Source: Marinobacterium lutimaris (lineage in GTDB: Bacteria; Pseudomonadota; Gammaproteobacteria; Pseudomonadales; Balneatricaceae). Taken from it: a DNA stretch of 64,000 bases. Under the pieces are notes generated by a model that searched no databases, was not told the origin of the DNA, and worked only from the letters and a program-made list of their open reading frames with translations. A program made the translations under genes and the position numbers. Shown piece after piece: positions 1-64,000 of the stretch. The stretch spans positions 1,550,001 through 1,614,000 of the forward strand of contig NZ_FNVQ01000001.1 in NCBI RefSeq assembly GCF_900108065.1. Direction: 5' to 3'. Positions within the stretch are counted from its first letter, which is position 1. The number at the start of each line of letters is the position of its first letter.

Positions 1-348
1 ACCCAACTGTCGTTCAGACCGACCGGTCCCACTGCGTTGCTGACCCGCGGCACGCTGGACCGCCCAGGCCTGCTCCTGCGCACGTCGTTCGGCAAAGCTG
101 GCCACCGGGAAGCGTTGTCGCATCGCATCATCGGCGCTTTCTTCGCCGGTGACCTGCCGAAGTCTGGCTTCAAGCTCATTACGCTTCTCAAGTAAGCGGC
201 CCAGCTCAGTACCCGGTGCGAGATTGGCGGCCTGTTCCAGGTTGCCCTGTGCGCCGGGCGTGATGGATGGCAGCCCGGGAAACAACGCCGCCGACGACTC
301 CGTATCAGCAGCGGTGGCTTCCAGGTCTCGCCAGCTACGCCTGGGCAT
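1..348 (-). CDS. Partial hypothetical protein, end of the unknown operon
   Basis: An open frame of 116 codons starts at an ATG (346-348) and runs off the left edge without a stop. The start lies only three bases after the stop of the gene at 352-918, so the two are probably translationally coupled. The visible product begins MPRRSWRDLEATAADTESS and is rich in Ala, Glu, Arg and Gln, with a predicted helical stretch (ELGRLLEKRNELEARLRQV) that could be a coiled coil. I do not recognise the family. Its position makes it the last visible member of the operon that begins at 5758. The 3' end and full length cannot be seen. Confidence 0.65.
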   Translation of the reverse strand, partial: MPRRSWRDLEATAADTESSAALFPGLPSITPGAQGNLEQAANLAPGTELGRLLEKRNELEARLRQVTGEESADDAMRQRFPVASFAERRAQEQAWAVQRAAGQQRSGTGRSERQLG

Positions 349-351
349 GAT

Positions 352-918
352 TCAGCCGTTATCCGCTTCGGCCTGGGTGGCGGCGATCATCGCGCGAATC
401 CGTTCTTCGAGAATCGCCGGCGGCGGCACCGGGACCAACTTGGTGCGCAACAACGACGAGCCCTCGGCTGAGTACTGGTACTTGGAGGAATAACTCGCCG
501 AAACTGAGCTGACGCTCATTTTGGCTGAGGCAGAGAAGAACCCCACCTTGCCGCTGACCGAAGCGTTTACCTGGGTAGACGAACGCTTGAAGTTGGTCTC
601 CCGTGACATGGAGATCGAGAGCTTGAGTTCGATCAGCGTATCGACAAACTGGTAGAAGGTCGGTACGAAACCGAGCTCAAGCAGCGAGTACTCCTGACCA
701 TCGCCCAGCTTCACCAGTATGTTGCGCTCCGGCGGCTCCGCAGCCGGCGGCGACGGTTCCCCCTCTTCCGGCTCAGGATCCGGCGCGTAGCCCGCCATCA
801 TCCTGGCAATCTTCAGCGACACCAGATCGAGCTCGTACTGGGCCTCTGCGATACCCACCCCCAGCGCCCGCACCATCTCGGGGAAGGGGGTATTCTGCAT
901 TTCTGTGCCAATAGACAT
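352..918 (-). CDS. Paralogue A of a four-member unknown family
   Basis: This 188-residue protein has no signal peptide or membrane segment. It shares three motifs with the next three genes. These are an N-terminal helix (GVGIAEAQYELD), a central block (LLELGFVPTFYQFVDTLIEL) and a C-terminal block (YSAEGSSLLRTKLVPVPPP). Between the last two blocks is a Ser/Thr/Val-rich stretch with alternating small polar and hydrophobic residues, suggesting amphipathic beta strands. A Pro/Glu-rich insert (residues about 46-65) separates the first two blocks. The layout loosely recalls DUF2589-type proteins, but that is an impression, not an assignment. The function is unknown. Confidence 0.75.
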   Translation of the reverse strand: MSIGTEMQNTPFPEMVRALGVGIAEAQYELDLVSLKIARMMAGYAPDPEPEEGEPSPPAAEPPERNILVKLGDGQEYSLLELGFVPTFYQFVDTLIELKLSISMSRETNFKRSSTQVNASVSGKVGFFSASAKMSVSSVSASYSSKYQYSAEGSSLLRTKLVPVPPPAILEERIRAMIAATQAEADNG

Positions 919-958
919 GGGCTTACCCTCTGCTTGGTAGCGAACAAAGGCTCAGGCG

Positions 959-1696
959 TCAGCTGTTGTCGGCCTCTTCAAGACTGGCATTACGCCGCGC
1001 CTCTTCAGTTTCCATAAACGAACGGATGCGATCCTCCAGCACTGCCGGTGGCGGCACGGGGACGATTTTTGTCCGCAGAATCGACGCGCCCTCCGCCGAG
1101 TAGGAGTACTTGCTCGAGTAGGTTGCATCGACCTGGCTGGTGGCTACCGAGCTGCTGCTACCACTGGAGCGGCTGGTCCCCCAGAAGGAGCGCTTGCGTT
1201 TATAGGCGTTGGCCTTGTCGGTTTTGGTGTCGCTGCGGGTACGGCTATATTCGCGCTCGCGGGTGATCTTGATGGCTATCTTCACCTCGATGATGGTATC
1301 GACGAACTGGTAGAAGGTCGGTGTAAAACCCAGCTCCATCATCGAATGCCGCACCGGCACGCGGATCTCCGCGTTTTCATCAAGCCCTTCGATCAGCGGC
1401 GCCAGCACCTCGGTAAGCTTGATGACGTCATCGCCGAGGGTGCCGCTGAGCGCATCGTCCACGGCGGCGTAGGCAACCGCCTCCTTAACGGTCATATATT
1501 CGTAGCCGAAGAAGACCCGGCTATCGTCAAAGCTGACCTTGCCTCTCTCGTCGTAAACCGTGGTCAGGCCGCCCATCATCTCGGCCACGTTGATGGAGTT
1601 TTCGTCGAGCTGGTACTGACCGTCGGCGATGGCAAAGGCCATCTGCCGGATCATGTCCCCCATAGGTACGTTAAGCAGTTCCTGTCCGATAGCCAT
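959..1696 (-). CDS. Paralogue B of the unknown family
   Basis: This 245-residue protein is the closest relative of the gene at 352-918. Both have the FTPTFYQFVDTIIEV-type block, the SSKYSYSAEGASILRTK block and the VPVPPPAVLEDRIRSF tail. The N-terminal helix is FAIADGQYQLDENSINVAEM. An extra segment of about 50 residues lies between helix and central block. The region before the C-terminal block is very rich in Ser, Lys and Arg (residues about 150-190). No export signal is visible. It sits 40 bp from paralogue A and 12 bp from paralogue C on the same strand, so it is almost surely co-transcribed. The function is unknown. Confidence 0.75.
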   Translation of the reverse strand: MAIGQELLNVPMGDMIRQMAFAIADGQYQLDENSINVAEMMGGLTTVYDERGKVSFDDSRVFFGYEYMTVKEAVAYAAVDDALSGTLGDDVIKLTEVLAPLIEGLDENAEIRVPVRHSMMELGFTPTFYQFVDTIIEVKIAIKITREREYSRTRSDTKTDKANAYKRKRSFWGTSRSSGSSSSVATSQVDATYSSKYSYSAEGASILRTKIVPVPPPAVLEDRIRSFMETEEARRNASLEEADNS

Positions 1697-1708
1697 CGTC
1701 GTTCTCCT

Positions 1709-2173
1709 TTAGATCTCTTGCTGATACTGCTGCTTGAGCAGCAGCAGAAACGTCTCCGGGGCCGGCAGTGAAACCAGGCGCGCCGCGATGGACGACATCC
1801 CCTCCGCCGACACGGAAAACTTGCGCGCATAGCCCACATCCACCGATGCCGCCGCCATGAAGATGCCGTAGTTGACGCCCGCCTGGACGCCCACATTGAC
1901 CGAGGTTTCGGTGCTTTCGGTCATACTGAAACTGAGCTTCGCCTCCACCGTAGCTTCGGTGAAGGCATAGAAACTCGGTACAAACCCCAGCGACAGCAGG
2001 TTGTAGGTGTTGTTACCGATCTCCACCTCCGACTCGGCCAGCGACTGCGCGATGTCGATGGAGTTCTTGTCCAGCGCCAGCTGCGCCTGCGCCACGGCAA
2101 CCCCGAGCTTTTCGATAATCTGGGGCAGCGGCGCCGACATCAGCGAGCGGGTGACCGCAGGTACCTCACTCAT
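1709..2173 (-). CDS. Paralogue C of the unknown family (minimal form)
   Basis: At 154 residues this is the shortest family member and probably the core fold. It has the helix LGVAVAQAQLALDKNSIDI, the block LLSLGFVPSFYAFTEATVEA, a Gly/Val/Ala strand-rich stretch, and the C-terminal block KFSVSAEGMSSIAARLVSLP. A GGAGGGAGTGTC Shine-Dalgarno region precedes the ATG at 2173. It lacks the long inserts of A and B and the OmpA-like insert of D, so it shows which parts are conserved. The function is unknown. Confidence 0.75.
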   Translation of the reverse strand: MSEVPAVTRSLMSAPLPQIIEKLGVAVAQAQLALDKNSIDIAQSLAESEVEIGNNTYNLLSLGFVPSFYAFTEATVEAKLSFSMTESTETSVNVGVQAGVNYGIFMAAASVDVGYARKFSVSAEGMSSIAARLVSLPAPETFLLLLKQQYQQEI

Positions 2174-2192
2174 GACACTCCCTCCCTGCCAA

Positions 2193-3983
2193 TCAGTCGT
2201 TCGGGGTCAAAAAGGATTTGATCGTCTCCAGAAACTCCGGCGGCGCCGGAATGGAGACAAGCCGCGCCGAGATCGCCGAATTGCCGCTCACGTTCATCTC
2301 GAACTGGCGCGAGTAGCGCACATCCAGCGAAGCGCCCACGGCCACCGCCCGGTTGCCCGTGTTCTGGCGCGTGAGGCTGGAAGACTCGGTGCGGGTAAAG
2401 CTGCGGGTAATGGTGATCCCCTCACTGCCGCTAAGCTGAATCGAACGCTGCTCTGACGAGATCAGCGTGAGGCGGAACGGTGTGCTCTTGCCGAAAACGG
2501 TGACCATATTGGCTTCGGCGGAAGCGCTGAAATCGACTCCGGCATTGGCATTGATCGCGTTCTTTAGGTTCTGCGCATAGGCAGAGGGACTGCCCGCGGC
2601 ATGCCCTCCCGCCGAGGCGCCGGAGAGCAGGAAGTCGGTGCCATCGATGCTGACCTTTTTTCCACTGAGGGAGAGTGCTTGCGGACGATAGAGCCAAACG
2701 AAGCCGTTACCGCTGCTGCCTGGCGCCGTTTTGTCTGGCGCTATATCAACGATTGTCAGGCTCGCCGAGGTTGAATGCACGATCAGCAGATATGCGCTAC
2801 GACCACGAATACGCACCTCCGCCTTGCGAAACGCCACATTGTCCGCCGGCCCGCCGGCAGCCTGGGCTGCAGCACGGCCCCGGGAGGCGGTGCGATGCAC
2901 CTTGCCGGCTTCCATACCGTTGGCAAGCAGCACCCGGATCACCTCATCGGCACGCCGGTTACCCAGCTCGATATTGCTCTGGTCCGAGCCGGATTCAGAC
3001 TGGTTCTGGTAACTCTGGGCGTCTGCAAACCCTTCAACATCGAGATCGTAGTTATGAGCGCGTGCGAAACTGGCCAGATCGCTCAGGCTCTGGAATACGC
3101 CGTCGTTATAGGTGGTGCCATCGACATCGAAGGTTTCAAGGTGATGGCGCCCTGTGCGGAAGTGAGTGGTATAGATGGGCGTCGAGGTGGGGAATATGCC
3201 GGCGTTATAACCCGCTGCACGAACCTGCGCCTCGACATGGTTAGCATAGGCCTCAAGCGACGCCTGCGCCGTTGTATTCACGGTCACGCTGCCATTGAAG
3301 ACATAATCGGTCGCGCTGTTTGTATCGATCTGGATCAGGCAGCGATCAAAACCGCCGCCATTGAAGACCACGGTTTTGTCGGTCGTTTGAACCTTCTCCG
3401 CATCCGCATCGGTGGTGATCACGAAACTGCGCTCGCCCGGCTCATAAAGAAGGCGCGGCACCCCCGCTTCGGCGTCGTTCATTACTGCATCCTGAAGCGC
3501 ACGGATGCGAGTCAGCGGATCATCCCCACTGAGGTTAAACGAGCGCCCACCGATGCTCAGCGCACCGGTGCTGGCGGACTCGATGCTGACCTCAGCGGTG
3601 CGCTCCCGCGTGGCAGTAGTGGTACCACTTTCGGTGCTTTCACTGCTGTCCGACTGGTTGGAGTTACTGGTCTGGTTGTCGCTGTAGGAGCCATTCAGAT
3701 TAAGGCCGACACTGAGGTCTTTTTCCACCCTCAGGCTCAGCTGCAGCGAACAGCTGATATCGGCATGCTGATAGTGGTAAAACGCCGGTGACAGCCCCAG
3801 ATCCAGCAACGTTTTGCCACCCAGGGATTCCCGCGGGACCAGAAACTCGCCGATCTGGTCCACCGAATTTTCGTCCAGCGCCTGCTGCGCTTCGGCTATC
3901 GACAACCCCAGCGTCTTGATAAATTCGGCAACGCTGGCGTCGGCCAGCACCTGCCCAGGGGTCAATCCATCGTAATCGGCCAT
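2193..3983 (-). CDS. Paralogue D with inserted OmpA-like domain
   Basis: This 596-residue protein begins with the family helix (LGLSIAEAQQALDENSVDQ, about 25-43) and a DLGLSPAFYHY block (61-71). It ends with the family C-terminal block (VRYSRQFEMNVSGNSAISAR) and IPAPPEFLETIKSF. Inserted between them, at about residues 270-393, is an OmpA/MotB-like region. It contains LDVEGFADAQ, then NIELGNRRADEVIRVLLANG and SRG, then FRKAEVRIR, which match the order of the OmpA C-terminal fold. A Ser/Thr/Gln-rich tract lies at 100-130. No signal peptide is seen, which is unusual for an OmpA-domain protein. The domain could bind peptidoglycan only if the protein reaches the periplasm. Confidence 0.75.
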   Translation of the reverse strand: MADYDGLTPGQVLADASVAEFIKTLGLSIAEAQQALDENSVDQIGEFLVPRESLGGKTLLDLGLSPAFYHYQHADISCSLQLSLRVEKDLSVGLNLNGSYSDNQTSNSNQSDSSESTESGTTTATRERTAEVSIESASTGALSIGGRSFNLSGDDPLTRIRALQDAVMNDAEAGVPRLLYEPGERSFVITTDADAEKVQTTDKTVVFNGGGFDRCLIQIDTNSATDYVFNGSVTVNTTAQASLEAYANHVEAQVRAAGYNAGIFPTSTPIYTTHFRTGRHHLETFDVDGTTYNDGVFQSLSDLASFARAHNYDLDVEGFADAQSYQNQSESGSDQSNIELGNRRADEVIRVLLANGMEAGKVHRTASRGRAAAQAAGGPADNVAFRKAEVRIRGRSAYLLIVHSTSASLTIVDIAPDKTAPGSSGNGFVWLYRPQALSLSGKKVSIDGTDFLLSGASAGGHAAGSPSAYAQNLKNAINANAGVDFSASAEANMVTVFGKSTPFRLTLISSEQRSIQLSGSEGITITRSFTRTESSSLTRQNTGNRAVAVGASLDVRYSRQFEMNVSGNSAISARLVSIPAPPEFLETIKSFLTPND

Positions 3984-4013
3984 TGCTCTGCTCCCGACCG
4001 CCAGTGGGCGGCG

Positions 4014-4634
4014 TCAGTCCGAGATATTGAAGGGGTTCACCCCTCGGTGATGCTTGCTCCCCTGATCGGCGGTCAAGGGTCGTGCCCGGCGGGCATCAAC
4101 CTGCTCAGCCCGGACGGTAAAATATTGGTGCTTGCGCTGCGCGGCAGTGAGTCGCGCCACATCCGGCACCATGCCGCGGCGCAGCCAGCCATAAACCTGT
4201 TCGGTCAGTGCCAGCCTTTCACTGCCAGCCAGGGTACGCGCCTTCTCGAGGCAGGCGATGGCCGCCTCACTCTCTCCCTGCTTGGCGTAGATCAGCCCCA
4301 GGCGTTCCAGGATGCTGGCGTGATCTCTGCCGTGCAGCTGGCTGGGGGCTTGCTTCTGACTGCTGATCTGCTCGTAGTAGGCGTCGGCCTTCTCGCAATA
4401 CTCGATCACTTCCTGAAACTGACCGGTGAGCTCCAGGCTCTCCAGCACACACTGGCAGTAGTGACGGAAAAACACCTCAGGCGCTGACGCAGACACCGCC
4501 AGCCGCATCGCTTCGCGGTAATGGCGCAACGCCTCGCGATGATCTCCCTTCAGGGCGAAACACTTGCCCGCCTCGGCGACGCCCAGATGATAGGCATGGG
4601 CTTCCGCCGCCGCGGCCTGATGGTTCTGATTCAT
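4014..4634 (-). CDS. TPR-type helical protein
   Basis: I chose the ATG at 4634, which overlaps the stop of the upstream gene (ATGA). A longer frame upstream would overlap that gene in another frame. The 206-residue product has tetratricopeptide-like helical pairs. These include GKCFALKGDHREALRHYREA, then QEVIEYCEKADAYYEQ, then LERLGLIYAKQGESEAAIAC. The C-terminal 50 residues are basic and probably disordered. TPR proteins are usually protein-protein scaffolds, so this one may assemble the other products of the operon. The partner is unknown. Confidence 0.8.
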   Translation of the reverse strand: MNQNHQAAAAEAHAYHLGVAEAGKCFALKGDHREALRHYREAMRLAVSASAPEVFFRHYCQCVLESLELTGQFQEVIEYCEKADAYYEQISSQKQAPSQLHGRDHASILERLGLIYAKQGESEAAIACLEKARTLAGSERLALTEQVYGWLRRGMVPDVARLTAAQRKHQYFTVRAEQVDARRARPLTADQGSKHHRGVNPFNISD

Positions 4635-5758
4635 GCGGCCACCTCCACCAGCTCCACCTCTGTACCTGCAGCCTTGAGCGCGCTGCGAATAATGCGTGCC
4701 TGCAGCTCGGGAAAGCTGCAAGGTAGAGAAAAAGGCAGCTCCGGCAGGGAGTTCTGCCCCGGATCGAGCAGCCCCAGACTGCTCAAGGTGCTGTGCAGCC
4801 GCGCCGGTTGTGAGGTACGCGTTATTCTCAGCCCCAGATGCATAAAGCTGATCAGGTCCGCACGTACATTGAGTCCAGCGGCACAACAGGCCTCCATGGC
4901 CGCTTCGAGCTGCGCCGCCGGCAGCGCTTCGATCAGCGTAATCGGCGTTGCCGCGAACACCTTATCGATCAGCCCTGGCGGGATACCGGCCAGCTCGGTC
5001 AGTAACCTTCGAGCCGGTTCGGTCGCTCCACTGCCGGAGTCGACCAGCACCAGGTCATAGCGCAGAAAGTCACGATTGATCACACGTAGGGAGTTTGACC
5101 TGTGGAACACGGACCAGAGCTCGTCGGCTTGCTGCTTACCGAGGTTCATCAGCACGCAGCCCTGCTCTGCCTGCAGCGCGTAGCCCCTGCGCCTAAGCTC
5201 GGCACAGGTGCGCCGGGCCTGATCCGCCGATTCAGCCGCAAGAAACAGATCGTAGGTCGCCTGCTTTGGATTAGAAGCGATCAGCTCAATCCCCTCTCCC
5301 AGCCGTTGGCGCAGCGCCTGAAGCGTGGCGTCGCTGACGCTCCCGAGCACCACTCCGGGCGGCGTGCTCAGCAGGCGGGAGGCATCCGCCTCGCTGGCGC
5401 CGATAAAGCCAGCCAGCTCAGCGGCAACGCGATCAAATTGGTCGACATCGGTGAGGTAGGCGGCGATATCCAGGTATTCGCTGGGGACGGGTAACTTGTC
5501 CGCGATGGACTCGATCGCCGTTTCGTATCCGAGGGATTCCAGCAGCGTCTGCATCTGCTCGGCTATTTCCCTCGGGATCTGGTCCACCAGAACGGAAGGG
5601 GCACGGTAAAAGGCATCCAGCACCGTCTGTACCGAGACATTGAGCCCAACCGCAATGGAGCGTGCCGTGGCGGGCGAGGCGGTGCCGATGGAGGTGACAA
5701 CAAGGCGATAGTCGCCGCTTGGCGCCTCAGGCTGGAACCGGACTGCGGATTCCTGCAT
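4631..5758 (-). CDS. Protein of repeated ribosomal-L7/L12-like units
   Basis: The 375-residue product contains at least two, perhaps four, units resembling the L7/L12 C-terminal fold. Unit 1 (about 17-85) begins YRLVVTSIGTASPATARSIA and ends IAEQMQTLLESLGYETAIE. The last clear unit (about 235-310) begins YDLVLVDSGSGATEPARRLL and ends QLEAAMEACCAAGLNVRADL. Two more divergent units lie between them. It is the first gene of the operon, with an AAGGAG Shine-Dalgarno site before the ATG, and overlaps the TPR gene by 4 bp. L7/L12-like folds act in protein binding. The role here is unknown and the fold assignment is by eye. Confidence 0.7.
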   Translation of the reverse strand: MQESAVRFQPEAPSGDYRLVVTSIGTASPATARSIAVGLNVSVQTVLDAFYRAPSVLVDQIPREIAEQMQTLLESLGYETAIESIADKLPVPSEYLDIAAYLTDVDQFDRVAAELAGFIGASEADASRLLSTPPGVVLGSVSDATLQALRQRLGEGIELIASNPKQATYDLFLAAESADQARRTCAELRRRGYALQAEQGCVLMNLGKQQADELWSVFHRSNSLRVINRDFLRYDLVLVDSGSGATEPARRLLTELAGIPPGLIDKVFAATPITLIEALPAAQLEAAMEACCAAGLNVRADLISFMHLGLRITRTSQPARLHSTLSSLGLLDPGQNSLPELPFSLPCSFPELQARIIRSALKAAGTEVELVEVAA

Positions 5759-6040
5759 GAACCAACTCCTTGTCCAGAGTTATTATTTTTTTCGCTTGTC
5801 CGTGACGGTTTTATGACCTGATAAATTCGCGCAAAAGAACGATCACCGCAGCGCTCAGGCTGATTCCATCAGCGGGCAAAGGAAGAAAAGCAGCAGATCC
5901 AGGAAAGGTCAAACGACCGTTTTACTGTTTTTAAGCGGTGTCTTAAATAGGCCACAAATCTATATTAAAACGAATTCATCTTGGTTATTAAATTCGTACC
6001 TAATAGATAACATCCGTTTTAAGTAGTATTAATCCAGGCC
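5759..6040. other. AT-rich intergenic region upstream of the unknown operon
   Basis: About 280 bp between the start of the L7/L12-like gene and the terminator of the M15 peptidase gene holds no convincing ORF. It is clearly richer in A+T than the flanking genes. It must carry the promoter of the leftward operon, and a TTGACC hexamer on the minus strand lies near 5907. I could not pair it with a good -10 element. Confidence 0.5.
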
Positions 6041-6076
6041 AAAAAAATGCATATCCCCGCTGTAAATAGCGGGGAT
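6041..6076 (-). terminator. Rho-independent terminator of the M15 peptidase gene
   Basis: On the minus strand a 9-bp perfect stem (ATCCCCGCT paired with AGCGGGGAT, 6053-6061 and 6068-6076) with a 6-base loop is followed by ATGCA and seven T residues (6047-6041). It lies about 95 bp beyond the stop of the peptidase gene and before the promoter region of the next operon. Confidence 0.85.
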
Positions 6077-6148
6077 CGATAGAAAGAAAGAGGTAAAAAA
6101 ACCAACGATACGACTATGAAAAATTCTAATTCAACATATCTTGAACAT

Positions 6149-6194
6149 TTAGAGTAACTTGGCCACCTCGATTAGAGTAACTTGGCCACCTCGA
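6149..6194. repeat. 23-bp perfect tandem duplication at a gene end
   Basis: The 23 bases at 6149-6171 and 6172-6194 are identical (TTAGAGTAACTTGGCCACCT plus CGA). The right copy encodes the last residues and stop codon of the M15 peptidase. The left copy is its non-coding duplicate just downstream. The protein is unaffected because the stop lies in the first copy. Confidence 0.95.
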
Positions 6195-6969
6195 AATGCA
6201 TGCCATCGGGCCGTCCCTTAAAGTGACCACCCCAGAAAAAGCCAAACTGATTTGCGATCGCCACCAGCTCACGGACCGATCCTTCCCGCCCCATGGCAAC
6301 GGGAATGGCGCCCAGCGGATTCCAGCGGGCATTGATATCGAACGCGCTACCAAAGGCATGATTACTGAGCGTGGTGCGACTGCCGCGAATAAAACGGGCA
6401 TTAAAGCTGCCATCGTAGGTCAGGACTGTGCGCAATACCCCGGCATCTTCCCAGGCGGCCCACATCGCTTTCAGTTGCTCCACTGCGAGTCGATGAAACC
6501 GCATCCGGCCGCTGCTGCGTTTACCGAAAACCGAAATACCCTCAAGCTGTGGAATATAAACGGTTACGATATTCTGCTTTTCCCAGTCGCCGATAATATT
6601 GATCGCTTCCCGATTTCCAGGCCTGGGATCCGGCTCGAAATCGAACTCTCCAAACAGGCGTATGCGGGTAGCTGCAGTCGCGGGTTTTAATACCGCGTTG
6701 CCCGGTAAAAGATCCTCGGCATCGCCCTGATCCGGATCACTGAAACCCGCGTCAAAGCCAAGAAGAATCGCCTTACCAATGGTTTGAGGCCCAACGATAC
6801 CGTCGGCAGAAAGGCCCTGTGAGCGCTGGAACGCTTTGCTCGCTTCTTCGGTACGCGGACCAAAATCGCCATCGACCGCAAAGTGCAGAAACCTCAACCC
6901 GACTAGAAAAGTCTGCCAGCGCTCTACAAACTTGCCCTGACTACCGCGACGCAGGATCTGGATAGACAT
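6172..6969 (-). CDS. M15-family peptidase with peptidoglycan-binding domain
   Basis: The chosen ATG at 6969 has a strong AGGAGGGGGACAGT leader and gives 265 residues. Residues 1-65 form a PG_binding_1 domain (VDGDFGPRTEEASKAFQ, GLSADGIVGPQTIG). The C-terminal part is a VanY/M15-type catalytic domain with SNHAFGSAFDIN and WGGHFKGRPDGMHFEV, which carry the His/Asp/His zinc ligands of the family. Members cleave peptide cross-links in the cell wall. No signal peptide is seen, so export, if any, uses another route. Its position before the unknown operon may be fortuitous, since a terminator separates them. Confidence 0.9.
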   Translation of the reverse strand: MSIQILRRGSQGKFVERWQTFLVGLRFLHFAVDGDFGPRTEEASKAFQRSQGLSADGIVGPQTIGKAILLGFDAGFSDPDQGDAEDLLPGNAVLKPATAATRIRLFGEFDFEPDPRPGNREAINIIGDWEKQNIVTVYIPQLEGISVFGKRSSGRMRFHRLAVEQLKAMWAAWEDAGVLRTVLTYDGSFNARFIRGSRTTLSNHAFGSAFDINARWNPLGAIPVAMGREGSVRELVAIANQFGFFWGGHFKGRPDGMHFEVAKLL

Positions 6970-7085
6970 ACTGTCCCCCTCCTTGAGATACGGTGAGTGA
7001 TGCAGCGACTTACCCATTCAGTCTATAAGGGTAAATCCTGAGGCGTTTCAGTATAGACAAGAATCATTGACTGGCACTTTGGCCT

Positions 7086-7523
7086 TTAAACGCTGCCGGT
7101 CAGCGTTGCGACAATCCGGCGGGCACCGGCATGATCACGATGCTCACAGAGGTACATGCCCTGCCAGGTACCCAGCGCCAGCCGCCCGCGGCTGACCGGA
7201 ATAGTCAAAGCGGGTCCAAGAATACTGCTTTTGATATGCGCGGGCATATCGTCCGGCCCTTCATAGTCGTGACGATAAAGCCCCGGCTGCTCCGGCACCG
7301 CGCGGGTGAAGTGACTTTCAAAGTCCTGACGTACCGTAGGGTCGGCGTTCTCGTTGATGGTCAGCGATGCAGAGGTGTGCTGAAGAAAGAGATGCAGCAG
7401 GCCGCAATCGAGCCGCCCGAGCTGTACACTCAGCTCGCGCTCGATCTCATCGGTAATCAGATGAAAACCCCGACGCCTGGCCTTGAGGGTCAGAACCTGC
7501 TGGTACCAAAGGGTTTCGGCCAT
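7086..7523 (-). CDS. yjbQ: YjbQ family protein (UPF0047)
   Basis: This 145-residue protein matches the YjbQ/UPF0047 family in length and motifs: [20 protein letters not shown], then [20 protein letters not shown] and [14 protein letters not shown]. Conserved His and Glu residues in these blocks form the presumed active site. Some family members show weak thiamine-phosphate synthase activity, but the cellular role is not settled. It stands alone on the minus strand with an AGGAGAACAGC leader before the ATG. Confidence 0.93.
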
Positions 7524-7586
7524 GCTGTTCTCCTGTTACGAAGCTGGAATGAGGCCATTATCCGCACCTGACCGGCGCTGACAACG

Positions 7587-9092
7587 TCAGGACTCCAGAT
7601 CGCTCCAGAACGCGATACTGCCGGGGATATGGTGCTTGGCCCAGTACATCGCTTCATCGGCATGTTTGAGCAGGGTTTCGGCGCTGTCACCATCCTCAGG
7701 AAAACTGACCACGCCGATACTGGCTCCGACCTGCATCTCCCTGCCTTCGATAAAGTAGGGTTTGGTGATCTCCTGGTGCAGGTTGAAGACCAGCTTTTCA
7801 CACACCGAACGTACCGGAATATCGGTCAAAATCAGGGTGAATTCGTCACCACCGCGCCGCGATACCGTATCGGTGCTGCGCAGCGAGTTGTTCAGCCTGG
7901 CCGCAAACTGACGTAACAGCTGGTCGCCCACATCGTGGCCATATTTATCGTTGATCGGTTTGAACTGGTCCAGGTCGATAAACAGCACCGCCAGGCGGCT
8001 ATCCAGTCGACGGCAGTGGTTGAGTTCCAGCTTCAGACGGTCATCGAACAGCAGCCGGTTAGGCAACCCGGTCAATTGATCGTGATAAGCCAGGATCGAA
8101 AGGCGGTCGTGGGTTCGTTTCTGCTCGGTCACATCATTGATGGTGTAGACCTCAACCGGCTTACCGGCCAGCTGCGCCAGGCTCACATCGACCGAGCAGT
8201 AGTAGCTTTTGCCATCCCGGTTGACCGCAATCATCTCTTTACCGCTGCGACGTAGAACCTGCTGCACCGGGCGCGACAGCAGCTCCGACTCGCTATAGCC
8301 ACAGAGCAGCTCCATCGCCTCATTGGCACGGATGATCTGCTGACCGCGATCGACCACCAGAATGCCTGAAGCAACCCGATCGATAACACTGTCGATCAGA
8401 TCCCTTTCCTGGTGGGCACGCTGCATACGCACCAGGTAGATGGTGATCGCCACGCAGAAGTTAAGCAGCGCCAACAGGAAAGCGATCCCCTGGAACAGGC
8501 GGATTTGCGACGCTTCATGGCTGGTATTCTGCTGCAGTTCGAAGGTGAGCCGGTTCATCAGCTCAAGCAGATCATCGTTCCGATCCTGCGCCAGCGCCAC
8601 GGCGTTCTTAAGCGCCTCTTCACCGGGCTCATAGAGCAGTTCAACCATGGCGCCGCGATAGGGAAGCCAGATTCTCTGCGCATCCTCAACCAGAGCTTTC
8701 GGCTCCTCCCTGTCGAGCGGTTCCAGGTAGATCTCTTTACCGAGGCCGTCACGGGTGAGACCTCCCCCGTCAAAAGCCAACAGGGTGCGGTCAAACAGGC
8801 TAAAGGTGTGTTCCAGCCGCTGTTTCAGCTCGGCGGAATCCTGCTCCGTCTGTTGTGGACTCTCGATTTCGAGCAGTGTTTTTACCATCTGCTGCGACAG
8901 CATCCGTTGCCGTCCAGCAAGGTTGATATAAACGGTTTGAGATTCAATCCGGTAAGTTAACCAGATATTCAGTGCCAGGGCGGTGAAATCGAACACAAGA
9001 AACAACACGACAGCCGCAAGCGCCAGACGTGTACTCAGACATCTGTTCAGCCCACCTAACCACTGCACGACCCGCTGTAAAATCCCTTTCAT
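7587..9092 (-). CDS. Membrane diguanylate cyclase (PilJ-N, PAS, GGDEF)
   Basis: This 501-residue protein has a transmembrane segment at about 20-45 and a PilJ/NarX-type N-terminal sensor (YINLAGRQRMLSQQMVKT). A second transmembrane segment follows at about 205-225, then a PAS domain (about 235-335), then a GGDEF domain. The active-site loop reads SRRGGDEFTLIL, the intact RGGDEF form, and the domain opens with DQLTGLPNRLLFDDRL. It should make cyclic di-GMP in response to a periplasmic signal. I see no obvious RxxD inhibitory site. The nearby HD-GYP gene at 10004 is a candidate opposing enzyme. Confidence 0.93.
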   Translation of the reverse strand: MKGILQRVVQWLGGLNRCLSTRLALAAVVLFLVFDFTALALNIWLTYRIESQTVYINLAGRQRMLSQQMVKTLLEIESPQQTEQDSAELKQRLEHTFSLFDRTLLAFDGGGLTRDGLGKEIYLEPLDREEPKALVEDAQRIWLPYRGAMVELLYEPGEEALKNAVALAQDRNDDLLELMNRLTFELQQNTSHEASQIRLFQGIAFLLALLNFCVAITIYLVRMQRAHQERDLIDSVIDRVASGILVVDRGQQIIRANEAMELLCGYSESELLSRPVQQVLRRSGKEMIAVNRDGKSYYCSVDVSLAQLAGKPVEVYTINDVTEQKRTHDRLSILAYHDQLTGLPNRLLFDDRLKLELNHCRRLDSRLAVLFIDLDQFKPINDKYGHDVGDQLLRQFAARLNNSLRSTDTVSRRGGDEFTLILTDIPVRSVCEKLVFNLHQEITKPYFIEGREMQVGASIGVVSFPEDGDSAETLLKHADEAMYWAKHHIPGSIAFWSDLES

Positions 9093-9252
9093 ACGGCGTC
9101 TGCCCGGGTTGGATAGAAAATCAATGATGAACTGTCACTCCTTGACGGTTCATCAAGAACAACTGTAGGTCTACCCTCAAAGCAAACCTCATACCAATAT
9201 TTTTTTGGAATTGATCAGCAGAAGCTGCGATACCGCTTTTTCTACCGTGCGT

Positions 9253-9996
9253 TCAAATTAGGGATTGTAGACGCTTAAAGCCCGGATGAAGAGAGAAACC
9301 TAGCTGCTTTTCCAACTGTTTTAGCCTGGACTTGATCTGGCTGTTACTCAGCTGGCTTGGCTTTTTGCCGGCAAACAGCACCCAGTTGCCATCGCTGGTA
9401 CGCACGCTGTAAAGCTCTGTGAACCAGGTGGATAGCAGGTTGGGCAGCTCGCTGCTTTCATGTTCGCGCCAGCAGTTGAGCACCAGCCAGCCGTCGGCCT
9501 TGATCAGATCTGCGCAGCGCTCGATAAAGTCCGGATCGAGCTGCATCTCATCCATGCCATCCGATCCGTAAAGATCACTGAACAGAATGTCGACGCCGGA
9601 TACCTCCGGCGCCCCGAGATAGACTTTGGCATCCATCTCATGCAGCACCAGCCGCTTGCTGCGCGGCAGCTGGAAAAAGCGTCGCGCCGCCTCAATCACG
9701 GCGGGGCGCAACTCAACCACCTCCTGCTTGATGCCGGGAAAGCGGTTATGCAGGCAGGTGTTGAGGCTGCCGGCGCCCAACCCCAGGGTTAGCACCCGGC
9801 GCGGCTCGTTGAATATCAGCGCCAGCAGCATCGCACGGGTGTACTCGTGCTGCAGGTCGGTAACATCGGTTTTCAGTACGCAGCTCTGCTCATCGTCATC
9901 GCCGAAGCTCAGGATGCGGCGGTTGCCGTCATCAAGCACACGGACAACGCCGTACTGATCATATTCACGGAAGATTTCTCGGGCTGAAGCGGTCAT
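9253..9996 (-). CDS. Spermidine-synthase-like methyltransferase fold protein
   Basis: The ATG at 9996 gives 247 residues; a GTG 39 bp upstream would overlap the preceding gene. The Rossmann motif RRVLTLGLGAGSLNTCL and the acidic ends of later strands (EVVELRPAVIEAARRFF, DILFSDLYGSDGMDEMQLD) match the SpeE-like family. It is shorter than SpeE and lacks an obvious N-terminal beta domain, so the substrate is not clear. Similar proteins in gammaproteobacteria are annotated only as spermidine synthase-like. It directly follows the HD-GYP gene and may share its transcript. Confidence 0.8.
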   Translation of the reverse strand: MTASAREIFREYDQYGVVRVLDDGNRRILSFGDDDEQSCVLKTDVTDLQHEYTRAMLLALIFNEPRRVLTLGLGAGSLNTCLHNRFPGIKQEVVELRPAVIEAARRFFQLPRSKRLVLHEMDAKVYLGAPEVSGVDILFSDLYGSDGMDEMQLDPDFIERCADLIKADGWLVLNCWREHESSELPNLLSTWFTELYSVRTSDGNWVLFAGKKPSQLSNSQIKSRLKQLEKQLGFSLHPGFKRLQSLI

Positions 9997-10003
9997 TACA
10001 GGA

Positions 10004-11173
10004 TCAGTTTTCCTTGTAAGGCTGGCGTTCGCCACCAGCCTCTTGCGGGGATACCAGGTCTTCGATGGAATGGAGGCTAAGGTCGGTCAGTGATGGGAAA
10101 AGATCCTCCAGCACCAGAGATATGCGCGCGAAGGTATCTTTAAGATCGATAAACGCATCGACCACATCGGGATCAAAATGTGTGCCGCGACCGGCAGAGA
10201 TCACCTCGACCGCGGAATCGTGGCCCAATGCATCCTTGTAAGGGCGGCGCGAGGAGATAGCGTCGTAGACATCGGCCACGGACATCAGGCGTGCGGCTAC
10301 CGGGATCTGTTCGCCCTTGAGCCCCTGGGGATAGCCTGCGCCATCCCAGCGCTCGTGGTGACTCAAGGTGACCTGTTGCCCCACCTTGAGAAACCGCGCT
10401 GCGCGCTCGCCCAGTGAACGCTCCATCAGTTGTTCAGCTGTGTGCATCGCCTGGTATCCAAACCAGGCATGCTGTTTCATCACCTCGAACTCTTCCGGCG
10501 TTAAGGGCCCCGGCTTTTGCAGAATGGCATCGGGAATCGCCACCTTGCCGATATCGTGCAGCGCCGCGGTCTTGTAGAGCAGTTCGATGGTGTCTGAATC
10601 CAGCTCTTCGCTAAACCTGGGGTGGTGACGCAGATGCTCGGCCAGCGCTTTGACATAGTGCTGGGTTCGCAGAATGTGGTTACCGGTGGAGTGATCGCGG
10701 ACTCGCGCTACCGAGGCCAGGCAGAGAATCGCCGCATCCTGAACCACCGAGAGCTCAGTCATTACATGCGCCATGGCATCGCTCTGCTCGTCATAACGCT
10801 GCTGCAACTCACTCAATTTGAAATGACTGCGCAGTTTAGCTTCGACAACCGGCGCCAGAAACGGCGCGGCAAGATAGTCGTCACAGCCCAGTTCCAGCGC
10901 CGATAAGCGGGCCTCGGGAGTCGCCTGACGATTCAGCATCAGTACCGGTAATGAGCGCTCCTTGGCCTCACTGACAACGGCGCGGCAGTTGAGCTCGCCG
11001 AGATATCCAGCGGCGGCGTCATCGAGCAATACCGCGTCAAAACCTCCGCTTTTCAGCCGCATCTGCACCTCTTCGGGAAGTGTCAGTACCTCCAGGGCAT
11101 ATGCGGGGTCTAGAACCTTGATGAAGCCTTCGAGGATAGCCTCATCTGCGGAGAGGTAGATCAGTTTTGCCAT
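10004..11173 (-). CDS. Response regulator with HD-GYP c-di-GMP phosphodiesterase domain
   Basis: The ATG at 11173 has AAGGA at a good distance and gives 389 residues. An N-terminal receiver-like domain (about 1-120, with DAVLLDD at the phosphoacceptor position) precedes an HD-GYP domain. The metal and signature motifs are intact: HILRTQHYV, AALHDIGKVAIPD, HHERWDGAGYPQGL and VADVYDAISSRRPY. It should hydrolyse cyclic di-GMP in a phosphorylation-dependent way. No partner histidine kinase lies next to it. Confidence 0.93.
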   Translation of the reverse strand: MAKLIYLSADEAILEGFIKVLDPAYALEVLTLPEEVQMRLKSGGFDAVLLDDAAAGYLGELNCRAVVSEAKERSLPVLMLNRQATPEARLSALELGCDDYLAAPFLAPVVEAKLRSHFKLSELQQRYDEQSDAMAHVMTELSVVQDAAILCLASVARVRDHSTGNHILRTQHYVKALAEHLRHHPRFSEELDSDTIELLYKTAALHDIGKVAIPDAILQKPGPLTPEEFEVMKQHAWFGYQAMHTAEQLMERSLGERAARFLKVGQQVTLSHHERWDGAGYPQGLKGEQIPVAARLMSVADVYDAISSRRPYKDALGHDSAVEVISAGRGTHFDPDVVDAFIDLKDTFARISLVLEDLFPSLTDLSLHSIEDLVSPQEAGGERQPYKEN

Positions 11174-11276
11174 CAGCATTCCTTGATCCGATGAACAGTC
11201 GGGCTGGGGACGTCGCAATTCATATACACCATTACAGCAATGACCGACATCTTACCACAACCCTTATAACAACCAT

Positions 11277-12053
11277 TTAACGTCGCAGGGCTCTACCGAG
11301 CAGACTGAAATAGTCGGCGAAAGCCTGCCCTATCAGATCTCTCTCGGCGCCACGCGGATAAACACCGGCCTTGGCCTCGGGAGATTCCTTGGTGCCTTTC
11401 ACCAGGAAGTGATTCTTCAGCCTTGCATCCTGAATCCAGGATTCGAAGGCACGGGCGCACACCTCTTCCGGCAAACTGAAGTAGAGATGCCCCTGGGCCC
11501 GATCCACCTTCATCGACCGCTTCACCAGGTCACTGGGAGCGCTGCCGTCAGCGTTAAGCATGATCGCGTTATAGCAGGCGAAGAGCCGCTGGTTCAGTGG
11601 ATGCTCGATCTGTTCTTCATCGTGCAGCCAGGCACGAGAGCCAAACACCGAGGGGGAAAGTGCATTGAACGCCTGGCCGGCGATGTAATGATCGAAGGCA
11701 TGAAACCACTCATGGGCAATACTGCCCGGGCCGGCGTTTTTAGCCAGTGCAAAGGTGTGCTGCGCCGCATCGTAATGCGCAGCGACGCCCGGACGGCCCC
11801 CGGTGCCGTAATGCAGCGCCAATGAGCCGCGCAGGGAGATAACAACCTCCGGCACCTGAAGAATCTGCATCAGATCGCAGAGCGCTGCATGAAACTGGGG
11901 CGCCACACTCGCCTGCTCCGCCTTGGTTACCCAGCGGCCGATCCGGATACTGCGGAAATCGAACTGGCGCCGGATCGCGGCAAAGTCGGAATTTTCCAGC
12001 TCGGCGTAGATCGGGCCGTTGCGGTAAAACTGCCTTTCGCGGATAGAACTCAT
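11277..12053 (-). CDS. Zincin-like protein with HEWFH motif (CLCA_X/LPD1-like)
   Basis: The 258-residue protein contains SIAHEWFHAFDHYIAGQAF, an HExxH-type zinc site. A downstream acidic region (LPEEVCARAFESWIQD) could supply the third ligand. The sequence resembles gammaproteobacterial proteins annotated CLCA_X family or LPD1-domain proteins, which are predicted metallopeptidases of unknown substrate. No signal peptide is present. It lies 3 bp after the ZIP transporter gene, so the pair is probably one transcript. Confidence 0.75.
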   Translation of the reverse strand: MSSIRERQFYRNGPIYAELENSDFAAIRRQFDFRSIRIGRWVTKAEQASVAPQFHAALCDLMQILQVPEVVISLRGSLALHYGTGGRPGVAAHYDAAQHTFALAKNAGPGSIAHEWFHAFDHYIAGQAFNALSPSVFGSRAWLHDEEQIEHPLNQRLFACYNAIMLNADGSAPSDLVKRSMKVDRAQGHLYFSLPEEVCARAFESWIQDARLKNHFLVKGTKESPEAKAGVYPRGAERDLIGQAFADYFSLLGRALRR

Positions 12054-12056
12054 CGA

Positions 12057-12980
12057 TTAACCCAGCGCCGTATCCAGGATCATCATCAGCCCAAAGCCGG
12101 CCATCAGGCCGATGGTCGCCGGCGTTTGGTGACCATTACGATGAGTTTCGGGAATAACCTCGTGGGACACGACAAACAGCATCGCCCCTGCCGCCAGCCC
12201 CAACCCGACCGGGTAAGCGATAGGCACGCCGCTGGCCACACCTATGCCAAGGAAAGATCCCAGCAGCTCCATTAACCCGGTGGCGCCGGCCAACAGCACC
12301 GCGGTGGACGCTTTCATTCCGGCGGCGCGCAACGCCATGGCGACCGCCAGCCCTTCGGGAATATTCTGCACCGCAATGGCCGTGGTCAGCGGCAGACCAA
12401 CACTCAGATCACCACCGGAAAAGCTGACGCCGATCGCCATGCCCTCGGGCAGGTTGTGCAGCGCAATCGCCAGGGTAAACAACCAGACCCGGCTCAGCCG
12501 CTGATAGTCTGGCCCATGCGCGCCCAGGTGCTCGTGCTGATGGGGCGTAAAGCGATCCAACCCCAGCATCAGGGCGACACCAAGCGCCAGCCCGAGGGAC
12601 AGAATCAGCGACGAAAGGACCGGACTGCCGGTAAGCCGCTCACCTTCGGCAAGCCCTGGCAAAATCAGCGAAAAAGAAGAAGCGGCCAGCATCATGCCCG
12701 CTGCGAAACCGAGCATGGAGTCTTCCGTGCGCGCCTTGAGATTGGTTAACAGCAGTGCGCCACAGGCACCGAGCGCGGTGGAAGCAAAGCCTATAAAACC
12801 GCCAATCGCCGCCTCGCCGAAGGAAACAGACAGAACCGATGCTCCCAGCAACTGGCTCAGTAACAGCACCAGGATAGCCAGCACCGCAGTCAGCAGCGCT
12901 GCCGCCGTCCGGGGACGCCCACGGATTTCAGCCAGCCAGGCATTGATAAAACCCTGAGAGGGTGGATCGTAACTACTCAT
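12057..12980 (-). CDS. ZIP-family divalent metal transporter
   Basis: This 307-residue membrane protein has about eight hydrophobic segments. It carries the two signature helices of ZIP carriers, LHNLPEGMAIGVSFSGG and VQNIPEGLAVAMALRA. A His/Glu-rich loop (HQHEHLGAHG, around residue 148) separates the N-terminal three helices from the rest. It is predicted to import zinc or a similar divalent cation across the inner membrane. The segment spacing fits the bacterial ZupT/GufA branch. A 13-bp tandem repeat lies just upstream of its start. Confidence 0.93.
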   Translation of the reverse strand: MSSYDPPSQGFINAWLAEIRGRPRTAAALLTAVLAILVLLLSQLLGASVLSVSFGEAAIGGFIGFASTALGACGALLLTNLKARTEDSMLGFAAGMMLAASSFSLILPGLAEGERLTGSPVLSSLILSLGLALGVALMLGLDRFTPHQHEHLGAHGPDYQRLSRVWLFTLAIALHNLPEGMAIGVSFSGGDLSVGLPLTTAIAVQNIPEGLAVAMALRAAGMKASTAVLLAGATGLMELLGSFLGIGVASGVPIAYPVGLGLAAGAMLFVVSHEVIPETHRNGHQTPATIGLMAGFGLMMILDTALG

Positions 12981-12988
12981 AAAATGAA

Positions 12989-13040
12989 GTCATAACGTCC
13001 TGTCATAAAATGCTGTCATAAAGCCCTGTCATAACGCCCT
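12989..13040. repeat. 13-bp tandem repeats upstream of the ZIP gene
   Basis: GTCATAA occurs four times at exactly 13-bp spacing (starting at 12989, 13002, 13015 and 13028), within a degenerate unit close to CTGTCATAACGCC. The block is upstream of the leftward ZIP transporter gene. Two similar units recur near 18059-18079 upstream of the ABM-like gene. The rest of the 12981-13259 interval holds no credible gene. Confidence 0.85.
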
Positions 13041-13259
13041 AATAGAACTCCTTGTGATCAATCGTCTGCGGTTCGGGAGCTCTCGATATCTGCCGCATCA
13101 GCTCAAGCAGGGCTCGCTCAAATACCGTTTTTCAGATCATATCGAGCACCCAGTATACCCAAGAGTCGTCCGCAGGCCTTACCCATCAATGGTGAACACT
13201 TGCCCGAATCACCGGAATGTAAAACCTCCCGACACGATGCCAGGATGCAGGCGGCTAAC

Positions 13260-13856
13260 TTAATCCAGCGTACAGTCTTCTGAGAGCGGCCGCTGCGCGC
13301 TGCCGTCTGTTTTCGTGATATACAGCGTTACCTCACCGACCGCCAGGCCCCACTTAGACATTTGTGTCCGATTGATCAGGGTCCGGTCATCCACCAGATA
13401 CATCCAGTCATCCATGGCCAGTACCCACTCTTTTCCAGACACCGGTACCCGCAGTTTGTACTGCCAGTTCAGCGCGTTGCCCTCGGCACTGCCTGCGGCC
13501 TCGCCTACCACATCGCCGGCGGTTCCGGTGTAGGCGTAGGCGCCGCTTCGATCGTCCTCAGCGAGACGCCAGCAACGAGTCTGCTCACTGCCATCGGCAT
13601 AGATAAAGCGCTCATCCAGAACACCTCGCCCATTCTCATCCCAGTGACCGACAATATCGGCACTGAAACGGCGTACCACCTTGCCGGTGAAGTCCTGCAC
13701 TATGCCCTTGGCTTCCAGCTGGCCGGAAAAGAACTCGCTGAGCTTGAGACGCGGCTTCTCGTTTCGATAGTCACTGAGGTTCGCCGAGCAACCTGCAATC
13801 AGTACCGCGCCAATCAGCGCAACGGATAGCCGGGTCAATCTGATCTTGGGTATCAC
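13260..13856 (-). CDS. DUF3833 lipoprotein
   Basis: This 198-residue protein starts with GTG and has a lipoprotein signal peptide ending in LIAGC (Cys at about residue 23). The mature part matches DUF3833, including LSEFFSGQLEAKGIVQDFTG and DDWMYLVDDRTLINR. In many gammaproteobacteria DUF3833 genes lie with DUF2878, chalcone-isomerase-like and cyclopropane fatty acid synthase genes in an envelope-stress lipid cluster. Here it is the last of three genes read leftward. Confidence 0.9.
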   Translation of the reverse strand: MIPKIRLTRLSVALIGAVLIAGCSANLSDYRNEKPRLKLSEFFSGQLEAKGIVQDFTGKVVRRFSADIVGHWDENGRGVLDERFIYADGSEQTRCWRLAEDDRSGAYAYTGTAGDVVGEAAGSAEGNALNWQYKLRVPVSGKEWVLAMDDWMYLVDDRTLINRTQMSKWGLAVGEVTLYITKTDGSAQRPLSEDCTLD

Positions 13857-13862
13857 CTTCTC

Positions 13863-14378
13863 TTACTCCTTTCCTTTAAGCCGCCGGGTCAGCTCCGGAT
13901 ACTCGCTATCAGGGGCCAGCCAGATATCCAGAAACGCACGATTGAAGTCGGAGTCATCCAGCTCACCCAGGTATTTGCCATTGAAATAGAACGCACCAGC
14001 GCCGTCCGCTCGCAGGTAGAACGCCAGTTGGTCGCCATCATCGACGCTGGGCAGCAGGTCGTTTAATTCACCGGGTACCGCAGCCCTCTCGAAGCGCCCC
14101 TCCAGCTGATTGAGCGTCTCGTCGACAAGCTCGCGACTAGAGATAGCGCGATGGTAGGTCAGCTCAAGCAGTAGCGGTGCCTCACCCGGTCGATAGGACC
14201 CATCGGCGCTGAAAAGCCGGGCGTCGTAGATATCCAGCCAGAGCAGACTGAAACGCGCCTGCCCCACCTGCTCCAGCCCCTGCGGATAACGGCTTTGCGC
14301 CGTCGACGTCAGCGATACGCAGAGCAGTGCAACCAGCAGATAAACGCTGAGAAAAGGTTTAACGCGACATGCAGACAT
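13863..14378 (-). CDS. Chalcone isomerase-like periplasmic protein
   Basis: This 171-residue protein has a signal peptide (hydrophobic FLSVYLLVALLCVSL, likely cleaved near STAQS). The mature part resembles bacterial chalcone-isomerase-like proteins (FSLLWLDIYDARLFS, YLRADGAGAFYFNGKYLGEL). These are fatty-acid-binding-fold proteins, and a plant-type flavonoid reaction is not implied. It overlaps the DUF2878 gene by 20 bp and ends 6 bp before the DUF3833 gene, so the three are one operon. Confidence 0.88.
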   Translation of the reverse strand: MSACRVKPFLSVYLLVALLCVSLTSTAQSRYPQGLEQVGQARFSLLWLDIYDARLFSADGSYRPGEAPLLLELTYHRAISSRELVDETLNQLEGRFERAAVPGELNDLLPSVDDGDQLAFYLRADGAGAFYFNGKYLGELDDSDFNRAFLDIWLAPDSEYPELTRRLKGKE

Positions 14379-14928
14379 GATGCACCTCGATACGATCTTT
14401 CAGCAGGATCAGCAGCGGAAACAGCAACGCCCAGACCAGTGTCAGTAGAGCGACAGAGGACAGCACGCCTGGACCAAAGGAAACCGCGCCAAGCTCAGAC
14501 GCCGCCAGGTAAGTGCTGCTACCGCCAGGCCCACCGATCAAGGCGGCAAGACGGTAACGACCGGAAAACCAGTTGAGCGTCTGGTTCAGCGTCGCCGCAA
14601 AGGCAAACCAGAGCACCAGCAGCCAGAGAGGTGGCCAGATTGGCGAGGGCAAATCAGCGGAAGAAAATCGAAAAACACCAGACAGGGTCAGCAGCGAGTC
14701 GACCGCAAAGCCAACCACGGCCACAACCAGCATCAGTTGCAGCTCTTTACGCGGCGAGAAATGCAGAAAAACGTGGATCAGCAAGAGCAGCAGCGCGACA
14801 GGCATCGCCGCGTTGCCCCAGAGCACCAGCGACCACCAGATCAGCTGAAAGCCGACCAGGTTAATCCAGAAATTAGATGAGAGACCCGATCCACCTAAAT
14901 CGGAGAGCCGGGAAAGCCGCGATGCCAT
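14359..14928 (-). CDS. DUF2878 integral membrane protein
   Basis: I chose the ATG at 14928 because GGAG lies six bases upstream; an ATG at 14943 has no such site. The 189-residue product has about five to six hydrophobic segments (for example FWINLVGFQLIWWSLVLWG and LLVLWFAFAATLNQTLNW) and matches DUF2878. It heads the three-gene cluster. The usual companions (cyclopropane fatty acid synthase, DUF1365, RpoE/ChrR) are absent here. Confidence 0.88.
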   Translation of the reverse strand: MASRLSRLSDLGGSGLSSNFWINLVGFQLIWWSLVLWGNAAMPVALLLLLIHVFLHFSPRKELQLMLVVAVVGFAVDSLLTLSGVFRFSSADLPSPIWPPLWLLVLWFAFAATLNQTLNWFSGRYRLAALIGGPGGSSTYLAASELGAVSFGPGVLSSVALLTLVWALLFPLLILLKDRIEVHHVCMSR

Positions 14929-14978
14929 AATCTGCTCCAACATTGATGCTGGAGTTACGCATCCCGGTCAGGGGTGGA

Positions 14979-15824
14979 TCAGCGCAGAGCATCACACTGG
15001 GGCGCCCTGCCCTGAGCTCGCGCCTGCTGGTAGATCGGCAGCAGCTCATTGACACGATCGCCAAGGATGGTGACGCGGCTGGTGGGCGCCGGGTGGGTCG
15101 ACATAAACTCCGGCGGTGCGGAACCGCCCTCTGCCGCCATCTTGCGCCAAAGGCTGGATGCCTCACGTGGATCAAATCCGGCGTCCGCCATCAGATCCTG
15201 GCCAAGCACGTCCGCTTCACGCTCGTGAGACCGGCTGTATGGCAGGATAACGCCATACTCTGCGCCCAGCCCCATGGCGCTCATCAGCGCCTGCTGGGTG
15301 CCCGCTTCAACCCGGTTGGTCAGCAACAGGTTGGCCAGGTTGAGACCGGTAGACGTCACCTGCTGCTGGCTGAGCCGGGCATTGCTGTGCTGGGCCAGTA
15401 CATGGGATATCTCATGACCGATAACCGCCGCCAACTGATCCTGGTTATCGACCATTTTGAGCATGCCGGTGTAGACGCCGATTTTACCGCCCGGCACCGC
15501 GAAGGCATTGACCGCGTCGTCCTTGAAGACACGGATCTCCCACTGTTCGGACTGCAGCCCGTAGCTGGCAGGAATCCGGTCGATCAGCGCCTCACTGACA
15601 CAGCGGACATAGCGGTTTACCTTATCGCCTGAGTCGATAGGCGTTTTGGCCTTGATCTGCTCGAAAGATTGCTCGCCAATCGCATTCATCTGTGTCGGCG
15701 AATTCAGCAGCAGAGTGCTCTCACCGGTCGGTGAGGTCGCGCAGCCGGCCAGCAAGGCGCCGCCCAGCAGAGGAAAAAAGGTGGTGCGGAAAAACCGCGC
15801 TAAGGGTTTGGCGCTCAGGTTCAT
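14979..15824 (-). CDS. M48-family metalloprotease lipoprotein
   Basis: The ATG at 15824 gives 281 residues and places a signal peptide at the N-terminus with lipobox LLAGC. The catalytic zinc site is AAVIGHEISHVLAQHSN, with the third ligand Glu in SRSHEREADVLGQDLM. These are hallmarks of LoiP/YcaL-type M48 peptidases, which act in the periplasm on misassembled outer-membrane proteins. The C-terminus carries MSTHPAPTSRVTIL, typical of the family. Confidence 0.92.
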   Translation of the reverse strand: MNLSAKPLARFFRTTFFPLLGGALLAGCATSPTGESTLLLNSPTQMNAIGEQSFEQIKAKTPIDSGDKVNRYVRCVSEALIDRIPASYGLQSEQWEIRVFKDDAVNAFAVPGGKIGVYTGMLKMVDNQDQLAAVIGHEISHVLAQHSNARLSQQQVTSTGLNLANLLLTNRVEAGTQQALMSAMGLGAEYGVILPYSRSHEREADVLGQDLMADAGFDPREASSLWRKMAAEGGSAPPEFMSTHPAPTSRVTILGDRVNELLPIYQQARAQGRAPQCDALR

Positions 15825-15892
15825 CAACTCAACGTCCTGGTCAGGTTTATGGTCAGATTCAACGGATTCAAAGGCAGCCAAGCCGCCCGATC

Positions 15893-17140
15893 TCACTGCG
15901 CCCGGCGCGACGCCAGCTCGCAGAAGAAATTCACATATTCGCTATGACCGCGGGTGAACAAAAAATTCAGTCGCAGCTCATCTTCAGGATCGGTAATTCC
16001 ACTCAGCGCTGCACAAACATCGCTAGCGAGCCGGTCTATGTCGACCCCGGGGCGCACCACTTCACCACCGCTGCTATCGATAAACACGCAGGCGTTATCG
16101 GTAGCAAAGCTTTCTCCCAGTGCCTGCACCAGGGTCAGGAAACCGCGGTCGCTGCCGCCGCGCTGATAACCGCTCTCGGCACGCCTGTGCGAGGTGACCG
16201 TATCGCCGACAGCGACGATACGCGGCATCTCGGCCGGGTCAAAGTGGCTCTGCGCCAACGCCAGCAGCTGATCGATATCCGCCGGCGCCTCACGGGCATT
16301 AAAGTGCTCTCCAAGGGGATACTCGCCGGTGCGGCGGTAATAATAGTGGTTCAGCAGCACGAGTACACCCACCTCTTTTACCGCCCCCTGCAGCATGAAC
16401 TGAAAATCGGTGGTACCGGCATCGGAACCATCACTGATGCGCGGCTGTTCGTGACCGTCAACCCGACCGAGATTGGGTGCATAGTGGATGAAGAAGGAAT
16501 CTTCGAGACCGGCGGTTACAGCCTTCTGCAACAACCCTTCACTGAAATGGACAGCAAGCCTCTGAATCCGCGTATACAGCTCCGGTCGCTGACGAAAATG
16601 GTGGTAGAGCACGTTGATATTCAGCGTTGGCGAGACGCGGTTATCGAGCACGCAGGCCTCTACCAGTGCAGAGAGCGTCTCACCACTGAGAGAAAACGGC
16701 GCTCGTCCGAGGCTTTCAGCGAGAAACTCCCGTCCCCATTGCGGCACCTGCGCCAGAAACCCGAGCTCTGCATCACTAACACCGGGGTGGCTCACGCGCC
16801 CCGATGAACCCTGCAGCTGCACACCGCCGCCGGCGAGGCCTGGCAGATACAACCCACGTTCAAACGCCTCTTCCGGCGCATCGAAGGCGCGCTCGACGAT
16901 ATCGTTCACACCTCGCGAGCCGATATGCTCACCATTGGTCAGCACGAAAAAATGCCCATCCATCAGCTTGCCCGCCTCAACGTAACGGCGCTCAATCTGA
17001 CGTGTCAGAGGATCACTGACCAGCCCCATACAGACGCCATCCAGATCCTGGATGATGAGCAGGTTTTCACAATCAGACAGGGTATCGAGCAGCGTGGCGT
17101 GATCGAGCGAGTAGCGGGCTTCATGCAGTGATATGGGCAT
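15893..17140 (-). CDS. ggpP: Glucosylglycerol 3-phosphatase
   Basis: This 415-residue protein matches the GgpP/StpA family along its length, with a HAD-like motif I, LLIIQDLDGVCMGLV. This enzyme removes phosphate from glucosylglycerol phosphate to give the osmolyte glucosylglycerol, a salt-stress solute of cyanobacteria and some marine bacteria. The synthase (GgpS) is not in this window. The next gene on the left is an unrelated protease, so this copy is not part of a visible osmolyte operon. Confidence 0.85.
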   Translation of the reverse strand: MPISLHEARYSLDHATLLDTLSDCENLLIIQDLDGVCMGLVSDPLTRQIERRYVEAGKLMDGHFFVLTNGEHIGSRGVNDIVERAFDAPEEAFERGLYLPGLAGGGVQLQGSSGRVSHPGVSDAELGFLAQVPQWGREFLAESLGRAPFSLSGETLSALVEACVLDNRVSPTLNINVLYHHFRQRPELYTRIQRLAVHFSEGLLQKAVTAGLEDSFFIHYAPNLGRVDGHEQPRISDGSDAGTTDFQFMLQGAVKEVGVLVLLNHYYYRRTGEYPLGEHFNAREAPADIDQLLALAQSHFDPAEMPRIVAVGDTVTSHRRAESGYQRGGSDRGFLTLVQALGESFATDNACVFIDSSGGEVVRPGVDIDRLASDVCAALSGITDPEDELRLNFLFTRGHSEYVNFFCELASRRAQ

Positions 17141-17233
17141 CGTCCAAGGTGACCTTTCCTGACCTAGGGAGACCCAACATGGTTGCGGCTCTGCGCCGAT
17201 CAGTCAACCGAGCACCTGAACACCAAGTTCCAC

Positions 17234-17725
17234 TCAGAGATACAAAGCACGCTGACGAGCCTCACGCTCAAGGTCGGGATCGTCAACAAACCCTGCCGCC
17301 TCGATCCGCTGCAGGTAGCTTTGCGGCAGACCCAGTTCTTTTGCGCCCACCAACACATGCTGGAGGTACCAGCCGTACGGCAGCAAACGGGGGTCGATCA
17401 ACGTGGCGTAGTAGGTAAAAGCGGTATATTCACGACCGAGCACATCCACCACGTTGACAGACTTTTTATCGTAGCCCCGTCCCAGCCCCTCAACCCTGTC
17501 CAGCTCACGTTCCGACGCCGTACCCAGCTCGTAGATCGCGCCCAGCACCCGATCGTCGCGATTACCGGTATAGAAACTGTCACACTTGGCTGAGCCATCG
17601 GGGCTTATCTTGTGAAAGCGCAGGTCGTGCTCGAGCAGCGCACAGGTAGCGATTCGCTGTGCATCCGGCGCACGCTCCCTCAGCCTCAGTAACGACATAT
17701 TGGAACCATAGGCAAAGTAGATCAT
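17234..17725 (-). CDS. Gamma-glutamylcyclotransferase-like protein
   Basis: The ATG at 17725 overlaps the stop of the upstream gene (ATGA) and has GGAGGG before it. The 163-residue product begins MIYFAYGSNMS, the glycine-loop signature of GGCT/AIG2 folds. It has an acidic residue at the catalytic position in RELDRVEGLGRGYDK. Members release 5-oxoproline from gamma-glutamyl peptides or act on related amines; the substrate here is not defined. Confidence 0.88.
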   Translation of the reverse strand: MIYFAYGSNMSLLRLRERAPDAQRIATCALLEHDLRFHKISPDGSAKCDSFYTGNRDDRVLGAIYELGTASERELDRVEGLGRGYDKKSVNVVDVLGREYTAFTYYATLIDPRLLPYGWYLQHVLVGAKELGLPQSYLQRIEAAGFVDDPDLEREARQRALYL

Positions 17726-18039
17726 CCGCCCTCCCCGGGCATCACCACCCATTCGGGTTCTTCGAACTCGCCCAGGGTTTCGATCTCTACAAACGGGGCG
17801 GCGCTGAGAATAATCTCTTTGACCTGCTGACTCGGCTTTGCCTCCATCGCATCACGCTCCGCCTTGCTATTCCAGTGGGCGATGGCGATCAACCTATCCG
17901 GATCGCCAATCTTGCGATGCAGCTCAGTTCCCAGTGCCCCCGGGGCCCGCTGAATCAACTGACTGGCCCGTACCCAGGCATCTGCATACTGCTCAGCGGA
18001 ATAGCCCGGTTTGATTCTGACCTGGAAGATATATTTCAC
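17722..18039 (-). CDS. Antibiotic biosynthesis monooxygenase-like (ABM) protein
   Basis: This 105-residue protein starts with GTG after a GGAGGAAAACAG leader. Its size and pattern (MKYIFQVRIKPGYSAEQYAD at the start, IAIAHWNSKAERDAMEA in the middle) fit the dimeric ferredoxin-like ABM fold. Such proteins range from monooxygenases to stress-induced heme or quinone-binding proteins. It is translationally coupled to the GGCT-like gene. Confidence 0.75.
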   Translation of the reverse strand: MKYIFQVRIKPGYSAEQYADAWVRASQLIQRAPGALGTELHRKIGDPDRLIAIAHWNSKAERDAMEAKPSQQVKEIILSAAPFVEIETLGEFEEPEWVVMPGEGG

Positions 18040-18214
18040 CTGTTTTCCTCCTTAACTCCCTGTCATTAACGCCCTGTCATTGCCGCTTTTAGCGGCGCTC
18101 GTTCTGGCACTGCTACTGACTCCTCAGCTTGTCATCTCTATAGCTGAGTATAGCGATCTGCAACCTGCGGTCTGCGTGTTAGACTCGCCAATCCAAACCC
18201 GGTATGGAGGTACG

Positions 18215-18871
18215 ATGAAGTTCAACGCGGTGTTATTCGACCATGACGGCACCCTGGTCGATTCTGAAGCGATCCACATGCAGCTCTGGCGTGAAGTGAT
18301 GGCGCCCTATGGTGTGATGATCAGCGATGAGGATTACTGGGAAAAGATGCTGGGTGTGCCGATGGAGCAGAGTGCGGCAGAGCTGATCGAGCGCTATCGC
18401 CTGGATACCAGCGTAGAAAACATCTCGGCCGCCAAAAACAGCGCCAACAGAGAGTTCCTCAGCAGCAACTGTTTTCCGCAGATAGCCGGCGCCTCCGACA
18501 CCCTTAACTCTCTGGCTCAGCGTACCCGGCTCGCCCTGGTGAGCGGCTCCCAGCGCGATTGCGTTGAAGCGTCTATTCGCGGCCATGGCTGGAGCTCTAT
18601 TTTTGAGCAGGTGGTCAGCGGCGACGATGTGGAACGCAACAAGCCACACCCGGACAGCTACCTCAAAGCACTGGACCTGATGGGACAGTCTGCAGAGAAC
18701 AGTGTCGCCGTAGAGGATACGGAAACCGGAATTATCGCCGCACGCGCCGCCGGCCTCGAAGTCATCGCAATTCGCAGCCCGCTATCGGACAGCCACGATT
18801 TTTCTGCCGCGACAGCAGTCGTGGACAGCCTGAACGAGGCGCATCAGTGGCTATTGGCAAGGCTGGCATAA
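18215..18871 (+). CDS. HAD-superfamily phosphatase (phosphoglycolate/phosphosugar type)
   Basis: The ATG at 18215 has GGAGGTACG before it and gives 218 residues. Motif I is VLFDHDGTLVDSEA, motif II LALVSGS, motif III KPHPDSYLKAL, and motif IV VEDTETGIIAARAAG. The helical cap between motifs I and II fits subclass IA, as in phosphoglycolate phosphatase and beta-phosphoglucomutase. The substrate cannot be fixed. It is the only plus-strand gene in the host part. Confidence 0.92.
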   Translation: MKFNAVLFDHDGTLVDSEAIHMQLWREVMAPYGVMISDEDYWEKMLGVPMEQSAAELIERYRLDTSVENISAAKNSANREFLSSNCFPQIAGASDTLNSLAQRTRLALVSGSQRDCVEASIRGHGWSSIFEQVVSGDDVERNKPHPDSYLKALDLMGQSAENSVAVEDTETGIIAARAAGLEVIAIRSPLSDSHDFSAATAVVDSLNEAHQWLLARLA

Positions 18872-18946
18872 ACGCCTGAATAGATGATTGGGCGTGAGCC
18901 AACTGTTGCTGACCCACGCCCAGATGCGGCCCGTAACGCGGCCTGC

Positions 18947-19999
18947 TCAGTAACTGCGCGGCAGGTATTCCAGCGCTGCTTTCGGCGGACGCGAAAGCCC
19001 CGCAACAACCTGGCTGGTCGCCGCCTCCAGCACCTGATCGTAGGTTGCGAGAATCTCCGGGCGCGCGGGTACAAACTGCGCCATGGCGGCGATATCGCAG
19101 AACTGCAGCCAGTTCGCATCCACGTAGTGCTGCAGTGTCTGGCGATGCACACCATCCTTGAGAGTGACCTTCTCAGGCCTTAGCCCGACTACAGGCAAGG
19201 CTCGGTTTTGCGCTACTGCCTCGGTCAGCATACTGAGACTGTCGGCGGTGACGAATATGCGCTCCGCCCCCTTAAGATAAGCGCCAAGACCAGCTCTCGA
19301 TTCCTGATAATCGATAACATCATGGCAATAAGCGCGCAGCTCAGCATCGGATAACAGGGCGGTCCCCGCTGCAGGGGTGCGACGCGAGTTGCTAACCAAC
19401 CAGCGGATATCGTACTTTTCGGCCAGATCGATCATTGCCGCTTTCAGCCGCTGCCAGTCCTGATCCTGGTAACAGAACCCCGACCCCTCTCCACCTATCA
19501 GCAGTAACCAAAGCGGGCGTGAAGCACTCCTGAGATAGTCGGCTCTGCGAACATCATCTGCACTCTTTCCCTGACCTGCACAGCTGAAAGGAACACGAGT
19601 GGCCACCTGATTCGGCAAACCTTCATCCCTGGCGGTCACGAGCACGGAAAACAACCTGGCCGGGATTCCATACCGATTACCGATAAGAATATTGTCACAG
19701 TGATACAGCGACGCCAGCGCGACATTCAGCGGAACGATTTTTCCGCCAAAGGATAGAATCTGTTGCGGCATTCCCTGAGGCAGCTCACAGCGATAGAAGC
19801 TAAGAAGCAGGCGCGGTGAGATCATTCCCAGACGACAGAGCCACACCGCCAACAGCCGCAATAGTCCGGACCGGGGATAGGCTTTGATCGTCCTCACCTC
19901 TGCTCCGGTTCGATTAGCCAGCCGTTGCGCCAACCCCTGAGACTGGCTCAGGTGACCCGCCTTGCCATCGTAAAGTACCCAGATTTGCGCGTTAGTCAT
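18947..19999 (-). CDS. ELM1/GtrOC1-family putative nucleoside-diphosphate-sugar protein
   Basis: The ATG at 19999 follows a near-ideal AGGAGGTAAGTCG leader and gives 350 residues. The sequence matches the ELM1-like family (former DUF1022), with IWVLYDGKAGHLSQSQGLA at the start, LLLIGGEGSGFCYQ in the middle, and VTADSLSMLTEAVA near the C-terminus. This family has a GT-B-like layout. Several bacterial members sit in LPS clusters, but the activity is not established. It is the last host gene before the prophage junction. Confidence 0.82.
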   Translation of the reverse strand: MTNAQIWVLYDGKAGHLSQSQGLAQRLANRTGAEVRTIKAYPRSGLLRLLAVWLCRLGMISPRLLLSFYRCELPQGMPQQILSFGGKIVPLNVALASLYHCDNILIGNRYGIPARLFSVLVTARDEGLPNQVATRVPFSCAGQGKSADDVRRADYLRSASRPLWLLLIGGEGSGFCYQDQDWQRLKAAMIDLAEKYDIRWLVSNSRRTPAAGTALLSDAELRAYCHDVIDYQESRAGLGAYLKGAERIFVTADSLSMLTEAVAQNRALPVVGLRPEKVTLKDGVHRQTLQHYVDANWLQFCDIAAMAQFVPARPEILATYDQVLEAATSQVVAGLSRPPKAALEYLPRSY

Positions 20000-20153
20000 C
20001 GACTTACCTCCTAAGTTGAAGGCAAGGCTAGACAAGAAACATTAGAGTTAACTTAAGGGAGGGTGACAGTTTGACTACAGCTAAAATCCACACGAGACAA
20101 AGCGACGGCCGTCATCGATATCAAACGATCAGGTATTTAATCTTAGGAGGAAT

Positions 20154-20208
20154 TGGTGGAGCCTAGCGGGATCGAACCGCTGACCTCAACACTGCCAGTG
20201 TTGCAAGG
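20154..20208 (-). tRNA. Truncated tRNA-Ala(GGC), 3' part only; probable attL
   Basis: Read on the minus strand, the sequence contains a 5-bp anticodon stem (CAACA/TGTTG), the loop CTGGCAG with anticodon GGC, the T arm (AGCGG-TTCGATC-CCGCT), the acceptor strand AGGCTCC and an encoded CCA ending at 20154. The 5' acceptor strand and D arm are missing: upstream of the anticodon stem the sequence changes to AT-rich DNA that does not pair. This is the usual result of prophage integration into a tRNA gene, with an intact copy expected at the far end. Confidence 0.85.
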
Positions 20209-20340
20209 ACAAAAAATTAAGCGCCTGATCAGACTGAGGATTTCAGGTGTTCGGCTGTCGTCATTTTGTCTACATGTGTCAGCAACCGACGTGTGAGGAT
20301 TTGTCACAGATAGCGCTACACCAGGCTGCCACTCCAGACA

Positions 20341-20364
20341 CAAGAAAGGGCGCCAGCGGCGCCC
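20341..20364 (-). terminator. Terminator after the first prophage gene
   Basis: A 7-bp stem (GGGCGCC/GGCGCCC, 20348-20354 and 20358-20364) with a 3-base loop is followed on the minus strand by TTTCTTGT. It lies 7 bp past the stop of the small gene at 20371 and close to the attachment site, so it insulates the host from leftward prophage transcription. Confidence 0.7.
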
Positions 20365-20370
20365 ACCCCT

Positions 20371-20598
20371 TCAGAGTCCTGACGCTTCGATTTCTTGAAC
20401 AATTCCGTTGAACTGGCGATAGATACTGTCGAGCGCGAACACCAGCTCTTCGGTCGAAGCAGACTTTATCAAATCCTCATTCGACAGCGCGCTGGCATGT
20501 ATCTGACCGGTGACGGCTAAGCGGCGGATTTCATCGAACGCTATCCCTGCGGTGACAGCCTTCTGACGATCTCGAATCCTCTGTGTTAGACTACCCAT
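20371..20598 (-). CDS. Small hypothetical prophage protein
   Basis: I chose the ATG at 20598, preceded by GGAGGGGTTGCCCG; the frame is open a further 48 bp upstream. The 75-residue product (begins MGSLTQRIRDRQKAVTAG) is predicted helical and acidic toward the end. I do not recognise it. It is isolated from the tail operon by about 600 bp of AT-rich DNA and has its own terminator, so it may be an accessory gene expressed independently. Confidence 0.6.
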   Translation of the reverse strand: MGSLTQRIRDRQKAVTAGIAFDEIRRLAVTGQIHASALSNEDLIKSASTEELVFALDSIYRQFNGIVQEIEASGL

Positions 20599-20646
20599 CG
20601 GGCAACCCCTCCTGCTATGTAACTGGCTATGTGATTGGTTGTTCAT

Positions 20647-21200
20647 GAGCGCTGGGGGGCGGAATCCCCCAGCTGCTCCCCCTTCCTTTTGTCGTCACAT
20701 CCGAACTGCTGTATATAACCGACAAAGCCAATCATAGAGCGACATTTTAAAATCGCAACAACTTTTTGCGAAAAATTATATTTTGCAGGATTTTTGTCAC
20801 CGTTAGAAAAATCTAAAAAGCGTTAGAGCCCAGCAGTAATCAATAGATGGCATGTTGTAGAATGCCCAACATACCTCCCTACACTGTAGATTGTCCTGTC
20901 GACACAAACTACAGTCAGTTATTACTTACGTAAGTCTTTGTCCTGACAGTACAGTTTTACACATAGATAGCTCACAGATAGCGTTTCCTTTAACGATTTA
21001 ACGATTTAACGATTTAACGATTTAACTCATTACATAATTAACGAATTAACGTGGCCACGACTTAGCTTACATTTGGTGTAATCAAATAAACGCTTTGTGT
21101 GTATCTTACTGCTGCTGGCTATCTATTAATAAGTGTAGAATTAATACTGCCTAATAACTATTTAATAACACTATTTAATATTAAGTCAGTGGTTATCTAC
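20647..21200. other. AT-rich non-coding prophage region with tandem repeats
   Basis: About 550 bp between the small gene at 20371 and the last tail gene contains no credible ORF. It is very AT-rich, with runs such as TTTAATAACACTATTTAATA, and includes the octanucleotide repeat block at 20989-21026. It lies just inside the presumed attachment site, where promoters for accessory genes or integrase arm sites could be located. Confidence 0.6.
20989..21026. repeat. Octanucleotide tandem repeat TTTAACGA
   Basis: TTTAACGA is repeated four times without change from 20989 to 21020, followed by a partial fifth copy (TTTAAC). Degenerate copies (TTAACGAATTAACG) follow to about 21051. The array is non-coding. 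Confidence 0.95.
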
Positions 21201-21425
21201 TTAATAAAGGATCATATTGTATTGAGTTAACGTACCAGCTTCCTGGATTATCTCCCCTCCTCGTACGTAAACCTTGCCGCCTACGGTACCGGTACCTCGC
21301 ACTGCCAGCATATCGCCAGACAGTAGCTCTACTGTGCTGGTAGTACCGTCAGTGCTGCTTACTGTAGCCACTAGCGTTACGTCTTCCGGTATCAGGCTTT
21401 TGAACTGGGTCCAGATGTTAGGCAT
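21201..21425 (-). CDS. Small tail-module protein
   Basis: This 74-residue protein is predicted to be all beta: MPNIWTQFKSLIPEDVTLVA, then VELLSGDMLAVRGTGTVGGK. The LSGDM/VGGKVYVRGG pattern resembles small beta-barrel proteins often found last in tail operons of lambda-like prophages. It overlaps the upstream hub gene by 8 bp and is the last gene of the late operon. The exact role is unknown. Confidence 0.7.
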   Translation of the reverse strand: MPNIWTQFKSLIPEDVTLVATVSSTDGTTSTVELLSGDMLAVRGTGTVGGKVYVRGGEIIQEAGTLTQYNMILY

Positions 21426-23622
21426 TGGTCACACTCCTTTCCGCTGTCAGCGTCTGCCGGACTATCAGCTCATCTTCACTGCTCTGTGCGCTGATACTGG
21501 TGCCAGTAATCTGGACTGGGTAGGTTTCGGCGGTGTCCTGCAGCTCTACCAGGTAGCCAGGCAGTATCAGGCCGGGGGCCTCGCCTTGCTGGGTGAGCCA
21601 GGTGGTTAGATTCATGGTTTCCCAGACGCCACCTTTGCCGATTTCTACGCGGCCGCGTTCATAGCCGGCGTTTTGGTGAGTAATCAGGTTATCCGTGATC
21701 TGGGGCGCCAGCACATCGCCAGCGGTACCGTCGCGGGTGACGGTGACAATTACCCCGCCATTGATGCCACCGGCAACGATAGCGCGGTTGTAAGCCGGGC
21801 GGCTGGTGTTGTCACTACTGATCTGCTGAACCAGGTCAGCGGGTAAGATCGCATCGAGCTGGGTACCAGCATTGCTCCAAAGATGCGGGCTTACGGGGTG
21901 GCGCGATTTGACGATCAGTGTTTTGCTAGCCGGGTCGCTCATGACGAATGCGCCAATACTTTCGGCAAGGCGTTTGATTGCGCCGATCGGGGTCAGTGTC
22001 TCGTAGCTGTAGGCACCAGCCGGAATAAGCCAGTCCTGTGCCTGCCAGTCCAACGTCCATCCTGTGTTCTGCAGCTCCAATTCAGCCAGCTGGCTGGCTG
22101 TGTAAGGTGCAGTGATCAACTTGCTGCGGGCCGGGGCATGAGGATCTGACAGCCAGCCAGATAGGCTCACACCTCGGATCGTAACGGTTTCGCCGTTGGC
22201 AAAGTCTCGCGTCGGTGCGCAGCCCCGTACCATGCCAGTGAACGTATGCCCATTGATCTCGCAGGCAATCTCTCTAGGGCCATTGCTGTCCGCCTTGAGC
22301 AGTGCCTTCTGTGAAGGGTCGGCTAGTGTTGCGTTGAAGCGCCAGCCCCAGGAGTCGGTATCGGTGGACCAGGTGACGTTGGTGGCCTCGATCTCGGTGC
22401 CGTCCGGGGTGCGGTAGAGTGTGATGCTCGGCATAAATATATAGACCTCTCTGATCGTGGGCTGAACGGGCCGATCTGCAGTTTCACCTGGCTCTGCGTT
22501 CCATCCCGGCTCTGCAATGTAATCTGGCAGCGGTCGGGTCCAGCTTCCGGCGCCCCATGGCACGGTTCGGCTTGTATCTGCGGTCGGTGATATTTCATGA
22601 GGGATGGCGACGCCTGGATCTGCCGGCCTAATCCCAACGGTGCGCTCTGGCTCTACCACTTCGACAATCTCACCGAAGTTGATTGCCCCAGCGTCTGGCG
22701 GGATGTAGTTCGGGTAACCTGCAGGCGTGAAATTGACAGCGTTCCAGAGCGGCGGCGTGTAGGTGATATCCTCGCCGCCTTCATCGGCTACAACTTCCGG
22801 GTCGAAAAATAAAGCGGTGCTGAACCAGCGGTAATGGCTTCCGCGATCCACTGCCGGCGGAATGAGCCAGGCCGGCAGCTGGTACCGATCGATATGGTCT
22901 TCAAAATCTGCCCACGGCAGGCCCTTGTTGATATCGGTGGGCAGCGGGTAGTTTTCGGGCAGCTCGGTGTCGCTGTCTGCCCAGGTATCAAAATCGCCCC
23001 ATGGCTGCCCCTGTTCCCGTTCAACGACCGGCATCATGTTGATGGGGACGGCCGTTCCGGCATCGCGGTGCTCGCCCTCTGCCCACGCGCTGCCGGTCAT
23101 CGTGTCTATCTTGTCCGATGCGGTGAAGCTGGCGTTAAGCTCTGCCTCTGGCTGTGTGGCCTTCGACCAGGGCAGGGTTTTGATATCGGCAGATAGTGCG
23201 GCCGTCGGTACCGGGTCGCCCCAGGCGGCGCTAAAGCTGACGGTTTCGGCCTGGTTGATGTTTATGGTCGCATCGATCGGGACGATAAACGTCAGCTGCA
23301 GGCTAACGGCTTCAGCGGGCTCGCTGACGGCCATTGAGGCGGTTGCCGGTGCGTCTGCCGTGATCTGGAACAGCACCGTTTCTGCCGGCTCTGTTACGGC
23401 CAGGGCAATGCCGATTTCTGGGAGGCTTGAAACCCCACCAAAGCGGACGTCATCCCACTGCGGCGGGGTGTAGCCATCCTCAAACGCGAAGTTGATAGCG
23501 CCCGCGTCGGGCGGTGCGTAGTCAAACGCTACCTCGGCCGCATTCCAGACCGGCGGCGTGTATCCGTCGCTAAAGCTGAAATCCAGCGCGGCCGGGTCTG
23601 GCGGGTAGTAGTGCTCGGCCAT
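21418..23622 (-). CDS. Tail tip / baseplate-hub-like protein
   Basis: The 734-residue protein has two parts. The N-terminal third contains repeats built around DGYTPPVW and PPDAGAINF (about residues 1-55 and again near 280-320). The C-terminal half (about 390-734) looks like a tail hub domain, with VTIRGVSLSGWLSDPHA, YSYETLTPIGAIKRLAESIG and LTTWLTQQGEAPGLILPGYL. Together with its place at the end of the tail operon this suggests a tail-tip structural protein. I cannot tell whether it binds the receptor or is purely structural. Confidence 0.7.
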   Translation of the reverse strand: MAEHYYPPDPAALDFSFSDGYTPPVWNAAEVAFDYAPPDAGAINFAFEDGYTPPQWDDVRFGGVSSLPEIGIALAVTEPAETVLFQITADAPATASMAVSEPAEAVSLQLTFIVPIDATININQAETVSFSAAWGDPVPTAALSADIKTLPWSKATQPEAELNASFTASDKIDTMTGSAWAEGEHRDAGTAVPINMMPVVEREQGQPWGDFDTWADSDTELPENYPLPTDINKGLPWADFEDHIDRYQLPAWLIPPAVDRGSHYRWFSTALFFDPEVVADEGGEDITYTPPLWNAVNFTPAGYPNYIPPDAGAINFGEIVEVVEPERTVGIRPADPGVAIPHEISPTADTSRTVPWGAGSWTRPLPDYIAEPGWNAEPGETADRPVQPTIREVYIFMPSITLYRTPDGTEIEATNVTWSTDTDSWGWRFNATLADPSQKALLKADSNGPREIACEINGHTFTGMVRGCAPTRDFANGETVTIRGVSLSGWLSDPHAPARSKLITAPYTASQLAELELQNTGWTLDWQAQDWLIPAGAYSYETLTPIGAIKRLAESIGAFVMSDPASKTLIVKSRHPVSPHLWSNAGTQLDAILPADLVQQISSDNTSRPAYNRAIVAGGINGGVIVTVTRDGTAGDVLAPQITDNLITHQNAGYERGRVEIGKGGVWETMNLTTWLTQQGEAPGLILPGYLVELQDTAETYPVQITGTSISAQSSEDELIVRQTLTAERSVTNA

Positions 23623-23626
23623 GCCG

Positions 23627-24196
23627 TTACTCGATCGTCAGCGAATCGGGGCGCAAAGGTCCACCCTGGACAAGTTCCAGGGTGTTCAGCTCAACAAAGG
23701 CGCCGCTGCCGGTCAGGTCGCAGTCGCCCTGGTAGATCCAGGTTCCGGCGCCGTTCTCCAGTCTGGCCCAGGCGGCAGTTCCGCCGGCGGTCACAAATTG
23801 AGTGACGGTTGCGACCAGCGTCAGCCTGCCATCTGCATCTACGGTACCGGCCGGCTGATCCAGTGCCAGAGTGCCGAGCAGTGCCGGGATCTCGCCCATG
23901 TCCTGCCAGGTGATGTCGTTATCTGTAACGGTTTCGCCGGTGGTCGGCCAGGTGGGCCCGGTACCGGCGCTGGTGCCGTCGTTTTCGGCGCGGTAGTAAT
24001 GCAGGCCAGCGGTCACGTAGTCGCCGGTGGTGTAAGCGGTACTGACCGCGTGGGCTGGAATGGCATCGATCGCTCGGCCTTCGTCCGGCTGTCCGCCGGA
24101 GTAAAACAGCAAGGCGGCCGGGTTGGCGTCTGCGTCCATCAATCCGAGGCGGGCTTGCGCTACCACCACTTTTAATTCAGTGCTGCGGTAGAGCAT
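23627..24196 (-). CDS. Tail-associated protein, possibly receptor-binding
   Basis: The 189-residue product has a carbohydrate-binding-like Trp/Tyr segment (YYRAENDGTSAGTGPTWP), as found in short repeats of tail fibre and chitin-binding-like modules. The rest is predicted beta. Its stop lies 4 bp before the hub gene start and its start abuts the RCC1-like gene. Function is inferred only from position in the tail-tip gene cluster. Confidence 0.6.
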   Translation of the reverse strand: MLYRSTELKVVVAQARLGLMDADANPAALLFYSGGQPDEGRAIDAIPAHAVSTAYTTGDYVTAGLHYYRAENDGTSAGTGPTWPTTGETVTDNDITWQDMGEIPALLGTLALDQPAGTVDADGRLTLVATVTQFVTAGGTAAWARLENGAGTWIYQGDCDLTGSGAFVELNTLELVQGGPLRPDSLTIE

Positions 24197-25288
24197 TTAA
24201 ACCTCCGGCGGCGGCGCTATCGGTCCGTGGACTTGGGGTTGGTAGCCGTTGTCGTAGATCGCCATGACGTAGGCGTTCCAGCGGCGCGGAAGCCTGAATG
24301 AATAGGTGCCATCGACCGGGGAGCTGGTTGTTTCCCACACCTTTGAGCCTGTATCGGCGTGGTAGGCTCTTAGCGTAGCCTGTACTGGCGTTCCGTCAGT
24401 GAGCGCTGTGACGCCAACCATGTCATAAGTTGGTTCTGTGTCCACGTCGGTTAAAGCTGCGGCTCCTGATACTTGTCCATAGGTATCACTACCAAAGGCT
24501 GTAACCGTACCATCGGTATGTAGGGCTAGTGAGTGTGCCCCTCCTCCAGCCACCTGCACCACCCCCGTCAATGCGTTTGCGATATTTGTAAGGGCTGCTG
24601 ACAGACCTATGGCTGTTACCGTTCCGTCAGAATGCAAAGCCAGAAGGTGGTAATAACCGCACGAAATCTGGACCACATCCGTTAATCCGCCGGCACCTGT
24701 TACCTGCCCGGTATTATCCTGACCAAATGCCGTAACCGTTCCGTCTGAGTGGAGCGCTGCCGTAAATCCATAGCCGCATTCAATCTGCACCACATCTGTC
24801 AATGCGGCAGCGCCAGAAACTTTACTGTACTGGTCATACCCAAAACCAGTAACGGTTCCGTCTGAATGCAAAGCCATTGAGTGGTTCCAAAAGCCCCCCG
24901 CAACCTGCACAACATCAGTTAGCGCTGCTGCGCCTGATACTTGGCCGAGGTTATCAGAACCAAAGGCGGTAACGGTTCCATCAGAATGCAATGCAAGTGA
25001 ATGATCGCCACCACCAGCAATCTGCACCACGTCGGTTAATGACGCGGCTGGGGATACTTGCCCTGATGCGTTATAGCCAAATGCGGTCATTGTTCCGTCA
25101 GCGTACAAAGCAAGCGTATGGTAGTTGCCACATGACACTTGGATTACGTTTGACAGCGTTGCCGCTCCAGTCGTCTGGCCATAGTTATTCTGCCCAAAGG
25201 CTGTGGCCGTACCATCGGTATGTAGAGCTATTGAGTGGTTTCCCCCTCCAGATATGGACCCTATGTGCTTATCATCGTAATAACTCAT
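24197..25288 (-). CDS. RCC1-type seven-repeat beta-propeller tail protein
   Basis: This 363-residue protein contains seven repeats of about 38-40 residues, each with the pattern HSLALHSDGTVTAFG followed by GQVSGAAALTDVVQV. This is the RCC1/regulator-of-chromosome-condensation repeat, and seven copies make a complete propeller. The C-terminal 75 residues form another beta domain (VQATLRAYHADTGSKVWETT) shared with bacterial surface and tail proteins. It lies between the 1167-residue tail protein and the small tail protein, with a 4-bp overlap upstream. A host-recognition or tail-tip role is likely but not shown. Confidence 0.88.
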   Translation of the reverse strand: MSYYDDKHIGSISGGGNHSIALHTDGTATAFGQNNYGQTTGAATLSNVIQVSCGNYHTLALYADGTMTAFGYNASGQVSPAASLTDVVQIAGGGDHSLALHSDGTVTAFGSDNLGQVSGAAALTDVVQVAGGFWNHSMALHSDGTVTGFGYDQYSKVSGAAALTDVVQIECGYGFTAALHSDGTVTAFGQDNTGQVTGAGGLTDVVQISCGYYHLLALHSDGTVTAIGLSAALTNIANALTGVVQVAGGGAHSLALHTDGTVTAFGSDTYGQVSGAAALTDVDTEPTYDMVGVTALTDGTPVQATLRAYHADTGSKVWETTSSPVDGTYSFRLPRRWNAYVMAIYDNGYQPQVHGPIAPPPEV

Positions 25289-28200
25289 CCCGCATCCCCC
25301 CTGATCTGCAGCTTAAAGCTGTCATCCTCGGTTGTTGGTGTGCCGCTGACCGTGGTTCGCGCTATCCAGATCGGCGCGTGGGCGGCGTCGGTGTTGAAGC
25401 GCATCACGTAGTTGGTTGCCCATCCAGAGCCCCATCCGGCCGCCAGGATTGTGAAATACGGCGCCCCTGTCACCGGGTTAACCGGAGCGCAGTCGGTGCC
25501 GGTGTTGCCGGTGGCGATCTGGCCGCTGGTTTCACCAACTACATTGAAGGTGGTCGATCCGGTGAAGATGATCGCCCAGCGCTCGCGGATCGCGTTCTGG
25601 TTGTCCACCTGGATCGGGTAGAGCAGGTCGTTGTATTGGGCGGTTGTGGTGCTGCCGATCCGCGCATCGGACCATGTACCCGTCCAGGTTGCCTGACTAA
25701 ACATGTGGTGCACTCGGCTGCCTAGGTCGCCAAAAATCAGCGCAGAGCTGATCCAGGTATCCGCCGGCTCGTAGGCGCGGCCGATCGCGCCAACCAGACT
25801 CAACTGGCCGTTGATCTGGGCCTCATTGACCAGGGCCATGTCCTCGATGCGGTACCGAGCCACCAGCGGTTGCGTGTAACCGGAAAGATCCAGCGGATCT
25901 GCCATGGTGACAGCGCCTGTTTCGCGGTTGACGGTATAGAGTGCGCCGTCTACCAGCGCCCCGGTCTGGTCCTCCAGGACGCAGCTCGCTAACTTGTCGA
26001 AGGCCAGTGTTTCGGTATCGTTGGCGGCCAGCGGGTTGCTCAGGGTTTCGGTTTTCGTGCTGTGTATGACGACGACCATGCCAGACCTAATGATCGGCAC
26101 ACGGCCGTCAATGGGCAGGCGCACTGGATCGAGCCCAAGGATCGAGGCGTCGAGCGGCATGTTGCTGTAAACAACGGCGTTGAACTTCATAGTGCCGGGA
26201 TCCACCGGCGCCGGTACCCAGATGGTGCCGTCTTCCTCGATATCGTTTGCGTCGTACCAAAGCTGGGATTTCTGCGCGGCGGTCAGTGCACTATCGAGCA
26301 CGAATTGCCCGAATCGAACATCGACAACGCCAGTTTCGTAGTCGATGGATCCGCTCATATCGGCGTTGCTGATCACGCCCTGTCCGTCCGGTGTTCCGGT
26401 AACGACCACGCCATCGATGCGGGTGGCGCGAAGGTAGAAGCTGGCAGGCCTCAGCGGTGCGCCTGGCGTGCGGAAATAAAGATCGTAGGCCAACCATGCG
26501 CCCATCTTGGTCAGCAGCGTTTTGATGGTGATGGCGTTACTTCCGCCGCCCTGGTAGCTGTCGAACTGGGCCACGCCTGTGGCGTAGTTGATTGATCCCA
26601 TGGCCGTGGCGGCCCCGGTCTGGCGATTCCATCCAGCATAAAGGGTGCCTTCGCGGTCGATGATCGTCAGGCCGTTCCACACAAACTCCAGGCTGCCAGG
26701 CACGATCTGCCGAGTGGTGCTCGGTGTCAGGTTCACAGAGATATTCGGGATGGCAGCGCTTTCGCTCTGCGCAGTTGGTGTGACTGAATCCTGGGTGTAG
26801 CGGACGGCGATGCTGCCGTTCAGGGTGAAGGTTCGCGGCAGGTCGCGCTCATCATAGCCGCCCTCTGGATACACCCAGCCAGCGCGTTCGATGTACTCGA
26901 TCCAGGTCACTGGCATGGTCACTGCGCCGGTGGCGTAGTTGATGGTGCCGCCGTTGCTTAATGTGCCGTTGCCGTTATCAGTGACGCGAGCGCTGCTGCT
27001 GCCCGTGTCATCCGCGCGGGTTCCCGCTATGCCTTCCAGCGCCGTTGTGTCGGTGGTGTAGGTGGTATCGAACTCTGCCACAAACGTGCCTACCTTGATC
27101 GGCGCGTTGGCGACGGTAAACGAGGCGTCATTGCCGCTGATGGAGTGGCTGACGGTTTCCTGCTCAGAGCCGCCGGTGTCGTAGCTGATCTGCAGGATGG
27201 CTCCGGAATCCGGCACTACTGAAGGCTGCAGGCCAACCTCGCCAATGCCATAAATGACGCGCCCGGTGCCGTCGCCCTGCAGGTTTCCTGCGCCGTCATC
27301 GGTGATGGTTTTTGTGGTGCCATCCACGTCATAGGTCAGCGTCAGCGAATTGGGCAGGATCTCTCCCTGGGCGACCGTAAACACAAGGTACGGCATTTCG
27401 CTGTCTGGGTCGGTGGTGCGGATCTCGTAATGTACCGGGGTGGTCCAGCTATAGATTACCCGGCTCGGCACATCGGGCAATCCGCCCAAGGTGGCCACCA
27501 CTGATCCTGTGGCGTAGTTGATGGTGCCGGTGCCGCCGTATTCATCCACAAGGACGCCCTGTCCGCCGTCCTGCATGCGGTACCATTCGCCGTCGACCAT
27601 GTAGTCCACAAACAGGGTTCCCGGTGCCGGAATCGGGCTCAGGGTTTTTACATAGTTGTAACCGCGATTTGCCAGCTCAATCAGCGTGCTGCCGGTCAGC
27701 GCCGTATCGTAGATCGCCACGGCCGGCGTGGCTGTAAAGGTGCGGGTTCCGGTGATGCTCAGGCCAGTAATCAGGCCGGTTTCGTAGTCGATCAGGCCGC
27801 GCTGGGTGCCGCCGGAGTCGCGCATAACGCCGGCGCCGTCATCGGTGTAGTCTCCAAAAGTGGTGCTGCCGCGCACCACCGGGCGGCCAAAACTTGCGGA
27901 GCTGTTGGCGATGGTCACGCTGACGGAATAAGCAGGCCCGGCCGCGACAATGTTGGCACGATCCACGCCGGCTTGAACGTCTACAACCGGGCTCTCTACT
28001 GTTGCGCTGGGGACCAGCTGGCCATAGATGGTTTCGGCCTTCACTGTCATGTCACCGGGGGCGATCGCCTCTTGCAGCTTAACAATGCCGTAATAGCGCG
28101 ATGCATCGGCCACCTGGGTGGAGCGCAGCAGCGTCGGGCTGCCGTGGGCGCTGTAGCGTGATGCGGTTTGTGGACCTGGGAAGGTGTAAAGCAGCGGTGT

Positions 28201-28788
28201 GCCGATCTCCAGGGTATAAACGCGGCGGGTGAAGACGCCGGCGTTGTCCTCAAACTCCTGCTCGCCGTGCTCGATGCTATCGATGCGGACATACTGCTCG
28301 TTTCCGGTAAGATCGCCGCTACTGTCTTCTTCGCGCAGCAGGTAAACCTGCCCCACTTCAGGCAGTTTCGCGTCCAGGCGGCTGTACAGGCGCAGCATGC
28401 GCTGGCCTTCCAGCTGATCCCCCAGCAGCACGTAGGGCGACTCGGGGCCGCGCACCACGTAGCTCTCGATGCGGTCCTGCGCCTGGGTGCGCTCGTCGGT
28501 GTAGCTGCCAGTGGTGAACATGACGACCGAAACCCTGGGGTCATCCGGTGCGTCGGTCAGGATCGCGTGGCTGCCGTAGTACATGTCCTGGTTGGCTGTG
28601 CGGACGGCTGCAAATGCCTTGCGCAGGTTCACACGGCCGTATGTGCGATCGAGGCGACTGATATCGGGGAATAGGTTGTTCACCACTCCGTCCTCGATAA
28701 CAACGGCACTCATCATGCCGCCGCCGTCCTCGGTGTCTGCCAGGCGCTCGGAGGCCATCAGTTTTATGTCGGTGTCTAGGATTGCCAT
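25285..28788 (-). CDS. Large modular tail protein (1167 residues)
   Basis: The N-terminal 200 residues are distinctive (MAILDTDIKLMASERLADT, then DRTYGRVNLRKAFAAVRTAN). The body is a series of beta-sandwich-like modules, each marked by a short turn motif such as GTINYATGAV, GSIDYETGVVD or RGLIDYETGLIT; I count about seven. The C-terminus is beta-rich and ends LQIRGDAG. Size and position after the tape measure suggest a central tail-tip or fibre protein. No enzymatic motif is seen. Confidence 0.75.
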   Translation of the reverse strand: MAILDTDIKLMASERLADTEDGGGMMSAVVIEDGVVNNLFPDISRLDRTYGRVNLRKAFAAVRTANQDMYYGSHAILTDAPDDPRVSVVMFTTGSYTDERTQAQDRIESYVVRGPESPYVLLGDQLEGQRMLRLYSRLDAKLPEVGQVYLLREEDSSGDLTGNEQYVRIDSIEHGEQEFEDNAGVFTRRVYTLEIGTPLLYTFPGPQTASRYSAHGSPTLLRSTQVADASRYYGIVKLQEAIAPGDMTVKAETIYGQLVPSATVESPVVDVQAGVDRANIVAAGPAYSVSVTIANSSASFGRPVVRGSTTFGDYTDDGAGVMRDSGGTQRGLIDYETGLITGLSITGTRTFTATPAVAIYDTALTGSTLIELANRGYNYVKTLSPIPAPGTLFVDYMVDGEWYRMQDGGQGVLVDEYGGTGTINYATGSVVATLGGLPDVPSRVIYSWTTPVHYEIRTTDPDSEMPYLVFTVAQGEILPNSLTLTYDVDGTTKTITDDGAGNLQGDGTGRVIYGIGEVGLQPSVVPDSGAILQISYDTGGSEQETVSHSISGNDASFTVANAPIKVGTFVAEFDTTYTTDTTALEGIAGTRADDTGSSSARVTDNGNGTLSNGGTINYATGAVTMPVTWIEYIERAGWVYPEGGYDERDLPRTFTLNGSIAVRYTQDSVTPTAQSESAAIPNISVNLTPSTTRQIVPGSLEFVWNGLTIIDREGTLYAGWNRQTGAATAMGSINYATGVAQFDSYQGGGSNAITIKTLLTKMGAWLAYDLYFRTPGAPLRPASFYLRATRIDGVVVTGTPDGQGVISNADMSGSIDYETGVVDVRFGQFVLDSALTAAQKSQLWYDANDIEEDGTIWVPAPVDPGTMKFNAVVYSNMPLDASILGLDPVRLPIDGRVPIIRSGMVVVIHSTKTETLSNPLAANDTETLAFDKLASCVLEDQTGALVDGALYTVNRETGAVTMADPLDLSGYTQPLVARYRIEDMALVNEAQINGQLSLVGAIGRAYEPADTWISSALIFGDLGSRVHHMFSQATWTGTWSDARIGSTTTAQYNDLLYPIQVDNQNAIRERWAIIFTGSTTFNVVGETSGQIATGNTGTDCAPVNPVTGAPYFTILAAGWGSGWATNYVMRFNTDAAHAPIWIARTTVSGTPTTEDDSFKLQIRGDAG

Positions 28789-28789
28789 T

Positions 28790-29140
28790 TCAGTCGCCTA
28801 TTCCGAGTTTTTGTTTAACGCCGAACCAAACAAGGGTTCCTATCCCGACCAAGCCGGCCCATGCCCCGCCACTTGCCAGCTTTTCCAGCACCGCGGCGCG
28901 CACTCGTTGGCGCTGCTCTGATTCGCGGATCAGGGTCTGGATGAAGTCGTGGTGTTCCTTGTGCTCTGCATCCGGCATGGCGTTCATGCGATGCGTCAAT
29001 TCGTTCAGGCACTTCCTTAGATCTTCCTGAACCAATCGCCCTCTAGTCCGCTCATCTTCAGCGCCTTGCACGATCTGCTGCAGGGCTTCTACCTTTCCCG
29101 TCAGATCGATGATGTGATCAATCGGCGATTTCTCGGGCAT
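28790..29140 (-). CDS. Small coiled-coil membrane-tail protein in the tail module
   Basis: The product (116 residues from the ATG at 29140) is helical and charged for 85 residues (HIIDLTGKVEALQQIVQGAE, RMNAMPDAEHKEHHDFIQ). It ends in one hydrophobic segment, GGAWAGLVGIGTLVWFGV. This resembles small phage proteins with a single C-terminal membrane anchor, such as gp10/haemolysin XhlA-like holin partners. A lysis or anchoring role is possible. It overlaps the next upstream gene by 1 bp. Confidence 0.65.
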   Translation of the reverse strand: MPEKSPIDHIIDLTGKVEALQQIVQGAEDERTRGRLVQEDLRKCLNELTHRMNAMPDAEHKEHHDFIQTLIRESEQRQRVRAAVLEKLASGGAWAGLVGIGTLVWFGVKQKLGIGD

Positions 29141-29526
29141 CAAGCCACCTCCATGAGCCGCAGCGTGAAGTAATACTTGTGGTTTGGTCCTGGATTCATG
29201 ATCCGAGTGACCTGGTTCGCATCGATGGGCGGCCCGTTTTCACGATTCCAGATCACGGTGTGATCGGTGCCGTGATAACTCAGCGTCATCTCTAAACCGG
29301 GGGTTTCTGTCAGGGCGAATAGCGCGGTGATCGTTGAGCGAGGTACCCAGCAGGCATTGGCACCGCCAAACAGCGTCATTGGACGGCCGCCCACCTTGAT
29401 GGCTTCATCGATCATCAACTTCCCGGTCAATGAGCGATCGGTGGCCTGGCGAACCGGGTTCCAATCGAACTCGTCCTGCCATTCCAGATCTTTGGGGAGT
29501 GGTATGCCTTCCAGGCTGATGGTCAT
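29140..29526 (-). CDS. Tail protein downstream of the tape measure
   Basis: The 128-residue product begins MTISLEGIPLPKDLEWQDEF and is mostly predicted beta. It includes PMTLFGGANACWVPRSTITA and ends YYFTLRLMEVA. This layout is common for minor tail proteins placed just after the tape measure gene. I do not assign a precise role. Confidence 0.65.
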   Translation of the reverse strand: MTISLEGIPLPKDLEWQDEFDWNPVRQATDRSLTGKLMIDEAIKVGGRPMTLFGGANACWVPRSTITALFALTETPGLEMTLSYHGTDHTVIWNRENGPPIDANQVTRIMNPGPNHKYYFTLRLMEVA

Positions 29527-29596
29527 AGGGCGCCTATAGTCTTGGTACAGTCTTGCTATAGGTGCCCGTTTTACAGCGGGGTTCTAGTGTTGTCTG

Positions 29597-32500
29597 TTAG
29601 CGCGAAACACTGGCCAGGCCTTCAAGTTCATCCAACAGACTAGAGGCGACTGATGGCTCGAAACGCCCCGGATACTGCCGACCACTGATATCGAATTTAA
29701 CCACCACTTCATTGGACGCCGGAGCCTGTACCTGCTGACCCGGCTGCTGCAGTGGCCCCTGATTGCTGTTCACAAGATTGGAGGCCTGGGTCACGATACC
29801 CACTAGGTCAGCTTCCAGATCAGCAAAGCGGTTTCTCTGCGCCAGCAGGGCCTCGGCTGCTTTAACATCGCCGGCGGCAATATCTCGCTGGTACCGCGCC
29901 AGCTCATCATATTTGCCCTGCACCGCATCCGCCTGCTTGAGCGCTTGCTGCTGGGCTTGATCCCACCAGCGGTTCCAGCCGTCTATGCCTATACCGGTGT
30001 TGCTCGGAACATCGCCGGCGGCAATGTTCTGCAGCAGCAGATCAGCGGCATCTCCACGGCCTTGGGCGCGCAGCCTGTCAGCCACCTGATCGCGCATCGG
30101 CCGGTTGATGACTTCGTTGTCATCGTCGTCACTGTTGCTGCTGTTGCGATTGGCTCTCTCTTTCATCCGCTCGGCTTCATCACCCGCTTCCTTGAAGCCA
30201 TCCGCCAGCTTGCCGACCTCTTCTACCAGTTTGCGGATCTCTTTTATCAGTTCGCCGATGGAACCGGTGCCGACCTTTTCGGTTTTCTCGATCTCCCGGT
30301 TCAGGTCTTCGATTTCATCAGTAGCCCCGCGCGCCGCCCCGCGCGTATTATCCAGTTCGGTTTTCAGCTTTTTGATCTGGGAGTCTGCGCCCTGGTAGGC
30401 GTCGGTCAGAGCCTTTCCGGACAGGGTGCCTTCACTACCCAATTCCTTGAGCGTCTGCTTAAGCAGTTCGGCATCAGCCTGAGTGCGCGTTCTTGAAAGG
30501 GCCGCATCGAACGCCTGCTGGATAACGGCGCCGCTATATTCGCCCGACCTTGCAATATCAACGAACGCCTCTGTGGCTTTCTTGCTGCCCTCAGTGACCT
30601 GGTTGGTGACCTCCTCCATATTGAGGCCGAGCGCAGAGAAAGCTTCATCGATCTCAGTCGCGGCTTCGCGGGCCTTTCCGGTGGCCAGATCAAACGCCTG
30701 CTGCAGCGCCTCACCGGTCAGGCGTCCCTCTTCGGCAGCCTTTTGAAGCACTGCTATAAGCGCTTCGACATCAGCCCGGGTGGTGGTCTGTGATAGCGCA
30801 GCGTCGAAAGCCTGTTTCAACTGATCGGAGGTGTACCGCCCAGACTCAACCAGAACCCTGAAGCTTTCTGTCGCGACACGGCCTTGCTCAGTCAGTGAAC
30901 CGGTTACCGCATCAACGTCCAGCTTCAGCGCCTTCCAGGCGGCGCCGACACCTTCATTGATCTCTTTAAGCCGGGTATCTACCAGTTCCAGCGCGGCATC
31001 CATCTCATTGGAAGAAAGCACACCCTGAGCACCAAGCTGTCGAAGGCTGTCTGTCAGCTGATCTACCGCATCATTCGATTGGATTCCGTCCAGCGTTGAA
31101 GAGAAGGCCTGCAGCACCTGGTTGGAGGAGTAAACGCCGCGGTCAGCGAACGCCTGAAAGCTTGCGATGGCTTGAGTTTCAAAGTCGTTGACGCTTCCGG
31201 TTGCCTCGTTCAGCGAGTCGCTGATTTTGGACACGGCGCCAGCTTCAGATTCAGCGGCCTGCGCAGAGCGTGAAGCGGATGACTCAGCCGTGCTGGCCTT
31301 GCGCTCCAGGCTCTCAGAGAGGTAGTCCAGTTCCTGGCGCACCTCCTGAGTAACCTTTATGCGGACGGTATCGGATTGCGCTTCCTGTTCTGCCGTCCGC
31401 TTGCGCTCGGTCGCGTACTCCTTGGCGCGGCGAATCGCCTCCTCTTCCTCAACGCCTTGCGCCTTGAGCATGGCGATATGGTTGTTGAGCAGCGCGTTCT
31501 CTTCGTCCGTCAGGTCTTTAAGGATCCGCTTCTCGCCCGCGGCGCGCTGAATCGCCCGGGTCAGATCACGGTAGGCGGCATCGTTACCCTCAAGATAACC
31601 GGTGGTGTTGATGATGGTTTCAGCCGCCTGGCGCTGGGCAGCATCCATTCGGTCAAGCGCATCGCGGTTTTCGTTATAGGTATCGCGGAGGTCTTGGAAC
31701 GCGCGTGATGATTCACCATTCAGTCGGTCCAGGTTGTCGTTGTAGCGCTTCACCTTACTTTCGATACGATCGAAGGCGTCTTCCTGTATCTTGCGCCACT
31801 TCTCTACGTCTTCGGTGTCGCCAAAGAACTCATTCCATGCAATACCGAGCTGAGCAAAACCACCGACCAGCAAATCCACATAGGCGGAAACCCGGTCAAT
31901 TGTCATCGATAAGCCGGTGAGCAAGCCGTCAAACAAACTTACATCACCGAGAAGAGCCCCCAGCGACTTCCCTATACCATTGATAGTGCCGATGAAGTCA
32001 GCAAGCTGCAGAACCAAATCGGCGACCAACTCACCGAGCTCAGCAATACCCTCTTCGAGGTTATCAGTCCCATCATTCAGCTCATCCAGCTTGCGAGACA
32101 GGTCATCCGCGAACGCCTCACCCATGGCCGCCTGCAGCGTCCTGGCACGGTTGGCTAAACGGGTGAATCCACTTTCCAGAGAGGCTGCCTTCTTGGCCAT
32201 CTCCTCGAAGTGCGCATTACCTTGGTCAAAGGCCGCGTTGGAACGATCAACTGCCGCTGTCAGCCCCTCGTGGCGCTGGGTCAGCAGGCCGAGGATACGG
32301 GCGTTCTCATCAGACTTGATGCCCAAATCAGAGAGGATTTGGTTAAGCGTAGCGCCACCATCCTGCATGCGGCCCATGCCAGCTACAAAGTCTGCAAATA
32401 GCTGAACTTTATCTTCACCAAAAGCGTTTTCGATCTCTTCAGCGGTCTTGCCGGTGATCCGCTGCAACTGCTCCATGGGAGCGCCACCGCCCTGCACCGC

Positions 32501-34219
32501 ATCTGCAATATAACGGAAGGTACGGCCGATAACGGTACCAGTCCCCTCGGCCTGCAAGCCCATTTCCGCCATCGCAGCACTCAGGCCAAGTACCTCGGCG
32601 CTGGTCAGGTTGACGCTGGCGGTATCCGAGGCCAGGCGCTTGGCGAAGTGGACAATCTGCTCTTCAGTGGTCGCGCTGGTATTACCCAGTTCAGCGATGG
32701 CTGAAGAAACACCACGGACATTACTCTGGGCCTCGCCGGTCACGTTCAGGATCTGCGCAATCGCCTCGGCGGTCTCATCGCCGGCCAGGTCGGTAGCGGA
32801 TGACAGCGCATCGATAGAGGTGGTGAACTCGCGGATATTCTCGGCTCCCTGAATACCCATACGCCCTGCGGACTCGGCTACATTGAGCAGTTCTGCCGCG
32901 GTGGTTGGCGTCACATCCCGCGACAGGCGCCGCATCTCATCGGCCAATCCGTTGATTTCGAAGCCGGCCAGTTCGGTGGTTTTCTGAAGGCCGAGCATAG
33001 CGTTTTCCTGCTCAACATAGGCGCCATATCCACCAGCCACGGCCTGCGCAGATCGTTGAGCCGACAACAGCACCGCATAAGCCTGCGCCAGCCGGCGGGT
33101 CATTTTGGCTAAGCTATCGGTGGACTTGTTGGCTCTATCGGTCACCCCTGGCGCACGCTCAATCTGGGTGACATAGGCGCTCATCTCCTGTCGCGTTTTC
33201 CGCACCTGATCTTCGGTAAGGTCAAACTTCTGGCGAAGCTCTTCGGTGGACTGCTCAAAGCGCTCTGAATCTATATTGCCCTGGCGGTAATCCTCCACCA
33301 GTTTTTTCAGGGCCAGACTGTACCGTTCTGTTGCCTTCTCTACGCGCTTGGTTTCTGCTTCCTGTTCTCGCAGAGCTTGGTTGGAACGGCGAGCAGATAC
33401 CACCTGTTCCTCCATGGAGCGGCTGATATCTGCGACCTGTTTACGTGTCAGATCGGCACTGGTGCCCGCATCGCGTACCCGGCGCTGGTAGTCCTGCCAA
33501 CTGATCTCGCCGCGCTCCAACTGCCCGATCTGGTCGCGAATCTCGGTGGTCAGTTTTTCGGTTTCAGCAGTAACTCTGGCCTGCTCTTCACGCTGCCGGG
33601 TGTAGGCGCGATACTGCTGCGTCAGCATGTCACCCTGCTTTCGGATCTCCTCGTTATAATCGGCCTGTGCCTTGGCCTGATCGCGCGCGGCATCCGCCTG
33701 TTCCTTGCCGCTGGATACCAGGCTGTCCTGCTTCTTACGAACTTCCTCCAGCTCCGCGGCCATGCGCTCAGATGAGCGCTGCATGAGAGACTGTTGTTCA
33801 TCCACGTCTTTGATGGACAACCCCATGCTACGCAGGGAACCCGCAGTCTTATCGAACTCTTTCTGAGCCCGGTTGGTAGCGGTGCGGAAAGAGGCCATTT
33901 CGGCCCGAGCCTTAGCCAGTGAAGTGGCGGTTTTCAGGTTTTCGCCGTTGGCTTCCTTGTTGGCCTTGGCGAGCCGGTCAACCTCCTGGCGAGCCCTGGC
34001 CTGCAGTTCTGACAGGCGCTGTACTTCGGCTTCTTGCTCCCGGTAGGTTTCGGACAGGTCCAGTGCCCGCTGCATCTCGGTAAAGGCCTGCTGGGTTTCT
34101 TCAGCCTGGCCTGATAGTTCGACCAGCTCCTGGCGCACTTCTTCCGAGACGCTGGAATACTCATCCTCGCCCTGGATGATGAGTTTTACGATATCGTCAT
34201 TCTTTCCGTTGCTGGCCAT
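29597..34219 (-). CDS. Tail tape measure protein (TP901-like)
   Basis: At 1540 residues this is the longest gene of the late operon, as expected for the protein that sets tail length. Residues 20-370 form a long coiled coil (many Glu/Gln/Arg heptads). The conserved core follows at about 390-700 with NGLADEMRRLSRDVTPTTAA and AMAEMGLQAEGTGTVIGRTF. A hydrophobic zone lies near 740-790. About residues 1020-1275 hold three degenerate repeats of about 90 residues, each around YTSDQLKQAFDAALSQTTT. The C-terminus carries a beta segment (VVKFDISGRQYPGRF). Confidence 0.93.
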   Translation of the reverse strand: MASNGKNDDIVKLIIQGEDEYSSVSEEVRQELVELSGQAEETQQAFTEMQRALDLSETYREQEAEVQRLSELQARARQEVDRLAKANKEANGENLKTATSLAKARAEMASFRTATNRAQKEFDKTAGSLRSMGLSIKDVDEQQSLMQRSSERMAAELEEVRKKQDSLVSSGKEQADAARDQAKAQADYNEEIRKQGDMLTQQYRAYTRQREEQARVTAETEKLTTEIRDQIGQLERGEISWQDYQRRVRDAGTSADLTRKQVADISRSMEEQVVSARRSNQALREQEAETKRVEKATERYSLALKKLVEDYRQGNIDSERFEQSTEELRQKFDLTEDQVRKTRQEMSAYVTQIERAPGVTDRANKSTDSLAKMTRRLAQAYAVLLSAQRSAQAVAGGYGAYVEQENAMLGLQKTTELAGFEINGLADEMRRLSRDVTPTTAAELLNVAESAGRMGIQGAENIREFTTSIDALSSATDLAGDETAEAIAQILNVTGEAQSNVRGVSSAIAELGNTSATTEEQIVHFAKRLASDTASVNLTSAEVLGLSAAMAEMGLQAEGTGTVIGRTFRYIADAVQGGGAPMEQLQRITGKTAEEIENAFGEDKVQLFADFVAGMGRMQDGGATLNQILSDLGIKSDENARILGLLTQRHEGLTAAVDRSNAAFDQGNAHFEEMAKKAASLESGFTRLANRARTLQAAMGEAFADDLSRKLDELNDGTDNLEEGIAELGELVADLVLQLADFIGTINGIGKSLGALLGDVSLFDGLLTGLSMTIDRVSAYVDLLVGGFAQLGIAWNEFFGDTEDVEKWRKIQEDAFDRIESKVKRYNDNLDRLNGESSRAFQDLRDTYNENRDALDRMDAAQRQAAETIINTTGYLEGNDAAYRDLTRAIQRAAGEKRILKDLTDEENALLNNHIAMLKAQGVEEEEAIRRAKEYATERKRTAEQEAQSDTVRIKVTQEVRQELDYLSESLERKASTAESSASRSAQAAESEAGAVSKISDSLNEATGSVNDFETQAIASFQAFADRGVYSSNQVLQAFSSTLDGIQSNDAVDQLTDSLRQLGAQGVLSSNEMDAALELVDTRLKEINEGVGAAWKALKLDVDAVTGSLTEQGRVATESFRVLVESGRYTSDQLKQAFDAALSQTTTRADVEALIAVLQKAAEEGRLTGEALQQAFDLATGKAREAATEIDEAFSALGLNMEEVTNQVTEGSKKATEAFVDIARSGEYSGAVIQQAFDAALSRTRTQADAELLKQTLKELGSEGTLSGKALTDAYQGADSQIKKLKTELDNTRGAARGATDEIEDLNREIEKTEKVGTGSIGELIKEIRKLVEEVGKLADGFKEAGDEAERMKERANRNSSNSDDDDNEVINRPMRDQVADRLRAQGRGDAADLLLQNIAAGDVPSNTGIGIDGWNRWWDQAQQQALKQADAVQGKYDELARYQRDIAAGDVKAAEALLAQRNRFADLEADLVGIVTQASNLVNSNQGPLQQPGQQVQAPASNEVVVKFDISGRQYPGRFEPSVASSLLDELEGLASVSR

Positions 34220-34345
34220 CTCGACTACCTGTTTTTGCGGGGCAAATAACCGTTATAAGCTGAACAAAAATGCCTGTCTGTCAGGTGCGTTCGCGCACTG
34301 AAAGCGCTAGCCTCAATACCAATCGCCCCTAGACAAGGAGGTCTT

Positions 34346-34483
34346 ATGCGATTCATCTTCCGGCCGTTTTGCAAAATCCTTGGCCATAAGTGGAAATATC
34401 TATGCACCAATGAGTACGGGAAGGTGTTCGAGTGCCGGCGCTGCGGGAGAGTGTGGGCATCTGATACTGGCGTCATGCGCTGA
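34346..34483 (+). CDS. DUF1660-like zinc-ribbon protein, plus-strand moron
   Basis: A 45-codon ORF reads rightward inside the leftward late operon. It has a strong AAGGAGGTCTT before the ATG and ends TGA at 34481-34483. The product has the DUF1660 layout: CKILGHKWKY near the start, then ECRRCGRVW, giving Cys/His and Cys-x2-Cys metal ligands. Such tiny proteins occur as single genes in many phages, function unknown. It sits between the major tail gene and the tape measure gene. A hairpin at 34507-34524 follows it. Confidence 0.72.
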   Translation: MRFIFRPFCKILGHKWKYLCTNEYGKVFECRRCGRVWASDTGVMR

Positions 34484-34500
34484 GCCAATACTGAGGCAAC

Positions 34501-34527
34501 AAAAAAGGGCCGCACTGGCGGCCCTTT
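34501..34527 (-). terminator. Terminator after the major tail protein gene
   Basis: GGGCCGC (34507-34513) and GCGGCCC (34518-34524) form a 7-bp stem with a 4-base loop. On the minus strand it is followed by six T residues (34506-34501), a textbook terminator 20 bp past the major tail stop. On the plus strand only TTTCC follows, so it could also weakly end the DUF1660-like transcript. It would lower expression of the tail genes beyond. Confidence 0.85.
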
Positions 34528-34546
34528 CCGGTAAAGCAGGGATGCA

Positions 34547-35296
34547 TTACGCCGCCATTTTGATGTTCGCGTACTTCGACTTTTCAGAACCGGATACGGT
34601 GTCATCACGCAGGATGGAAACCGTGAACTGAGCCGTAGCGTAGTCGTCAGAGATCAACGGCAGGCCACCGGTCGGAGACAGCTTGCAGCGGTGGAAAGTG
34701 CCCAGGTGCGGTTTACCGGAACGCACTTCGTTGAGGCCGTCGAAGTAAAACTCGTACTCTTCTCCCACTTCCAGCAGCATTTCCACGGTACGGGAGTTCA
34801 GCGCGGTATAGCTGACTTCGATATCAGCGGCGTCGGCAATATCACCTTCAAGGATCAGAATACCGCCGTTCTTCAGCTCGTAGTCGGTGCCTTCCACGTA
34901 TGTGGTAGAAGCGCCGGTATTGGTCACAGTGACGGTATCGGACATATCCGGTACGTGATCGAGCTTGACCAAAGAGCCCTGAATACCAACGGTATGAGCC
35001 TCGGCAGACTGTGCACCGCCGGTTACCTCAGTGGCCTTACCTGCGGTCAAGCGCGCCACGTTGGAGGGGCTGAGGTTGGTCAGGGTAATGGTCGCAGTCA
35101 TGGACTCAATAGAGTCCTGCTGATCGGCCAAGCCGCCACCGGCATTCTCATAATCCTGCATCTGCTGGGTGGCCACGGAGATCGCAATAGAGATCTCGGA
35201 AGCGTTGCCCATCGGCAGCAAACCCTCGGTACCTGAGCGCTTACGCAGGTAGCCGGTGCCCTTGCCCTTGTAGTATTCGTTCACCAGTACAGACAT
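34547..35296 (-). CDS. Major tail protein
   Basis: The 249-residue product begins MSVLVNEYYKGKGTGYLRKR and has the mixed beta pattern of tail-tube proteins. Examples are EISIAISVATQQMQDYENAG, SMTATITLTNLSPSNVARLT and FYFDGLNEVRSGKPHLGTFH. It lies between the connector genes and the tape measure, and a strong terminator follows it, the arrangement expected for an abundant structural protein. Confidence 0.85.
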   Translation of the reverse strand: MSVLVNEYYKGKGTGYLRKRSGTEGLLPMGNASEISIAISVATQQMQDYENAGGGLADQQDSIESMTATITLTNLSPSNVARLTAGKATEVTGGAQSAEAHTVGIQGSLVKLDHVPDMSDTVTVTNTGASTTYVEGTDYELKNGGILILEGDIADAADIEVSYTALNSRTVEMLLEVGEEYEFYFDGLNEVRSGKPHLGTFHRCKLSPTGGLPLISDDYATAQFTVSILRDDTVSGSEKSKYANIKMAA

Positions 35297-35309
35297 GGCT
35301 TACTCTCCT

Positions 35310-35483
35310 TTATTCAGCCACACGCTGGGCTTTCAGGATGTTGGCCTGGCCCGGTGTGCAGGTGATTTTTGCGCCCTTCTTGTATTCCTTACGGGCGAAG
35401 GTAGTGCCAGCCTCAGCCGTGACAGTCACGGTGACTTTGGCGGTATCGTTTGCGGCTTCAGTCGCCTTGGTTGTTTCTGTCAC
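35310..35483 (-). CDS. Small protein next to the major tail gene
   Basis: A GTG-started frame of 57 codons follows an AAGGAGTAAGACC leader, and its start overlaps the tail of the GroES-like region closely (5 bp gap). The product begins with a Thr/Ala-rich stretch (TETTKATEAANDTAKVTVTV) and ends in a short basic segment (FARKEYKKGAKITC). It is compact and well placed between two real genes, so I regard it as genuine. No family is recognised. Confidence 0.65.
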   Translation of the reverse strand: MTETTKATEAANDTAKVTVTVTAEAGTTFARKEYKKGAKITCTPGQANILKAQRVAE

Positions 35484-35487
35484 GGTC

Positions 35488-35769
35488 TTACTCCTTGCAC
35501 AGAATGAACTCTTCCGAGATCACCAGGTAGTTTTCATCGCCCTGCTTCACTTCGGTACCATGGGTTTTGCCGAAGTAGACGGTATCGCCCACTTTGACTT
35601 CGCACTCCTTCACCGAGCCATCCGGCATAGTGAAAGATTCGTTGGCCGCTACCACTTCGCCGCGGTAGGGCTTCTCCAGCGCAGAGCCTGGCAAAACGAT
35701 GCCACCAGCAGTCTTCGCTTCCTGTTCAATTACTTTCAAAACGATGTTGTCGCGGATCGGCTTAAGCAT
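35488..35769 (-). CDS. GroES (Cpn10) co-chaperonin homologue
   Basis: The 93-residue product aligns with GroES over its whole length. It opens LKPIRDNIVLKV and carries the mobile loop GGIVLPGSALEKPYRGEVV, whose IVL tripeptide contacts GroEL. It continues with VKVGDTVYFGKTHGTEVK and ends ENYLVISEEFILC. It sits inside the structural operon between a tail-completion gene and the major tail gene, overlapping the former by 8 bp. Phage co-chaperonins such as T4 Gp31 help host GroEL fold the capsid protein. No GroEL gene is nearby. Confidence 0.92.
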   Translation of the reverse strand: MLKPIRDNIVLKVIEQEAKTAGGIVLPGSALEKPYRGEVVAANESFTMPDGSVKECEVKVGDTVYFGKTHGTEVKQGDENYLVISEEFILCKE

Positions 35770-36235
35770 ATTGTTCTGTCACCCTGAAACTGATTGCCTG
35801 GCTGAAAAATGCGTAGTCATCACCCGATTCAGGCGTATCGAAAGGACAGTCCTGAATGGTCAAATCTGAGATCTTCAGTCTCTGGTTTTCAGGGTCGAAA
35901 ACAAGTGAACGGCGAACGTCTTTGAGCAGGTTAAGCAGATCGGTTACCGAGTCTTCAGAATCCTTGACGGAGACGGCGCCATCGATATGCACAGTCACCA
36001 CATCAATAAGGCTTTCATTACCCGCGGTGGCGTTTTGCGGGGCGCTTGTCTTAGGACGGTAAGCAATGACCGGAAAGGCGATCGGCTCACGGTGGCGGTT
36101 CTTATTACTGAAGATAAACTCCAACCAGCCACGCTTGATGTTCGGGCTGTGGTTGTAGCCGTTGGCAGTAGAAATGGTTTCCAATCGACTCTTGATAAAA
36201 TCGAGCCCTTCCAGAATATCGCTGGTCTTGTTCAT
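35762..36235 (-). CDS. Tail terminator / minor tail protein (gpU-like position)
   Basis: The 157-residue product begins MNKTSDILEGLDFIKSRLET and includes HREPIAFPVIAYRPKT and SVTDLLNLLKDVRRSLVFD. This helix-then-beta pattern is typical of tail-terminator proteins of lambda-like phages. Function is inferred from fold pattern and from the order connector, gpZ-like, this gene, major tail. Confidence 0.7.
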   Translation of the reverse strand: MNKTSDILEGLDFIKSRLETISTANGYNHSPNIKRGWLEFIFSNKNRHREPIAFPVIAYRPKTSAPQNATAGNESLIDVVTVHIDGAVSVKDSEDSVTDLLNLLKDVRRSLVFDPENQRLKISDLTIQDCPFDTPESGDDYAFFSQAISFRVTEQYA

Positions 36236-36867
36236 GCGCCTATCGCCTTCATAAATCGTTGTTTGGCTTCGCTCATAGCCCTGGGTGCAACGCGGGCGCG
36301 GGAGTCATAGAAGTGCTGGTTCACCGATGGGCCGTAAAGCGCCTTGAAGCGCAACTGTTCCGCCGTCCGAACGCGACCGAACTGTTCCGCTCTCTCCTTG
36401 CCACCATGCTTGAAGTTGCGCGCTTCGCCCTTCTTGTACTTCACCAGGCGCTCTATGATCAGCGGCTTGCCGTTGGACTTTGCGCGAGGGATCACGAATG
36501 CGTTTCTAAGTACCCCACCACTTCTGCCACGCCGCACGCGCAGCCGGACACCCTTGCGACCCGGCATGACCTTGTAATCGAAGTTATCCGCGCGGGTTGC
36601 GCGTGAACGGGCACCTACCACCGCCTCTAGCCGCCCAGGGCTGGCCCTGCGCATTACGCGCACCTTGTTACCGATGTAATCGGATTTGATGCGGAAGTAG
36701 GCGTTCCACTCTTCGGCAGTCAAAGTAACGGTGTCTTCAGCGGCAAAGTTGACGGCATCGGCCAGCGCGGCCTCTATTTCATCTTCGCGCTTTTTCAGCT
36801 TGGACTTGATCTGTTCAAAGGCTGCAGAGTCGAACAGGTGGGCGCCGCTGCTTTGATACCTGGCCAT
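36232..36867 (-). CDS. Minor tail protein, gpZ-like
   Basis: The 211-residue product is very basic in its middle (VRVMRRASPGRLEAVVGARS, GRKGVRLRVRRGRSGGVLRN) and contains FVIPRAKSNGKPLIIERL. This pattern is typical of the gpZ / HK97 gp10-like tail connectors. It overlaps genes on both sides by 1-4 bp. The C-terminal helix ends SEAKQRFMKAIGA. Confidence 0.78.
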   Translation of the reverse strand: MARYQSSGAHLFDSAAFEQIKSKLKKREDEIEAALADAVNFAAEDTVTLTAEEWNAYFRIKSDYIGNKVRVMRRASPGRLEAVVGARSRATRADNFDYKVMPGRKGVRLRVRRGRSGGVLRNAFVIPRAKSNGKPLIIERLVKYKKGEARNFKHGGKERAEQFGRVRTAEQLRFKALYGPSVNQHFYDSRARVAPRAMSEAKQRFMKAIGA

Positions 36868-37178
36868 TACCGCTCTCCGATAATGAACACCAGCTTGGCG
36901 GGGGTTTCGTCCTTAACGGCTTCCAGCAGGTAATCGATGCCGGTTTCCAGATCCTTCAGCGTGTCACCCAGCTTAGGATCGCTGTTGGCCCGGTCAAAGG
37001 TACCGGTGGCGACAATGCCGCCGAACATGCCGTCTTGGTACAGTTCTACTTTGCGGTTGATCACCACCATCACCGGGGTTTCTTCCTCGGTGGTGGCGTT
37101 GATCAGAATAGAAGCGTGACCCAGAACGTCATTAACGACGCTCTGGTTCTCATCCATGATGTCACGCAAAAGGGACAT
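36867..37178 (-). CDS. Head-tail joining protein
   Basis: The 103-residue product begins MSLLRDIMDENQSVVNDVLG and carries beta strands VMVVINRKVELYQDGMFGGI and LLEAVKDETPAKLVFIIGER. Size, order and pattern fit the lambda gpFII-type attachment proteins that close the portal ring. It overlaps its neighbours by one base on each side. Confidence 0.72.
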   Translation of the reverse strand: MSLLRDIMDENQSVVNDVLGHASILINATTEEETPVMVVINRKVELYQDGMFGGIVATGTFDRANSDPKLGDTLKDLETGIDYLLEAVKDETPAKLVFIIGER

Positions 37179-37516
37179 TAGACCGCCACGCCATTAAGGC
37201 GAACATCGGCCTCAGTGGTACCGGAGGCCAAAGCTTCCATAAACACACCGATTTCGGTGTTATCTGTGGCAGTGGTGGTCACGTAACCGTTGGTCGCATC
37301 CCAGTAGGCCTTGCCAAACTGGCCAGGGGTGTCGGTGGACAGCTTTGGCAGATTGAACACGCCTTCCACCGTGCCTACGCACTCATAACCTTCCGGCACC
37401 GAAAGCACCGGAATGACAACCAGTGAACCAACTACCAGGGGGATGCCCGCAGCAGCACCACCAGTCGGTGCAATAAAATCGACTGTTTCACCCTTCTGTA
37501 CGAAGTTTTTCATCAC
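37178..37516 (-). CDS. DUF2190 capsid-associated protein
   Basis: The 112-residue product matches DUF2190, with MKNFVQKGETVDFIAPTGGA at the start and FGKAYWDATNGYVTTTA toward the end. DUF2190 proteins lie next to capsid genes in many phages and are thought to be decoration or trimeric spike proteins. It follows the capsid fusion gene by 33 bp and precedes the connector gene. Confidence 0.87.
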   Translation of the reverse strand: MMKNFVQKGETVDFIAPTGGAAAGIPLVVGSLVVIPVLSVPEGYECVGTVEGVFNLPKLSTDTPGQFGKAYWDATNGYVTTTATDNTEIGVFMEALASGTTEADVRLNGVAV

Positions 37517-37549
37517 TTATCTCCTGTACCTGTAAGAGGTGTCCGGCGC

Positions 37550-39526
37550 TTATTCAGCGCCGGTTGCCTTGGCCATACCGCGCCAGTCGATCAGACCTGC
37601 CCCGAAGTCCTTGCGAACTTTGATTTCCAGACCATCCACGTCAGTGCTGGTGTTCACTTCGGTGTACATCTCCTCTTCACCGGAGAGGTAGGCGTACTCG
37701 AAAGTGTCAGCCATCGCACTGAAGGCGTACCAGGCAGCGGGGTCGATTACAGACAGGCGCGGCTCAACGACGATTTCCATACGCTGACGCGGTGCCTGGT
37801 CTTCGATCTTCGCGGCCACGATACGCGGCAAAAGTAGGTCTTCCGCGGTGGTTTCTAGCTCTTCAGGTACCGCAATCGCGTCGTACATGATGTTCATGAA
37901 CTGGCCGTCTACAGTCTTCTGCTTGCGGCCAAGAACGCGCAGGGCGGTGAGCGCAGCCTTGCTCAAAGCAGAACCGCTGGTAAGCAGGTTGCCGTGATCG
38001 GCATGGTACAGCGCCTTACCATCGGACATTTTGTGGTTAGCGGCTGCGCCTTTGATGAAGTCGTAGTTCAGGAGCAGGCCCCAAACGATATCGCTTTCGA
38101 GGCGAGCGCCAGCCGGACCAAACATCCGCGGGGTACGATCAATGGCGTTCATATCGTCATTGATCAGCATCTGGCGGGTGAAGCCGATTTTGCGGGCAAA
38201 GGTGCTGATGGCGTACTTCTCTTTCTGTTCAGAGAAGGTGCCAGCCTTGTACTCGCCGTGTTCACCCAGCGGCAGCAGGGACGGCGCATCACCAAGGCGG
38301 TACAGGTGCTTCTCGCGGAAATCGTTCACGGTGGCGCGACGACCCAGCCGCTGGAAGGTACGCGGGGTTTCGTTGTAGGCGTCCAGCAAATTCTTGTTCA
38401 TTACGTTTTCAAGAATCAGCGGGAAGTCACTTGTCGAGTGCAGCGCACGCTCCGCGATCTTCTGGCGAGACATACCACGGATGCTGACGCCCTGACGCGC
38501 CAGCAGGTCGCGGGCCATTTCCATCATGGTCATGCCGGAGAATTCGCGGGCGCCATCGGTCATCTTGGCTCCACCCACGTTGGCGCGAACCATCAGATAC
38601 TCTTCAGCGGAACGAACCAGCGCCTCACCGTGATCACGACGACCATCAGAGCGCAGATCCAGGTCGGTACCGTAAGACTTCAGATCGCCCGCCTGGCGGG
38701 TTTCGGCCATCTTGTCGAGCACCTGTTTGCGGAATTCATCGATCGCCACACCACGGCCAAAGGCGTCGATGGCAAAGTTATCGTCCAGGCCAGCAGCACG
38801 GGAGGCTTCCAGCATCGGGTTGAGTTGAGCCCGGGCATTGGCCGCAACCTGCTCTGTATCAACAGCGCGATTCTGCGGTTCAGCCGGAGTTTTGCGCTGC
38901 TCGGTAGCAGGCTGATCCTGCGGAGCATCTTCGCGCTTGTCGTCTACAGGTTTCGGCATCTCATCCACCTTAATTGTCAGTTTGACTTCGTGAGTTTCGG
39001 TATTCGCACGCTCGGCCTCACGGGTACCGTTCGTGGTTTCAAAGCTGACCGGGACGATGGACAGTTCCAGCGGTTCCCAGTCGACTGCTTTGCGTTTTTC
39101 GGTGCCGCCGGCTGGGCGCCCCACCTGGTATTCGTAGATCCGGTAGCCCAGCGACACATGGCGAAGAATTCCGTCAGCCACATCATTGAAAACGTCTTCA
39201 TGATTGCGACTGAAACGGCAGGTGCCGACCAGCTGACCACCCTCGATACGCCACTCTTCCGTCACGCCGAGAACAGCATCAATCCCGGCGTATCGGTTAT
39301 GGCTGTCCAGAACACTAAGGCCTTTATCAAGACGCTCAGCCCGAATGGCCTTGTCGCTGACTTCAAGCGACTCAAGAAAACGGGAGTCATTCCACCAGTC
39401 GTAGCGCTCCCCCTCTTCGCCGGTGGTGAACACCACTTCAACCGTCCGGTTTTCATGATCTACCGTGTCCGGCTTGAAAAACGCCTTACCCTTAAGGTTT
39501 GGCATCTGCTCTTTGCGGGTCGGCAT
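37550..39526 (-). CDS. Prohead protease / major capsid protein fusion
   Basis: One 658-residue frame joins two functions that are usually separate. Residues 1-190 look like an HK97-type prohead protease (VEVVFTTGEEGERYDWW, SVLDSHNRYAGIDAVLGV with the catalytic-type His, then LSLGYRI-like and LELSIVPVSF). A charged linker (about 190-300, KPVDDKREDAPQDQP) resembles a scaffold or delta domain. The rest is a capsid subunit of the HK97 fold (MTMMEMARDLLARQGVSIRG, ISTFARKIGFTRQMLINDD). Such fusions are known. Self-cleavage during maturation would release the capsid domain. Confidence 0.88.
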   Translation of the reverse strand: MPTRKEQMPNLKGKAFFKPDTVDHENRTVEVVFTTGEEGERYDWWNDSRFLESLEVSDKAIRAERLDKGLSVLDSHNRYAGIDAVLGVTEEWRIEGGQLVGTCRFSRNHEDVFNDVADGILRHVSLGYRIYEYQVGRPAGGTEKRKAVDWEPLELSIVPVSFETTNGTREAERANTETHEVKLTIKVDEMPKPVDDKREDAPQDQPATEQRKTPAEPQNRAVDTEQVAANARAQLNPMLEASRAAGLDDNFAIDAFGRGVAIDEFRKQVLDKMAETRQAGDLKSYGTDLDLRSDGRRDHGEALVRSAEEYLMVRANVGGAKMTDGAREFSGMTMMEMARDLLARQGVSIRGMSRQKIAERALHSTSDFPLILENVMNKNLLDAYNETPRTFQRLGRRATVNDFREKHLYRLGDAPSLLPLGEHGEYKAGTFSEQKEKYAISTFARKIGFTRQMLINDDMNAIDRTPRMFGPAGARLESDIVWGLLLNYDFIKGAAANHKMSDGKALYHADHGNLLTSGSALSKAALTALRVLGRKQKTVDGQFMNIMYDAIAVPEELETTAEDLLLPRIVAAKIEDQAPRQRMEIVVEPRLSVIDPAAWYAFSAMADTFEYAYLSGEEEMYTEVNTSTDVDGLEIKVRKDFGAGLIDWRGMAKATGAE

Positions 39527-39568
39527 ACTCCGTCTCCCTGTTTCAATTACTGGCCATTTGTACAGCCG

Positions 39569-41077
39569 TTACTCGGGGGTGTCTGTTGTGGAATCGTCTT
39601 TATTTGCGCCAGCATTGCTGTCGCTATTACTGCTGGCCGAGTCGTTGTTATCCAGCTGATTACCGGCAAAGCTGAACTTGCTCGGATCGAAGTCGAACGG
39701 CAGATCACCCATGGTCGTTTTGGCTTCTTTCCAGGCCTCGATTGCATCCTCGAACTTGAGTCCGTATTTCTGGGTGAACTGCTGTGGCGTCATGGCGCCG
39801 GTGCGCACCTTGCGGATATCCACCTCAAGCTCTTCTTTCGGATTGACGGCAGATCGGGGCGGAAGCACCCATTTGCGGGTTACGTTCGGCTTACCAGATG
39901 TGACGGTGTAGATTTCATCGAACCAATCGTGAACGCGGTTCAGGCCTGGCAGCATCATGAAGTTCTGCCAGCGGTCCAGGTTGGTGTAGAACTCGCCACG
40001 CGCCAGACGGCCAGACGCCCAGGTCACCTTGCTGAAGTCGCCGGTTATCTGTTCGCGGGTAGTGCCAACACCCACGGCGATATCTTGAAGAACGTCACCA
40101 TTGAAATCGGTGGTCTGGTTCAGATTCGGCGGGGTGACGGTGGTGATATCGGTGTTCTGATCGACATAAGCGATCATCCCCTTCTCGATTTCTGAGTATG
40201 GGGTGCCGTCTTCATCGCGCAGCGGGTTGGACTTATCACCCAGCCCCATATCCTTTGGCGGTTCTTTAATGATCACACCAAAGCAGGCTGCCATGTGCTG
40301 TAGAAGCAGGGTCGCGTCTCGCCATTCCTGACGCTGGTTGATCAGGTCGGCAACCGGGTGGTACCAACTAACGCCAAGGTGTTGGCCCGGGCGATCTTTC
40401 CAGTAGATATGGATAATCTCGCTGGCCGGGTAATACTTGCTCTCTTCGTAGTGCAGCCGGGTGGTCAGCCGGGTCTTCAGCCAGTATCCCTGGATGATGC
40501 CGTCGCCGTTGTACTGAATGCCGCTGACAATCTCGCCACCGCCATCGGTGAAGCCGGACTTACTTTCGTCCAGGTACTGTTGTTCCAGCGTTTGCAGGAC
40601 CAGCGGAAATGCGAGGGCGTTGTTCATGACGCGACGAATAAATACGCCGCCAGACTCTACGACGGTACCGGCCCATAGGTGCTGTAACCCCCACAAGTTG
40701 TAGTGCCCTTCGTAGTCACAGGCGGTGCTGCTGGCCCATTCGTCAAAGGTGGTTTTGTACTTCTTCACCCGGCGCTCAGATCCGCCGATATAGTTGGGCT
40801 TGATGCCGTCGCCAACCATGTTGGAAGCGATCACTGCCTTGATTCGATTACCGATGGCGGTATTACGCACCAGATCCTGAGCGCCGCCGGCTAAGCCTTT
40901 GTGACCCCGCGCCGCCTCTTCAGCCGCACGCCCACCGGTGCGCTTATAACCGCCGGAGGTTCGAGTAGGCCGGGCAGCGTCGTAGTCGCGCAGCGCGGTC
41001 AGCATCATGCGGTCCCGCTGACGCTCTACCGCCTTGCTCGGCTTAACGACTTCATACCATTTATCGATCAGGTTCAT
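39569..41077 (-). CDS. Lambda-family portal protein
   Basis: The 502-residue product matches lambda gpB-type portals: MLTALRDYDAARPTRTSGGY, then DLVRNTAIGNRIKAVIASNM, then GTVVESGGVFIRRVM, then QLTGDFSKV-type residues at ITGDFSKVTWASGRLARGEF. Portals form the dodecameric DNA gate at a capsid vertex. The C-terminal 30 residues are Ser/Asn/Asp-rich and probably disordered. It overlaps the gpW gene by 4 bp. Confidence 0.93.
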   Translation of the reverse strand: MNLIDKWYEVVKPSKAVERQRDRMMLTALRDYDAARPTRTSGGYKRTGGRAAEEAARGHKGLAGGAQDLVRNTAIGNRIKAVIASNMVGDGIKPNYIGGSERRVKKYKTTFDEWASSTACDYEGHYNLWGLQHLWAGTVVESGGVFIRRVMNNALAFPLVLQTLEQQYLDESKSGFTDGGGEIVSGIQYNGDGIIQGYWLKTRLTTRLHYEESKYYPASEIIHIYWKDRPGQHLGVSWYHPVADLINQRQEWRDATLLLQHMAACFGVIIKEPPKDMGLGDKSNPLRDEDGTPYSEIEKGMIAYVDQNTDITTVTPPNLNQTTDFNGDVLQDIAVGVGTTREQITGDFSKVTWASGRLARGEFYTNLDRWQNFMMLPGLNRVHDWFDEIYTVTSGKPNVTRKWVLPPRSAVNPKEELEVDIRKVRTGAMTPQQFTQKYGLKFEDAIEAWKEAKTTMGDLPFDFDPSKFSFAGNQLDNNDSASSNSDSNAGANKDDSTTDTPE

Positions 41078-41283
41078 TTAACCGTCCCAAAGCGTACCCG
41101 GCGAACACCCCGGGGCTTGTTGGCGTGCTCAATACCAAGTTCCGTTTCCATCAGTTCGATCGCTTCGCGCATCTGCTTCATGGACTGGTACTCAATCCAG
41201 GTATCACCCTCGCGCACACGCAGTACGCCACGGGCGTATGCCTTTTTGAGGTTGGCGAGTTGATCTGTGGTGAAGGTGGTCAT
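41074..41283 (-). CDS. gpW-like head-tail connector
   Basis: This 69-residue protein has the size and pattern of lambda gpW. It opens MTTFTTDQLANLKKAYARGV, then WIEYQSMKQMREAIELME, then a basic tail. gpW joins the filled head before tail attachment. It overlaps the portal gene and the preceding small gene by 4 bp each, as in lambda where W precedes B. Confidence 0.9.
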   Translation of the reverse strand: MTTFTTDQLANLKKAYARGVLRVREGDTWIEYQSMKQMREAIELMETELGIEHANKPRGVRRVRFGTVK

Positions 41284-41558
41284 TCACACACCTCTTCACG
41301 CGGATACGACACCGGGCCTGCTTCATAGGAAGAGATACACAGACCGTTTTCGTCAGTAATCGCATCAGGCAAAGGCAGAATTCCGCTGCCTTCCATCTCT
41401 TCAGCGACCTTTTGGATATAAACCGCGCAACGCTCACCGTAGTCCTCGACCGGAACTCCATCGTCATCAAGGATCTCTTCGAATTCGTCCGGGTTATCGG
41501 CGTAACGGGTGGCCCACTCGTTGAACACGGCGACCAACTGGCTTCGGGTGAGGTTCAT
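41280..41558 (-). CDS. Small acidic hypothetical protein
   Basis: I chose the ATG at 41558, which has GGAG six bases upstream. The 92-residue product (begins MNLTRSQLVAVFNEWATRYA) is strongly acidic with a Pro/Leu middle (SGILPLPDAI). It sits between terminase and gpW with a 4-bp overlap to gpW. I know no function. Confidence 0.65.
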   Translation of the reverse strand: MNLTRSQLVAVFNEWATRYADNPDEFEEILDDDGVPVEDYGERCAVYIQKVAEEMEGSGILPLPDAITDENGLCISSYEAGPVSYPREEVCE

Positions 41559-41620
41559 GACTCGCTCCGGCATTGATATATGCCACCGAGTCTCCGGTGA
41601 TCGGCGTCGAAAACAATTCC

Positions 41621-44600
41621 CTACTTGCGGAAGAATTTAGCGGGGCGCTTCTTGCGCTTAGGCGTGCTGGCGGGCTGCTCCGGTACCTGTTGGGGGGTGG
41701 TATCGGATGGTTTGTCTTGCGAGTCACCGGCTTTACCGTAACGGACTTCACGCTGCTGCCAGTCATTTTCATCCATGCGATCAAGCCCCAGCATGGCGGA
41801 TCCGGCACGGGCATAGTTGCGGCAGTCAAGGAAGTGGTTATGGTCGCGGATTCGTTCCCACCGCTGAACCATGAAGCCTTTGTTGTCAGCCCGCTCGACC
41901 AATATCTCGGCAGTCAGCTGCTTGAAGTAGTCTTCATCCCACTCAGGGAAGTGGCAGTAACCGGTTGGCCACTCGCCACCGGCAGCCAGGGAATCGTCAG
42001 TGGGTCGCGCCAGCATCAGCCATTTGTACAGCTGCTCTTTCAGCACGTTGACACCCAGTGGCCACATCTTTATACCGCCATCCTTGCGCACACCATCGAT
42101 CGTGATCTGCACTGGTTTAGGGTTGCCGATCATGGTGGTTAGTGATCCCTGCCCCTTGATCGCCCTTAACCGGGGTGTACCGATCTGGGCAACTGTGCTG
42201 TAAACCTCCTGGGTATCGTTCGATGAGTCGATCAGCGCCAGCTCTATCGGCATGGCGATGCCGTGCTGGTTGGTGTAGCGGGTTTCAAGAAACTTGGAGA
42301 GCTCTTCTTTCACCCGGTCTTCAGAGATATGACCCTCGATGACACCGGTATCGATAGACCAGCTACGCTTTTTACGCCCCCAGGCCACCACCTCAAAGAT
42401 TAGATAGGTTTTCTGAACGTCGATACCGCAGGTGATCATGAGGCCGCCCGGCGGCACCTCGCCGATATTCCAGTGTTCACGGCGCTCATAGAGGCGCTGC
42501 CAGTCCGGCGCATCCCCTTTCTCGCGGTACACATCAGCCAAACGGGTGTTATAGAACGCCTTCAACGACTGCGAATTGTCGCCGGCATCCACGAACTCGC
42601 GCGCCAGTGCCACCACTGATATGAACGGAGACGCGAGCGCAGACGCTTTATAGCCGCGGTGGTGTGTCACCTCCGGCCGCTTCGGTACCCATTTGTGATT
42701 TGCGATTGACCAGAACCTATCACTCTCTGACCATACGTTGCCGCACTCATGACAGATGATGCGCGCCTTTTCCGGCCTCAGCTGCCCATGCTCATCTTCT
42801 GGAATATCTACGTGCTTAAACCAATCCAGCGCCTCAGAGTGCCCACAATGCCGGCAGGGCTGGTGAAATTCTCGCTGATCAGACTTCAGGTACTCCTGAT
42901 GAATACGGGAGCGCCCTTCGACCGTTGGAGAGCAGGCGGTGATCTTCTTGGCCCGCCAGCCGTAGGTAGTGGCACGACCCCAAGCCACGTTGATCGGATC
43001 CCCCTCACCACCAGCGCCGCCTTCTGTCGCCCCCACGTTCAGCGGGTACTTATCGCACTCATCAAACAGCATGATTCGACAGGCGCGCATTGCCAGATCC
43101 GTTGGGTTCTGAGCCGATACAATCGAGATCTGACCGCCCGGGAACTGCTTCTGCAGGATGGTGTTACCCTGCCCCCGCCTGTTGCTGCTGAAGATATCCC
43201 TCACCGCCGGGGTCGCGGTGACCGACTTCACCAGACGCTCTTTCGACCAGGCTTCAGCCGTTTCCTTTTTCGGCGCCACATACATGATCGGCGACGGCTC
43301 CTGGTGCATATAGAACAGGGCCGCATTGATCATTAACTCGGTATTGTGAGTGGGGATCATGCCCTCGCCACACAGATATAGGTGGTCTGGCGAAGCGACA
43401 GCTATGCACTGGACAGGGACTGGATCTACCTCAGCCACATTGGTAATCCGGCGGCGTTTTGATTCGCTGACCCGGGTGTTGCCGGCGATATCTTTAAGCC
43501 TGGCTTGTTTGCGGTGCAATCGGAACAATGGTGTGTCTGAGTACGCCATAAAGGTAATGTGAAACGCATGCTTTGTTGGCTTCAGCACCGGCTTAAGCCC
43601 AAGCCCCCTAAGCAGTTCGATCACCTGGGCAGCGAAAGCGAAGCTGTTGGTGCAAAAGGCCGGGTGACCCTGTTTCGATATAGTGCCGTCTGTGTCCATC
43701 AAGCCCTGAAGCAGTGCCAGCCGCTGAGCTTTGCTAGCGCGAAGATAGCTGTCAGGTATGTGCTTGTTCTGGAGCACATCCAGTTCGCTCAACAGTTGGT
43801 GAAGTCGCTTATGCTTTCTGTCCCGGTATTGCGGGTTCTCTTTCCTTGGGTTGGAGCGAAGGCTTGCACAAGTACGGCAACGCTTTCCATCCTCAATAGG
43901 ATGGCCGTAAGGGCACTCATCATCAGGCCGCACCGTTCCGACTAGCCACTCTCTGGTTCCGGTATCTGTTTCAGATTTCAGTTCAGCGGTATACCCGCAG
44001 GCCACTATCTCATCGATGATCTGCTGGTCTTTGGCGTGATTGGTAATACGCGACGAATAGCTGTGCCCATCTCCCAACCATGCGCCCAGCAAGTACGGAT
44101 CAATAGGCAGTTCTGCTACCGGCAGGTCCAGCGGCGCTGTAAGCGGTATCGCGTACCGGTTTGCAGTCCGTCCGCCGCCGAGATTGCTTTTGAATGCCTG
44201 GCTTATCTCCAGCGTGTTGGTGACGCGGGTACACTGAGTCGATGACCGAGTTCTGCTGTCATCCACCTGCCACTTGTGCCCGGCATCCGCCACCACGCTA
44301 GTACCGTCAGAAAATTCGACACGAAAGCATCGATTGGCAGTCTTTATCTCCGACTTACCGAGCACCGGGTACGGCTTACCATCTGCGCCAAAAACGAGAT
44401 CACCCGTGCGAAGATCACCCATTGTTAACCAGCCGGCAGGAGTTGGGATTGGCGTATCAAGCGCCAGCGCTTTCATCAACTGGATGCAACACATTACCGT
44501 CACTTCCTGAACGCTGGGATCGGTGATAGACATCATCGGTTCACGCGCAGCTTCCACGCGGTCAGTTCGCCACTTACCAGCTTCAGCAGAGTTATCAGGC

Positions 44601-44740
44601 AGGTAGCGGTATTCGTCCGCCCACTCAACCAGGTTGAGTTTCGGGGGCGGTTTCAGGTTGGCGCGGATGGCATCCTGCAGCCGGACCTGTATGTTGCGCC
44701 GGCAACGGAAGTGAAGCGGTTCAATCGCTGCTGTCATCAT
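41621..44740 (-). CDS. Terminase large subunit (gpA-like) interrupted by an intein
   Basis: The frame encodes 1039 residues. The exteins (1-90 and 467-1039, 663 residues together) match lambda gpA in length and motif order. These include a P-loop-like segment split by the intein (CCIQLMK before it and TELMINAALFY after), IMLFDECDKYPL as the Walker B region, and a C-terminal nuclease domain with LMITCGIDVQKT. A Cys cluster (HQPCRHCGHSE and ARIICHECGNVW) is a zinc motif. After protein splicing the enzyme should cut cos DNA and pump it into the prohead. The coding frame is intact throughout. Confidence 0.95.
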   Translation of the reverse strand: MMTAAIEPLHFRCRRNIQVRLQDAIRANLKPPPKLNLVEWADEYRYLPDNSAEAGKWRTDRVEAAREPMMSITDPSVQEVTVMCCIQLMKALALDTPIPTPAGWLTMGDLRTGDLVFGADGKPYPVLGKSEIKTANRCFRVEFSDGTSVVADAGHKWQVDDSRTRSSTQCTRVTNTLEISQAFKSNLGGGRTANRYAIPLTAPLDLPVAELPIDPYLLGAWLGDGHSYSSRITNHAKDQQIIDEIVACGYTAELKSETDTGTREWLVGTVRPDDECPYGHPIEDGKRCRTCASLRSNPRKENPQYRDRKHKRLHQLLSELDVLQNKHIPDSYLRASKAQRLALLQGLMDTDGTISKQGHPAFCTNSFAFAAQVIELLRGLGLKPVLKPTKHAFHITFMAYSDTPLFRLHRKQARLKDIAGNTRVSESKRRRITNVAEVDPVPVQCIAVASPDHLYLCGEGMIPTHNTELMINAALFYMHQEPSPIMYVAPKKETAEAWSKERLVKSVTATPAVRDIFSSNRRGQGNTILQKQFPGGQISIVSAQNPTDLAMRACRIMLFDECDKYPLNVGATEGGAGGEGDPINVAWGRATTYGWRAKKITACSPTVEGRSRIHQEYLKSDQREFHQPCRHCGHSEALDWFKHVDIPEDEHGQLRPEKARIICHECGNVWSESDRFWSIANHKWVPKRPEVTHHRGYKASALASPFISVVALAREFVDAGDNSQSLKAFYNTRLADVYREKGDAPDWQRLYERREHWNIGEVPPGGLMITCGIDVQKTYLIFEVVAWGRKKRSWSIDTGVIEGHISEDRVKEELSKFLETRYTNQHGIAMPIELALIDSSNDTQEVYSTVAQIGTPRLRAIKGQGSLTTMIGNPKPVQITIDGVRKDGGIKMWPLGVNVLKEQLYKWLMLARPTDDSLAAGGEWPTGYCHFPEWDEDYFKQLTAEILVERADNKGFMVQRWERIRDHNHFLDCRNYARAGSAMLGLDRMDENDWQQREVRYGKAGDSQDKPSDTTPQQVPEQPASTPKRKKRPAKFFRK
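43343..44470 (-). other. Class 3-like intein with LAGLIDADG endonuclease domain
   Basis: Residues 91-466 of the terminase frame (376 residues) form an intein. It starts ALALDTPIPTPAGW, with Ala where most inteins have Cys or Ser. Block B reads ADAGHKWQV, with His155 and Trp157. Block F is VPVQCIAVASPDHLYL (Cys445). Block G ends IPTHN with Thr467 as first extein residue. Trp, Cys and Thr at these places are the class 3 signature. The endonuclease domain has LLGAWLGDG (217-225) and LLQGLMDTDGT (343-353). A Cys/His cluster (C276, H280, C288, C291) may be a zinc finger. Confidence 0.93.
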
Positions 44741-45260
44741 CCTCTACCGTGAAATCGGCCAGTTCTTCCAGCATCCGGTAAACCTCTTCCTCAAGGCGAT
44801 TTTCGATAAAGGTGGCATCCTTATGCTCAAGCTGAGCAGCGTATTTCGGCAGCGCCATCAGACTGGCCCTGATCGTCGCCAGTGAGTGGCCGAGCTCTTC
44901 CAGAATGGCTTCAACGTCGCCGTACCGCTCCTCTTCCACGGCCAGGCTGATCTCTTCCTTTTTCATCTTCGCCAGCTCGGTGCGGCGTCGGATCTCATCT
45001 ATATCCAGTTCGTCGGCATCGCTACCGCCTCGCGCTTTTTGTAGTTCGAGGTCCTTCCACCAGCGTATGCAGGCTGCAGAGTCATAACGCGGAGACTTAC
45101 GGTGACCCTCATGGTCGTAGACCGGCATCCCCTTCTTGGTGAAGGTGGTTACCGACTGACGGCTGACCCCGAGGATTCGCGCCAGATCAGTTCCGTTGCA
45201 GATGGTGCCAAACCCACCATCTGAGTTACCCCCTTTGTGGTTGCTTCCGCTTTTCGCCAT
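44721..45260 (-). CDS. Terminase small subunit (Nu1-like)
   Basis: The ATG at 45260 gives 179 residues. It overlaps the large subunit gene by 20 bp. The N-terminus has a winged-helix-like DNA-binding motif (LARILGVSRQSVTTFTKKGM, PVYDHEGHRKSPRYDS), as in lambda Nu1. The middle and C-terminus are helical and acidic (ELDIDEIRRRTELAKMKKEE), which fits multimerisation and binding to the large subunit. No strong Shine-Dalgarno site precedes this ATG. Confidence 0.85.
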   Translation of the reverse strand: MAKSGSNHKGGNSDGGFGTICNGTDLARILGVSRQSVTTFTKKGMPVYDHEGHRKSPRYDSAACIRWWKDLELQKARGGSDADELDIDEIRRRTELAKMKKEEISLAVEEERYGDVEAILEELGHSLATIRASLMALPKYAAQLEHKDATFIENRLEEEVYRMLEELADFTVEDDDSSD

Positions 45261-45629
45261 ACCCAGACACCCGACTTTTCGACTCCCGCGACCATAGCGC
45301 CTGCCGCGGCGGTCGTCTGTCGCCGCCAAGTGCTTGATGGACTTAACAATCCTCGAAAAATCGGTGAGTGCGCGGATTCGGCGGGTCTACGGCCTCGCAC
45401 GGGTGGGGTGGCCCAGATAGAACCTGCCCAGGGGCGGCCCGGCGCCTGGTGCCCGCCCTTCGCCGTTGTCGTTCGATGGATTGCGCGCGCGTTCGCGCTG
45501 GTCTGGCTGGTGCCTGGTGGCTGTCGTGGTCTGGTATGGCTGGCGCTCGATCGACTAAGCGTTGCCGCTTGAGCTGTCGCGCTGTTGCTGGTGCTGTCAC
45601 CTGGTGTGATGTTGCTGAATAGTGGGCAC
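45261..45629. other. GC-rich region upstream of terminase, likely cos region
   Basis: About 370 bp before the terminase small subunit gene contains no convincing gene. Open frames on both strands are low-complexity and Arg-rich, typical of GC-rich non-coding DNA. In lambda-like cos phages the cohesive-end site lies just upstream of the Nu1 gene, so this is the natural place for cosN and cosB. I could not identify the nick site. Confidence 0.45.
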
Positions 45630-45658
45630 AAAAAAGCCCAGCTCTCGGGCTGGGCTTT
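45630..45658 (-). terminator. Terminator after the antitoxin gene
   Basis: AGCCCAG (45635-45641) pairs with CTGGGCT (45650-45656) around an 8-base loop. On the minus strand the hairpin is followed by TTTTTTGTG. It lies 7 bp past the stop of the antitoxin-like gene and separates it from the terminase genes. Confidence 0.85.
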
Positions 45659-45664
45659 CTATGG

Positions 45665-46003
45665 TTAGCCGCACACTGCTGCTTGCGGTTCTTCTCTATC
45701 TTTATATTCTTCTGCAGCTCTGCGTCGAGCCTCGCTCGCCTTTTCTCGCAGCGCCTTCTTCTTTTCACTCTCTACAAATCGAGTAAGAACCTGTTTCATG
45801 AGCGGCTGATATCCTAGACCATTGATCTCCGCAATGGCCTTTAGGTCGTCGATCAGGCTGTTTGGCATTCTCACAGAGATTGACTTCAGCCCTACGGCTT
45901 CATCGAGAGCGCCATTATCAATCGGCGACCGCTTCGCGTGCTTCGGATCTTGGCCTAACTGACCACTATCCCAGGCTTCATCGGTACCTTTGATATTTTT
46001 CAT
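45665..46003 (-). CDS. BrnA/CopG-type antitoxin-like protein
   Basis: This 112-residue protein carries a ribbon-helix-helix-type segment, SISVRMPNSLIDDLKAIAEI followed by NGLGYQPLMKQVLTRFV, as in BrnA-like antitoxins. The C-terminus is Lys/Arg/Glu-rich (ASEARRRAAEEYKDR). It lies 30 bp after the toxin-like gene on the same strand and is followed by a terminator, making a compact two-gene unit between lysis-side genes and terminase. Confidence 0.75.
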   Translation of the reverse strand: MKNIKGTDEAWDSGQLGQDPKHAKRSPIDNGALDEAVGLKSISVRMPNSLIDDLKAIAEINGLGYQPLMKQVLTRFVESEKKKALREKASEARRRAAEEYKDREEPQAAVCG

Positions 46004-46033
46004 GTCTATCCCCTAGATGGTTTTTTTGTGTGC

Positions 46034-46327
46034 TTATTCGTCTTCACCGAAAAACATCCGCATTTCCTTTCTACTAGGCTCATATGCGGTCTTTAAGTAC
46101 ACATTTTGATCATCACAGACCACAAAAACGACCTTTAGTCGCCTTCCATGATCCGTTTCAGCAATTAGCCAGTGTGTAGGAGGATCTGTTCTATTTTCCT
46201 CTCTATCATCAATTAAAGGATCTATCTCTCGATCTCTGTTGGCAAAGCACTGTACGACTTCTTTTCGCGACACACCGTGCTTATGTGTCAGTTTTTGCTG
46301 TATTTTCTCAGAAATGATCAGTGCCAC
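46034..46327 (-). CDS. BrnT-like toxin of a toxin-antitoxin pair
   Basis: I chose a GTG at 46327 (GGGAAG seven bases upstream); the longer frame has an unlikely N-terminus. The 97-residue product opens ALIISEKIQQKLTHKHGVSR and has a beta core with HWLIAETDHGRRLKVVFVVC and YLKTAYEPSRKE. This is the BrnT/RelE-like RNase pattern. Pairing with the ribbon-helix-helix gene downstream supports a type II system. Whether it is active is unknown. Confidence 0.7.
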   Translation of the reverse strand: MALIISEKIQQKLTHKHGVSRKEVVQCFANRDREIDPLIDDREENRTDPPTHWLIAETDHGRRLKVVFVVCDDQNVYLKTAYEPSRKEMRMFFGEDE

Positions 46328-46686
46328 AGAGCCGCTTCCCTTATTGATCCTACGCCACAAGTATATACAAAAATATGCGTTTATGTATATACAAGGCACA
46401 TAAATGACCAATACAACCGATCACCAAACCATCTCTAAAAGTGCCGATTAACGGGACTTTTAGGACTCGAAACGATGTGACAACCATGAGCCTCACAGAA
46501 AGAATTTTAATACCGTCACGTATATGCATGCACATAAGCAACCAGCTTCAGGTATAGCCATGGCTCACGCCCCTCCCCCCCCACGGGCATGACTGATCAT
46601 CAAACGTGCCTACAGGGGAACCCAGTAGCTATGCCTTTTAATATGAGGCAAGGTTTATACGGCAATTCATTGGGACCAGGACAGAT

Positions 46687-47436
46687 ATGGGCACTGAACA
46701 GTTTCAGCAGAGCATTTTTGATAACGCTTCAGCTGTAGGCGGACATGAAGGACATGCTGTTCGATCTTGCTTGCGGCACCTTCAGAGAGCCAAGCAACTG
46801 ATAGAGGAAATGCCTGAGCTAGCCGTTTTCTCTGCGATCACGGCGCAGGAAGAAGCCGCAACTGCATTACTTCTCACGTTGCGAAAGAGAAAGTATACAG
46901 GCAGTGAAAAACTGAATATCCGGAATCACGTACATAAGACCGGTGTCCTGCCAATGGTTGAGTTGATCACGTCGGCATTTCTACCCGCTGCTACAGATTT
47001 TTCCGTGACATTGGGCTTTGCTGAGGAGGGGAAGCGGAAAGTCCTGAAATATAAAATTCCTTTCCGGATCAATAATGAGCAGTTTTATATGGAGCCTGTT
47101 CCGCCTCTACAAATTTTCTCAAAGGAGAAAGGCGGTCTTCCTCCGGACTATCACGCCAAAATCAGTAAGATAGCCACAGAAGCAGGTATCGACTCCATAT
47201 TTGAACACATCAAAAAGCTCGCTAACGAGCGAAACCGAATGCTTTACGCATCGAGTTCTGGAATTCCTGAAGAGGTGAACCCAAGATCCCGGGTTCAGTA
47301 TTTCGATGAAGCAGCCATGCGAACCCTGATTCTCTATCTGCTGATTGAGCCATATCACGAGAAACAAAATCTTGTTCAAGAAGCCCTGAGTGCATATATC
47401 AAGGTGCTGGAGCGTGTACCGCCAAACCTGGAATAG
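46687..47436 (+). CDS. Plus-strand accessory protein, possibly HEPN/AbiV-like
   Basis: This 249-residue gene reads against its neighbours and is less GC-rich than they are. The N-terminus is helical (RSCLRHLQRAKQLIEEMPEL, FSAITAQEEAATALLLTLR), resembling the AbiV/HEPN-type helical domain where an acidic QEEA-like helix is typical. A later helix reads HIKKLANERNRMLYASS. The middle (KYKIPFRINNEQFYMEP) is beta. No enzymatic site is certain. It lies upstream of and divergent from the toxin-antitoxin pair, as expected for a lysogenic-conversion or defence gene. Confidence 0.6.
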   Translation: MGTEQFQQSIFDNASAVGGHEGHAVRSCLRHLQRAKQLIEEMPELAVFSAITAQEEAATALLLTLRKRKYTGSEKLNIRNHVHKTGVLPMVELITSAFLPAATDFSVTLGFAEEGKRKVLKYKIPFRINNEQFYMEPVPPLQIFSKEKGGLPPDYHAKISKIATEAGIDSIFEHIKKLANERNRMLYASSSGIPEEVNPRSRVQYFDEAAMRTLILYLLIEPYHEKQNLVQEALSAYIKVLERVPPNLE

Positions 47437-47439
47437 TTT

Positions 47440-47823
47440 TCACATCCGGTCACCAAACAGCGCCAGCTGGCGCCCCTTGTATGTCTCGACCCGACGCGGC
47501 GACCACGGGCCATACAGATAGCGCTTAGCCAGCTCCCTGGTGCTGCACCCACGGCTGGATGCTTTCTCACGGCACTTATCACAACAGTAACCATCATCCT
47601 CGATAGATGCCATTTCATAGATGCCGCGACACTCATTGCAGATCCCGAACGTCACATGCTTTGGCCCGCCTCGCTTGAGCATGGCGATTCGCCGCTTCTC
47701 TGCTGCCGCTGGCCCCTGGCACTTGCGGCATAGTCTCTGCTGCCCACGAGCCAGCTTGTCAGGGCTGACCTTTCTAACCGCCCCACAACCTTCACAGGCA
47801 TGATCGATCATCGTGCGCGCCAT
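47440..47823 (-). CDS. Zinc-ribbon protein with two Cys4 clusters
   Basis: The 127-residue product has CEGCG plus LCRKCQG near the start and CNECRG plus CCDKCRE in the second half, suggesting two zinc sites. Basic stretches (KRRIAMLKRGGPKH) and the segment ELAKRYLYGPWSPRR could bind nucleic acid. It lies just downstream of the Rz/Rz1 genes on the same strand. A late regulatory or packaging role is possible but unproven. Confidence 0.7.
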   Translation of the reverse strand: MARTMIDHACEGCGAVRKVSPDKLARGQQRLCRKCQGPAAAEKRRIAMLKRGGPKHVTFGICNECRGIYEMASIEDDGYCCDKCREKASSRGCSTRELAKRYLYGPWSPRRVETYKGRQLALFGDRM

Positions 47824-47828
47824 CGCTG

Positions 47829-48074
47829 CTACTCCTCGCCTAATGCTCTGAGGTCTGCTTTATCGAGATTGCACTGCCAAAGCTGAAACTCCAGTCGTTT
47901 GGCATATTCATCAACCCCCAGGTTTTTCGTCCCCAGAGACGGACGCTCCGGGTAGGGGGTCTCCTGAATTAAGCTCTGCGGTATCGCTGGGCATTGATCC
48001 GGACGTATCAAGCCAGACTGGCTGCTGCAGGATGCTAATACGATCGGCAGTGACAACAGCGTGAGCACACGCAT
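47829..48074 (-). CDS. Rz1-like outer-membrane spanin lipoprotein
   Basis: The ATG at 48074 lies inside the Rz-like gene in a different frame and gives 81 residues that run past the end of Rz. The signal peptide ends with lipobox VLASC (Cys near residue 16). The mature protein has Pro-rich segments (CPAIPQSLIQETPYPERP), typical of Rz1. Overlapped Rz/Rz1 pairs span the periplasm and fuse the two membranes at lysis. Confidence 0.88.
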   Translation of the reverse strand: MRVLTLLSLPIVLASCSSQSGLIRPDQCPAIPQSLIQETPYPERPSLGTKNLGVDEYAKRLEFQLWQCNLDKADLRALGEE

Positions 48075-48327
48075 CAGCCTTCGCGTTCCTGAGTGCGTCA
48101 ATCTGCTGTTCCAGGTTGCTCTGAACACGGTATGTCTCCCTTTTTTGTGCTGCGTACAGCTGGTCCAGTTGGGTGCGCTCATTGGCGGCGTACTCGTAAC
48201 CTGACCGAAGCGTCTCGTTATCGGCCTGCAGCCGGCCTATCTCTTGATTCGCCGAAATCAGCGCCCAGATGGTGGTACCGCTCATACCTATCAGCGCCAG
48301 CCCGATTACAATCACTAGCCGGTTCAA
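47911..48327 (-). CDS. Rz-like inner-membrane spanin
   Basis: This 138-residue protein starts with TTG after AGGAGGATCATTT. It has an N-terminal membrane anchor (LVIVIGLALIGMSGTTIWAL) and a long helical periplasmic domain (IGRLQADNETLRSGYEYAA, QQIDALRNAKADACAHAVV). The Rz1 gene is embedded out of frame in its 3' part. The C-terminal 40 residues are unstructured. Topology and the nested partner make this call firm. Confidence 0.87.
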   Translation of the reverse strand: MNRLVIVIGLALIGMSGTTIWALISANQEIGRLQADNETLRSGYEYAANERTQLDQLYAAQKRETYRVQSNLEQQIDALRNAKADACAHAVVTADRISILQQPVWLDTSGSMPSDTAELNSGDPLPGASVSGDEKPGG

Positions 48328-48617
48328 AAATGATCCTCCTCGACAGCGCCCTTCTGCAGCTCAAGAAGCGCCTTAATTTGGTCCGACAGAGCGCCAAGTC
48401 GATCGCGTACCAGTAGATCCAATACTGTTTTCATCGGGACATACTCAGGCTTAGCAACATCAAGGAATCTGCCTTCTCTTAGGAGCGCCTGCCTGTACTC
48501 AAAAGCATCGTCACTAACCGTGAAAACACCTTCGACCTGGTAATCGTCAAACCCGGCCCGCACAGCCTGAACCATGTAAACCATCGCGCCATCAATACGA
48601 CTTACCTGCATTTCCAT
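48324..48617 (-). CDS. Hypothetical protein between endolysin and spanin genes
   Basis: The ATG at 48617 starts just after the stop of the transglycosylase gene. The 97-residue product (begins MEMQVSRIDGAMVYMVQAVR) is predicted mixed beta and helix and ends in an acidic tail. It overlaps Rz by 4 bp. The family is not recognised. Confidence 0.65.
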   Translation of the reverse strand: MEMQVSRIDGAMVYMVQAVRAGFDDYQVEGVFTVSDDAFEYRQALLREGRFLDVAKPEYVPMKTVLDLLVRDRLGALSDQIKALLELQKGAVEEDHF

Positions 48618-48619
48618 AG

Positions 48620-49189
48620 TCACTTCACCCCCAGCAGCATTTCCGTCCAGTACCGCCAAATCCTCTGGACGTAGGTTTTCGTCTCTGTCGCGTGATCACC
48701 GGTAACCCGGGGTAAGCAGGCGATGATTTCGGCGTAGCCGTTGGCACCACCACATACCCGCTGGGAGGCCAGCACGTTTCCAGCGCCAGCGTTGTAACTG
48801 GCTGCGCCCAGGCTGTACCGATCAGAGTCAGGCCGTGGAGCGCTCCACATTCGCACCTGCCGCCCCTGGTAATAAGCGCCAGCGATGATCGCCGGCTCGG
48901 CCATATGCGGGCTCAGGTTCTGGTAACCCAGCTGCCGGCTCACCTCTAACCAGGTACCCGGCATAAACTGAGCAATCCCCCTTGCCCCTACCGGGCTGAC
49001 GGCATCCGGGTTCAGCAGGCTCTCCTGGTACAGCTGCGCCTTCCAAAGTCGCCAGTCGTAACCAGGCAGCCACCGCTCAGCGGCCTGTTTGATTTCGGCG
49101 TCGTAACGGTCAGGAAAGGACCATGCCGAGGAGGACGCAGACACCAACAAAACGCAGGCCAAAATAAATCGCAGCCGGTTTAGGCTCAT
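48620..49189 (-). CDS. Lytic transglycosylase endolysin
   Basis: The 189-residue protein has an N-terminal hydrophobic segment (FILACVLLVSASSSAW) acting as a signal or signal-anchor-release sequence. The SLT catalytic domain follows: YQESLLNPDAVSPVGARGIA with the catalytic Glu, then QFMPGTWLEV, then SLGAASYNAGAGNV. It cuts the glycan strands of the cell wall without water, and should be the phage endolysin. Its 5' end overlaps the holin-like gene by 80 bp. Confidence 0.92.
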   Translation of the reverse strand: MSLNRLRFILACVLLVSASSSAWSFPDRYDAEIKQAAERWLPGYDWRLWKAQLYQESLLNPDAVSPVGARGIAQFMPGTWLEVSRQLGYQNLSPHMAEPAIIAGAYYQGRQVRMWSAPRPDSDRYSLGAASYNAGAGNVLASQRVCGGANGYAEIIACLPRVTGDHATETKTYVQRIWRYWTEMLLGVK

Positions 49190-49346
49190 AGGTGATCCTC
49201 CCTACCGTTTCCTTGAAGTTGATACCGCCCATCCGGTCCAGCAGGCGTAGAGAAAGCCAGCCCATAAAAAGCGCCAGCAGCGCAAAGGCGAGTGTCAGCA
49301 GACTGCTGACCATCAACACGCCATCCATCGTCATTTGATCGATCAT
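49110..49346 (-). CDS. Holin-like small membrane protein
   Basis: The 78-residue product has two membrane segments, VLMVSSLLTLAFALLALFMG and AIYFGLRFVGVCVLLGMVL. It begins with an acidic-neutral N-terminus MMIDQMTMDG-type sequence. It lies directly upstream of and overlaps the endolysin gene, the normal holin position. The topology suits a class II or pinholin-like holin, though no family match is certain. Confidence 0.75.
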   Translation of the reverse strand: MIDQMTMDGVLMVSSLLTLAFALLALFMGWLSLRLLDRMGGINFKETVGRITYEPKPAAIYFGLRFVGVCVLLGMVLS

Positions 49347-49367
49347 CACGTTCTCCCACTTTGTCGG

Positions 49368-49676
49368 TTAATCACGCTTTGCAGTTGTGCGGGGGTCTGG
49401 CCGGTACTGCGCCAGCTCCCTCACCTGTTTTTTTAATCTCTCAATCTCGCGCCTCTGCGAAATCACCAAACGCGCCAGCAAATCGTTCGCCTCACGCTCC
49501 GGTACCGCGGAGCCGTCGCTTAAAACCACGCCCAAACCGTTACAGTTTCCGCAGGTACACTCGTACAGAGAGCCACGCAGCAGGCCTGGCTGTTCCGGCA
49601 GGCACTTTGGGCATGGGTCAACGTCAGGCCGGGTGATCACCAGTCCAGGGCCAGCGCCCTTATCGAGCCGCCGCAT
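49368..49676 (-). CDS. Zinc-finger/coiled-coil protein before the lysis genes
   Basis: The ATG at 49676 gives 102 residues and overlaps the end of the RuvC-like gene. A DnaJ-like Cys cluster (DPCPKC, then YECTCGNCNGLGVV) is followed by a coiled-coil stretch (RLVISQRREIERLKKQVREL). Its place between replication and lysis genes is where lambda carries antiterminator Q, which also has a zinc finger, but the sequence does not let me call it Q. Confidence 0.65.
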   Translation of the reverse strand: MRRLDKGAGPGLVITRPDVDPCPKCLPEQPGLLRGSLYECTCGNCNGLGVVLSDGSAVPEREANDLLARLVISQRREIERLKKQVRELAQYRPDPRTTAKRD

Positions 49677-50136
49677 CGCCCAGCCTCCGTTGCCGGGTTC
49701 CAAATAGAGCCAACATGGCGGCATCGCGGGTGTCCTGGTTGCTCTTCCCATACCAGCCGGTTACCTGGCGAAAAAACACCGCGTCTTTCTTGGCTTTCTT
49801 CGCAGTGCCCTGCAGGGGGGTAACCATTTCGTAGTTCGCACCCTGCCGCTCGAGCCAGTCACCAATGAACCGGCCAACCGCCTTCACCTGGCCCACGTTT
49901 TGGTTCACCTTGTCCCTCTTACCCCGAGATCCGCGGTCACGACCGGGCTTCTCGTAGTAGGTGCCATCGACTTCCACGTTCTCGAGCACATACTTGTACT
50001 GCTCGGGGTCGCTGTGCTCAGTGATAAATGCCTGCAGGTCGTGGTAGTGGAGCGCCAGCAGTTCCAGCACCTTTCCGTTTTCGGTAACAGCCACGCCGCA
50101 TTTCACCAGGTCAGGATCGATCCCAATCTCACGCAT
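49660..50136 (-). CDS. RuvC-like Holliday junction resolvase
   Basis: The ATG at 50136 gives 158 residues. Acidic residues are at the RNase-H-fold positions: IGIDPDLVKCGVAV at the start, LENVEVDGTYYEKPGRDR in the middle, and SNQDTRDAAMLAL near the C-terminus, the usual D/E/D pattern of RuvC. A Lys/Arg-rich segment (GRDRGSRGKRDKVNQNVGQV) is typical of the family. Phages use such enzymes to resolve branched DNA before packaging. It lies at the end of the replication operon, before the lysis genes. Confidence 0.87.
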   Translation of the reverse strand: MREIGIDPDLVKCGVAVTENGKVLELLALHYHDLQAFITEHSDPEQYKYVLENVEVDGTYYEKPGRDRGSRGKRDKVNQNVGQVKAVGRFIGDWLERQGANYEMVTPLQGTAKKAKKDAVFFRQVTGWYGKSNQDTRDAAMLALFGTRQRRLGDAAAR

Positions 50137-50371
50137 CGCGAAGCCCCTCCAGTGCATTCAGAATCCGCTTACCCATCTCGCTAAAATCCGGCCCATGCGC
50201 TGCCATCAAATTGCGTCCGATCTGCTCCAGGTGCTGGCGCGGTAACCCCATGGTGGTAACGCAGACCTTCAGGTGGTCCTGCAGTAGTTCGGTCGCATTG
50301 CGCTGCGCTAGCTCCAGTACCAGCCCGATCTCTACGCGGCGATCCTCTTCAGTCAGAACTCCGAGCGTCAT
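50129..50371 (-). CDS. Small hypothetical replication-module protein
   Basis: The ATG at 50371 gives 80 residues, overlapping the RuvC-like gene by 8 bp. The product is helical (VEIGLVLELAQRNATELLQD) and ends MGKRILNALEGLRDA. It belongs to a string of tightly overlapping small genes between the P-like gene and RuvC. No function is known. Confidence 0.6.
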   Translation of the reverse strand: MTLGVLTEEDRRVEIGLVLELAQRNATELLQDHLKVCVTTMGLPRQHLEQIGRNLMAAHGPDFSEMGKRILNALEGLRDA

Positions 50372-50540
50372 TGGCCGCTGCCCTCCTCTCATCACGTATC
50401 CTTTTCATCCGTGCCCTAATGTCATCCAGAAACGCGGGCTTCTGCTTCTTTGCCCACGCCAGCTTTTCTTCTTTCGTCATGCTGAAAAGCGCATTGGCCA
50501 GGCACTCGCGGCGATAGTCTTCTTGCGTTTGGCTACTCAA
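50349..50540 (-). CDS. Small basic hypothetical protein
   Basis: The 63-residue frame begins at TTG and overlaps the neighbouring genes on both sides. The product is helical and basic (KEEKLAWAKKQKPAFLDDIR, then ARMKRIRDERRAAAND). The alternative internal ATG (MTKEEKLAW) would shorten it by 20 residues. It is plausible because it fills an otherwise unused gap, but no family is recognised. Confidence 0.5.
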   Translation of the reverse strand: MSSQTQEDYRRECLANALFSMTKEEKLAWAKKQKPAFLDDIRARMKRIRDERRAAANDARSSD

Positions 50541-50727
50541 CGATCAGGCCCCACTTTTTCAGCCGGTTAGAGAGCTTCGAGATGAAGTGATACCACCTAC
50601 CGAAATCGCGCTTTTTGAGCTCTTGGTGCGTCTCAACGAGCAGTTCATCGCGCTCTCGGAGCGCCCGTGTGAGCCTTGAGTTTTCTTTCATGGCATCGTT
50701 TAGCTGGCGCCTCAGTTCTAAGCTCAC
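50533..50727 (-). CDS. Small coiled-coil hypothetical protein
   Basis: The 64-residue product starts with GTG overlapping the stop of the P-like gene (gTAG/GTGA junction region). It consists of one long helix (MKENSRLTRALRERDELL) followed by FISKLSNRLKKWGLIVE. It probably acts as a small regulator or accessory of replication, but nothing fixes that. Confidence 0.5.
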   Translation of the reverse strand: MSLELRRQLNDAMKENSRLTRALRERDELLVETHQELKKRDFGRWYHFISKLSNRLKKWGLIVE

Positions 50728-51404
50728 GCTAGCCCCCGCTTCAAAGCAGCCAATGCTTCTTTACCAACTGCCACTTCAGACTTCGTTTTAATCCGGTTGC
50801 CGTTGGTGTGATGCTCCAAAGCGCCTGCCTTCGGCTTTGGCACCTCGAACTCAGCGCCAGCCATCACCGACTTGCACACATCGGCGTACACCGCACCGAA
50901 CGCCTTCTGCATCCGGGTTGCCTCTTCACTGCGCAGTTCAAACCAACCAGTCCGGCGTCCTGCTTCGTAAACCGCCGGATGGCTCCAGGTGTGGGCGTAA
51001 ATGGCGTGGGCGTGGTTGCAAGCTTCGTGGTAGGCGTCCCGCTCGCTGGGCAGACCCAGATCTTCAGGGGTCGGTTTGCACCACTGGATGAATTGCCCAA
51101 CCGCAGGGAAAAAAGCGGATCCGCTGGCGCGGGCTTTCCGGGTGCCCAGTTTGATCTGCTCCATTTCGGTAATACCTGCTTCGAGCAGCGCCCGAACCCA
51201 TACCTTCTTCGCCAGGTTCAGCTCCTGGGTAGTGGGGAAAGCCTGCTTCCACGCCGGGAATGAAGCCTGCAGCGACTTGAACAGATCGTTGACCTGTTTC
51301 GTGCCGGCTTCTCGCTGCTCTTCGGTCCATTCCGAGACGGATGCGATCTCGCCGGTGCGCTGGTGCTGCATGGCCTGGGTTGTCAGTTCAGTTACGGTTT
51401 TCAT
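50724..51404 (-). CDS. Replication protein P-like (helicase loader)
   Basis: The 226-residue protein, from the ATG at 51404, matches the lambda P family in length and pattern: VNDLFKSLQASFPAWKQAFP, then AKKVWVRALLEAGITEMEQI, then FFPAVGQFIQWCKPTPEDLG. P recruits the host DnaB helicase to the O-bound origin. It directly follows the O-like gene, with start and stop overlapping (GTGATGA), the same O-P order as lambda. Confidence 0.88.
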   Translation of the reverse strand: MKTVTELTTQAMQHQRTGEIASVSEWTEEQREAGTKQVNDLFKSLQASFPAWKQAFPTTQELNLAKKVWVRALLEAGITEMEQIKLGTRKARASGSAFFPAVGQFIQWCKPTPEDLGLPSERDAYHEACNHAHAIYAHTWSHPAVYEAGRRTGWFELRSEEATRMQKAFGAVYADVCKSVMAGAEFEVPKPKAGALEHHTNGNRIKTKSEVAVGKEALAALKRGLA

Positions 51405-52261
51405 CACAGCACCTCATCCACGCCATCGATCCACTGGTCATCGTCAAAATCGACACCGGTACCGTCCGGGCCAGCAGGTGGTTTCCCGCCCTTCTTGGCC
51501 AGAATCATCTGCAGCCGGGTGCGCAGCTTGTGCTCCCACTGCGACTGGGTTTGCTCAAGGTTCTGGCCGATCCAGTAACTGCGGAATTCAGCGAGAATGG
51601 TTTCGGACTGCTCAGGCTCGAACTTGGACAGGTCTAACCTCGCCAGCCGGCAATGCTCTGCGAACTGAGCGTGAGGCTCCCAGTCCCAGGACATTGGAAA
51701 CTTGCGGGGATCTACGGCTTTGCGGAATGGAACTACTGAGCTCTGTTCGCTTGGTTGATCAAACAGGCGTTGCTCGTGATCAGGGAGCTGATCAGCGGGG
51801 ATGTGATCACTATCGACAGCGCCAGCAGCCTCATGTGTGCGGGCGTCGTCGTCTTCTATGACAGGTTCAGGAGAGTGACTGGTTCTGGGGTCAAGATCTG
51901 ACCGGGTCAAGGGGTCAGAATCTGACCGGGGGGTATCACTATCTTGACCGGGTTCATCCTTGACCGGGTCAGGTTTTGACCCGGTCAGGTTTGCGTCCCC
52001 TTTCTTAATAGTCAGTAGATAAGCGTTGCTGCTTTTTCCATCGTTACGGGCGGTAACCTTGATAAACCCAGCAGCGGCCAGTGCCTTGATATGAGCCTTT
52101 ACAGTGCTGCGGCCCATTTCGCACTGATCCGCCACATGCTGGTATGAAGGCCAGCATTCGCCCTTGTCATTCGCGTTATCCGCCAACTTAATCAGCACCA
52201 GTTTTCGACCAGGGTTGCCAATACGCGCCTGTAGAGCCTCAACCATAAGGACCATGCTCAT
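51404..52261 (-). CDS. Replication initiator O-like protein containing origin iterons
   Basis: The 285-residue protein has an N-terminal winged-helix domain (LIKLADNANDKGECWPSYQH, then GRSTVKAHIKALAAAGFIKV). A low-complexity Asp/Pro/Ser linker follows (about 93-140), then a C-terminal domain of the DnaT type (MSWDWEPHAQFAEHCRLARL, FRSYWIGQNLEQTQSQW). The linker is encoded by DNA carrying five iterons (51899-51987), as in lambda O where the origin lies inside the gene. Confidence 0.87.
   Translation of the reverse strand: MSMVLMVEALQARIGNPGRKLVLIKLADNANDKGECWPSYQHVADQCEMGRSTVKAHIKALAAAGFIKVTARNDGKSSNAYLLTIKKGDANLTGSKPDPVKDEPGQDSDTPRSDSDPLTRSDLDPRTSHSPEPVIEDDDARTHEAAGAVDSDHIPADQLPDHEQRLFDQPSEQSSVVPFRKAVDPRKFPMSWDWEPHAQFAEHCRLARLDLSKFEPEQSETILAEFRSYWIGQNLEQTQSQWEHKLRTRLQMILAKKGGKPPAGPDGTGVDFDDDQWIDGVDEVL
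51899..51987. repeat. Five iterons, probable replication origin
   Basis: Five copies of an 11-12 bp element close to TGACCGGGTCA start at 51899, 51923, 51945, 51961 and 51977. The first, fourth and fifth are near-perfect palindromes (TGACC-N-GGTCA), the second is a half copy (TGACCGGG), and the third carries one extra T (TGACCGGGTTCA). They lie in the linker-coding part of the O-like gene. DNA toward 52000-52020 is somewhat richer in A+T, which could be the unwinding element. Confidence 0.8.
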
Positions 52262-52557
52262 CCGGCCACCCCCAGCTGTACCGCCTTCACTTTGTTAAAT
52301 CGGCGCTCCATGCGGCGCTCGGCGTTGTACTGCTGGCGCTTTGCCTTCTGGTAGGCGGCGTAGGACTTACGGGTGCACAGCTGGAATGCCGGGTCGTTCA
52401 CGTACTGCTCCCACTTCTCGCGAGGCATCGCCGCCATAAAACTGTTGCGCTGCGTTTCATATTCCTCCCGCGCCTGGCGGGTAATCTCTTTTGCTTCCAT
52501 CACTTCTATGGCCACCACGCCCATCTCAAGCGTTGCCATCATGCTGTTCATACTCAC
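52258..52557 (-). CDS. Small helical hypothetical protein
   Basis: The GTG at 52557 has AGGAGG at ideal spacing and overlaps the stop of the antirepressor gene. The 99-residue product is helical and basic toward the C-terminus (SYAAYQKAKRQQYNAERRME, RRFNKVKAVQLG). It ends 4 bp into the O-like gene. Function is unknown; a DNA-binding or replication accessory is plausible. Confidence 0.65.
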   Translation of the reverse strand: MSMNSMMATLEMGVVAIEVMEAKEITRQAREEYETQRNSFMAAMPREKWEQYVNDPAFQLCTRKSYAAYQKAKRQQYNAERRMERRFNKVKAVQLGVAG

Positions 52558-53357
52558 GCGACAGCCTCCTGTGCCGGTTGATCGAACAGCATATGGGTGT
52601 GCTCACCATCCCAATCGGCTTTCATCACCAGTTCGTTTTTGAGATACATCTGGAACAAGCGCTTGGCGCCCCTCTTGGTCAGCAGCACCTTCTCGCAAGC
52701 ACGGCCTTCCTCAGTTTTGAGCTTGCGTTCGGTGAAATATTTGTCGCGGTATGCGCCAGCAGAGCGGTAGCCGTGATCTGTCTTAATCAACAGGCGACGC
52801 TTGACCAGCGTTGGCTGCACCTGGTTGATATTCACGCCGTTCAGCATTCGGGCGAACGCTACCGGGGTCAGGCCGTCACTCAGGTTCTGCGCCAGCGAGT
52901 GGCAAGCGTCCTGCAGGCGCTCGGTTTCATGGGTTAGCGCCACTACCTGGCTGTTCAGATCTTCGATGGCGATGCGGGCTTGTGGGCTGAGATTTTGAAT
53001 CCATGGCACAGCTTGCGCGTTAAAGCTTCCGGTCTTGCGGATTTCAGGTAGTACCTCTGAGGTGACCCACCGCTTAAAGCGCTTCGCCTCCGGCTTGCGG
53101 CTGGTTAGGATCAGGGAATAGAGCCCAGACTCATTGATGGTGCTCAGATTCTGACGGCCACCAAGGGTGTCGGTAGTAGCGACACCCTTCTCATCTTCAT
53201 CGAGGCGGCCTAGTGCGTCTCGACTGTTCCTCAGCGCCAGCACTTCACACACATCGGCTGCCACAAACCACGGCTCACCATCGATCATCAGAGTGCGAAC
53301 ATTCAGTCCTTCAAAGCGAAATTCGGCCGGTTGTACATCCGGTATTGCTTGGGTCAT
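52554..53357 (-). CDS. Phage antirepressor (BRO-N and KilAC-like)
   Basis: The ATG at 53357 gives 267 residues. The N-terminal BRO domain (about 10-110) has GEPWFVAADVCEVLALRNSR, then RLDEDEKGV, then NESGLYSLILTSRKPEAKRF. The C-terminal KilAC-like domain (about 150-240) has DGLTPVAFARMLNGVNINQV, RLLIKTDHGYRSAGAYRDK and VLLTKRGAKRLFQMYLKN. Such proteins counteract the prophage repressor or regulate early genes. It heads the replication operon read leftward. Confidence 0.9.
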   Translation of the reverse strand: MTQAIPDVQPAEFRFEGLNVRTLMIDGEPWFVAADVCEVLALRNSRDALGRLDEDEKGVATTDTLGGRQNLSTINESGLYSLILTSRKPEAKRFKRWVTSEVLPEIRKTGSFNAQAVPWIQNLSPQARIAIEDLNSQVVALTHETERLQDACHSLAQNLSDGLTPVAFARMLNGVNINQVQPTLVKRRLLIKTDHGYRSAGAYRDKYFTERKLKTEEGRACEKVLLTKRGAKRLFQMYLKNELVMKADWDGEHTHMLFDQPAQEAVA

Positions 53358-53381
53358 AATCACCTCACTCACTGAGTACAT

Positions 53382-53416
53382 GAAGCCCCGCTCTGGTCCC
53401 CACCTGTCGGGGCTTC
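53382..53416. promoter_or_regulatory. Hairpin in the leader of the antirepressor gene
   Basis: GAAGCCCCG (53382-53390) pairs perfectly with CGGGGCTTC (53408-53416) around a 17-base loop. It lies about 25 bp upstream of the antirepressor start. No T-run follows on either strand, so it is more likely an attenuator-type or antitermination structure than a simple terminator. Confidence 0.5.
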
Positions 53417-53435
53417 GTCGTTTCTCTCCGGTCAA

Positions 53436-53737
53436 ACCGGCCTGCCGTCTCGCGACGCGAGACCGGGGCGGTACCTAACCCGGATACCGGGAGATCGCTG
53501 GATCACCTCCTCAAGGCGGTTGCCTGCGATTCTTGTTGCGGTGCTGACACCCTCCCCCTCAGCACGTCACATTGCGTCCCGCAACGGGGAGCGGTCTTAC
53601 TTCGTACTGCGTCATAGATCCTCATCGCCTGATGGCTCCGATCTGATACAGCTGGCCTCAACCTGACTTTTCAAACCGCTTTCCGTTGCCCTCTGTTGCT
53701 TAGCCCGCCAGAGGGATGCGGGCGATACCTTCAGCTA
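53436..53737. other. Non-coding stretch upstream of the antirepressor gene
   Basis: About 300 bp between the antirepressor leader and the small gene at 53738 holds no credible ORF on either strand. It contains GCTGGATCACCTCCT (around 53496-53510), identical to the 3' end of 16S rRNA, which on the minus strand reads as a full-length Shine-Dalgarno sequence not followed by a start codon. No tRNA or other RNA gene is recognised. Confidence 0.5.
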
Positions 53738-53980
53738 CTAAGCCTTCGTGAAGTCCAGGTAGAAGGCGTCGCCTTCTTTAAACTTCCCGGCAAGTGCTGG
53801 GTTATTCACAACCATCGTCAGGTCAGCTGCCGGAGTGAACTGGGCGAATGTGTTGTTTTCGTCACTACCGTCTTCCGGATAAGCATCGTTACGGCATACG
53901 GCCCGCATGCTCAGCTGTTCTGAACCGTCGTCGCCCACTACCACCGAGTAGATCGCCATCTTTGCGCGCATTTCAGGCAT
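53738..53980 (-). CDS. Small acidic hypothetical protein
   Basis: The 80-residue product starts at an ATG with AGAGGA seven bases upstream. It has a beta pattern at the start (MAIYSVVVGDDGSEQLSM) and end (FKEGDAFYLDFTKA), and resembles small proteins found in many prophages. No function is known. It lies within the leftward early operon. Confidence 0.7.
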   Translation of the reverse strand: MPEMRAKMAIYSVVVGDDGSEQLSMRAVCRNDAYPEDGSDENNTFAQFTPAADLTMVVNNPALAGKFKEGDAFYLDFTKA

Positions 53981-54118
53981 TGCTATGTCCTCTTAATCGG
54001 TTACCAGGTAATTGAGTTGGCTTCCGCCTTCACCCAGAAAACCCCAATGAAGGGGCTGAATAGAGCCGGTTACGATCTCCGGCACCGGTACACTGCTCCG
54101 GTCGATCTGCCAGGAATA

Positions 54119-54349
54119 TCAACTGACAGGAGGCAACCCTGTATTGACGCCCAGGGCGGGCTCTAATTTGGCGTTGCGGTCCCGCATGTCGCATAACTTC
54201 TGCGCCGTATCGGTACCCACAGGCTTACCGCAACTGAACGTGGCACTCAGCGCGCCATCCCTTATGACTATTCCGGCACCGCTTAACCGGTACCAAGTGT
54301 CACGTTCGGTTGCGCCTCCGGATTCACCGCCGGAGGACGGCCCAGCCAA
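54119..54349 (-). CDS. Small hypothetical ORF lacking a clear start
   Basis: The reading frame to the stop at 54119 looks coding (GAGIVIRDGALSATFSCGKP, AQKLCDMRDRNAKLE). The only usual start is a TTG at 54349. The frame stays open and protein-like further upstream, to a TGA at 54419-54421, with the segment LLSEISTSLADYLAG. A true start may be a rare codon or the 5' end may be damaged by a frameshift. The product is unrecognised. Confidence 0.4.
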   Translation of the reverse strand: MAGPSSGGESGGATERDTWYRLSGAGIVIRDGALSATFSCGKPVGTDTAQKLCDMRDRNAKLEPALGVNTGLPPVS

Positions 54350-54633
54350 GTAGTCAGCAAGGCTGGTACTGATCTCGCTCAGTAAGCGCCCTTTTCGCTC
54401 TCCCGGTTGGGCGACCGGTCATTGGGAACATGAACCCCCGGCTTGATGTTTATTCACCAAATGCGCTCGACTGCTGAGGAAGGGAGGTCCTCCTCCTGAT
54501 TACGCATCGGCATTGCGAACACCCACGCTGCCACGCCCTCTCATCACACCACCGGCAGATAACCCGCTGCCGGCACCGGGAGTCCTGTGTTAGCGTTGGA
54601 GTTCCTACACACCACGCTAGACAGGGAATTCTT

Positions 54634-55002
54634 ATGCTCATCTACCAGTTTCAATTTCGTGGAACCCCAACGAAGGGGTCTCCAGAATTTGGCGTACTCG
54701 CCGGCGCTCTGATCCACGCCTGGGTTTACGCCGACAATCAGGACGAAGCCCAGGCATCAGCCGCGGCGGCTGCAAAAGTCATGGACTTCGCGTGGCGCAT
54801 CGACAGCCTTGAGCAAGTCGCTCAGCTGACGCCCGACGAGCTGCCGCCTCACTTGGGTAAACTCGAATCAGCGGACACAGCTCTTCAGCACCCAAGAGTT
54901 GTTCTTGAGTTTGTTGGCTATCCGATTGAGGAGCGGGATGATGAGTCTTTTGAAATTCGCCAGGTGAAGCCTTATCACCAGACGCCAAGCGACCAGCACT
55001 GA
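54634..55002 (+). CDS. Plus-strand hypothetical protein in the control region
   Basis: The 122-residue frame begins after AGGGAATTCTT and reads against the early operon. The product (MLIYQFQFRGTPTKGSPEFG, then LESADTALQHPRVVLEFVGY) is predicted to be a compact mixed fold. It overlaps the 3' part of the minus-strand gene at 54779 for 224 bp, so at most one of the two is likely to be expressed fully. No family is recognised. Confidence 0.5.
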   Translation: MLIYQFQFRGTPTKGSPEFGVLAGALIHAWVYADNQDEAQASAAAAAKVMDFAWRIDSLEQVAQLTPDELPPHLGKLESADTALQHPRVVLEFVGYPIEERDDESFEIRQVKPYHQTPSDQH

Positions 55003-55231
55003 CTTCATCGGACCGCGGTATTAATCCACGAACCGGCTCAAAACCTTGAAGGGCAGCAGCCATCCATACAGTGGCTTCCTGCCGCGTGGCGGGCCGGTAA
55101 CTTTCATCACTCTGGCCTTCAACCATGCGCCTGAGCATCACGGTGCCGTCTTCGCGAAAACCGACGATCCAGCATTCAGGAAACTCGGCAATGTCTTGCA
55201 TGATCAGTGTTTGCTGCTCTGTTAAAGCCAT
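54779..55231 (-). CDS. Hypothetical protein in the early operon
   Basis: The 150-residue product starts one base inside the stop region of the CII-like gene. The first 75 residues look like a real domain (MALTEQQTLIMQDIAEFPEC, WIVGFREDGTVMLRRMV). The remainder, antisense to the plus-strand ORF at 54634, is low-complexity and may simply be read-through to the next stop. Function unknown. Confidence 0.55.
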   Translation of the reverse strand: MALTEQQTLIMQDIAEFPECWIVGFREDGTVMLRRMVEGQSDESYRPATRQEATVWMAAALQGFEPVRGLIPRSDEVSAGRLASGDKASPGEFQKTHHPAPQSDSQQTQEQLLGAEELCPLIRVYPSEAAARRASAERLAQGCRCATRSP

Positions 55232-55665
55232 TACTTGTGCTCCTTGATCGCCAAACGCATCGCCATCAAAGAGTCGATTGCTTCAGCAACCTCCCGCTGC
55301 ATGTCTGCCTTTTCGCGCTCGGTCAGGCGGCCGTCTTCCATGGCCTCGCGAGTCGCGCGAGAAACGTCGCCACACTCGCTGACCACTGTCAGCAGCGCTT
55401 CAACCAGAGAAACCGGCTTCTCCGGCTCTTTCAGCACCAGGGAGTTAATCCCCAGTTCCATCGCTACCGCTTCATGAATCGCAGTGCTGCCGGTGATTTT
55501 CTGGATGGCCACCGCCTCGCGCAGCGTGAGCTTGTTGAAATCGTTCTGGGAGTTGGCCTTGTTGATCAGCACCTGTTTGCTCATACCGAGCAGTGCGGCG
55601 ATTTCCTTGCACTTGATTTCGGACTTGTGAACCGTGTCGTGAACGGCGATATCGATCTGATCCAT
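55231..55665 (-). CDS. CII-like phage regulatory protein
   Basis: The ATG at 55665 gives 144 residues. The N-terminal half matches the phage CII (CP76-type) family: VHKSEIKCKEIAALLGMSKQ, then VLINKANSQNDFNKLTLREA, then a helix. The C-terminal half is helical and acidic. Members bind DNA as transcription activators of lysogeny genes. It follows the Cro-like gene by about 40 bp on the same strand, the usual cro-cII order. Confidence 0.85.
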   Translation of the reverse strand: MDQIDIAVHDTVHKSEIKCKEIAALLGMSKQVLINKANSQNDFNKLTLREAVAIQKITGSTAIHEAVAMELGINSLVLKEPEKPVSLVEALLTVVSECGDVSRATREAMEDGRLTEREKADMQREVAEAIDSLMAMRLAIKEHK

Positions 55666-55707
55666 TTTCAATGTCTCTTTTAAATGTGGTTTCTTGGCGC
55701 CAGCTCG

Positions 55708-55908
55708 TTAAGCTGCAAATGTGGATTCGGAGGAATTCCGCTTTAGCGCTCCGCCGGTGATCTCTTCCAACTGCCGAGCGCGCAGCTCAGGGATCTCTTC
55801 GGGCCACTTACTGATAGAGGGTTGGGATATGGGGTAACCAGCATCCGTCAGCTGACGCGCCAGCTCGTGCTGACTGCCAAAGTGCTTTAGGACTTCTGTC
55901 TTTGTCAC
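55708..55908 (-). CDS. Cro-like regulator
   Basis: The 66-residue protein starts with GTG and carries a helix-turn-helix (VLKHFGSQHELARQLTDAGY, then PISQPSISKWPEEIPELRA) of the YdaS/Cro type. It is divergent from the repressor gene, with three operator copies between them, so it is the functional Cro of this control region. Like other Cro proteins it should act at the same operators with a different order of affinity. Confidence 0.85.
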   Translation of the reverse strand: MTKTEVLKHFGSQHELARQLTDAGYPISQPSISKWPEEIPELRARQLEEITGGALKRNSSESTFAA

Positions 55909-55941
55909 GATTGATACCCCTAGTTATCACTTAATAGAGGC

Positions 55942-55969
55942 ATGATAGCCTATGTTATCCCTGAGTCAA
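55942..55969 (-). promoter_or_regulatory. Promoter PR for the leftward early operon
   Basis: On the minus strand TTGACT (55969-55964) is separated by 16 bp from TATCAT (55947-55942). The operator at 55945-55958 lies inside the promoter, so bound repressor would block it. Transcription would run into the Cro-like and CII-like genes. Confidence 0.75.
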
Positions 55970-55991
55970 CCGCAAAAATACCCTGGCCACG

Positions 55992-56019
55992 TTGTCCAGT
56001 TTTCAGGGGTCGATAACAA
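55992..56019 (+). promoter_or_regulatory. Candidate promoter PRM for the repressor gene
   Basis: TTGTCC (55992-55997) and TAACAA (56014-56019) are 16 bp apart. The expected transcription start falls at about 56026-56027, on the A of the repressor's ATG. The -10 element overlaps the perfect operator, which suggests autoregulation. The hexamers are weak, as is usual for PRM promoters. Confidence 0.5.
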
Positions 56020-56026
56020 TAGTTAT

Positions 56027-56743
56027 ATGGATAACGTCTCTCGAAATGTCGCCGCACTTATGACGGCGCTACAAATCAGTCAGCGCGAACTCGCCCGTAG
56101 GGCTGGGGTTTCGCAGCCGACTATTCACAAGATCGTCAAGGGTGGCGGTAGAGGTGGCACGGATCGAAGCAAATACATCGACAAGGTCGCAGAGGCGCTA
56201 GGCGTAAAGGTTGAAGATCTCTACAAAGAAACTACGCCAATAAGCTCATTTACTGGCGAAACGCCGCGACAGGCTAAGGACACCACCCCACTGTATCGAG
56301 GCATTACAGAGGAAAGGTATGCTCAGATCCCGGTGCGCAGCGGCGCCAGCCTCTCTGCTGGATCAGGCTTCTTTGTCGATGATGAGCAGGCCACTGAAAC
56401 CGTGCCTGTCTCACTGGAAAGATTGCGTTCCCTCGGCGTTAGCCCATCATCCGCTGAAATAGTTAACGTCAGTGGCGAGTCGATGTTCCCGACACTCTGG
56501 GATGGCGACCAGGTGCTCGTTGATACGGCCAAAAATAGGCCGCAAAACGACAAGGTGTTCGCATTCCTGTTCGACGGTGAAACCCGGGTGAAGCGATTCA
56601 GCCGTAAACTGGATGGTAGCTGGCGCATCATCAGCGACAACGAAGACAAAAATCAGTACCCGGATGAAGTGCTGGCCAACCACAACATGGATATGATCAG
56701 CATCATCGGCGAGGTAATGATACTCACGTACCGCCGGATCTAA
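56027..56743 (+). CDS. LexA-type prophage repressor (C1)
   Basis: The ATG at 56027 gives 238 residues; an upstream in-frame ATG (55952) would place coding sequence over the operator. The N-terminal helix-turn-helix is ALQISQRELARRAGVSQPTI. An Ala-Gly pair in GASLSAGSGFF fits the self-cleavage site. The C-terminal S24 peptidase domain has VSGESMFPTLWDGD (catalytic Ser) and ETRVKRFSR (catalytic Lys). It should keep the prophage silent and be inactivated by RecA during DNA damage. No Shine-Dalgarno sequence precedes the ATG, so translation is probably leaderless. Confidence 0.92.
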   Translation: MDNVSRNVAALMTALQISQRELARRAGVSQPTIHKIVKGGGRGGTDRSKYIDKVAEALGVKVEDLYKETTPISSFTGETPRQAKDTTPLYRGITEERYAQIPVRSGASLSAGSGFFVDDEQATETVPVSLERLRSLGVSPSSAEIVNVSGESMFPTLWDGDQVLVDTAKNRPQNDKVFAFLFDGETRVKRFSRKLDGSWRIISDNEDKNQYPDEVLANHNMDMISIIGEVMILTYRRI

Positions 56744-56753
56744 GGAAGGGATA

Positions 56754-57266
56754 ATGTCTGACGGAAAAAAGTGCCTGAAATGCGGATTCGTCAACCAGCA
56801 GGAAGAAGCTGAAGCCTGTCCCGACTGCGGCGCTTACTACGCCAAAGTTGAAGCCCATCTGAACAACACCCAGAGCAACAAACCTGACCCCCGCCCTTCT
56901 GCCGGTCCGTCCCAGTTAGAGAAGTTTTCCAAGGCCCTGGTGGCAGCCAAAGAAGCGCCAGCCAAGGCGAAAGCAGAAGCCCGGCAATCGCAAAACACCC
57001 TCGTTAGAAACTACAAAGGCAAACAGGAAGAGGCGTTTGTGGAGTTCCAGAAAGATGCAGCCCTGCTGGAAGCCGAAGGTTTTGAACCGGTCAATCAGGT
57101 TTGGATCCCAGGAAGCTGGGGCTGCGGTTCGTTTCTGGTAGCGCTGGCGCTATGCCTGCTGATCATAGGCATCCTGGTGTTCATCTACATGATCATCGTC
57201 AAACCGGCAGGCACACTCACCGTCACGTACCGTCGTAAGTCGCATTCTCAAGATTCAGCGGCATAG
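56754..57266 (+). CDS. Zinc-ribbon membrane protein next to the repressor
   Basis: The 170-residue product has an N-terminal Cys4 zinc ribbon (KCLKCGFVNQQEEAEACPDC). A charged helical middle rich in Ala/Lys/Glu follows, then a transmembrane segment near residues 122-148 (FLVALALCLLIIGILVFIYM). It starts 11 bp after the repressor stop on the same strand, so it is likely expressed in the lysogen. A superinfection-exclusion or other lysogenic-conversion role would fit, but is not shown. Confidence 0.7.
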   Translation: MSDGKKCLKCGFVNQQEEAEACPDCGAYYAKVEAHLNNTQSNKPDPRPSAGPSQLEKFSKALVAAKEAPAKAKAEARQSQNTLVRNYKGKQEEAFVEFQKDAALLEAEGFEPVNQVWIPGSWGCGSFLVALALCLLIIGILVFIYMIIVKPAGTLTVTYRRKSHSQDSAA

Positions 57267-57933
57267 TCTCCCTAAACGCTTTAAGTAGCCGCTCTTCCGA
57301 TATAAGCCGGATATCCTGTCCGGCTTTTTTCCTCTCGATAGCCCCTTCTATTTTCCGACCTAGGTTACCGTGAACCCAGTCACGACTACCGAATGTCCCG
57401 ATCGCCACATACTGTGTGGAACGGTTCGGATTTTTCTGACAAACACCTCCGCGCGCGACTATATCCTTTTCGATATCTCTCCGTTTACCGCTGCAAAACT
57501 CGCCAGTCAGAACAAAGGATTGATCAAGGAATGCAATATCGACCCCGTCGGTAATGGGAAGCTCTGTTGGCGCTAGCTTCCGAAGCTCCTCACCAGTTTC
57601 AATATCGACCTTCTTAGCCACTGCCTGAACCTGCCCGCCAGTGATAGCCAGTATCATATCCAGCACATCTTTGGCTTCACCTTCGTCCAGCACATCATCG
57701 CTCAGTACATCTGTCAGGCGCTCGTATAGCACGTCGCCTGGGTAGGTAGCCGTAAGCTCGGCGTTATCAGATAGCCACTCCAAAAGCTGTACAGCCTCCG
57801 TCTGGTTCACTTGGCCATCAAAAGCGATACCTCGACAAATCCCAATCAGTTCGTCCACATCGCGGGTTTTCCTTGCCACCCGCTGAAGCCGCGCAGTGAT
57901 TGGCTGTCCGTTGTCATCCACTGGTATATCCAT
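57223..57933 (-). CDS. BRCT-domain protein with TerB-like N-terminus
   Basis: The ATG at 57933 gives 236 residues. The first half is helical and acidic (ELIGICRGIAFDGQVNQTEA, VLDEGEAKDVLDMILAITGG), like TerB-type domains. The second half is a BRCT domain (FVLTGEFCSGKRRDIEKDIV, NRSTQYVAIGTFGS, RLISEERLLKAF), as in NAD-dependent DNA ligases, but no ligase catalytic part is present. It converges with the zinc-ribbon gene, overlapping its end by 44 bp. A role in DNA-end recognition, repair or defence is possible. Confidence 0.8.
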   Translation of the reverse strand: MDIPVDDNGQPITARLQRVARKTRDVDELIGICRGIAFDGQVNQTEAVQLLEWLSDNAELTATYPGDVLYERLTDVLSDDVLDEGEAKDVLDMILAITGGQVQAVAKKVDIETGEELRKLAPTELPITDGVDIAFLDQSFVLTGEFCSGKRRDIEKDIVARGGVCQKNPNRSTQYVAIGTFGSRDWVHGNLGRKIEGAIERKKAGQDIRLISEERLLKAFRETMPLNLENATYDGT

Positions 57934-58009
57934 TTCCCTCTCCTTGTTTAATTTCCCTTCAACAAGACAAGCACCTAAGCGTGATCTGACCAACCGTACA
58001 CAAAAAAAT

Positions 58010-58070
58010 ATAACCTAGGTTATTGACCTTAACGATAACCAACACTATCGTTAGTGATAACTTTGGTTAT
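58010..58070. promoter_or_regulatory. Left operators (two perfect and one degenerate copy)
   Basis: ATAACCTAGGTTAT (58010-58023) and ATAACTTTGGTTAT (58057-58070) are perfect dyads of the prophage operator. Between them ATAACCAACACTAT (58035-58048) is a degenerate copy inside a larger inverted repeat, TAACGATA-N8-TATCGTTA (58030-58053). Spacing is about 25 and 22 bp. The sites overlap and surround the promoter of the rightward operon. Confidence 0.8.
58023..58051 (+). promoter_or_regulatory. Promoter PL of the rightward early operon
   Basis: TTGACC (58023-58028) is 17 bp from TATCGT (58046-58051). The left operators overlap both hexamers. The first gene starts at 58092. The promoter should be off in the lysogen and on after induction. 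Confidence 0.75.
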
Positions 58071-58091
58071 CAATTAAGAAAGAGGCCGATA

Positions 58092-58247
58092 ATGCTCGAC
58101 CAACTCACCACAGGCGCATTCATCGCACTACTGGTCATCGCCATCTCTGGCGGCGCTCTGTTTATCGGCTTCTGGGCAGCAGTCGTACTGGTCTGGGCAG
58201 TTAAAGGCCCAGCGGCAGCCCGCCAGTTCATCAGGGAGGAATGGTAA
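58092..58247 (+). CDS. Small membrane protein, first gene of the rightward operon
   Basis: The ATG at 58092 follows AGAGGCCGATA and gives 51 residues. One long hydrophobic segment (FIALLVIAISGGALFIGFWA) covers most of it, followed by a short basic tail (GPAAARQFIREEW). Its stop overlaps the next start (TAATG). Single-span small membrane proteins at this position may affect host functions early in infection. The function is unknown. Confidence 0.65.
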   Translation: MLDQLTTGAFIALLVIAISGGALFIGFWAAVVLVWAVKGPAAARQFIREEW

Positions 58248-58546
58248 TGCAGCAACTCAGCCACTACCTGGACGGCCTAATGCGCGACCACATCAGCGCC
58301 AGCATCCCGGCAGAGCCGAAGCAGATTAGTGACGACGCCTTTTTCTGGGCCGTTCAGGATCTCAACGCAGACGACCGATCCGATGTACTGGTCCGCACCC
58401 TCAGCATGATCGAAGGCGCCGCGGTTACCGACACCGCCGCCCGCGACCTGCTGGAGCAGATCAAACGCTCCGTAAGTGAGCGCTTCAACCTGAACCTGGC
58501 GAATGGCGCCAGCAGTTCACAACACAGCAGTACCCATAACCTCTGA
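58247..58546 (+). CDS. Hypothetical early protein
   Basis: The ATG at 58247 overlaps the previous stop and has GGGAGGA close upstream. The 99-residue product begins MQQLSHYLDGLMRDHISASI, is helical, and ends in a Ser/His-rich tail (GASSSQHSSTH). Not recognised. Confidence 0.65.
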   Translation: MQQLSHYLDGLMRDHISASIPAEPKQISDDAFFWAVQDLNADDRSDVLVRTLSMIEGAAVTDTAARDLLEQIKRSVSERFNLNLANGASSSQHSSTHNL

Positions 58547-58558
58547 GAGGAAACCGCT

Positions 58559-58900
58559 ATGTCTACCAACCTGCAAGAACTGCTGCCCGACCTCGATGGC
58601 GGCGTATTTGAACAGAAGATCGCAACCATGCTGTCCGAGGTCGCCCTGGGCGTCGTGACCCATGGCCGTCAGGGCAAGGTCACTGTCGAGTTCGACATGA
58701 AACAGATCGGCGAAACCCAGCAAGTCGCCATGAAACACACCCTGAAGTATCAGAAGCCGACCAAGCGGGGTAAGGCAACTGAAGAGGACTCCACCGAAAC
58801 CCCGCTCTATGTGGCGAACAATGGCGACCTCGCCCTATTCCACCACGATCAAACATCCTTCGGTTTCATGAACCGCAAACAGAAAGCAGAACAGGAGTAA
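58559..58900 (+). CDS. Hypothetical protein preceding DUF2303
   Basis: The 113-residue product (begins MSTNLQELLPDLDGGVFEQK) includes GKVTVEFDMKQIGETQQVAM, and its C-terminus is Lys/Gln-rich. This small protein regularly precedes DUF2303 genes in recombination modules of lambda-like prophages. A GAGAGGAAACCGCT leader precedes the start. Confidence 0.7.
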   Translation: MSTNLQELLPDLDGGVFEQKIATMLSEVALGVVTHGRQGKVTVEFDMKQIGETQQVAMKHTLKYQKPTKRGKATEEDSTETPLYVANNGDLALFHHDQTSFGFMNRKQKAEQE

Positions 58901-58906
58901 CACCCG

Positions 58907-59719
58907 ATGTCTTTGACACCTGAAGCAATCAACCGAATTGGCGAACTGGCCACCGCATCCGCCGGGTTACTGCCGCACGAGCTGAAAGACGAAGCGGTGC
59001 TTGTCCCGGAATATATGTCGATCCGGGATCTTGAAAAGTACCTGCCCAACCGTCGCCGGTTCCGCGGCACGATGGAAACCGACAACATCGCCGCTTTCTG
59101 CGAATACGTGAAGGGCCAGAGTTCTGCTGAAGTGTTCATCGAAGCAGAAAAGATGCGTGCGGTCGCCTTCTTCGATATGGGAAACAGTGCTTCGCCTGGC
59201 CACTGCGAACATAAGGCTGTTATCCAGCTGCGCAGCTCAGCACCGTATAAAGCCATCAAGAACGTTGATGGCGAAGCTATGAGCCAGAAAAGCCTCGCTG
59301 AATGGATTGAAGACTGGCGCCGTTACCTCAACTGCTTCGACGACGCGAACGAAGATCTCCACACGCAGAAGGCATTAGCTTCCGTTCGCAAGATGACCAT
59401 CGAAACCGCGCGAAAACTGGAGTCTGATCAGCAGAATATGGGCCACAAGCTGTCCGCAATGGAACAGATCGATGTGAAGTCCGAAGGTGCACAGCTCGGT
59501 GGCGTGAACTTCACCTGCGAGCCTTACACCGGCTTCCAGCTGCGTACATTCTCCATGCCGCTTTCGGCGCTCACAGGCTCCGAGAACATCCGTCTGAAGC
59601 TGCGCATTCAGGAGCTGGATGCCATTCAGGAAGAAATCCTCGAAGAGTTCCGCAACAAGATCAGTTCGGCCCTCACCGGTGACGACTTCAAGATCTGGAT
59701 GGGCTCTTTCAGCTCCTAA
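58907..59719 (+). CDS. DUF2303 family protein (YfdQ-like)
   Basis: The 270-residue product matches DUF2303: VLVPEYMSIRDLEKYLPNRR, then RMRAVAFFDM-type core in EAEKMRAVAFFDMGNSASPG, then WRRYLNCFDD. The C-terminus (KISSALTGDDFKIWMGSF) is family-typical. YfdQ-like proteins occur in phage early operons next to exonuclease or recombinase genes; their activity is not established. It lies 6 bp from the preceding gene. Confidence 0.88.
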   Translation: MSLTPEAINRIGELATASAGLLPHELKDEAVLVPEYMSIRDLEKYLPNRRRFRGTMETDNIAAFCEYVKGQSSAEVFIEAEKMRAVAFFDMGNSASPGHCEHKAVIQLRSSAPYKAIKNVDGEAMSQKSLAEWIEDWRRYLNCFDDANEDLHTQKALASVRKMTIETARKLESDQQNMGHKLSAMEQIDVKSEGAQLGGVNFTCEPYTGFQLRTFSMPLSALTGSENIRLKLRIQELDAIQEEILEEFRNKISSALTGDDFKIWMGSFSS

Positions 59720-59795
59720 CCAAGCTGCGTAGCGGGCAATAAGACGGCTGGCGTCATGATCGGCGCCAGCTGCACCAGCAACTCGGAGAAACGGC

Positions 59796-60116
59796 ATGTT
59801 GAGCAAAGATTTGTGTGAACGGATATGGCACTGCCATCGGGAAATAGACGCCGGCTTGGCGCTGCTTGTTGAGGTTGAAAAAATAGCCGCTGAAAACATT
59901 AAACGGCGCCAGCAGGGGGATGCAGAGCAAGGCATCACCGACAAATTCGGACGTGACCAGCACCTTCAGCTTGGAGTCCCGACCAGCGATAACTCACATC
60001 GTCTTTATAGCGTGTCGTTCGAGTTGGCTATGCCGGTTATCCGGGCTCACATCTCCAACAAAAAGGCCGAGCTCACAGAGTTGAACGAAGTGGCCAAGCT
60101 GGAGATGTCGGTATGA
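59796..60116 (+). CDS. Hypothetical early protein
   Basis: The 106-residue product starts after CGGAGAAACGGC. It is helical (MLSKDLCERIWHCHREIDAG, then LLVEVEKIAAENIKRRQ) and its stop overlaps the exonuclease start by 4 bp. The pattern is common in small phage early proteins. Not recognised. Confidence 0.65.
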   Translation: MLSKDLCERIWHCHREIDAGLALLVEVEKIAAENIKRRQQGDAEQGITDKFGRDQHLQLGVPTSDNSHRLYSVSFELAMPVIRAHISNKKAELTELNEVAKLEMSV

Positions 60117-60871
60117 GCTTCCTTAACCCAACCACCTGGCCCCTGTTTGCCAAAAAACCGAGGACCGAGGTGGCAAAGCCGTATTACCCCTACATCATGA
60201 TCGATGGGGAAACCGCCGGCACCGGGCCGACCTCTGCCCTCTTCTCCATCGGCGCGGTGGCCTACAACCCAATGACCGGTGAAGTCGATATCGATAACGC
60301 CTTCTGCAGCAATATCGACCTGCAGAGCTGTATCGATGCCGGGCTCACCATCGACGGTGAAGCCATCTACTGGTGGCTCGAGCGCAGCACTGAGGCCAGG
60401 GCTGGCATATGTGAAGCGACAACCACCACCGAGATCGATGAAAACGGCACCAGGCGCCAGCACACCAAGCGTTATTCGCTGCTTGAGGTGCTGACCGACT
60501 TCAGCGACTGGATGGCTCCCTATAACGCCGAATACTGCCGCATCAACAAGCCGCGTCATGAGGGTGTCGCCAGCGCAATGGCATGGAGCAACGGCGCAGA
60601 CTTTGACCTCCCGATCCTCGCGAACGCCTATCGCGCCATCGGCCACGCTAAGCCCTGGGCGGCGTTCCAGGGCCGCTGCTACCGCACTGATAAAAGCGCT
60701 GGCTGGGGCATCAAGATGGAGCGCACAGGCACTCACCACAATGCGCTTGATGACGCCATCAGTCAGGCCCAGCACCACATCGATATCGTCAATGAGCTCC
60801 GCAGCGCAAGGCGCGCCCTGGCACAACAGAGACTGCAAACGCCCGTCATCAAGGAGGTAGCCAAGTCATGA
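60113..60871 (+). CDS. DEDD-type 3'-5' exonuclease
   Basis: The 252-residue protein carries the exonuclease motifs in order: YIMIDGETAGTGPTSALFSI (Exo I), AMAWSNGADFDLPILANAY (Exo II), and GTHHNALDDAISQAQHHI (Exo III). The H-N-A-L-D-D arrangement fits the DEDDh subgroup (Rv2179c-like or phage exodeoxyribonuclease-VIII-like). It should degrade single strands or trim DNA ends. It is coupled to the preceding gene and lies 4 bp before the next. Confidence 0.88.
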   Translation: MSFLNPTTWPLFAKKPRTEVAKPYYPYIMIDGETAGTGPTSALFSIGAVAYNPMTGEVDIDNAFCSNIDLQSCIDAGLTIDGEAIYWWLERSTEARAGICEATTTTEIDENGTRRQHTKRYSLLEVLTDFSDWMAPYNAEYCRINKPRHEGVASAMAWSNGADFDLPILANAYRAIGHAKPWAAFQGRCYRTDKSAGWGIKMERTGTHHNALDDAISQAQHHIDIVNELRSARRALAQQRLQTPVIKEVAKS

Positions 60872-61077
60872 AAAGCACTCGAGACATTGCCGAGGCCGGA
60901 ATGCGAGCCGCCTGCCTCTACAAACGCAGTCCGGAAGAGTTCGGATCCGCCGATATCATCGCCGCCGATCACGACCTGCTCCAGGCACACATCGCATCTG
61001 GCGACATGGATGCAGAGTCGATCGCCAGAGCGCACCGGACTCTTGCGCTGATCAAGTCCGGACAGAAACGGGTTTAA
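60868..61077 (+). CDS. Small helical early protein
   Basis: The 69-residue product overlaps the exonuclease gene by 4 bp (ATGA). It consists of two or three helices (MKSTRDIAEAGMRAACLYKR, SADIIAADHDLLQAHIASGD). Not recognised. Confidence 0.65.
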   Translation: MKSTRDIAEAGMRAACLYKRSPEEFGSADIIAADHDLLQAHIASGDMDAESIARAHRTLALIKSGQKRV

Positions 61078-61087
61078 GGAGAGTCTC

Positions 61088-61990
61088 ATGGGATATTACG
61101 TATCTACCCTATTCGTACCGTTGACGCCTGACGAGCTGGACAACTGGTTCAAGGCACACGCCATGCTGGACCTGGACCCCATCATCCCGGTACCGGAAAT
61201 GGGCGATGACGACAGCCAGCCGGCCCGGTACCGCGGGCCAGCAGAGACAGTGCATGTGCCCCGTTACGTCGACCTCAGCAAGTCGTCAATGACCATTAGC
61301 CAGCAGTGCGAAGAGGCTGGAGAAACCGGTATCTGCGCCGACGGCCAGCGCTGCGGCCCGGCGTATTGCCAGTGGTGCCCGAACCGTGCCGAGTGCGCGC
61401 CAGCCCCCGTTCAAGATTTCGGCGAATCAGACAGCATTCCCGATCGCTACCGCTGCATCGACTGCAAAGATCCGCTTACAGATGGAGAGCGCCAGCAGTG
61501 CCACATCTGCGAGGCCGAGGATCTGCGCGAGCAGGAACTGAACCTTGAAGGCACTATAACGATTGAGCTTTCGGAAGAAGATCAGCATGCACTTGAGGCG
61601 CTACTTAATTATGAGGAGCCCGCTGAAGTCCCCTCAAATGACAGCGATCTTGGCTGGAACGGGCCGAAAGATGGCTTACCTCCGGTAGGAACTGTTTGCG
61701 AAGTTGATCACTGCAATGAATGGAAAGTCTGCGAGGTTATTGCCCACTTCAAGCAGCGTGTAGCAATGGTTGCAGCCTTCACTTACGAATACTCAAGCGA
61801 CGGGGGAAAAGGGCTGGATTCTCTTGTCGCTGAATGTTTTCGACCGTTGCGACGTTCCGAAGAGGATAAAGCAGTTAATGAGATGTCTTTAGTCATCTTT
61901 GAGGCCGGCTTTGATTCTGGGATCGATCACATAGGTTATGCCGAAGCGCTTTATGCCGCTGGCTACCGGAAGCAGGAAGCCCGCTCATGA
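61088..61990 (+). CDS. Cys-rich zinc-binding early protein
   Basis: The 300-residue product has two Cys-rich zones. The first (about 75-105) reads CEEAGETGICADGQRCGPAY and then CQWCPNRAECAP. The second (about 120-140) reads RCIDCKDPLTDGERQQCHIC, a treble-clef or zinc-ribbon pattern. The C-terminal 100 residues (VGTVCEVDHCNEWKVCEVIA) look like a separate beta domain, similar to small modules in phage DNA-metabolism proteins. Its base composition is lower in GC toward the end. Function unknown. Confidence 0.7.
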   Translation: MGYYVSTLFVPLTPDELDNWFKAHAMLDLDPIIPVPEMGDDDSQPARYRGPAETVHVPRYVDLSKSSMTISQQCEEAGETGICADGQRCGPAYCQWCPNRAECAPAPVQDFGESDSIPDRYRCIDCKDPLTDGERQQCHICEAEDLREQELNLEGTITIELSEEDQHALEALLNYEEPAEVPSNDSDLGWNGPKDGLPPVGTVCEVDHCNEWKVCEVIAHFKQRVAMVAAFTYEYSSDGGKGLDSLVAECFRPLRRSEEDKAVNEMSLVIFEAGFDSGIDHIGYAEALYAAGYRKQEARS

Positions 61991-62274
61991 CCAGCACCCA
62001 CAAAGAGGCTCAGCGCCTCCTCGCCCTGGACGCCCTTCAGTTCTCCGAACGCATTAACCCAGAGTGGGATACAGAGCGCCAGCTGCAGCACCTGCGTGAG
62101 CAGATCGCGATGGCTACGCGGCACTTGGAGAACGAGGCCGGCGAACAGTACGTCCTCATCAAGTCAGTCACGCCGGCAATGATCGAAGCTGCCGAAGAGG
62201 CTTACATGCCGTTCGGCGACATGGAGACTGCGTTGAATGCAGCCATCGCGGCGGCGCGGGAGGTTGGCCAGTGA
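61987..62274 (+). CDS. Small hypothetical early protein
   Basis: The 95-residue product overlaps genes on both sides by 4 bp. It is helical (EAQRLLALDALQFSERINPE, then LQHLREQIAMATRHLEN) and ends in a segment (MEAAEEAY-like, IEAAEEAYMPFGDMETA) found in several phage proteins of unknown function. Confidence 0.65.
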   Translation: MTSTHKEAQRLLALDALQFSERINPEWDTERQLQHLREQIAMATRHLENEAGEQYVLIKSVTPAMIEAAEEAYMPFGDMETALNAAIAAAREVGQ

Positions 62275-63143
62275 ACGCCGTCATCAACTCCTACTTCTCA
62301 GGCGGTGGCCTGCTCGATATCGGCCTGCTTCAGGCTGGCGTTAAGATCGGCCAGTCCTACGAGATTGATGCAACCTGCTGCCGAGTCCAGGGCGAAAACC
62401 TCGGAGCTCACGTCAAACAGGCCGATATCGCAGAGAAACTGGTCGAGGGCGACAGTGCTGACGGCATGGTGTTCACCTACCCCTGCACCAAGTACAGCGC
62501 TATTGCCGATATCCACGGCACCCGCACCGGTGATGAGCTGTTCCTGCATGCATTACGTCATCTGGCGATAGCCCGGCCAGAAGTGTACGCGGTTGAGAAC
62601 GTCCCAGGGATGCGCGCCTTCCCTGTGGTGATGGAAGCCATGACCCGTATGCCGGATTACTTCGTGCAGGTCTTCTGTCCCATCGAATCCAGTACCTGGT
62701 TACCCCAGCGCCGGGACCGTCTGATCATCATTGGCAGCCGCCGTCGCTTTAACTGGCGACCGCCTGAGCTCGGCAGGCAGATACGGCTGGCAGACATTCT
62801 GGAAGACGAGCCGCGAATCACGCTACCCAAGGCCATCGCTGAGCGCATGAACGGCAAGTACCGCGACAAGCCGATCATTTCAGACCCGGCAAGAGGCGAT
62901 ATCGCCCCTACTTGCGTCGCGCACTACGCGAAGGATAAAAGCACCCGGCTGGTCGCCGATAAGCGCTTCCCGCTCGGCGTTCGCCCCTACTCCGTTCGCG
63001 AATACGCCCGCCTTCAGGGTGTTCCGGATTGGTACGAGTTCAACTGCTCCGATACCGACGCATACCGGATGATTGGCAACGGAGTCAGCGTGCCAGTGGG
63101 CGAATGGCTTGGTCGTGAATTTAAACGCTATTTCGGGCACTGA
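62271..63143 (+). CDS. Phage C5-cytosine DNA methyltransferase
   Basis: The 290-residue protein has the ordered motifs of Dcm-type enzymes: FSGGGLLDIGLLQAG (motif I), YPCTKYSAIAD with the catalytic Cys (motif IV, PCT in place of the usual PCQ), VYAVENVPGM (VI), WLPQRRDRLIIIGSRRRF (VIII) and YRMIGNGVSVPVGEWLGREF (X). The target-recognition region between VIII and X is short. No partner restriction enzyme is seen, so this is a solitary methylase, likely protecting phage DNA from host restriction. Confidence 0.92.
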   Translation: MNAVINSYFSGGGLLDIGLLQAGVKIGQSYEIDATCCRVQGENLGAHVKQADIAEKLVEGDSADGMVFTYPCTKYSAIADIHGTRTGDELFLHALRHLAIARPEVYAVENVPGMRAFPVVMEAMTRMPDYFVQVFCPIESSTWLPQRRDRLIIIGSRRRFNWRPPELGRQIRLADILEDEPRITLPKAIAERMNGKYRDKPIISDPARGDIAPTCVAHYAKDKSTRLVADKRFPLGVRPYSVREYARLQGVPDWYEFNCSDTDAYRMIGNGVSVPVGEWLGREFKRYFGH

Positions 63144-63153
63144 GGAGAAAGCC

Positions 63154-63360
63154 ATGAACTACCAACCCAGTGAAACCCAGTGTGACCGCTGCTTGCGTGA
63201 TCGCGCTGACTGCATCGGGAATATCGACTTCAGCGGCATGCTGAAGACGGCGCAGATCGACAACCATAAAGGCGAAACCACCATCGTCTGGTGTGACCAG
63301 TTCGACCGCCAGCTCGACCACCTGGCAGATCGGGCGGCACCGGAGGTGAGTAATGGCTGA
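63154..63360 (+). CDS. Small zinc-knuckle early protein
   Basis: The ATG at 63154 follows TGAGGAGAAAGCC and gives 68 residues. CDRCLRDRADC suggests a metal site. The remainder is beta-like (HKGETTIVWCDQFDRQLD). It overlaps the next gene by 8 bp. Confidence 0.65.
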   Translation: MNYQPSETQCDRCLRDRADCIGNIDFSGMLKTAQIDNHKGETTIVWCDQFDRQLDHLADRAAPEVSNG

Positions 63361-63568
63361 AATGAAGATCATTCACATGTCGTTCGCCAAGATCTACGGA
63401 TTCAAGTCGATCACTTTTGAGTGGCACGACTACCTTGGGCCGACATTCCTGCGCCGAAAGGATTACGAGCTTCGACCGGTGCGCTCAATACCGCTGCGCC
63501 AGTGGGGAGAGCTTGGCCAGTGGATGCGGTTATCTGATGTACAGAGAGAGGAGTACAGGCGGATATGA
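63353..63568 (+). CDS. Small hypothetical early protein
   Basis: The 71-residue product (begins MAEMKIIHMSFAKIYGFKSI) has a beta-rich half and a Trp/Leu-rich end (PLRQWGELGQWMRL). It is coupled to the genes before and after. Not recognised. Confidence 0.6.
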   Translation: MAEMKIIHMSFAKIYGFKSITFEWHDYLGPTFLRRKDYELRPVRSIPLRQWGELGQWMRLSDVQREEYRRI

Positions 63569-63636
63569 GCCACCACTGGGACTGGCAGCGAGCCTGCCGA
63601 CAGGCTAACGGACATAGTGAGCGGAGGCAGAAATGA
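63565..63636 (+). CDS. Very small ORF coupled to neighbours
   Basis: A 23-codon frame (MSHHWDWQRACRQANGHSER plus three residues) starts in the stop of the preceding gene and ends in the start of the next (ATGA). It has GAGGAG upstream. Its tight fit suggests it is translated, at least as a coupling peptide. Confidence 0.45.
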   Translation: MSHHWDWQRACRQANGHSERRQK

Positions 63637-63977
63637 TACGCGACGAAGCAAGAAACAAGTTCGCTGAAGCCGGGCTGAATTATTCAGATCTCACGCGGCA
63701 GAATCTGCAGCAGCTGCGCAATCTGATTAATCAGGAAATGATCGACTCAGGCCTGATCAAGGGTTCATACCGCTGCAGGCAGCGCCCGGTATTTAGGCCT
63801 GACGCTAAGCGTGGGCTATTTGCTCAGATTCAATGCAGAGCGTTCTATTTCGATGACCGCGAGGCTGTCAGCTTCAACCATACCGGCTTTATCGGATTTG
63901 CTGGCTGGGCTGATGACTCAAACATACAGCCGGTATTGAGCGGCTTCTGTAAGTGGGTGGAGGCGATGAAATCATGA
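63633..63977 (+). CDS. Hypothetical early protein
   Basis: The 114-residue product starts after CGGAGGCAGAA. It has a helical N-terminus (MIRDEARNKFAEAGLNYSDL, RQNLQQLRNLINQEM) and a beta-rich second half (AQIQCRAFYFDDREAVSFNH). This helix-plus-beta arrangement is common in small phage proteins of unknown function. It overlaps the next gene by 4 bp. Confidence 0.65.
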   Translation: MIRDEARNKFAEAGLNYSDLTRQNLQQLRNLINQEMIDSGLIKGSYRCRQRPVFRPDAKRGLFAQIQCRAFYFDDREAVSFNHTGFIGFAGWADDSNIQPVLSGFCKWVEAMKS

Positions 63978-64000
63978 GCAACGTAACCATGCAGGTGAAG
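63974..64000 (+). CDS. Partial gene at the right edge
   Basis: Nine codons (MSNVTMQVK) begin in the stop of the preceding gene and run off the window. The ATGA coupling matches the rest of the operon, but nothing else can be said. Confidence 0.4.

Follow-up and report, generated by a model that had tools for sequence, protein, structure and literature searches.

Class 3 inteins and inteins of terminases

Class 3 inteins are defined by a Trp at position B:12, a Cys at F:4 and a Thr at G:5, together with Ser or Thr at the +1 position and a first residue that is not a nucleophile (PMC5222942). In the class 3 intein DnaBi1 of Mycobacterium smegmatis, oxidation joins Cys48 to the catalytic Cys118, and all changes of Cys48 that were tried abolished splicing, an effect described as unclear for a residue described as non-conserved (PMC6195587). 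The same intein is blocked by zinc through Cys118, Val119 and Tyr128 (PMC7360933). Among phages, inteins are known from the TerL1 terminases of mycobacteriophages, where insertion site a lies between the Lys and the Thr of the P-loop (PMC5050341). Here we describe an intein in a prophage terminase of Marinobacterium lutimaris, encoded within the window, that is, the whole stretch of 64,000 nucleotides which was analysed.

An intein within a prophage terminase of the lambda gpA type

A minus-strand open reading frame (41621-44740), open over 1039 codons, encodes the large subunit of a lambda gpA-type terminase. The whole 1039-residue protein matches the Pfam families GpA_ATPase (1.5e-57) and GpA_nuclease (1.2e-75), and the C-extein alone is recognized as a gpA-type terminase by the same 2 families (4.9e-52 and 3.7e-76, respectively). 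Pfam searches identified further phage genes around the terminase, namely those for a portal of the lambda type, one capsid and one tail protein, and a Nu1-like small subunit (28.1 bits, short of the curated threshold of 30); since these genes sit inside a bacterial contig, the locus is assigned to a prophage. The insert comprises residues 91-466 of the terminase, i.e., 376 amino acids at exactly 43343-44470 on the minus strand, in agreement with the coordinates and with the residues K90, A91, W157, C445, N466 and T467 given in an earlier note on this DNA. The features of the locus are as follows:

44721..45257, minus strand: Nu1-like protein, probably the small subunit of the terminase, which overlaps the large subunit at its start (Pfam Phage_Nu1, 1.8e-06)
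44471..44740, minus strand: N-extein, terminase residues 1-90, ending in CCIQLMK (with the insert left aside, it aligns unbroken to intein-free terminases)
44111..44470, minus strand: N-terminal splicing (HINT) part, intein residues 1-120 (120/121 boundary approximate)
44468-44470, minus strand: intein A1
44327-44329, minus strand: intein C48 (protein C138)
44276-44278, minus strand: His B:10
44270-44272, minus strand: Trp B:12
43481..44110, minus strand: LAGLIDADG homing endonuclease domain, approximately intein residues 121-330 (Pfam LAGLIDADG_3, 3.3e-06, and Foldseek; boundaries approximate)
44066..44092, minus strand: first LAGLIDADG motif, LLGAWLGDG, with intein Asp134
43868..43915, minus strand: Cys/His cluster C186-x3-H190-x7-C198-x2-C201, possible zinc site (sequence pattern)
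43685..43714, minus strand: second LAGLIDADG motif, LLQGLMDTDG, with intein Asp261
43343..43480, minus strand: C-terminal splicing part of the intein
43406-43408, minus strand: Cys F:4
43349-43351, minus strand: Thr G:5
43346-43348, minus strand: His G:6
43343-43345, minus strand: Asn G:7
41621..43342, minus strand: C-extein, consisting of Thr+1 and the remaining gpA ATPase and nuclease domains (Pfam)

The viral contig L001 (45,583 bases) carries an intein 100% identical to this one, and among 57 related genomes the intein was found in 1, its own. The same genome carries a second gpA-type terminase gene (L021; contig C18 of G000, 1640115-1641788, minus strand), approximately 26 kb past the end of the window. 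It is 31% identical to the C-extein query, and the length of its open frame, 691 amino acids, suggests that it lacks an intein.

The insertion site

The junctions of the intein could be placed exactly to the residue, because 4 intein-free phage terminases align across them without a break: L003, L004 and L005 display a continuous CIQLMKTELM, and L011, from a Bordetella phage, reads CTQLLKTELI at the same place. The C-extein is approximately 58% identical to its intein-free relatives. At the DNA level, the empty site matches 3 intein-free relatives in 51, 52 and 51 of 72 bases (24, 23 and 25 of the central 30) and the Bordetella phage in 41 of 72 (17 of the central 30). The proposed splitting of the P-loop holds by position, the insertion falling at approximately positions 40-41 in Pfam's profile of the gpA ATPase, but the loop reads LMK/T (the slash marks the junction) and lacks the glycine of xGK/T. 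This glycine-free loop, CIQLMK/T, is common to the host terminase and its intein-free relatives. Single-linkage clustering of C-exteins (blastp, 1e-4) placed the M. lutimaris terminase in a cluster of 43 rows, for 2 of which (M. lutimaris and L104) the gpA label rests on Pfam, the remainder being presumed gpA. Inspected by eye, this cluster shows the same intein boundary with a preceding Lys (xGK/T, LMK/T) or without it (GA/TE, GY/TK, GF/TE), indicating that the insertion site tracks the position in the loop, not the lysine.

Assignment to class 3

Residue 1 of the intein is Ala91, which is neither the Cys or Ser of class 1 nor a Thr nucleophile. H155 and W157 align with H65 and W67 of DnaB1 and thus occupy B:10 and B:12; Cys F:4 is C445 (intein C355), Thr G:5 is T464 within T-H-N, and the +1 residue is T467. 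The sequence therefore carries the full set of residues expected of a class 3 intein, as had been proposed, with one amendment: the Thr of the Trp-Cys-Thr signature is T464, inside the intein, and not T467, which at +1 represents a further class 3 feature (PMC5222942). Consistently, the best phmmer matches of the insert among PDB sequences were the DnaB1 class 3 inteins (5.8e-30 and 1.1e-29), and in a profile search against PDB the best match was again a class 3 intein, at 2.1e-47. Neither the intein nor the whole protein matched NCBIfam at E ≤ 0.001. The NCBIfam model of the intein N-terminus, TIGR01445, did not detect this intein in its own genome at that threshold and thus misses it.

In a tree of the splicing blocks, a single branch separates 38 rows that are class 3 or class 3-like, the M. 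lutimaris intein among them, from 10 that are class 1 or class 1-like (93/90; this branch was not starred by the program, its bootstrap is unsettled and the tree contains no class 2 rows). The intein thus groups with class 3 and apart from class 1, and its sister within the tree is L002 (100/99). The class 3 side consists of the M. lutimaris intein and 37 hand-picked rows, 2 of which (L209 and L213) are devoid of the Trp. The class 1 outgroup was composed of 9 of 25 loci and the phage locus L212, picked for a readable C-terminus; among them, L191, L196, L204 and L208 are possibly intein-like domains, and the cut in L196 lies one residue too late. Together, Ala at residue 1 and the tree rule out assignment to class 1.

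Class 3 inteins are common in phage and bacterial DNA

A tblastn search with the intein matched 556 of 50,697 phage records (E ≤ 1e-5), with 531 of the matches spanning at least 80% of its length. Not all of these are class 3: 14 of the 556 were opened (L006-L010 and L209-L217), and 2 of them (L212 and L214) start with Cys and are class 1-like. Profile-derived patterns, applied to 600 candidate stretches from viral contigs and 590 from genome contigs, recovered at least 592 and at least 575 relatives, respectively; the best 80 from each were retained, and the signature was examined in aligned rows only. From 183 loci, 168 yielded a tblastn hit and 166, those with plus-strand hits, were kept. 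After removal of L097 (which ends in 2 places), L109 (internal stop) and L111 (857 residues), the alignment comprised 164 rows, i.e., the M. lutimaris intein and 163 of the 166 relatives, near-copies included (L001 carries the M. lutimaris intein itself, and L002 equals L104). L097, with 2 intein matches at one locus, and L111, with 857 residues between its ends, perhaps each hold 2 inteins.

The complete His-Trp-Cys-Thr signature is present in 162 of the 164 rows from phage and bacterial DNA, and Cys F:4 in all of them, so that the view of class 3 inteins as few does not stand. Residue 1 is Cys in 5 rows (L006, L043, L101, L102 and L103), all with the complete class 3 signature, and these inteins could go either route. 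Variation is also seen in other phage inteins: L209, L213, L242, L243 and L244 are class 3-like, with Cys F:4 and T-H-N, and have Asn or Ile in place of the block B Trp, whereas L222-L225, which are related to the class 3 intein of the Baka type, have Cys at +1 in place of Ser or Thr. The profile of PHROG family 15 (terminase large subunit) aligns over positions 79-313 with intein residues 1-269 and over 413-970 with the C-extein; the match across the intein implies that public alignments already include such intein-bearing terminases, whether or not they are named as such.

The endonuclease domain and its Cys/His cluster

Both LAGLIDADG motifs reported previously, LLGAWLGDG and LLQGLMDTDG, are present with their acidic residues, and the AlphaFold2 model (53 sequences; pLDDT 94.8, pTM 0.92) predicts a HINT domain carrying a two-motif endonuclease of the LAGLIDADG fold. 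A Foldseek search with this model ranked PI-SceI first (9.9e-19) and also recovered 6bs8, the class 3 intein of Msm, at 1.3e-09. Compared with L002, a relative at 74% identity, differences at the 3 codon positions amount to 0.22/0.14/0.62 over the whole intein and 0.28/0.15/0.63 over the endonuclease part (used in place of Nei-Gojobori dN/dS, which gave no usable dS), indicating that the endonuclease is under purifying selection. Amino acid identities to L002 are 74% for the intein, 76% for the C-extein and 72% for the N-extein. Intein and C-extein have thus diverged to a similar extent and this pair carries no sign of recent homing; intein and exteins have probably travelled together since the 2 prophages parted.

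The endonuclease domain contains the Cys/His cluster CPYGHPIEDGKRCRTC, which the earlier note had correctly recognized. The pattern CxxGH-x(5-24)-CxxC occurs in 31 of the 164 rows, near-copies counted, always in the same 2 alignment columns. By C-extein group, it is found in 21 of 41 gpA, 9 of 37 TerL, 0 of 62 DnaB and 1 of 24 other rows; the TerL label of the 37-row cluster rests on L007, L032 and L089 (L044 has no Pfam match) and the DnaB label on L117. Between M. lutimaris and L002, 4 of 25 residues differ in the cluster segment, compared to 61 of 210 in the whole endonuclease domain. A 107-row tree built without the cluster columns (28 of its rows have the cluster) requires 14 changes, the mean after shuffling being 24.9. 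A single origin without loss finds no support, given these 14 changes in the best tree and the at least 5 that its starred branches force. The row distribution and the tree indicate that the cluster is an old part of the endonuclease, often lost or gained, and not an innovation of this phage.

The cluster segment of the M. lutimaris intein matched no Pfam family at E ≤ 5, described zinc families included, and 4 other cluster segments gave 2 weak matches below the curated cut-off (DUF2321, 0.11; zf-like, 0.021). That the cluster binds zinc is a conjecture based on the arrangement of Cys and His residues. No description of the cluster was found in titles and opening abstract lines among the papers listed on inteins, LAGLIDADG or homing endonucleases and zinc. 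A looser Cys pattern recovered 79 of the 164 rows, with 2 kinds of insert taken together, the second being a larger multi-CxxC insert (CVVCG...CGxSCGG...CPDCG...CxxC) between the LAGLIDADG motifs of many of L117-L183. This insert occurs in actinobacterial DnaB inteins (e.g., L117, L125, L133 and L148), at approximately the same place as the Cys/His cluster.

Cys48 marks the core of class 3

The residues C48, C118, V119 and Y128 of DnaBi1 have as counterparts C48, C355, I356 and Y365 in the M. lutimaris intein. Position 48 is Cys in 157 of the 164 rows, in 146 of 152 at less than 90% identity and in 64 of the 65 rows less than 40% identical to the M. lutimaris intein, by similarity to which the set was recruited; it ranks 41st of the 376 positions. 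Hence, C48 hardly varies among core class 3 inteins, contrary to its published description as non-conserved (PMC6195587). The boundary is drawn by 29 additional rows (21 non-redundant), which were either recruited by other phage inteins or opened separately: 11 of the 18 non-redundant rows with the Trp have C48 and 7 lack it, which rules out C48 as a universal class 3 residue, and the other 3 rows lack both Trp and C48. When the alignment is read by eye, column 48 shows no Cys in any of the tree's 10 rows that are class 1 or class 1-like. C48 thus marks core class 3 and not all of it, and, if the 7 divergent inteins are active, splicing without C48 must be possible.

Splicing model and alternative explanations

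Taken together, the data are best explained by a prophage terminase of the lambda-gpA type whose Walker-A position is occupied by a full-length, splicing class 3 intein that carries a LAGLIDADG homing endonuclease, a reading to which we assign a probability of about 0.85. By analogy with the class 3 inteins treated in PMC5222942 and PMC7664689, we infer that the gene would be translated as a single precursor chain of 1039 residues, in which the block F Cys C445 (intein C355) would attack the K90-A91 bond, assisted by His B:10, Trp B:12 and Thr G:5. The N-extein would then be transferred to Thr+1 (T467), Asn466 would cyclise, and joining of the exteins would restore a terminase of 663 residues. 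The free intein may act as an endonuclease on intein-free gpA genes, cutting the DNA of the empty allele and copying itself in, and the element would be kept through homing and through its location in an essential loop. Very probably, the unspliced precursor would be inactive, since the insert interrupts the ATPase site. For DnaB, it was considered "reasonable to assume" that the precursor is unable to use ATP, and RadA is cited as a case in which this has been shown (PMC6195587). An obligate control point on DNA packaging, as the earlier note put it, can only be inferred; prompt, spontaneous splicing would be the most likely mode.

Alternatives concern both the ability of the insert to splice and the route it takes. 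The insert might no longer splice, leaving the terminase or the prophage dead, and it was indeed seen solely in the M. lutimaris genome and in the identical L001, with no free phage found to carry the same intein; yet the frame is open, the extein domains are present and the 74% relative is conserved likewise, which makes decay highly improbable. Splicing by a class 1 or class 2 route despite the signature appears more remote still. Sequence alone cannot prove a mechanism, and 5 of the 164 rows pair Cys at position 1 with the full class 3 signature, but Ala at residue 1 rules out the first step of class 1, Cys F:4 is invariant, and the tree, built without class 2 inteins, separates this intein from class 1. 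An intein that splices while its endonuclease is inactive, and which is inherited vertically with the prophage, is unlikely, though the least unlikely of the alternatives: the parallel divergence of intein and extein and the single carrier among the 57 related genomes would fit such a history, whereas the confidently predicted fold, the intact domain with both motif aspartates and the purifying selection across it argue for activity.

A further alternative concerns the mode of splicing. A C48-C355 disulfide formed on oxidation, or zinc on C355, might keep the terminase from splicing until reducing conditions return to the cell. Such gating is possible, if rather doubtful, and spontaneous splicing is the default reading. 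Counterparts of the redox pair and of the zinc residues of DnaBi1 are present here (PMC6195587, PMC7360933), and the near-invariance of C48 across the 164 rows would suit such a switch. Against this, C48 may persist solely through a need in splicing, among 18 divergent class 3 rows with the Trp, 7 do without it, and a protein of the lytic cycle would presumably gain nothing obvious from delay. A bolder extension, which we regard as speculative and improbable, would make C48 the fourth signature residue of core class 3, serving both splicing and a lock on the catalytic Cys, with the endonuclease zinc cluster as a metal arm for DNA recognition or zinc supply, and terminases and DnaB helicases with split P-loops being held back jointly under oxidative or zinc stress. 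If true, the C48 lock would amount to a built-in redox switch common to core class 3 inteins.

Comparison with known systems

Among the closest known systems are the class 3 mini-inteins DnaB1 of Mycobacterium smegmatis (6bs8, 6own) and M. chimaera (6rix, 6riy), which likewise have Ala1, Cys48, His65, Trp67, Cys F:4 and a Thr-His-Asn end. The M. smegmatis intein is also inserted in a P-loop (PMC6195587). However, the DnaB1 mini-inteins lack an endonuclease, reside in a helicase and are followed by Ser+1, whereas the M. lutimaris intein carries a LAGLIDADG domain, resides in a terminase and is followed by Thr+1. PI-SceI displays the same architecture of HINT and two-motif LAGLIDADG endonuclease. 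It is a class 1 intein, with an N-terminal Cys and an added DNA-contact region.

The TerL1 inteins of mycobacteriophages are likewise located in terminase ATPase domains, and several of them (TerL1-c, -d and -e) are class 3 (PMC5050341); in phage PhatBacter (L217), the intein reads K/ALDV...THN/T, with both the Trp and Cys F:4. In the mycobacteriophage survey, the terminases reported with inteins are confined to terminase_1, terminase_6 and a terminase-like protein, so that the lambda-gpA type found in M. lutimaris is an extein type absent from that report (PMC5050341), and our literature search on inteins in gpA terminases found none. The nearest relative, in Marinobacterium profundum (NZ_BCNS01000002, L104; the viral contig L002 is identical to it over the stretch compared), is 74% identical, shares the gpA subfamily, the junction and the CPYGH...CRTC cluster, and differs only in degree. 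The recurrence of the CxxGH...CxxC cluster at one place of the endonuclease offers a handle on whether target recognition is metal-assisted, and the gpA inteins are endonuclease-bearing class 3 inteins with intein-free relatives, usable for homing studies. Overall, the M. lutimaris intein is a clear and fairly ordinary member of the known and common class 3 group.
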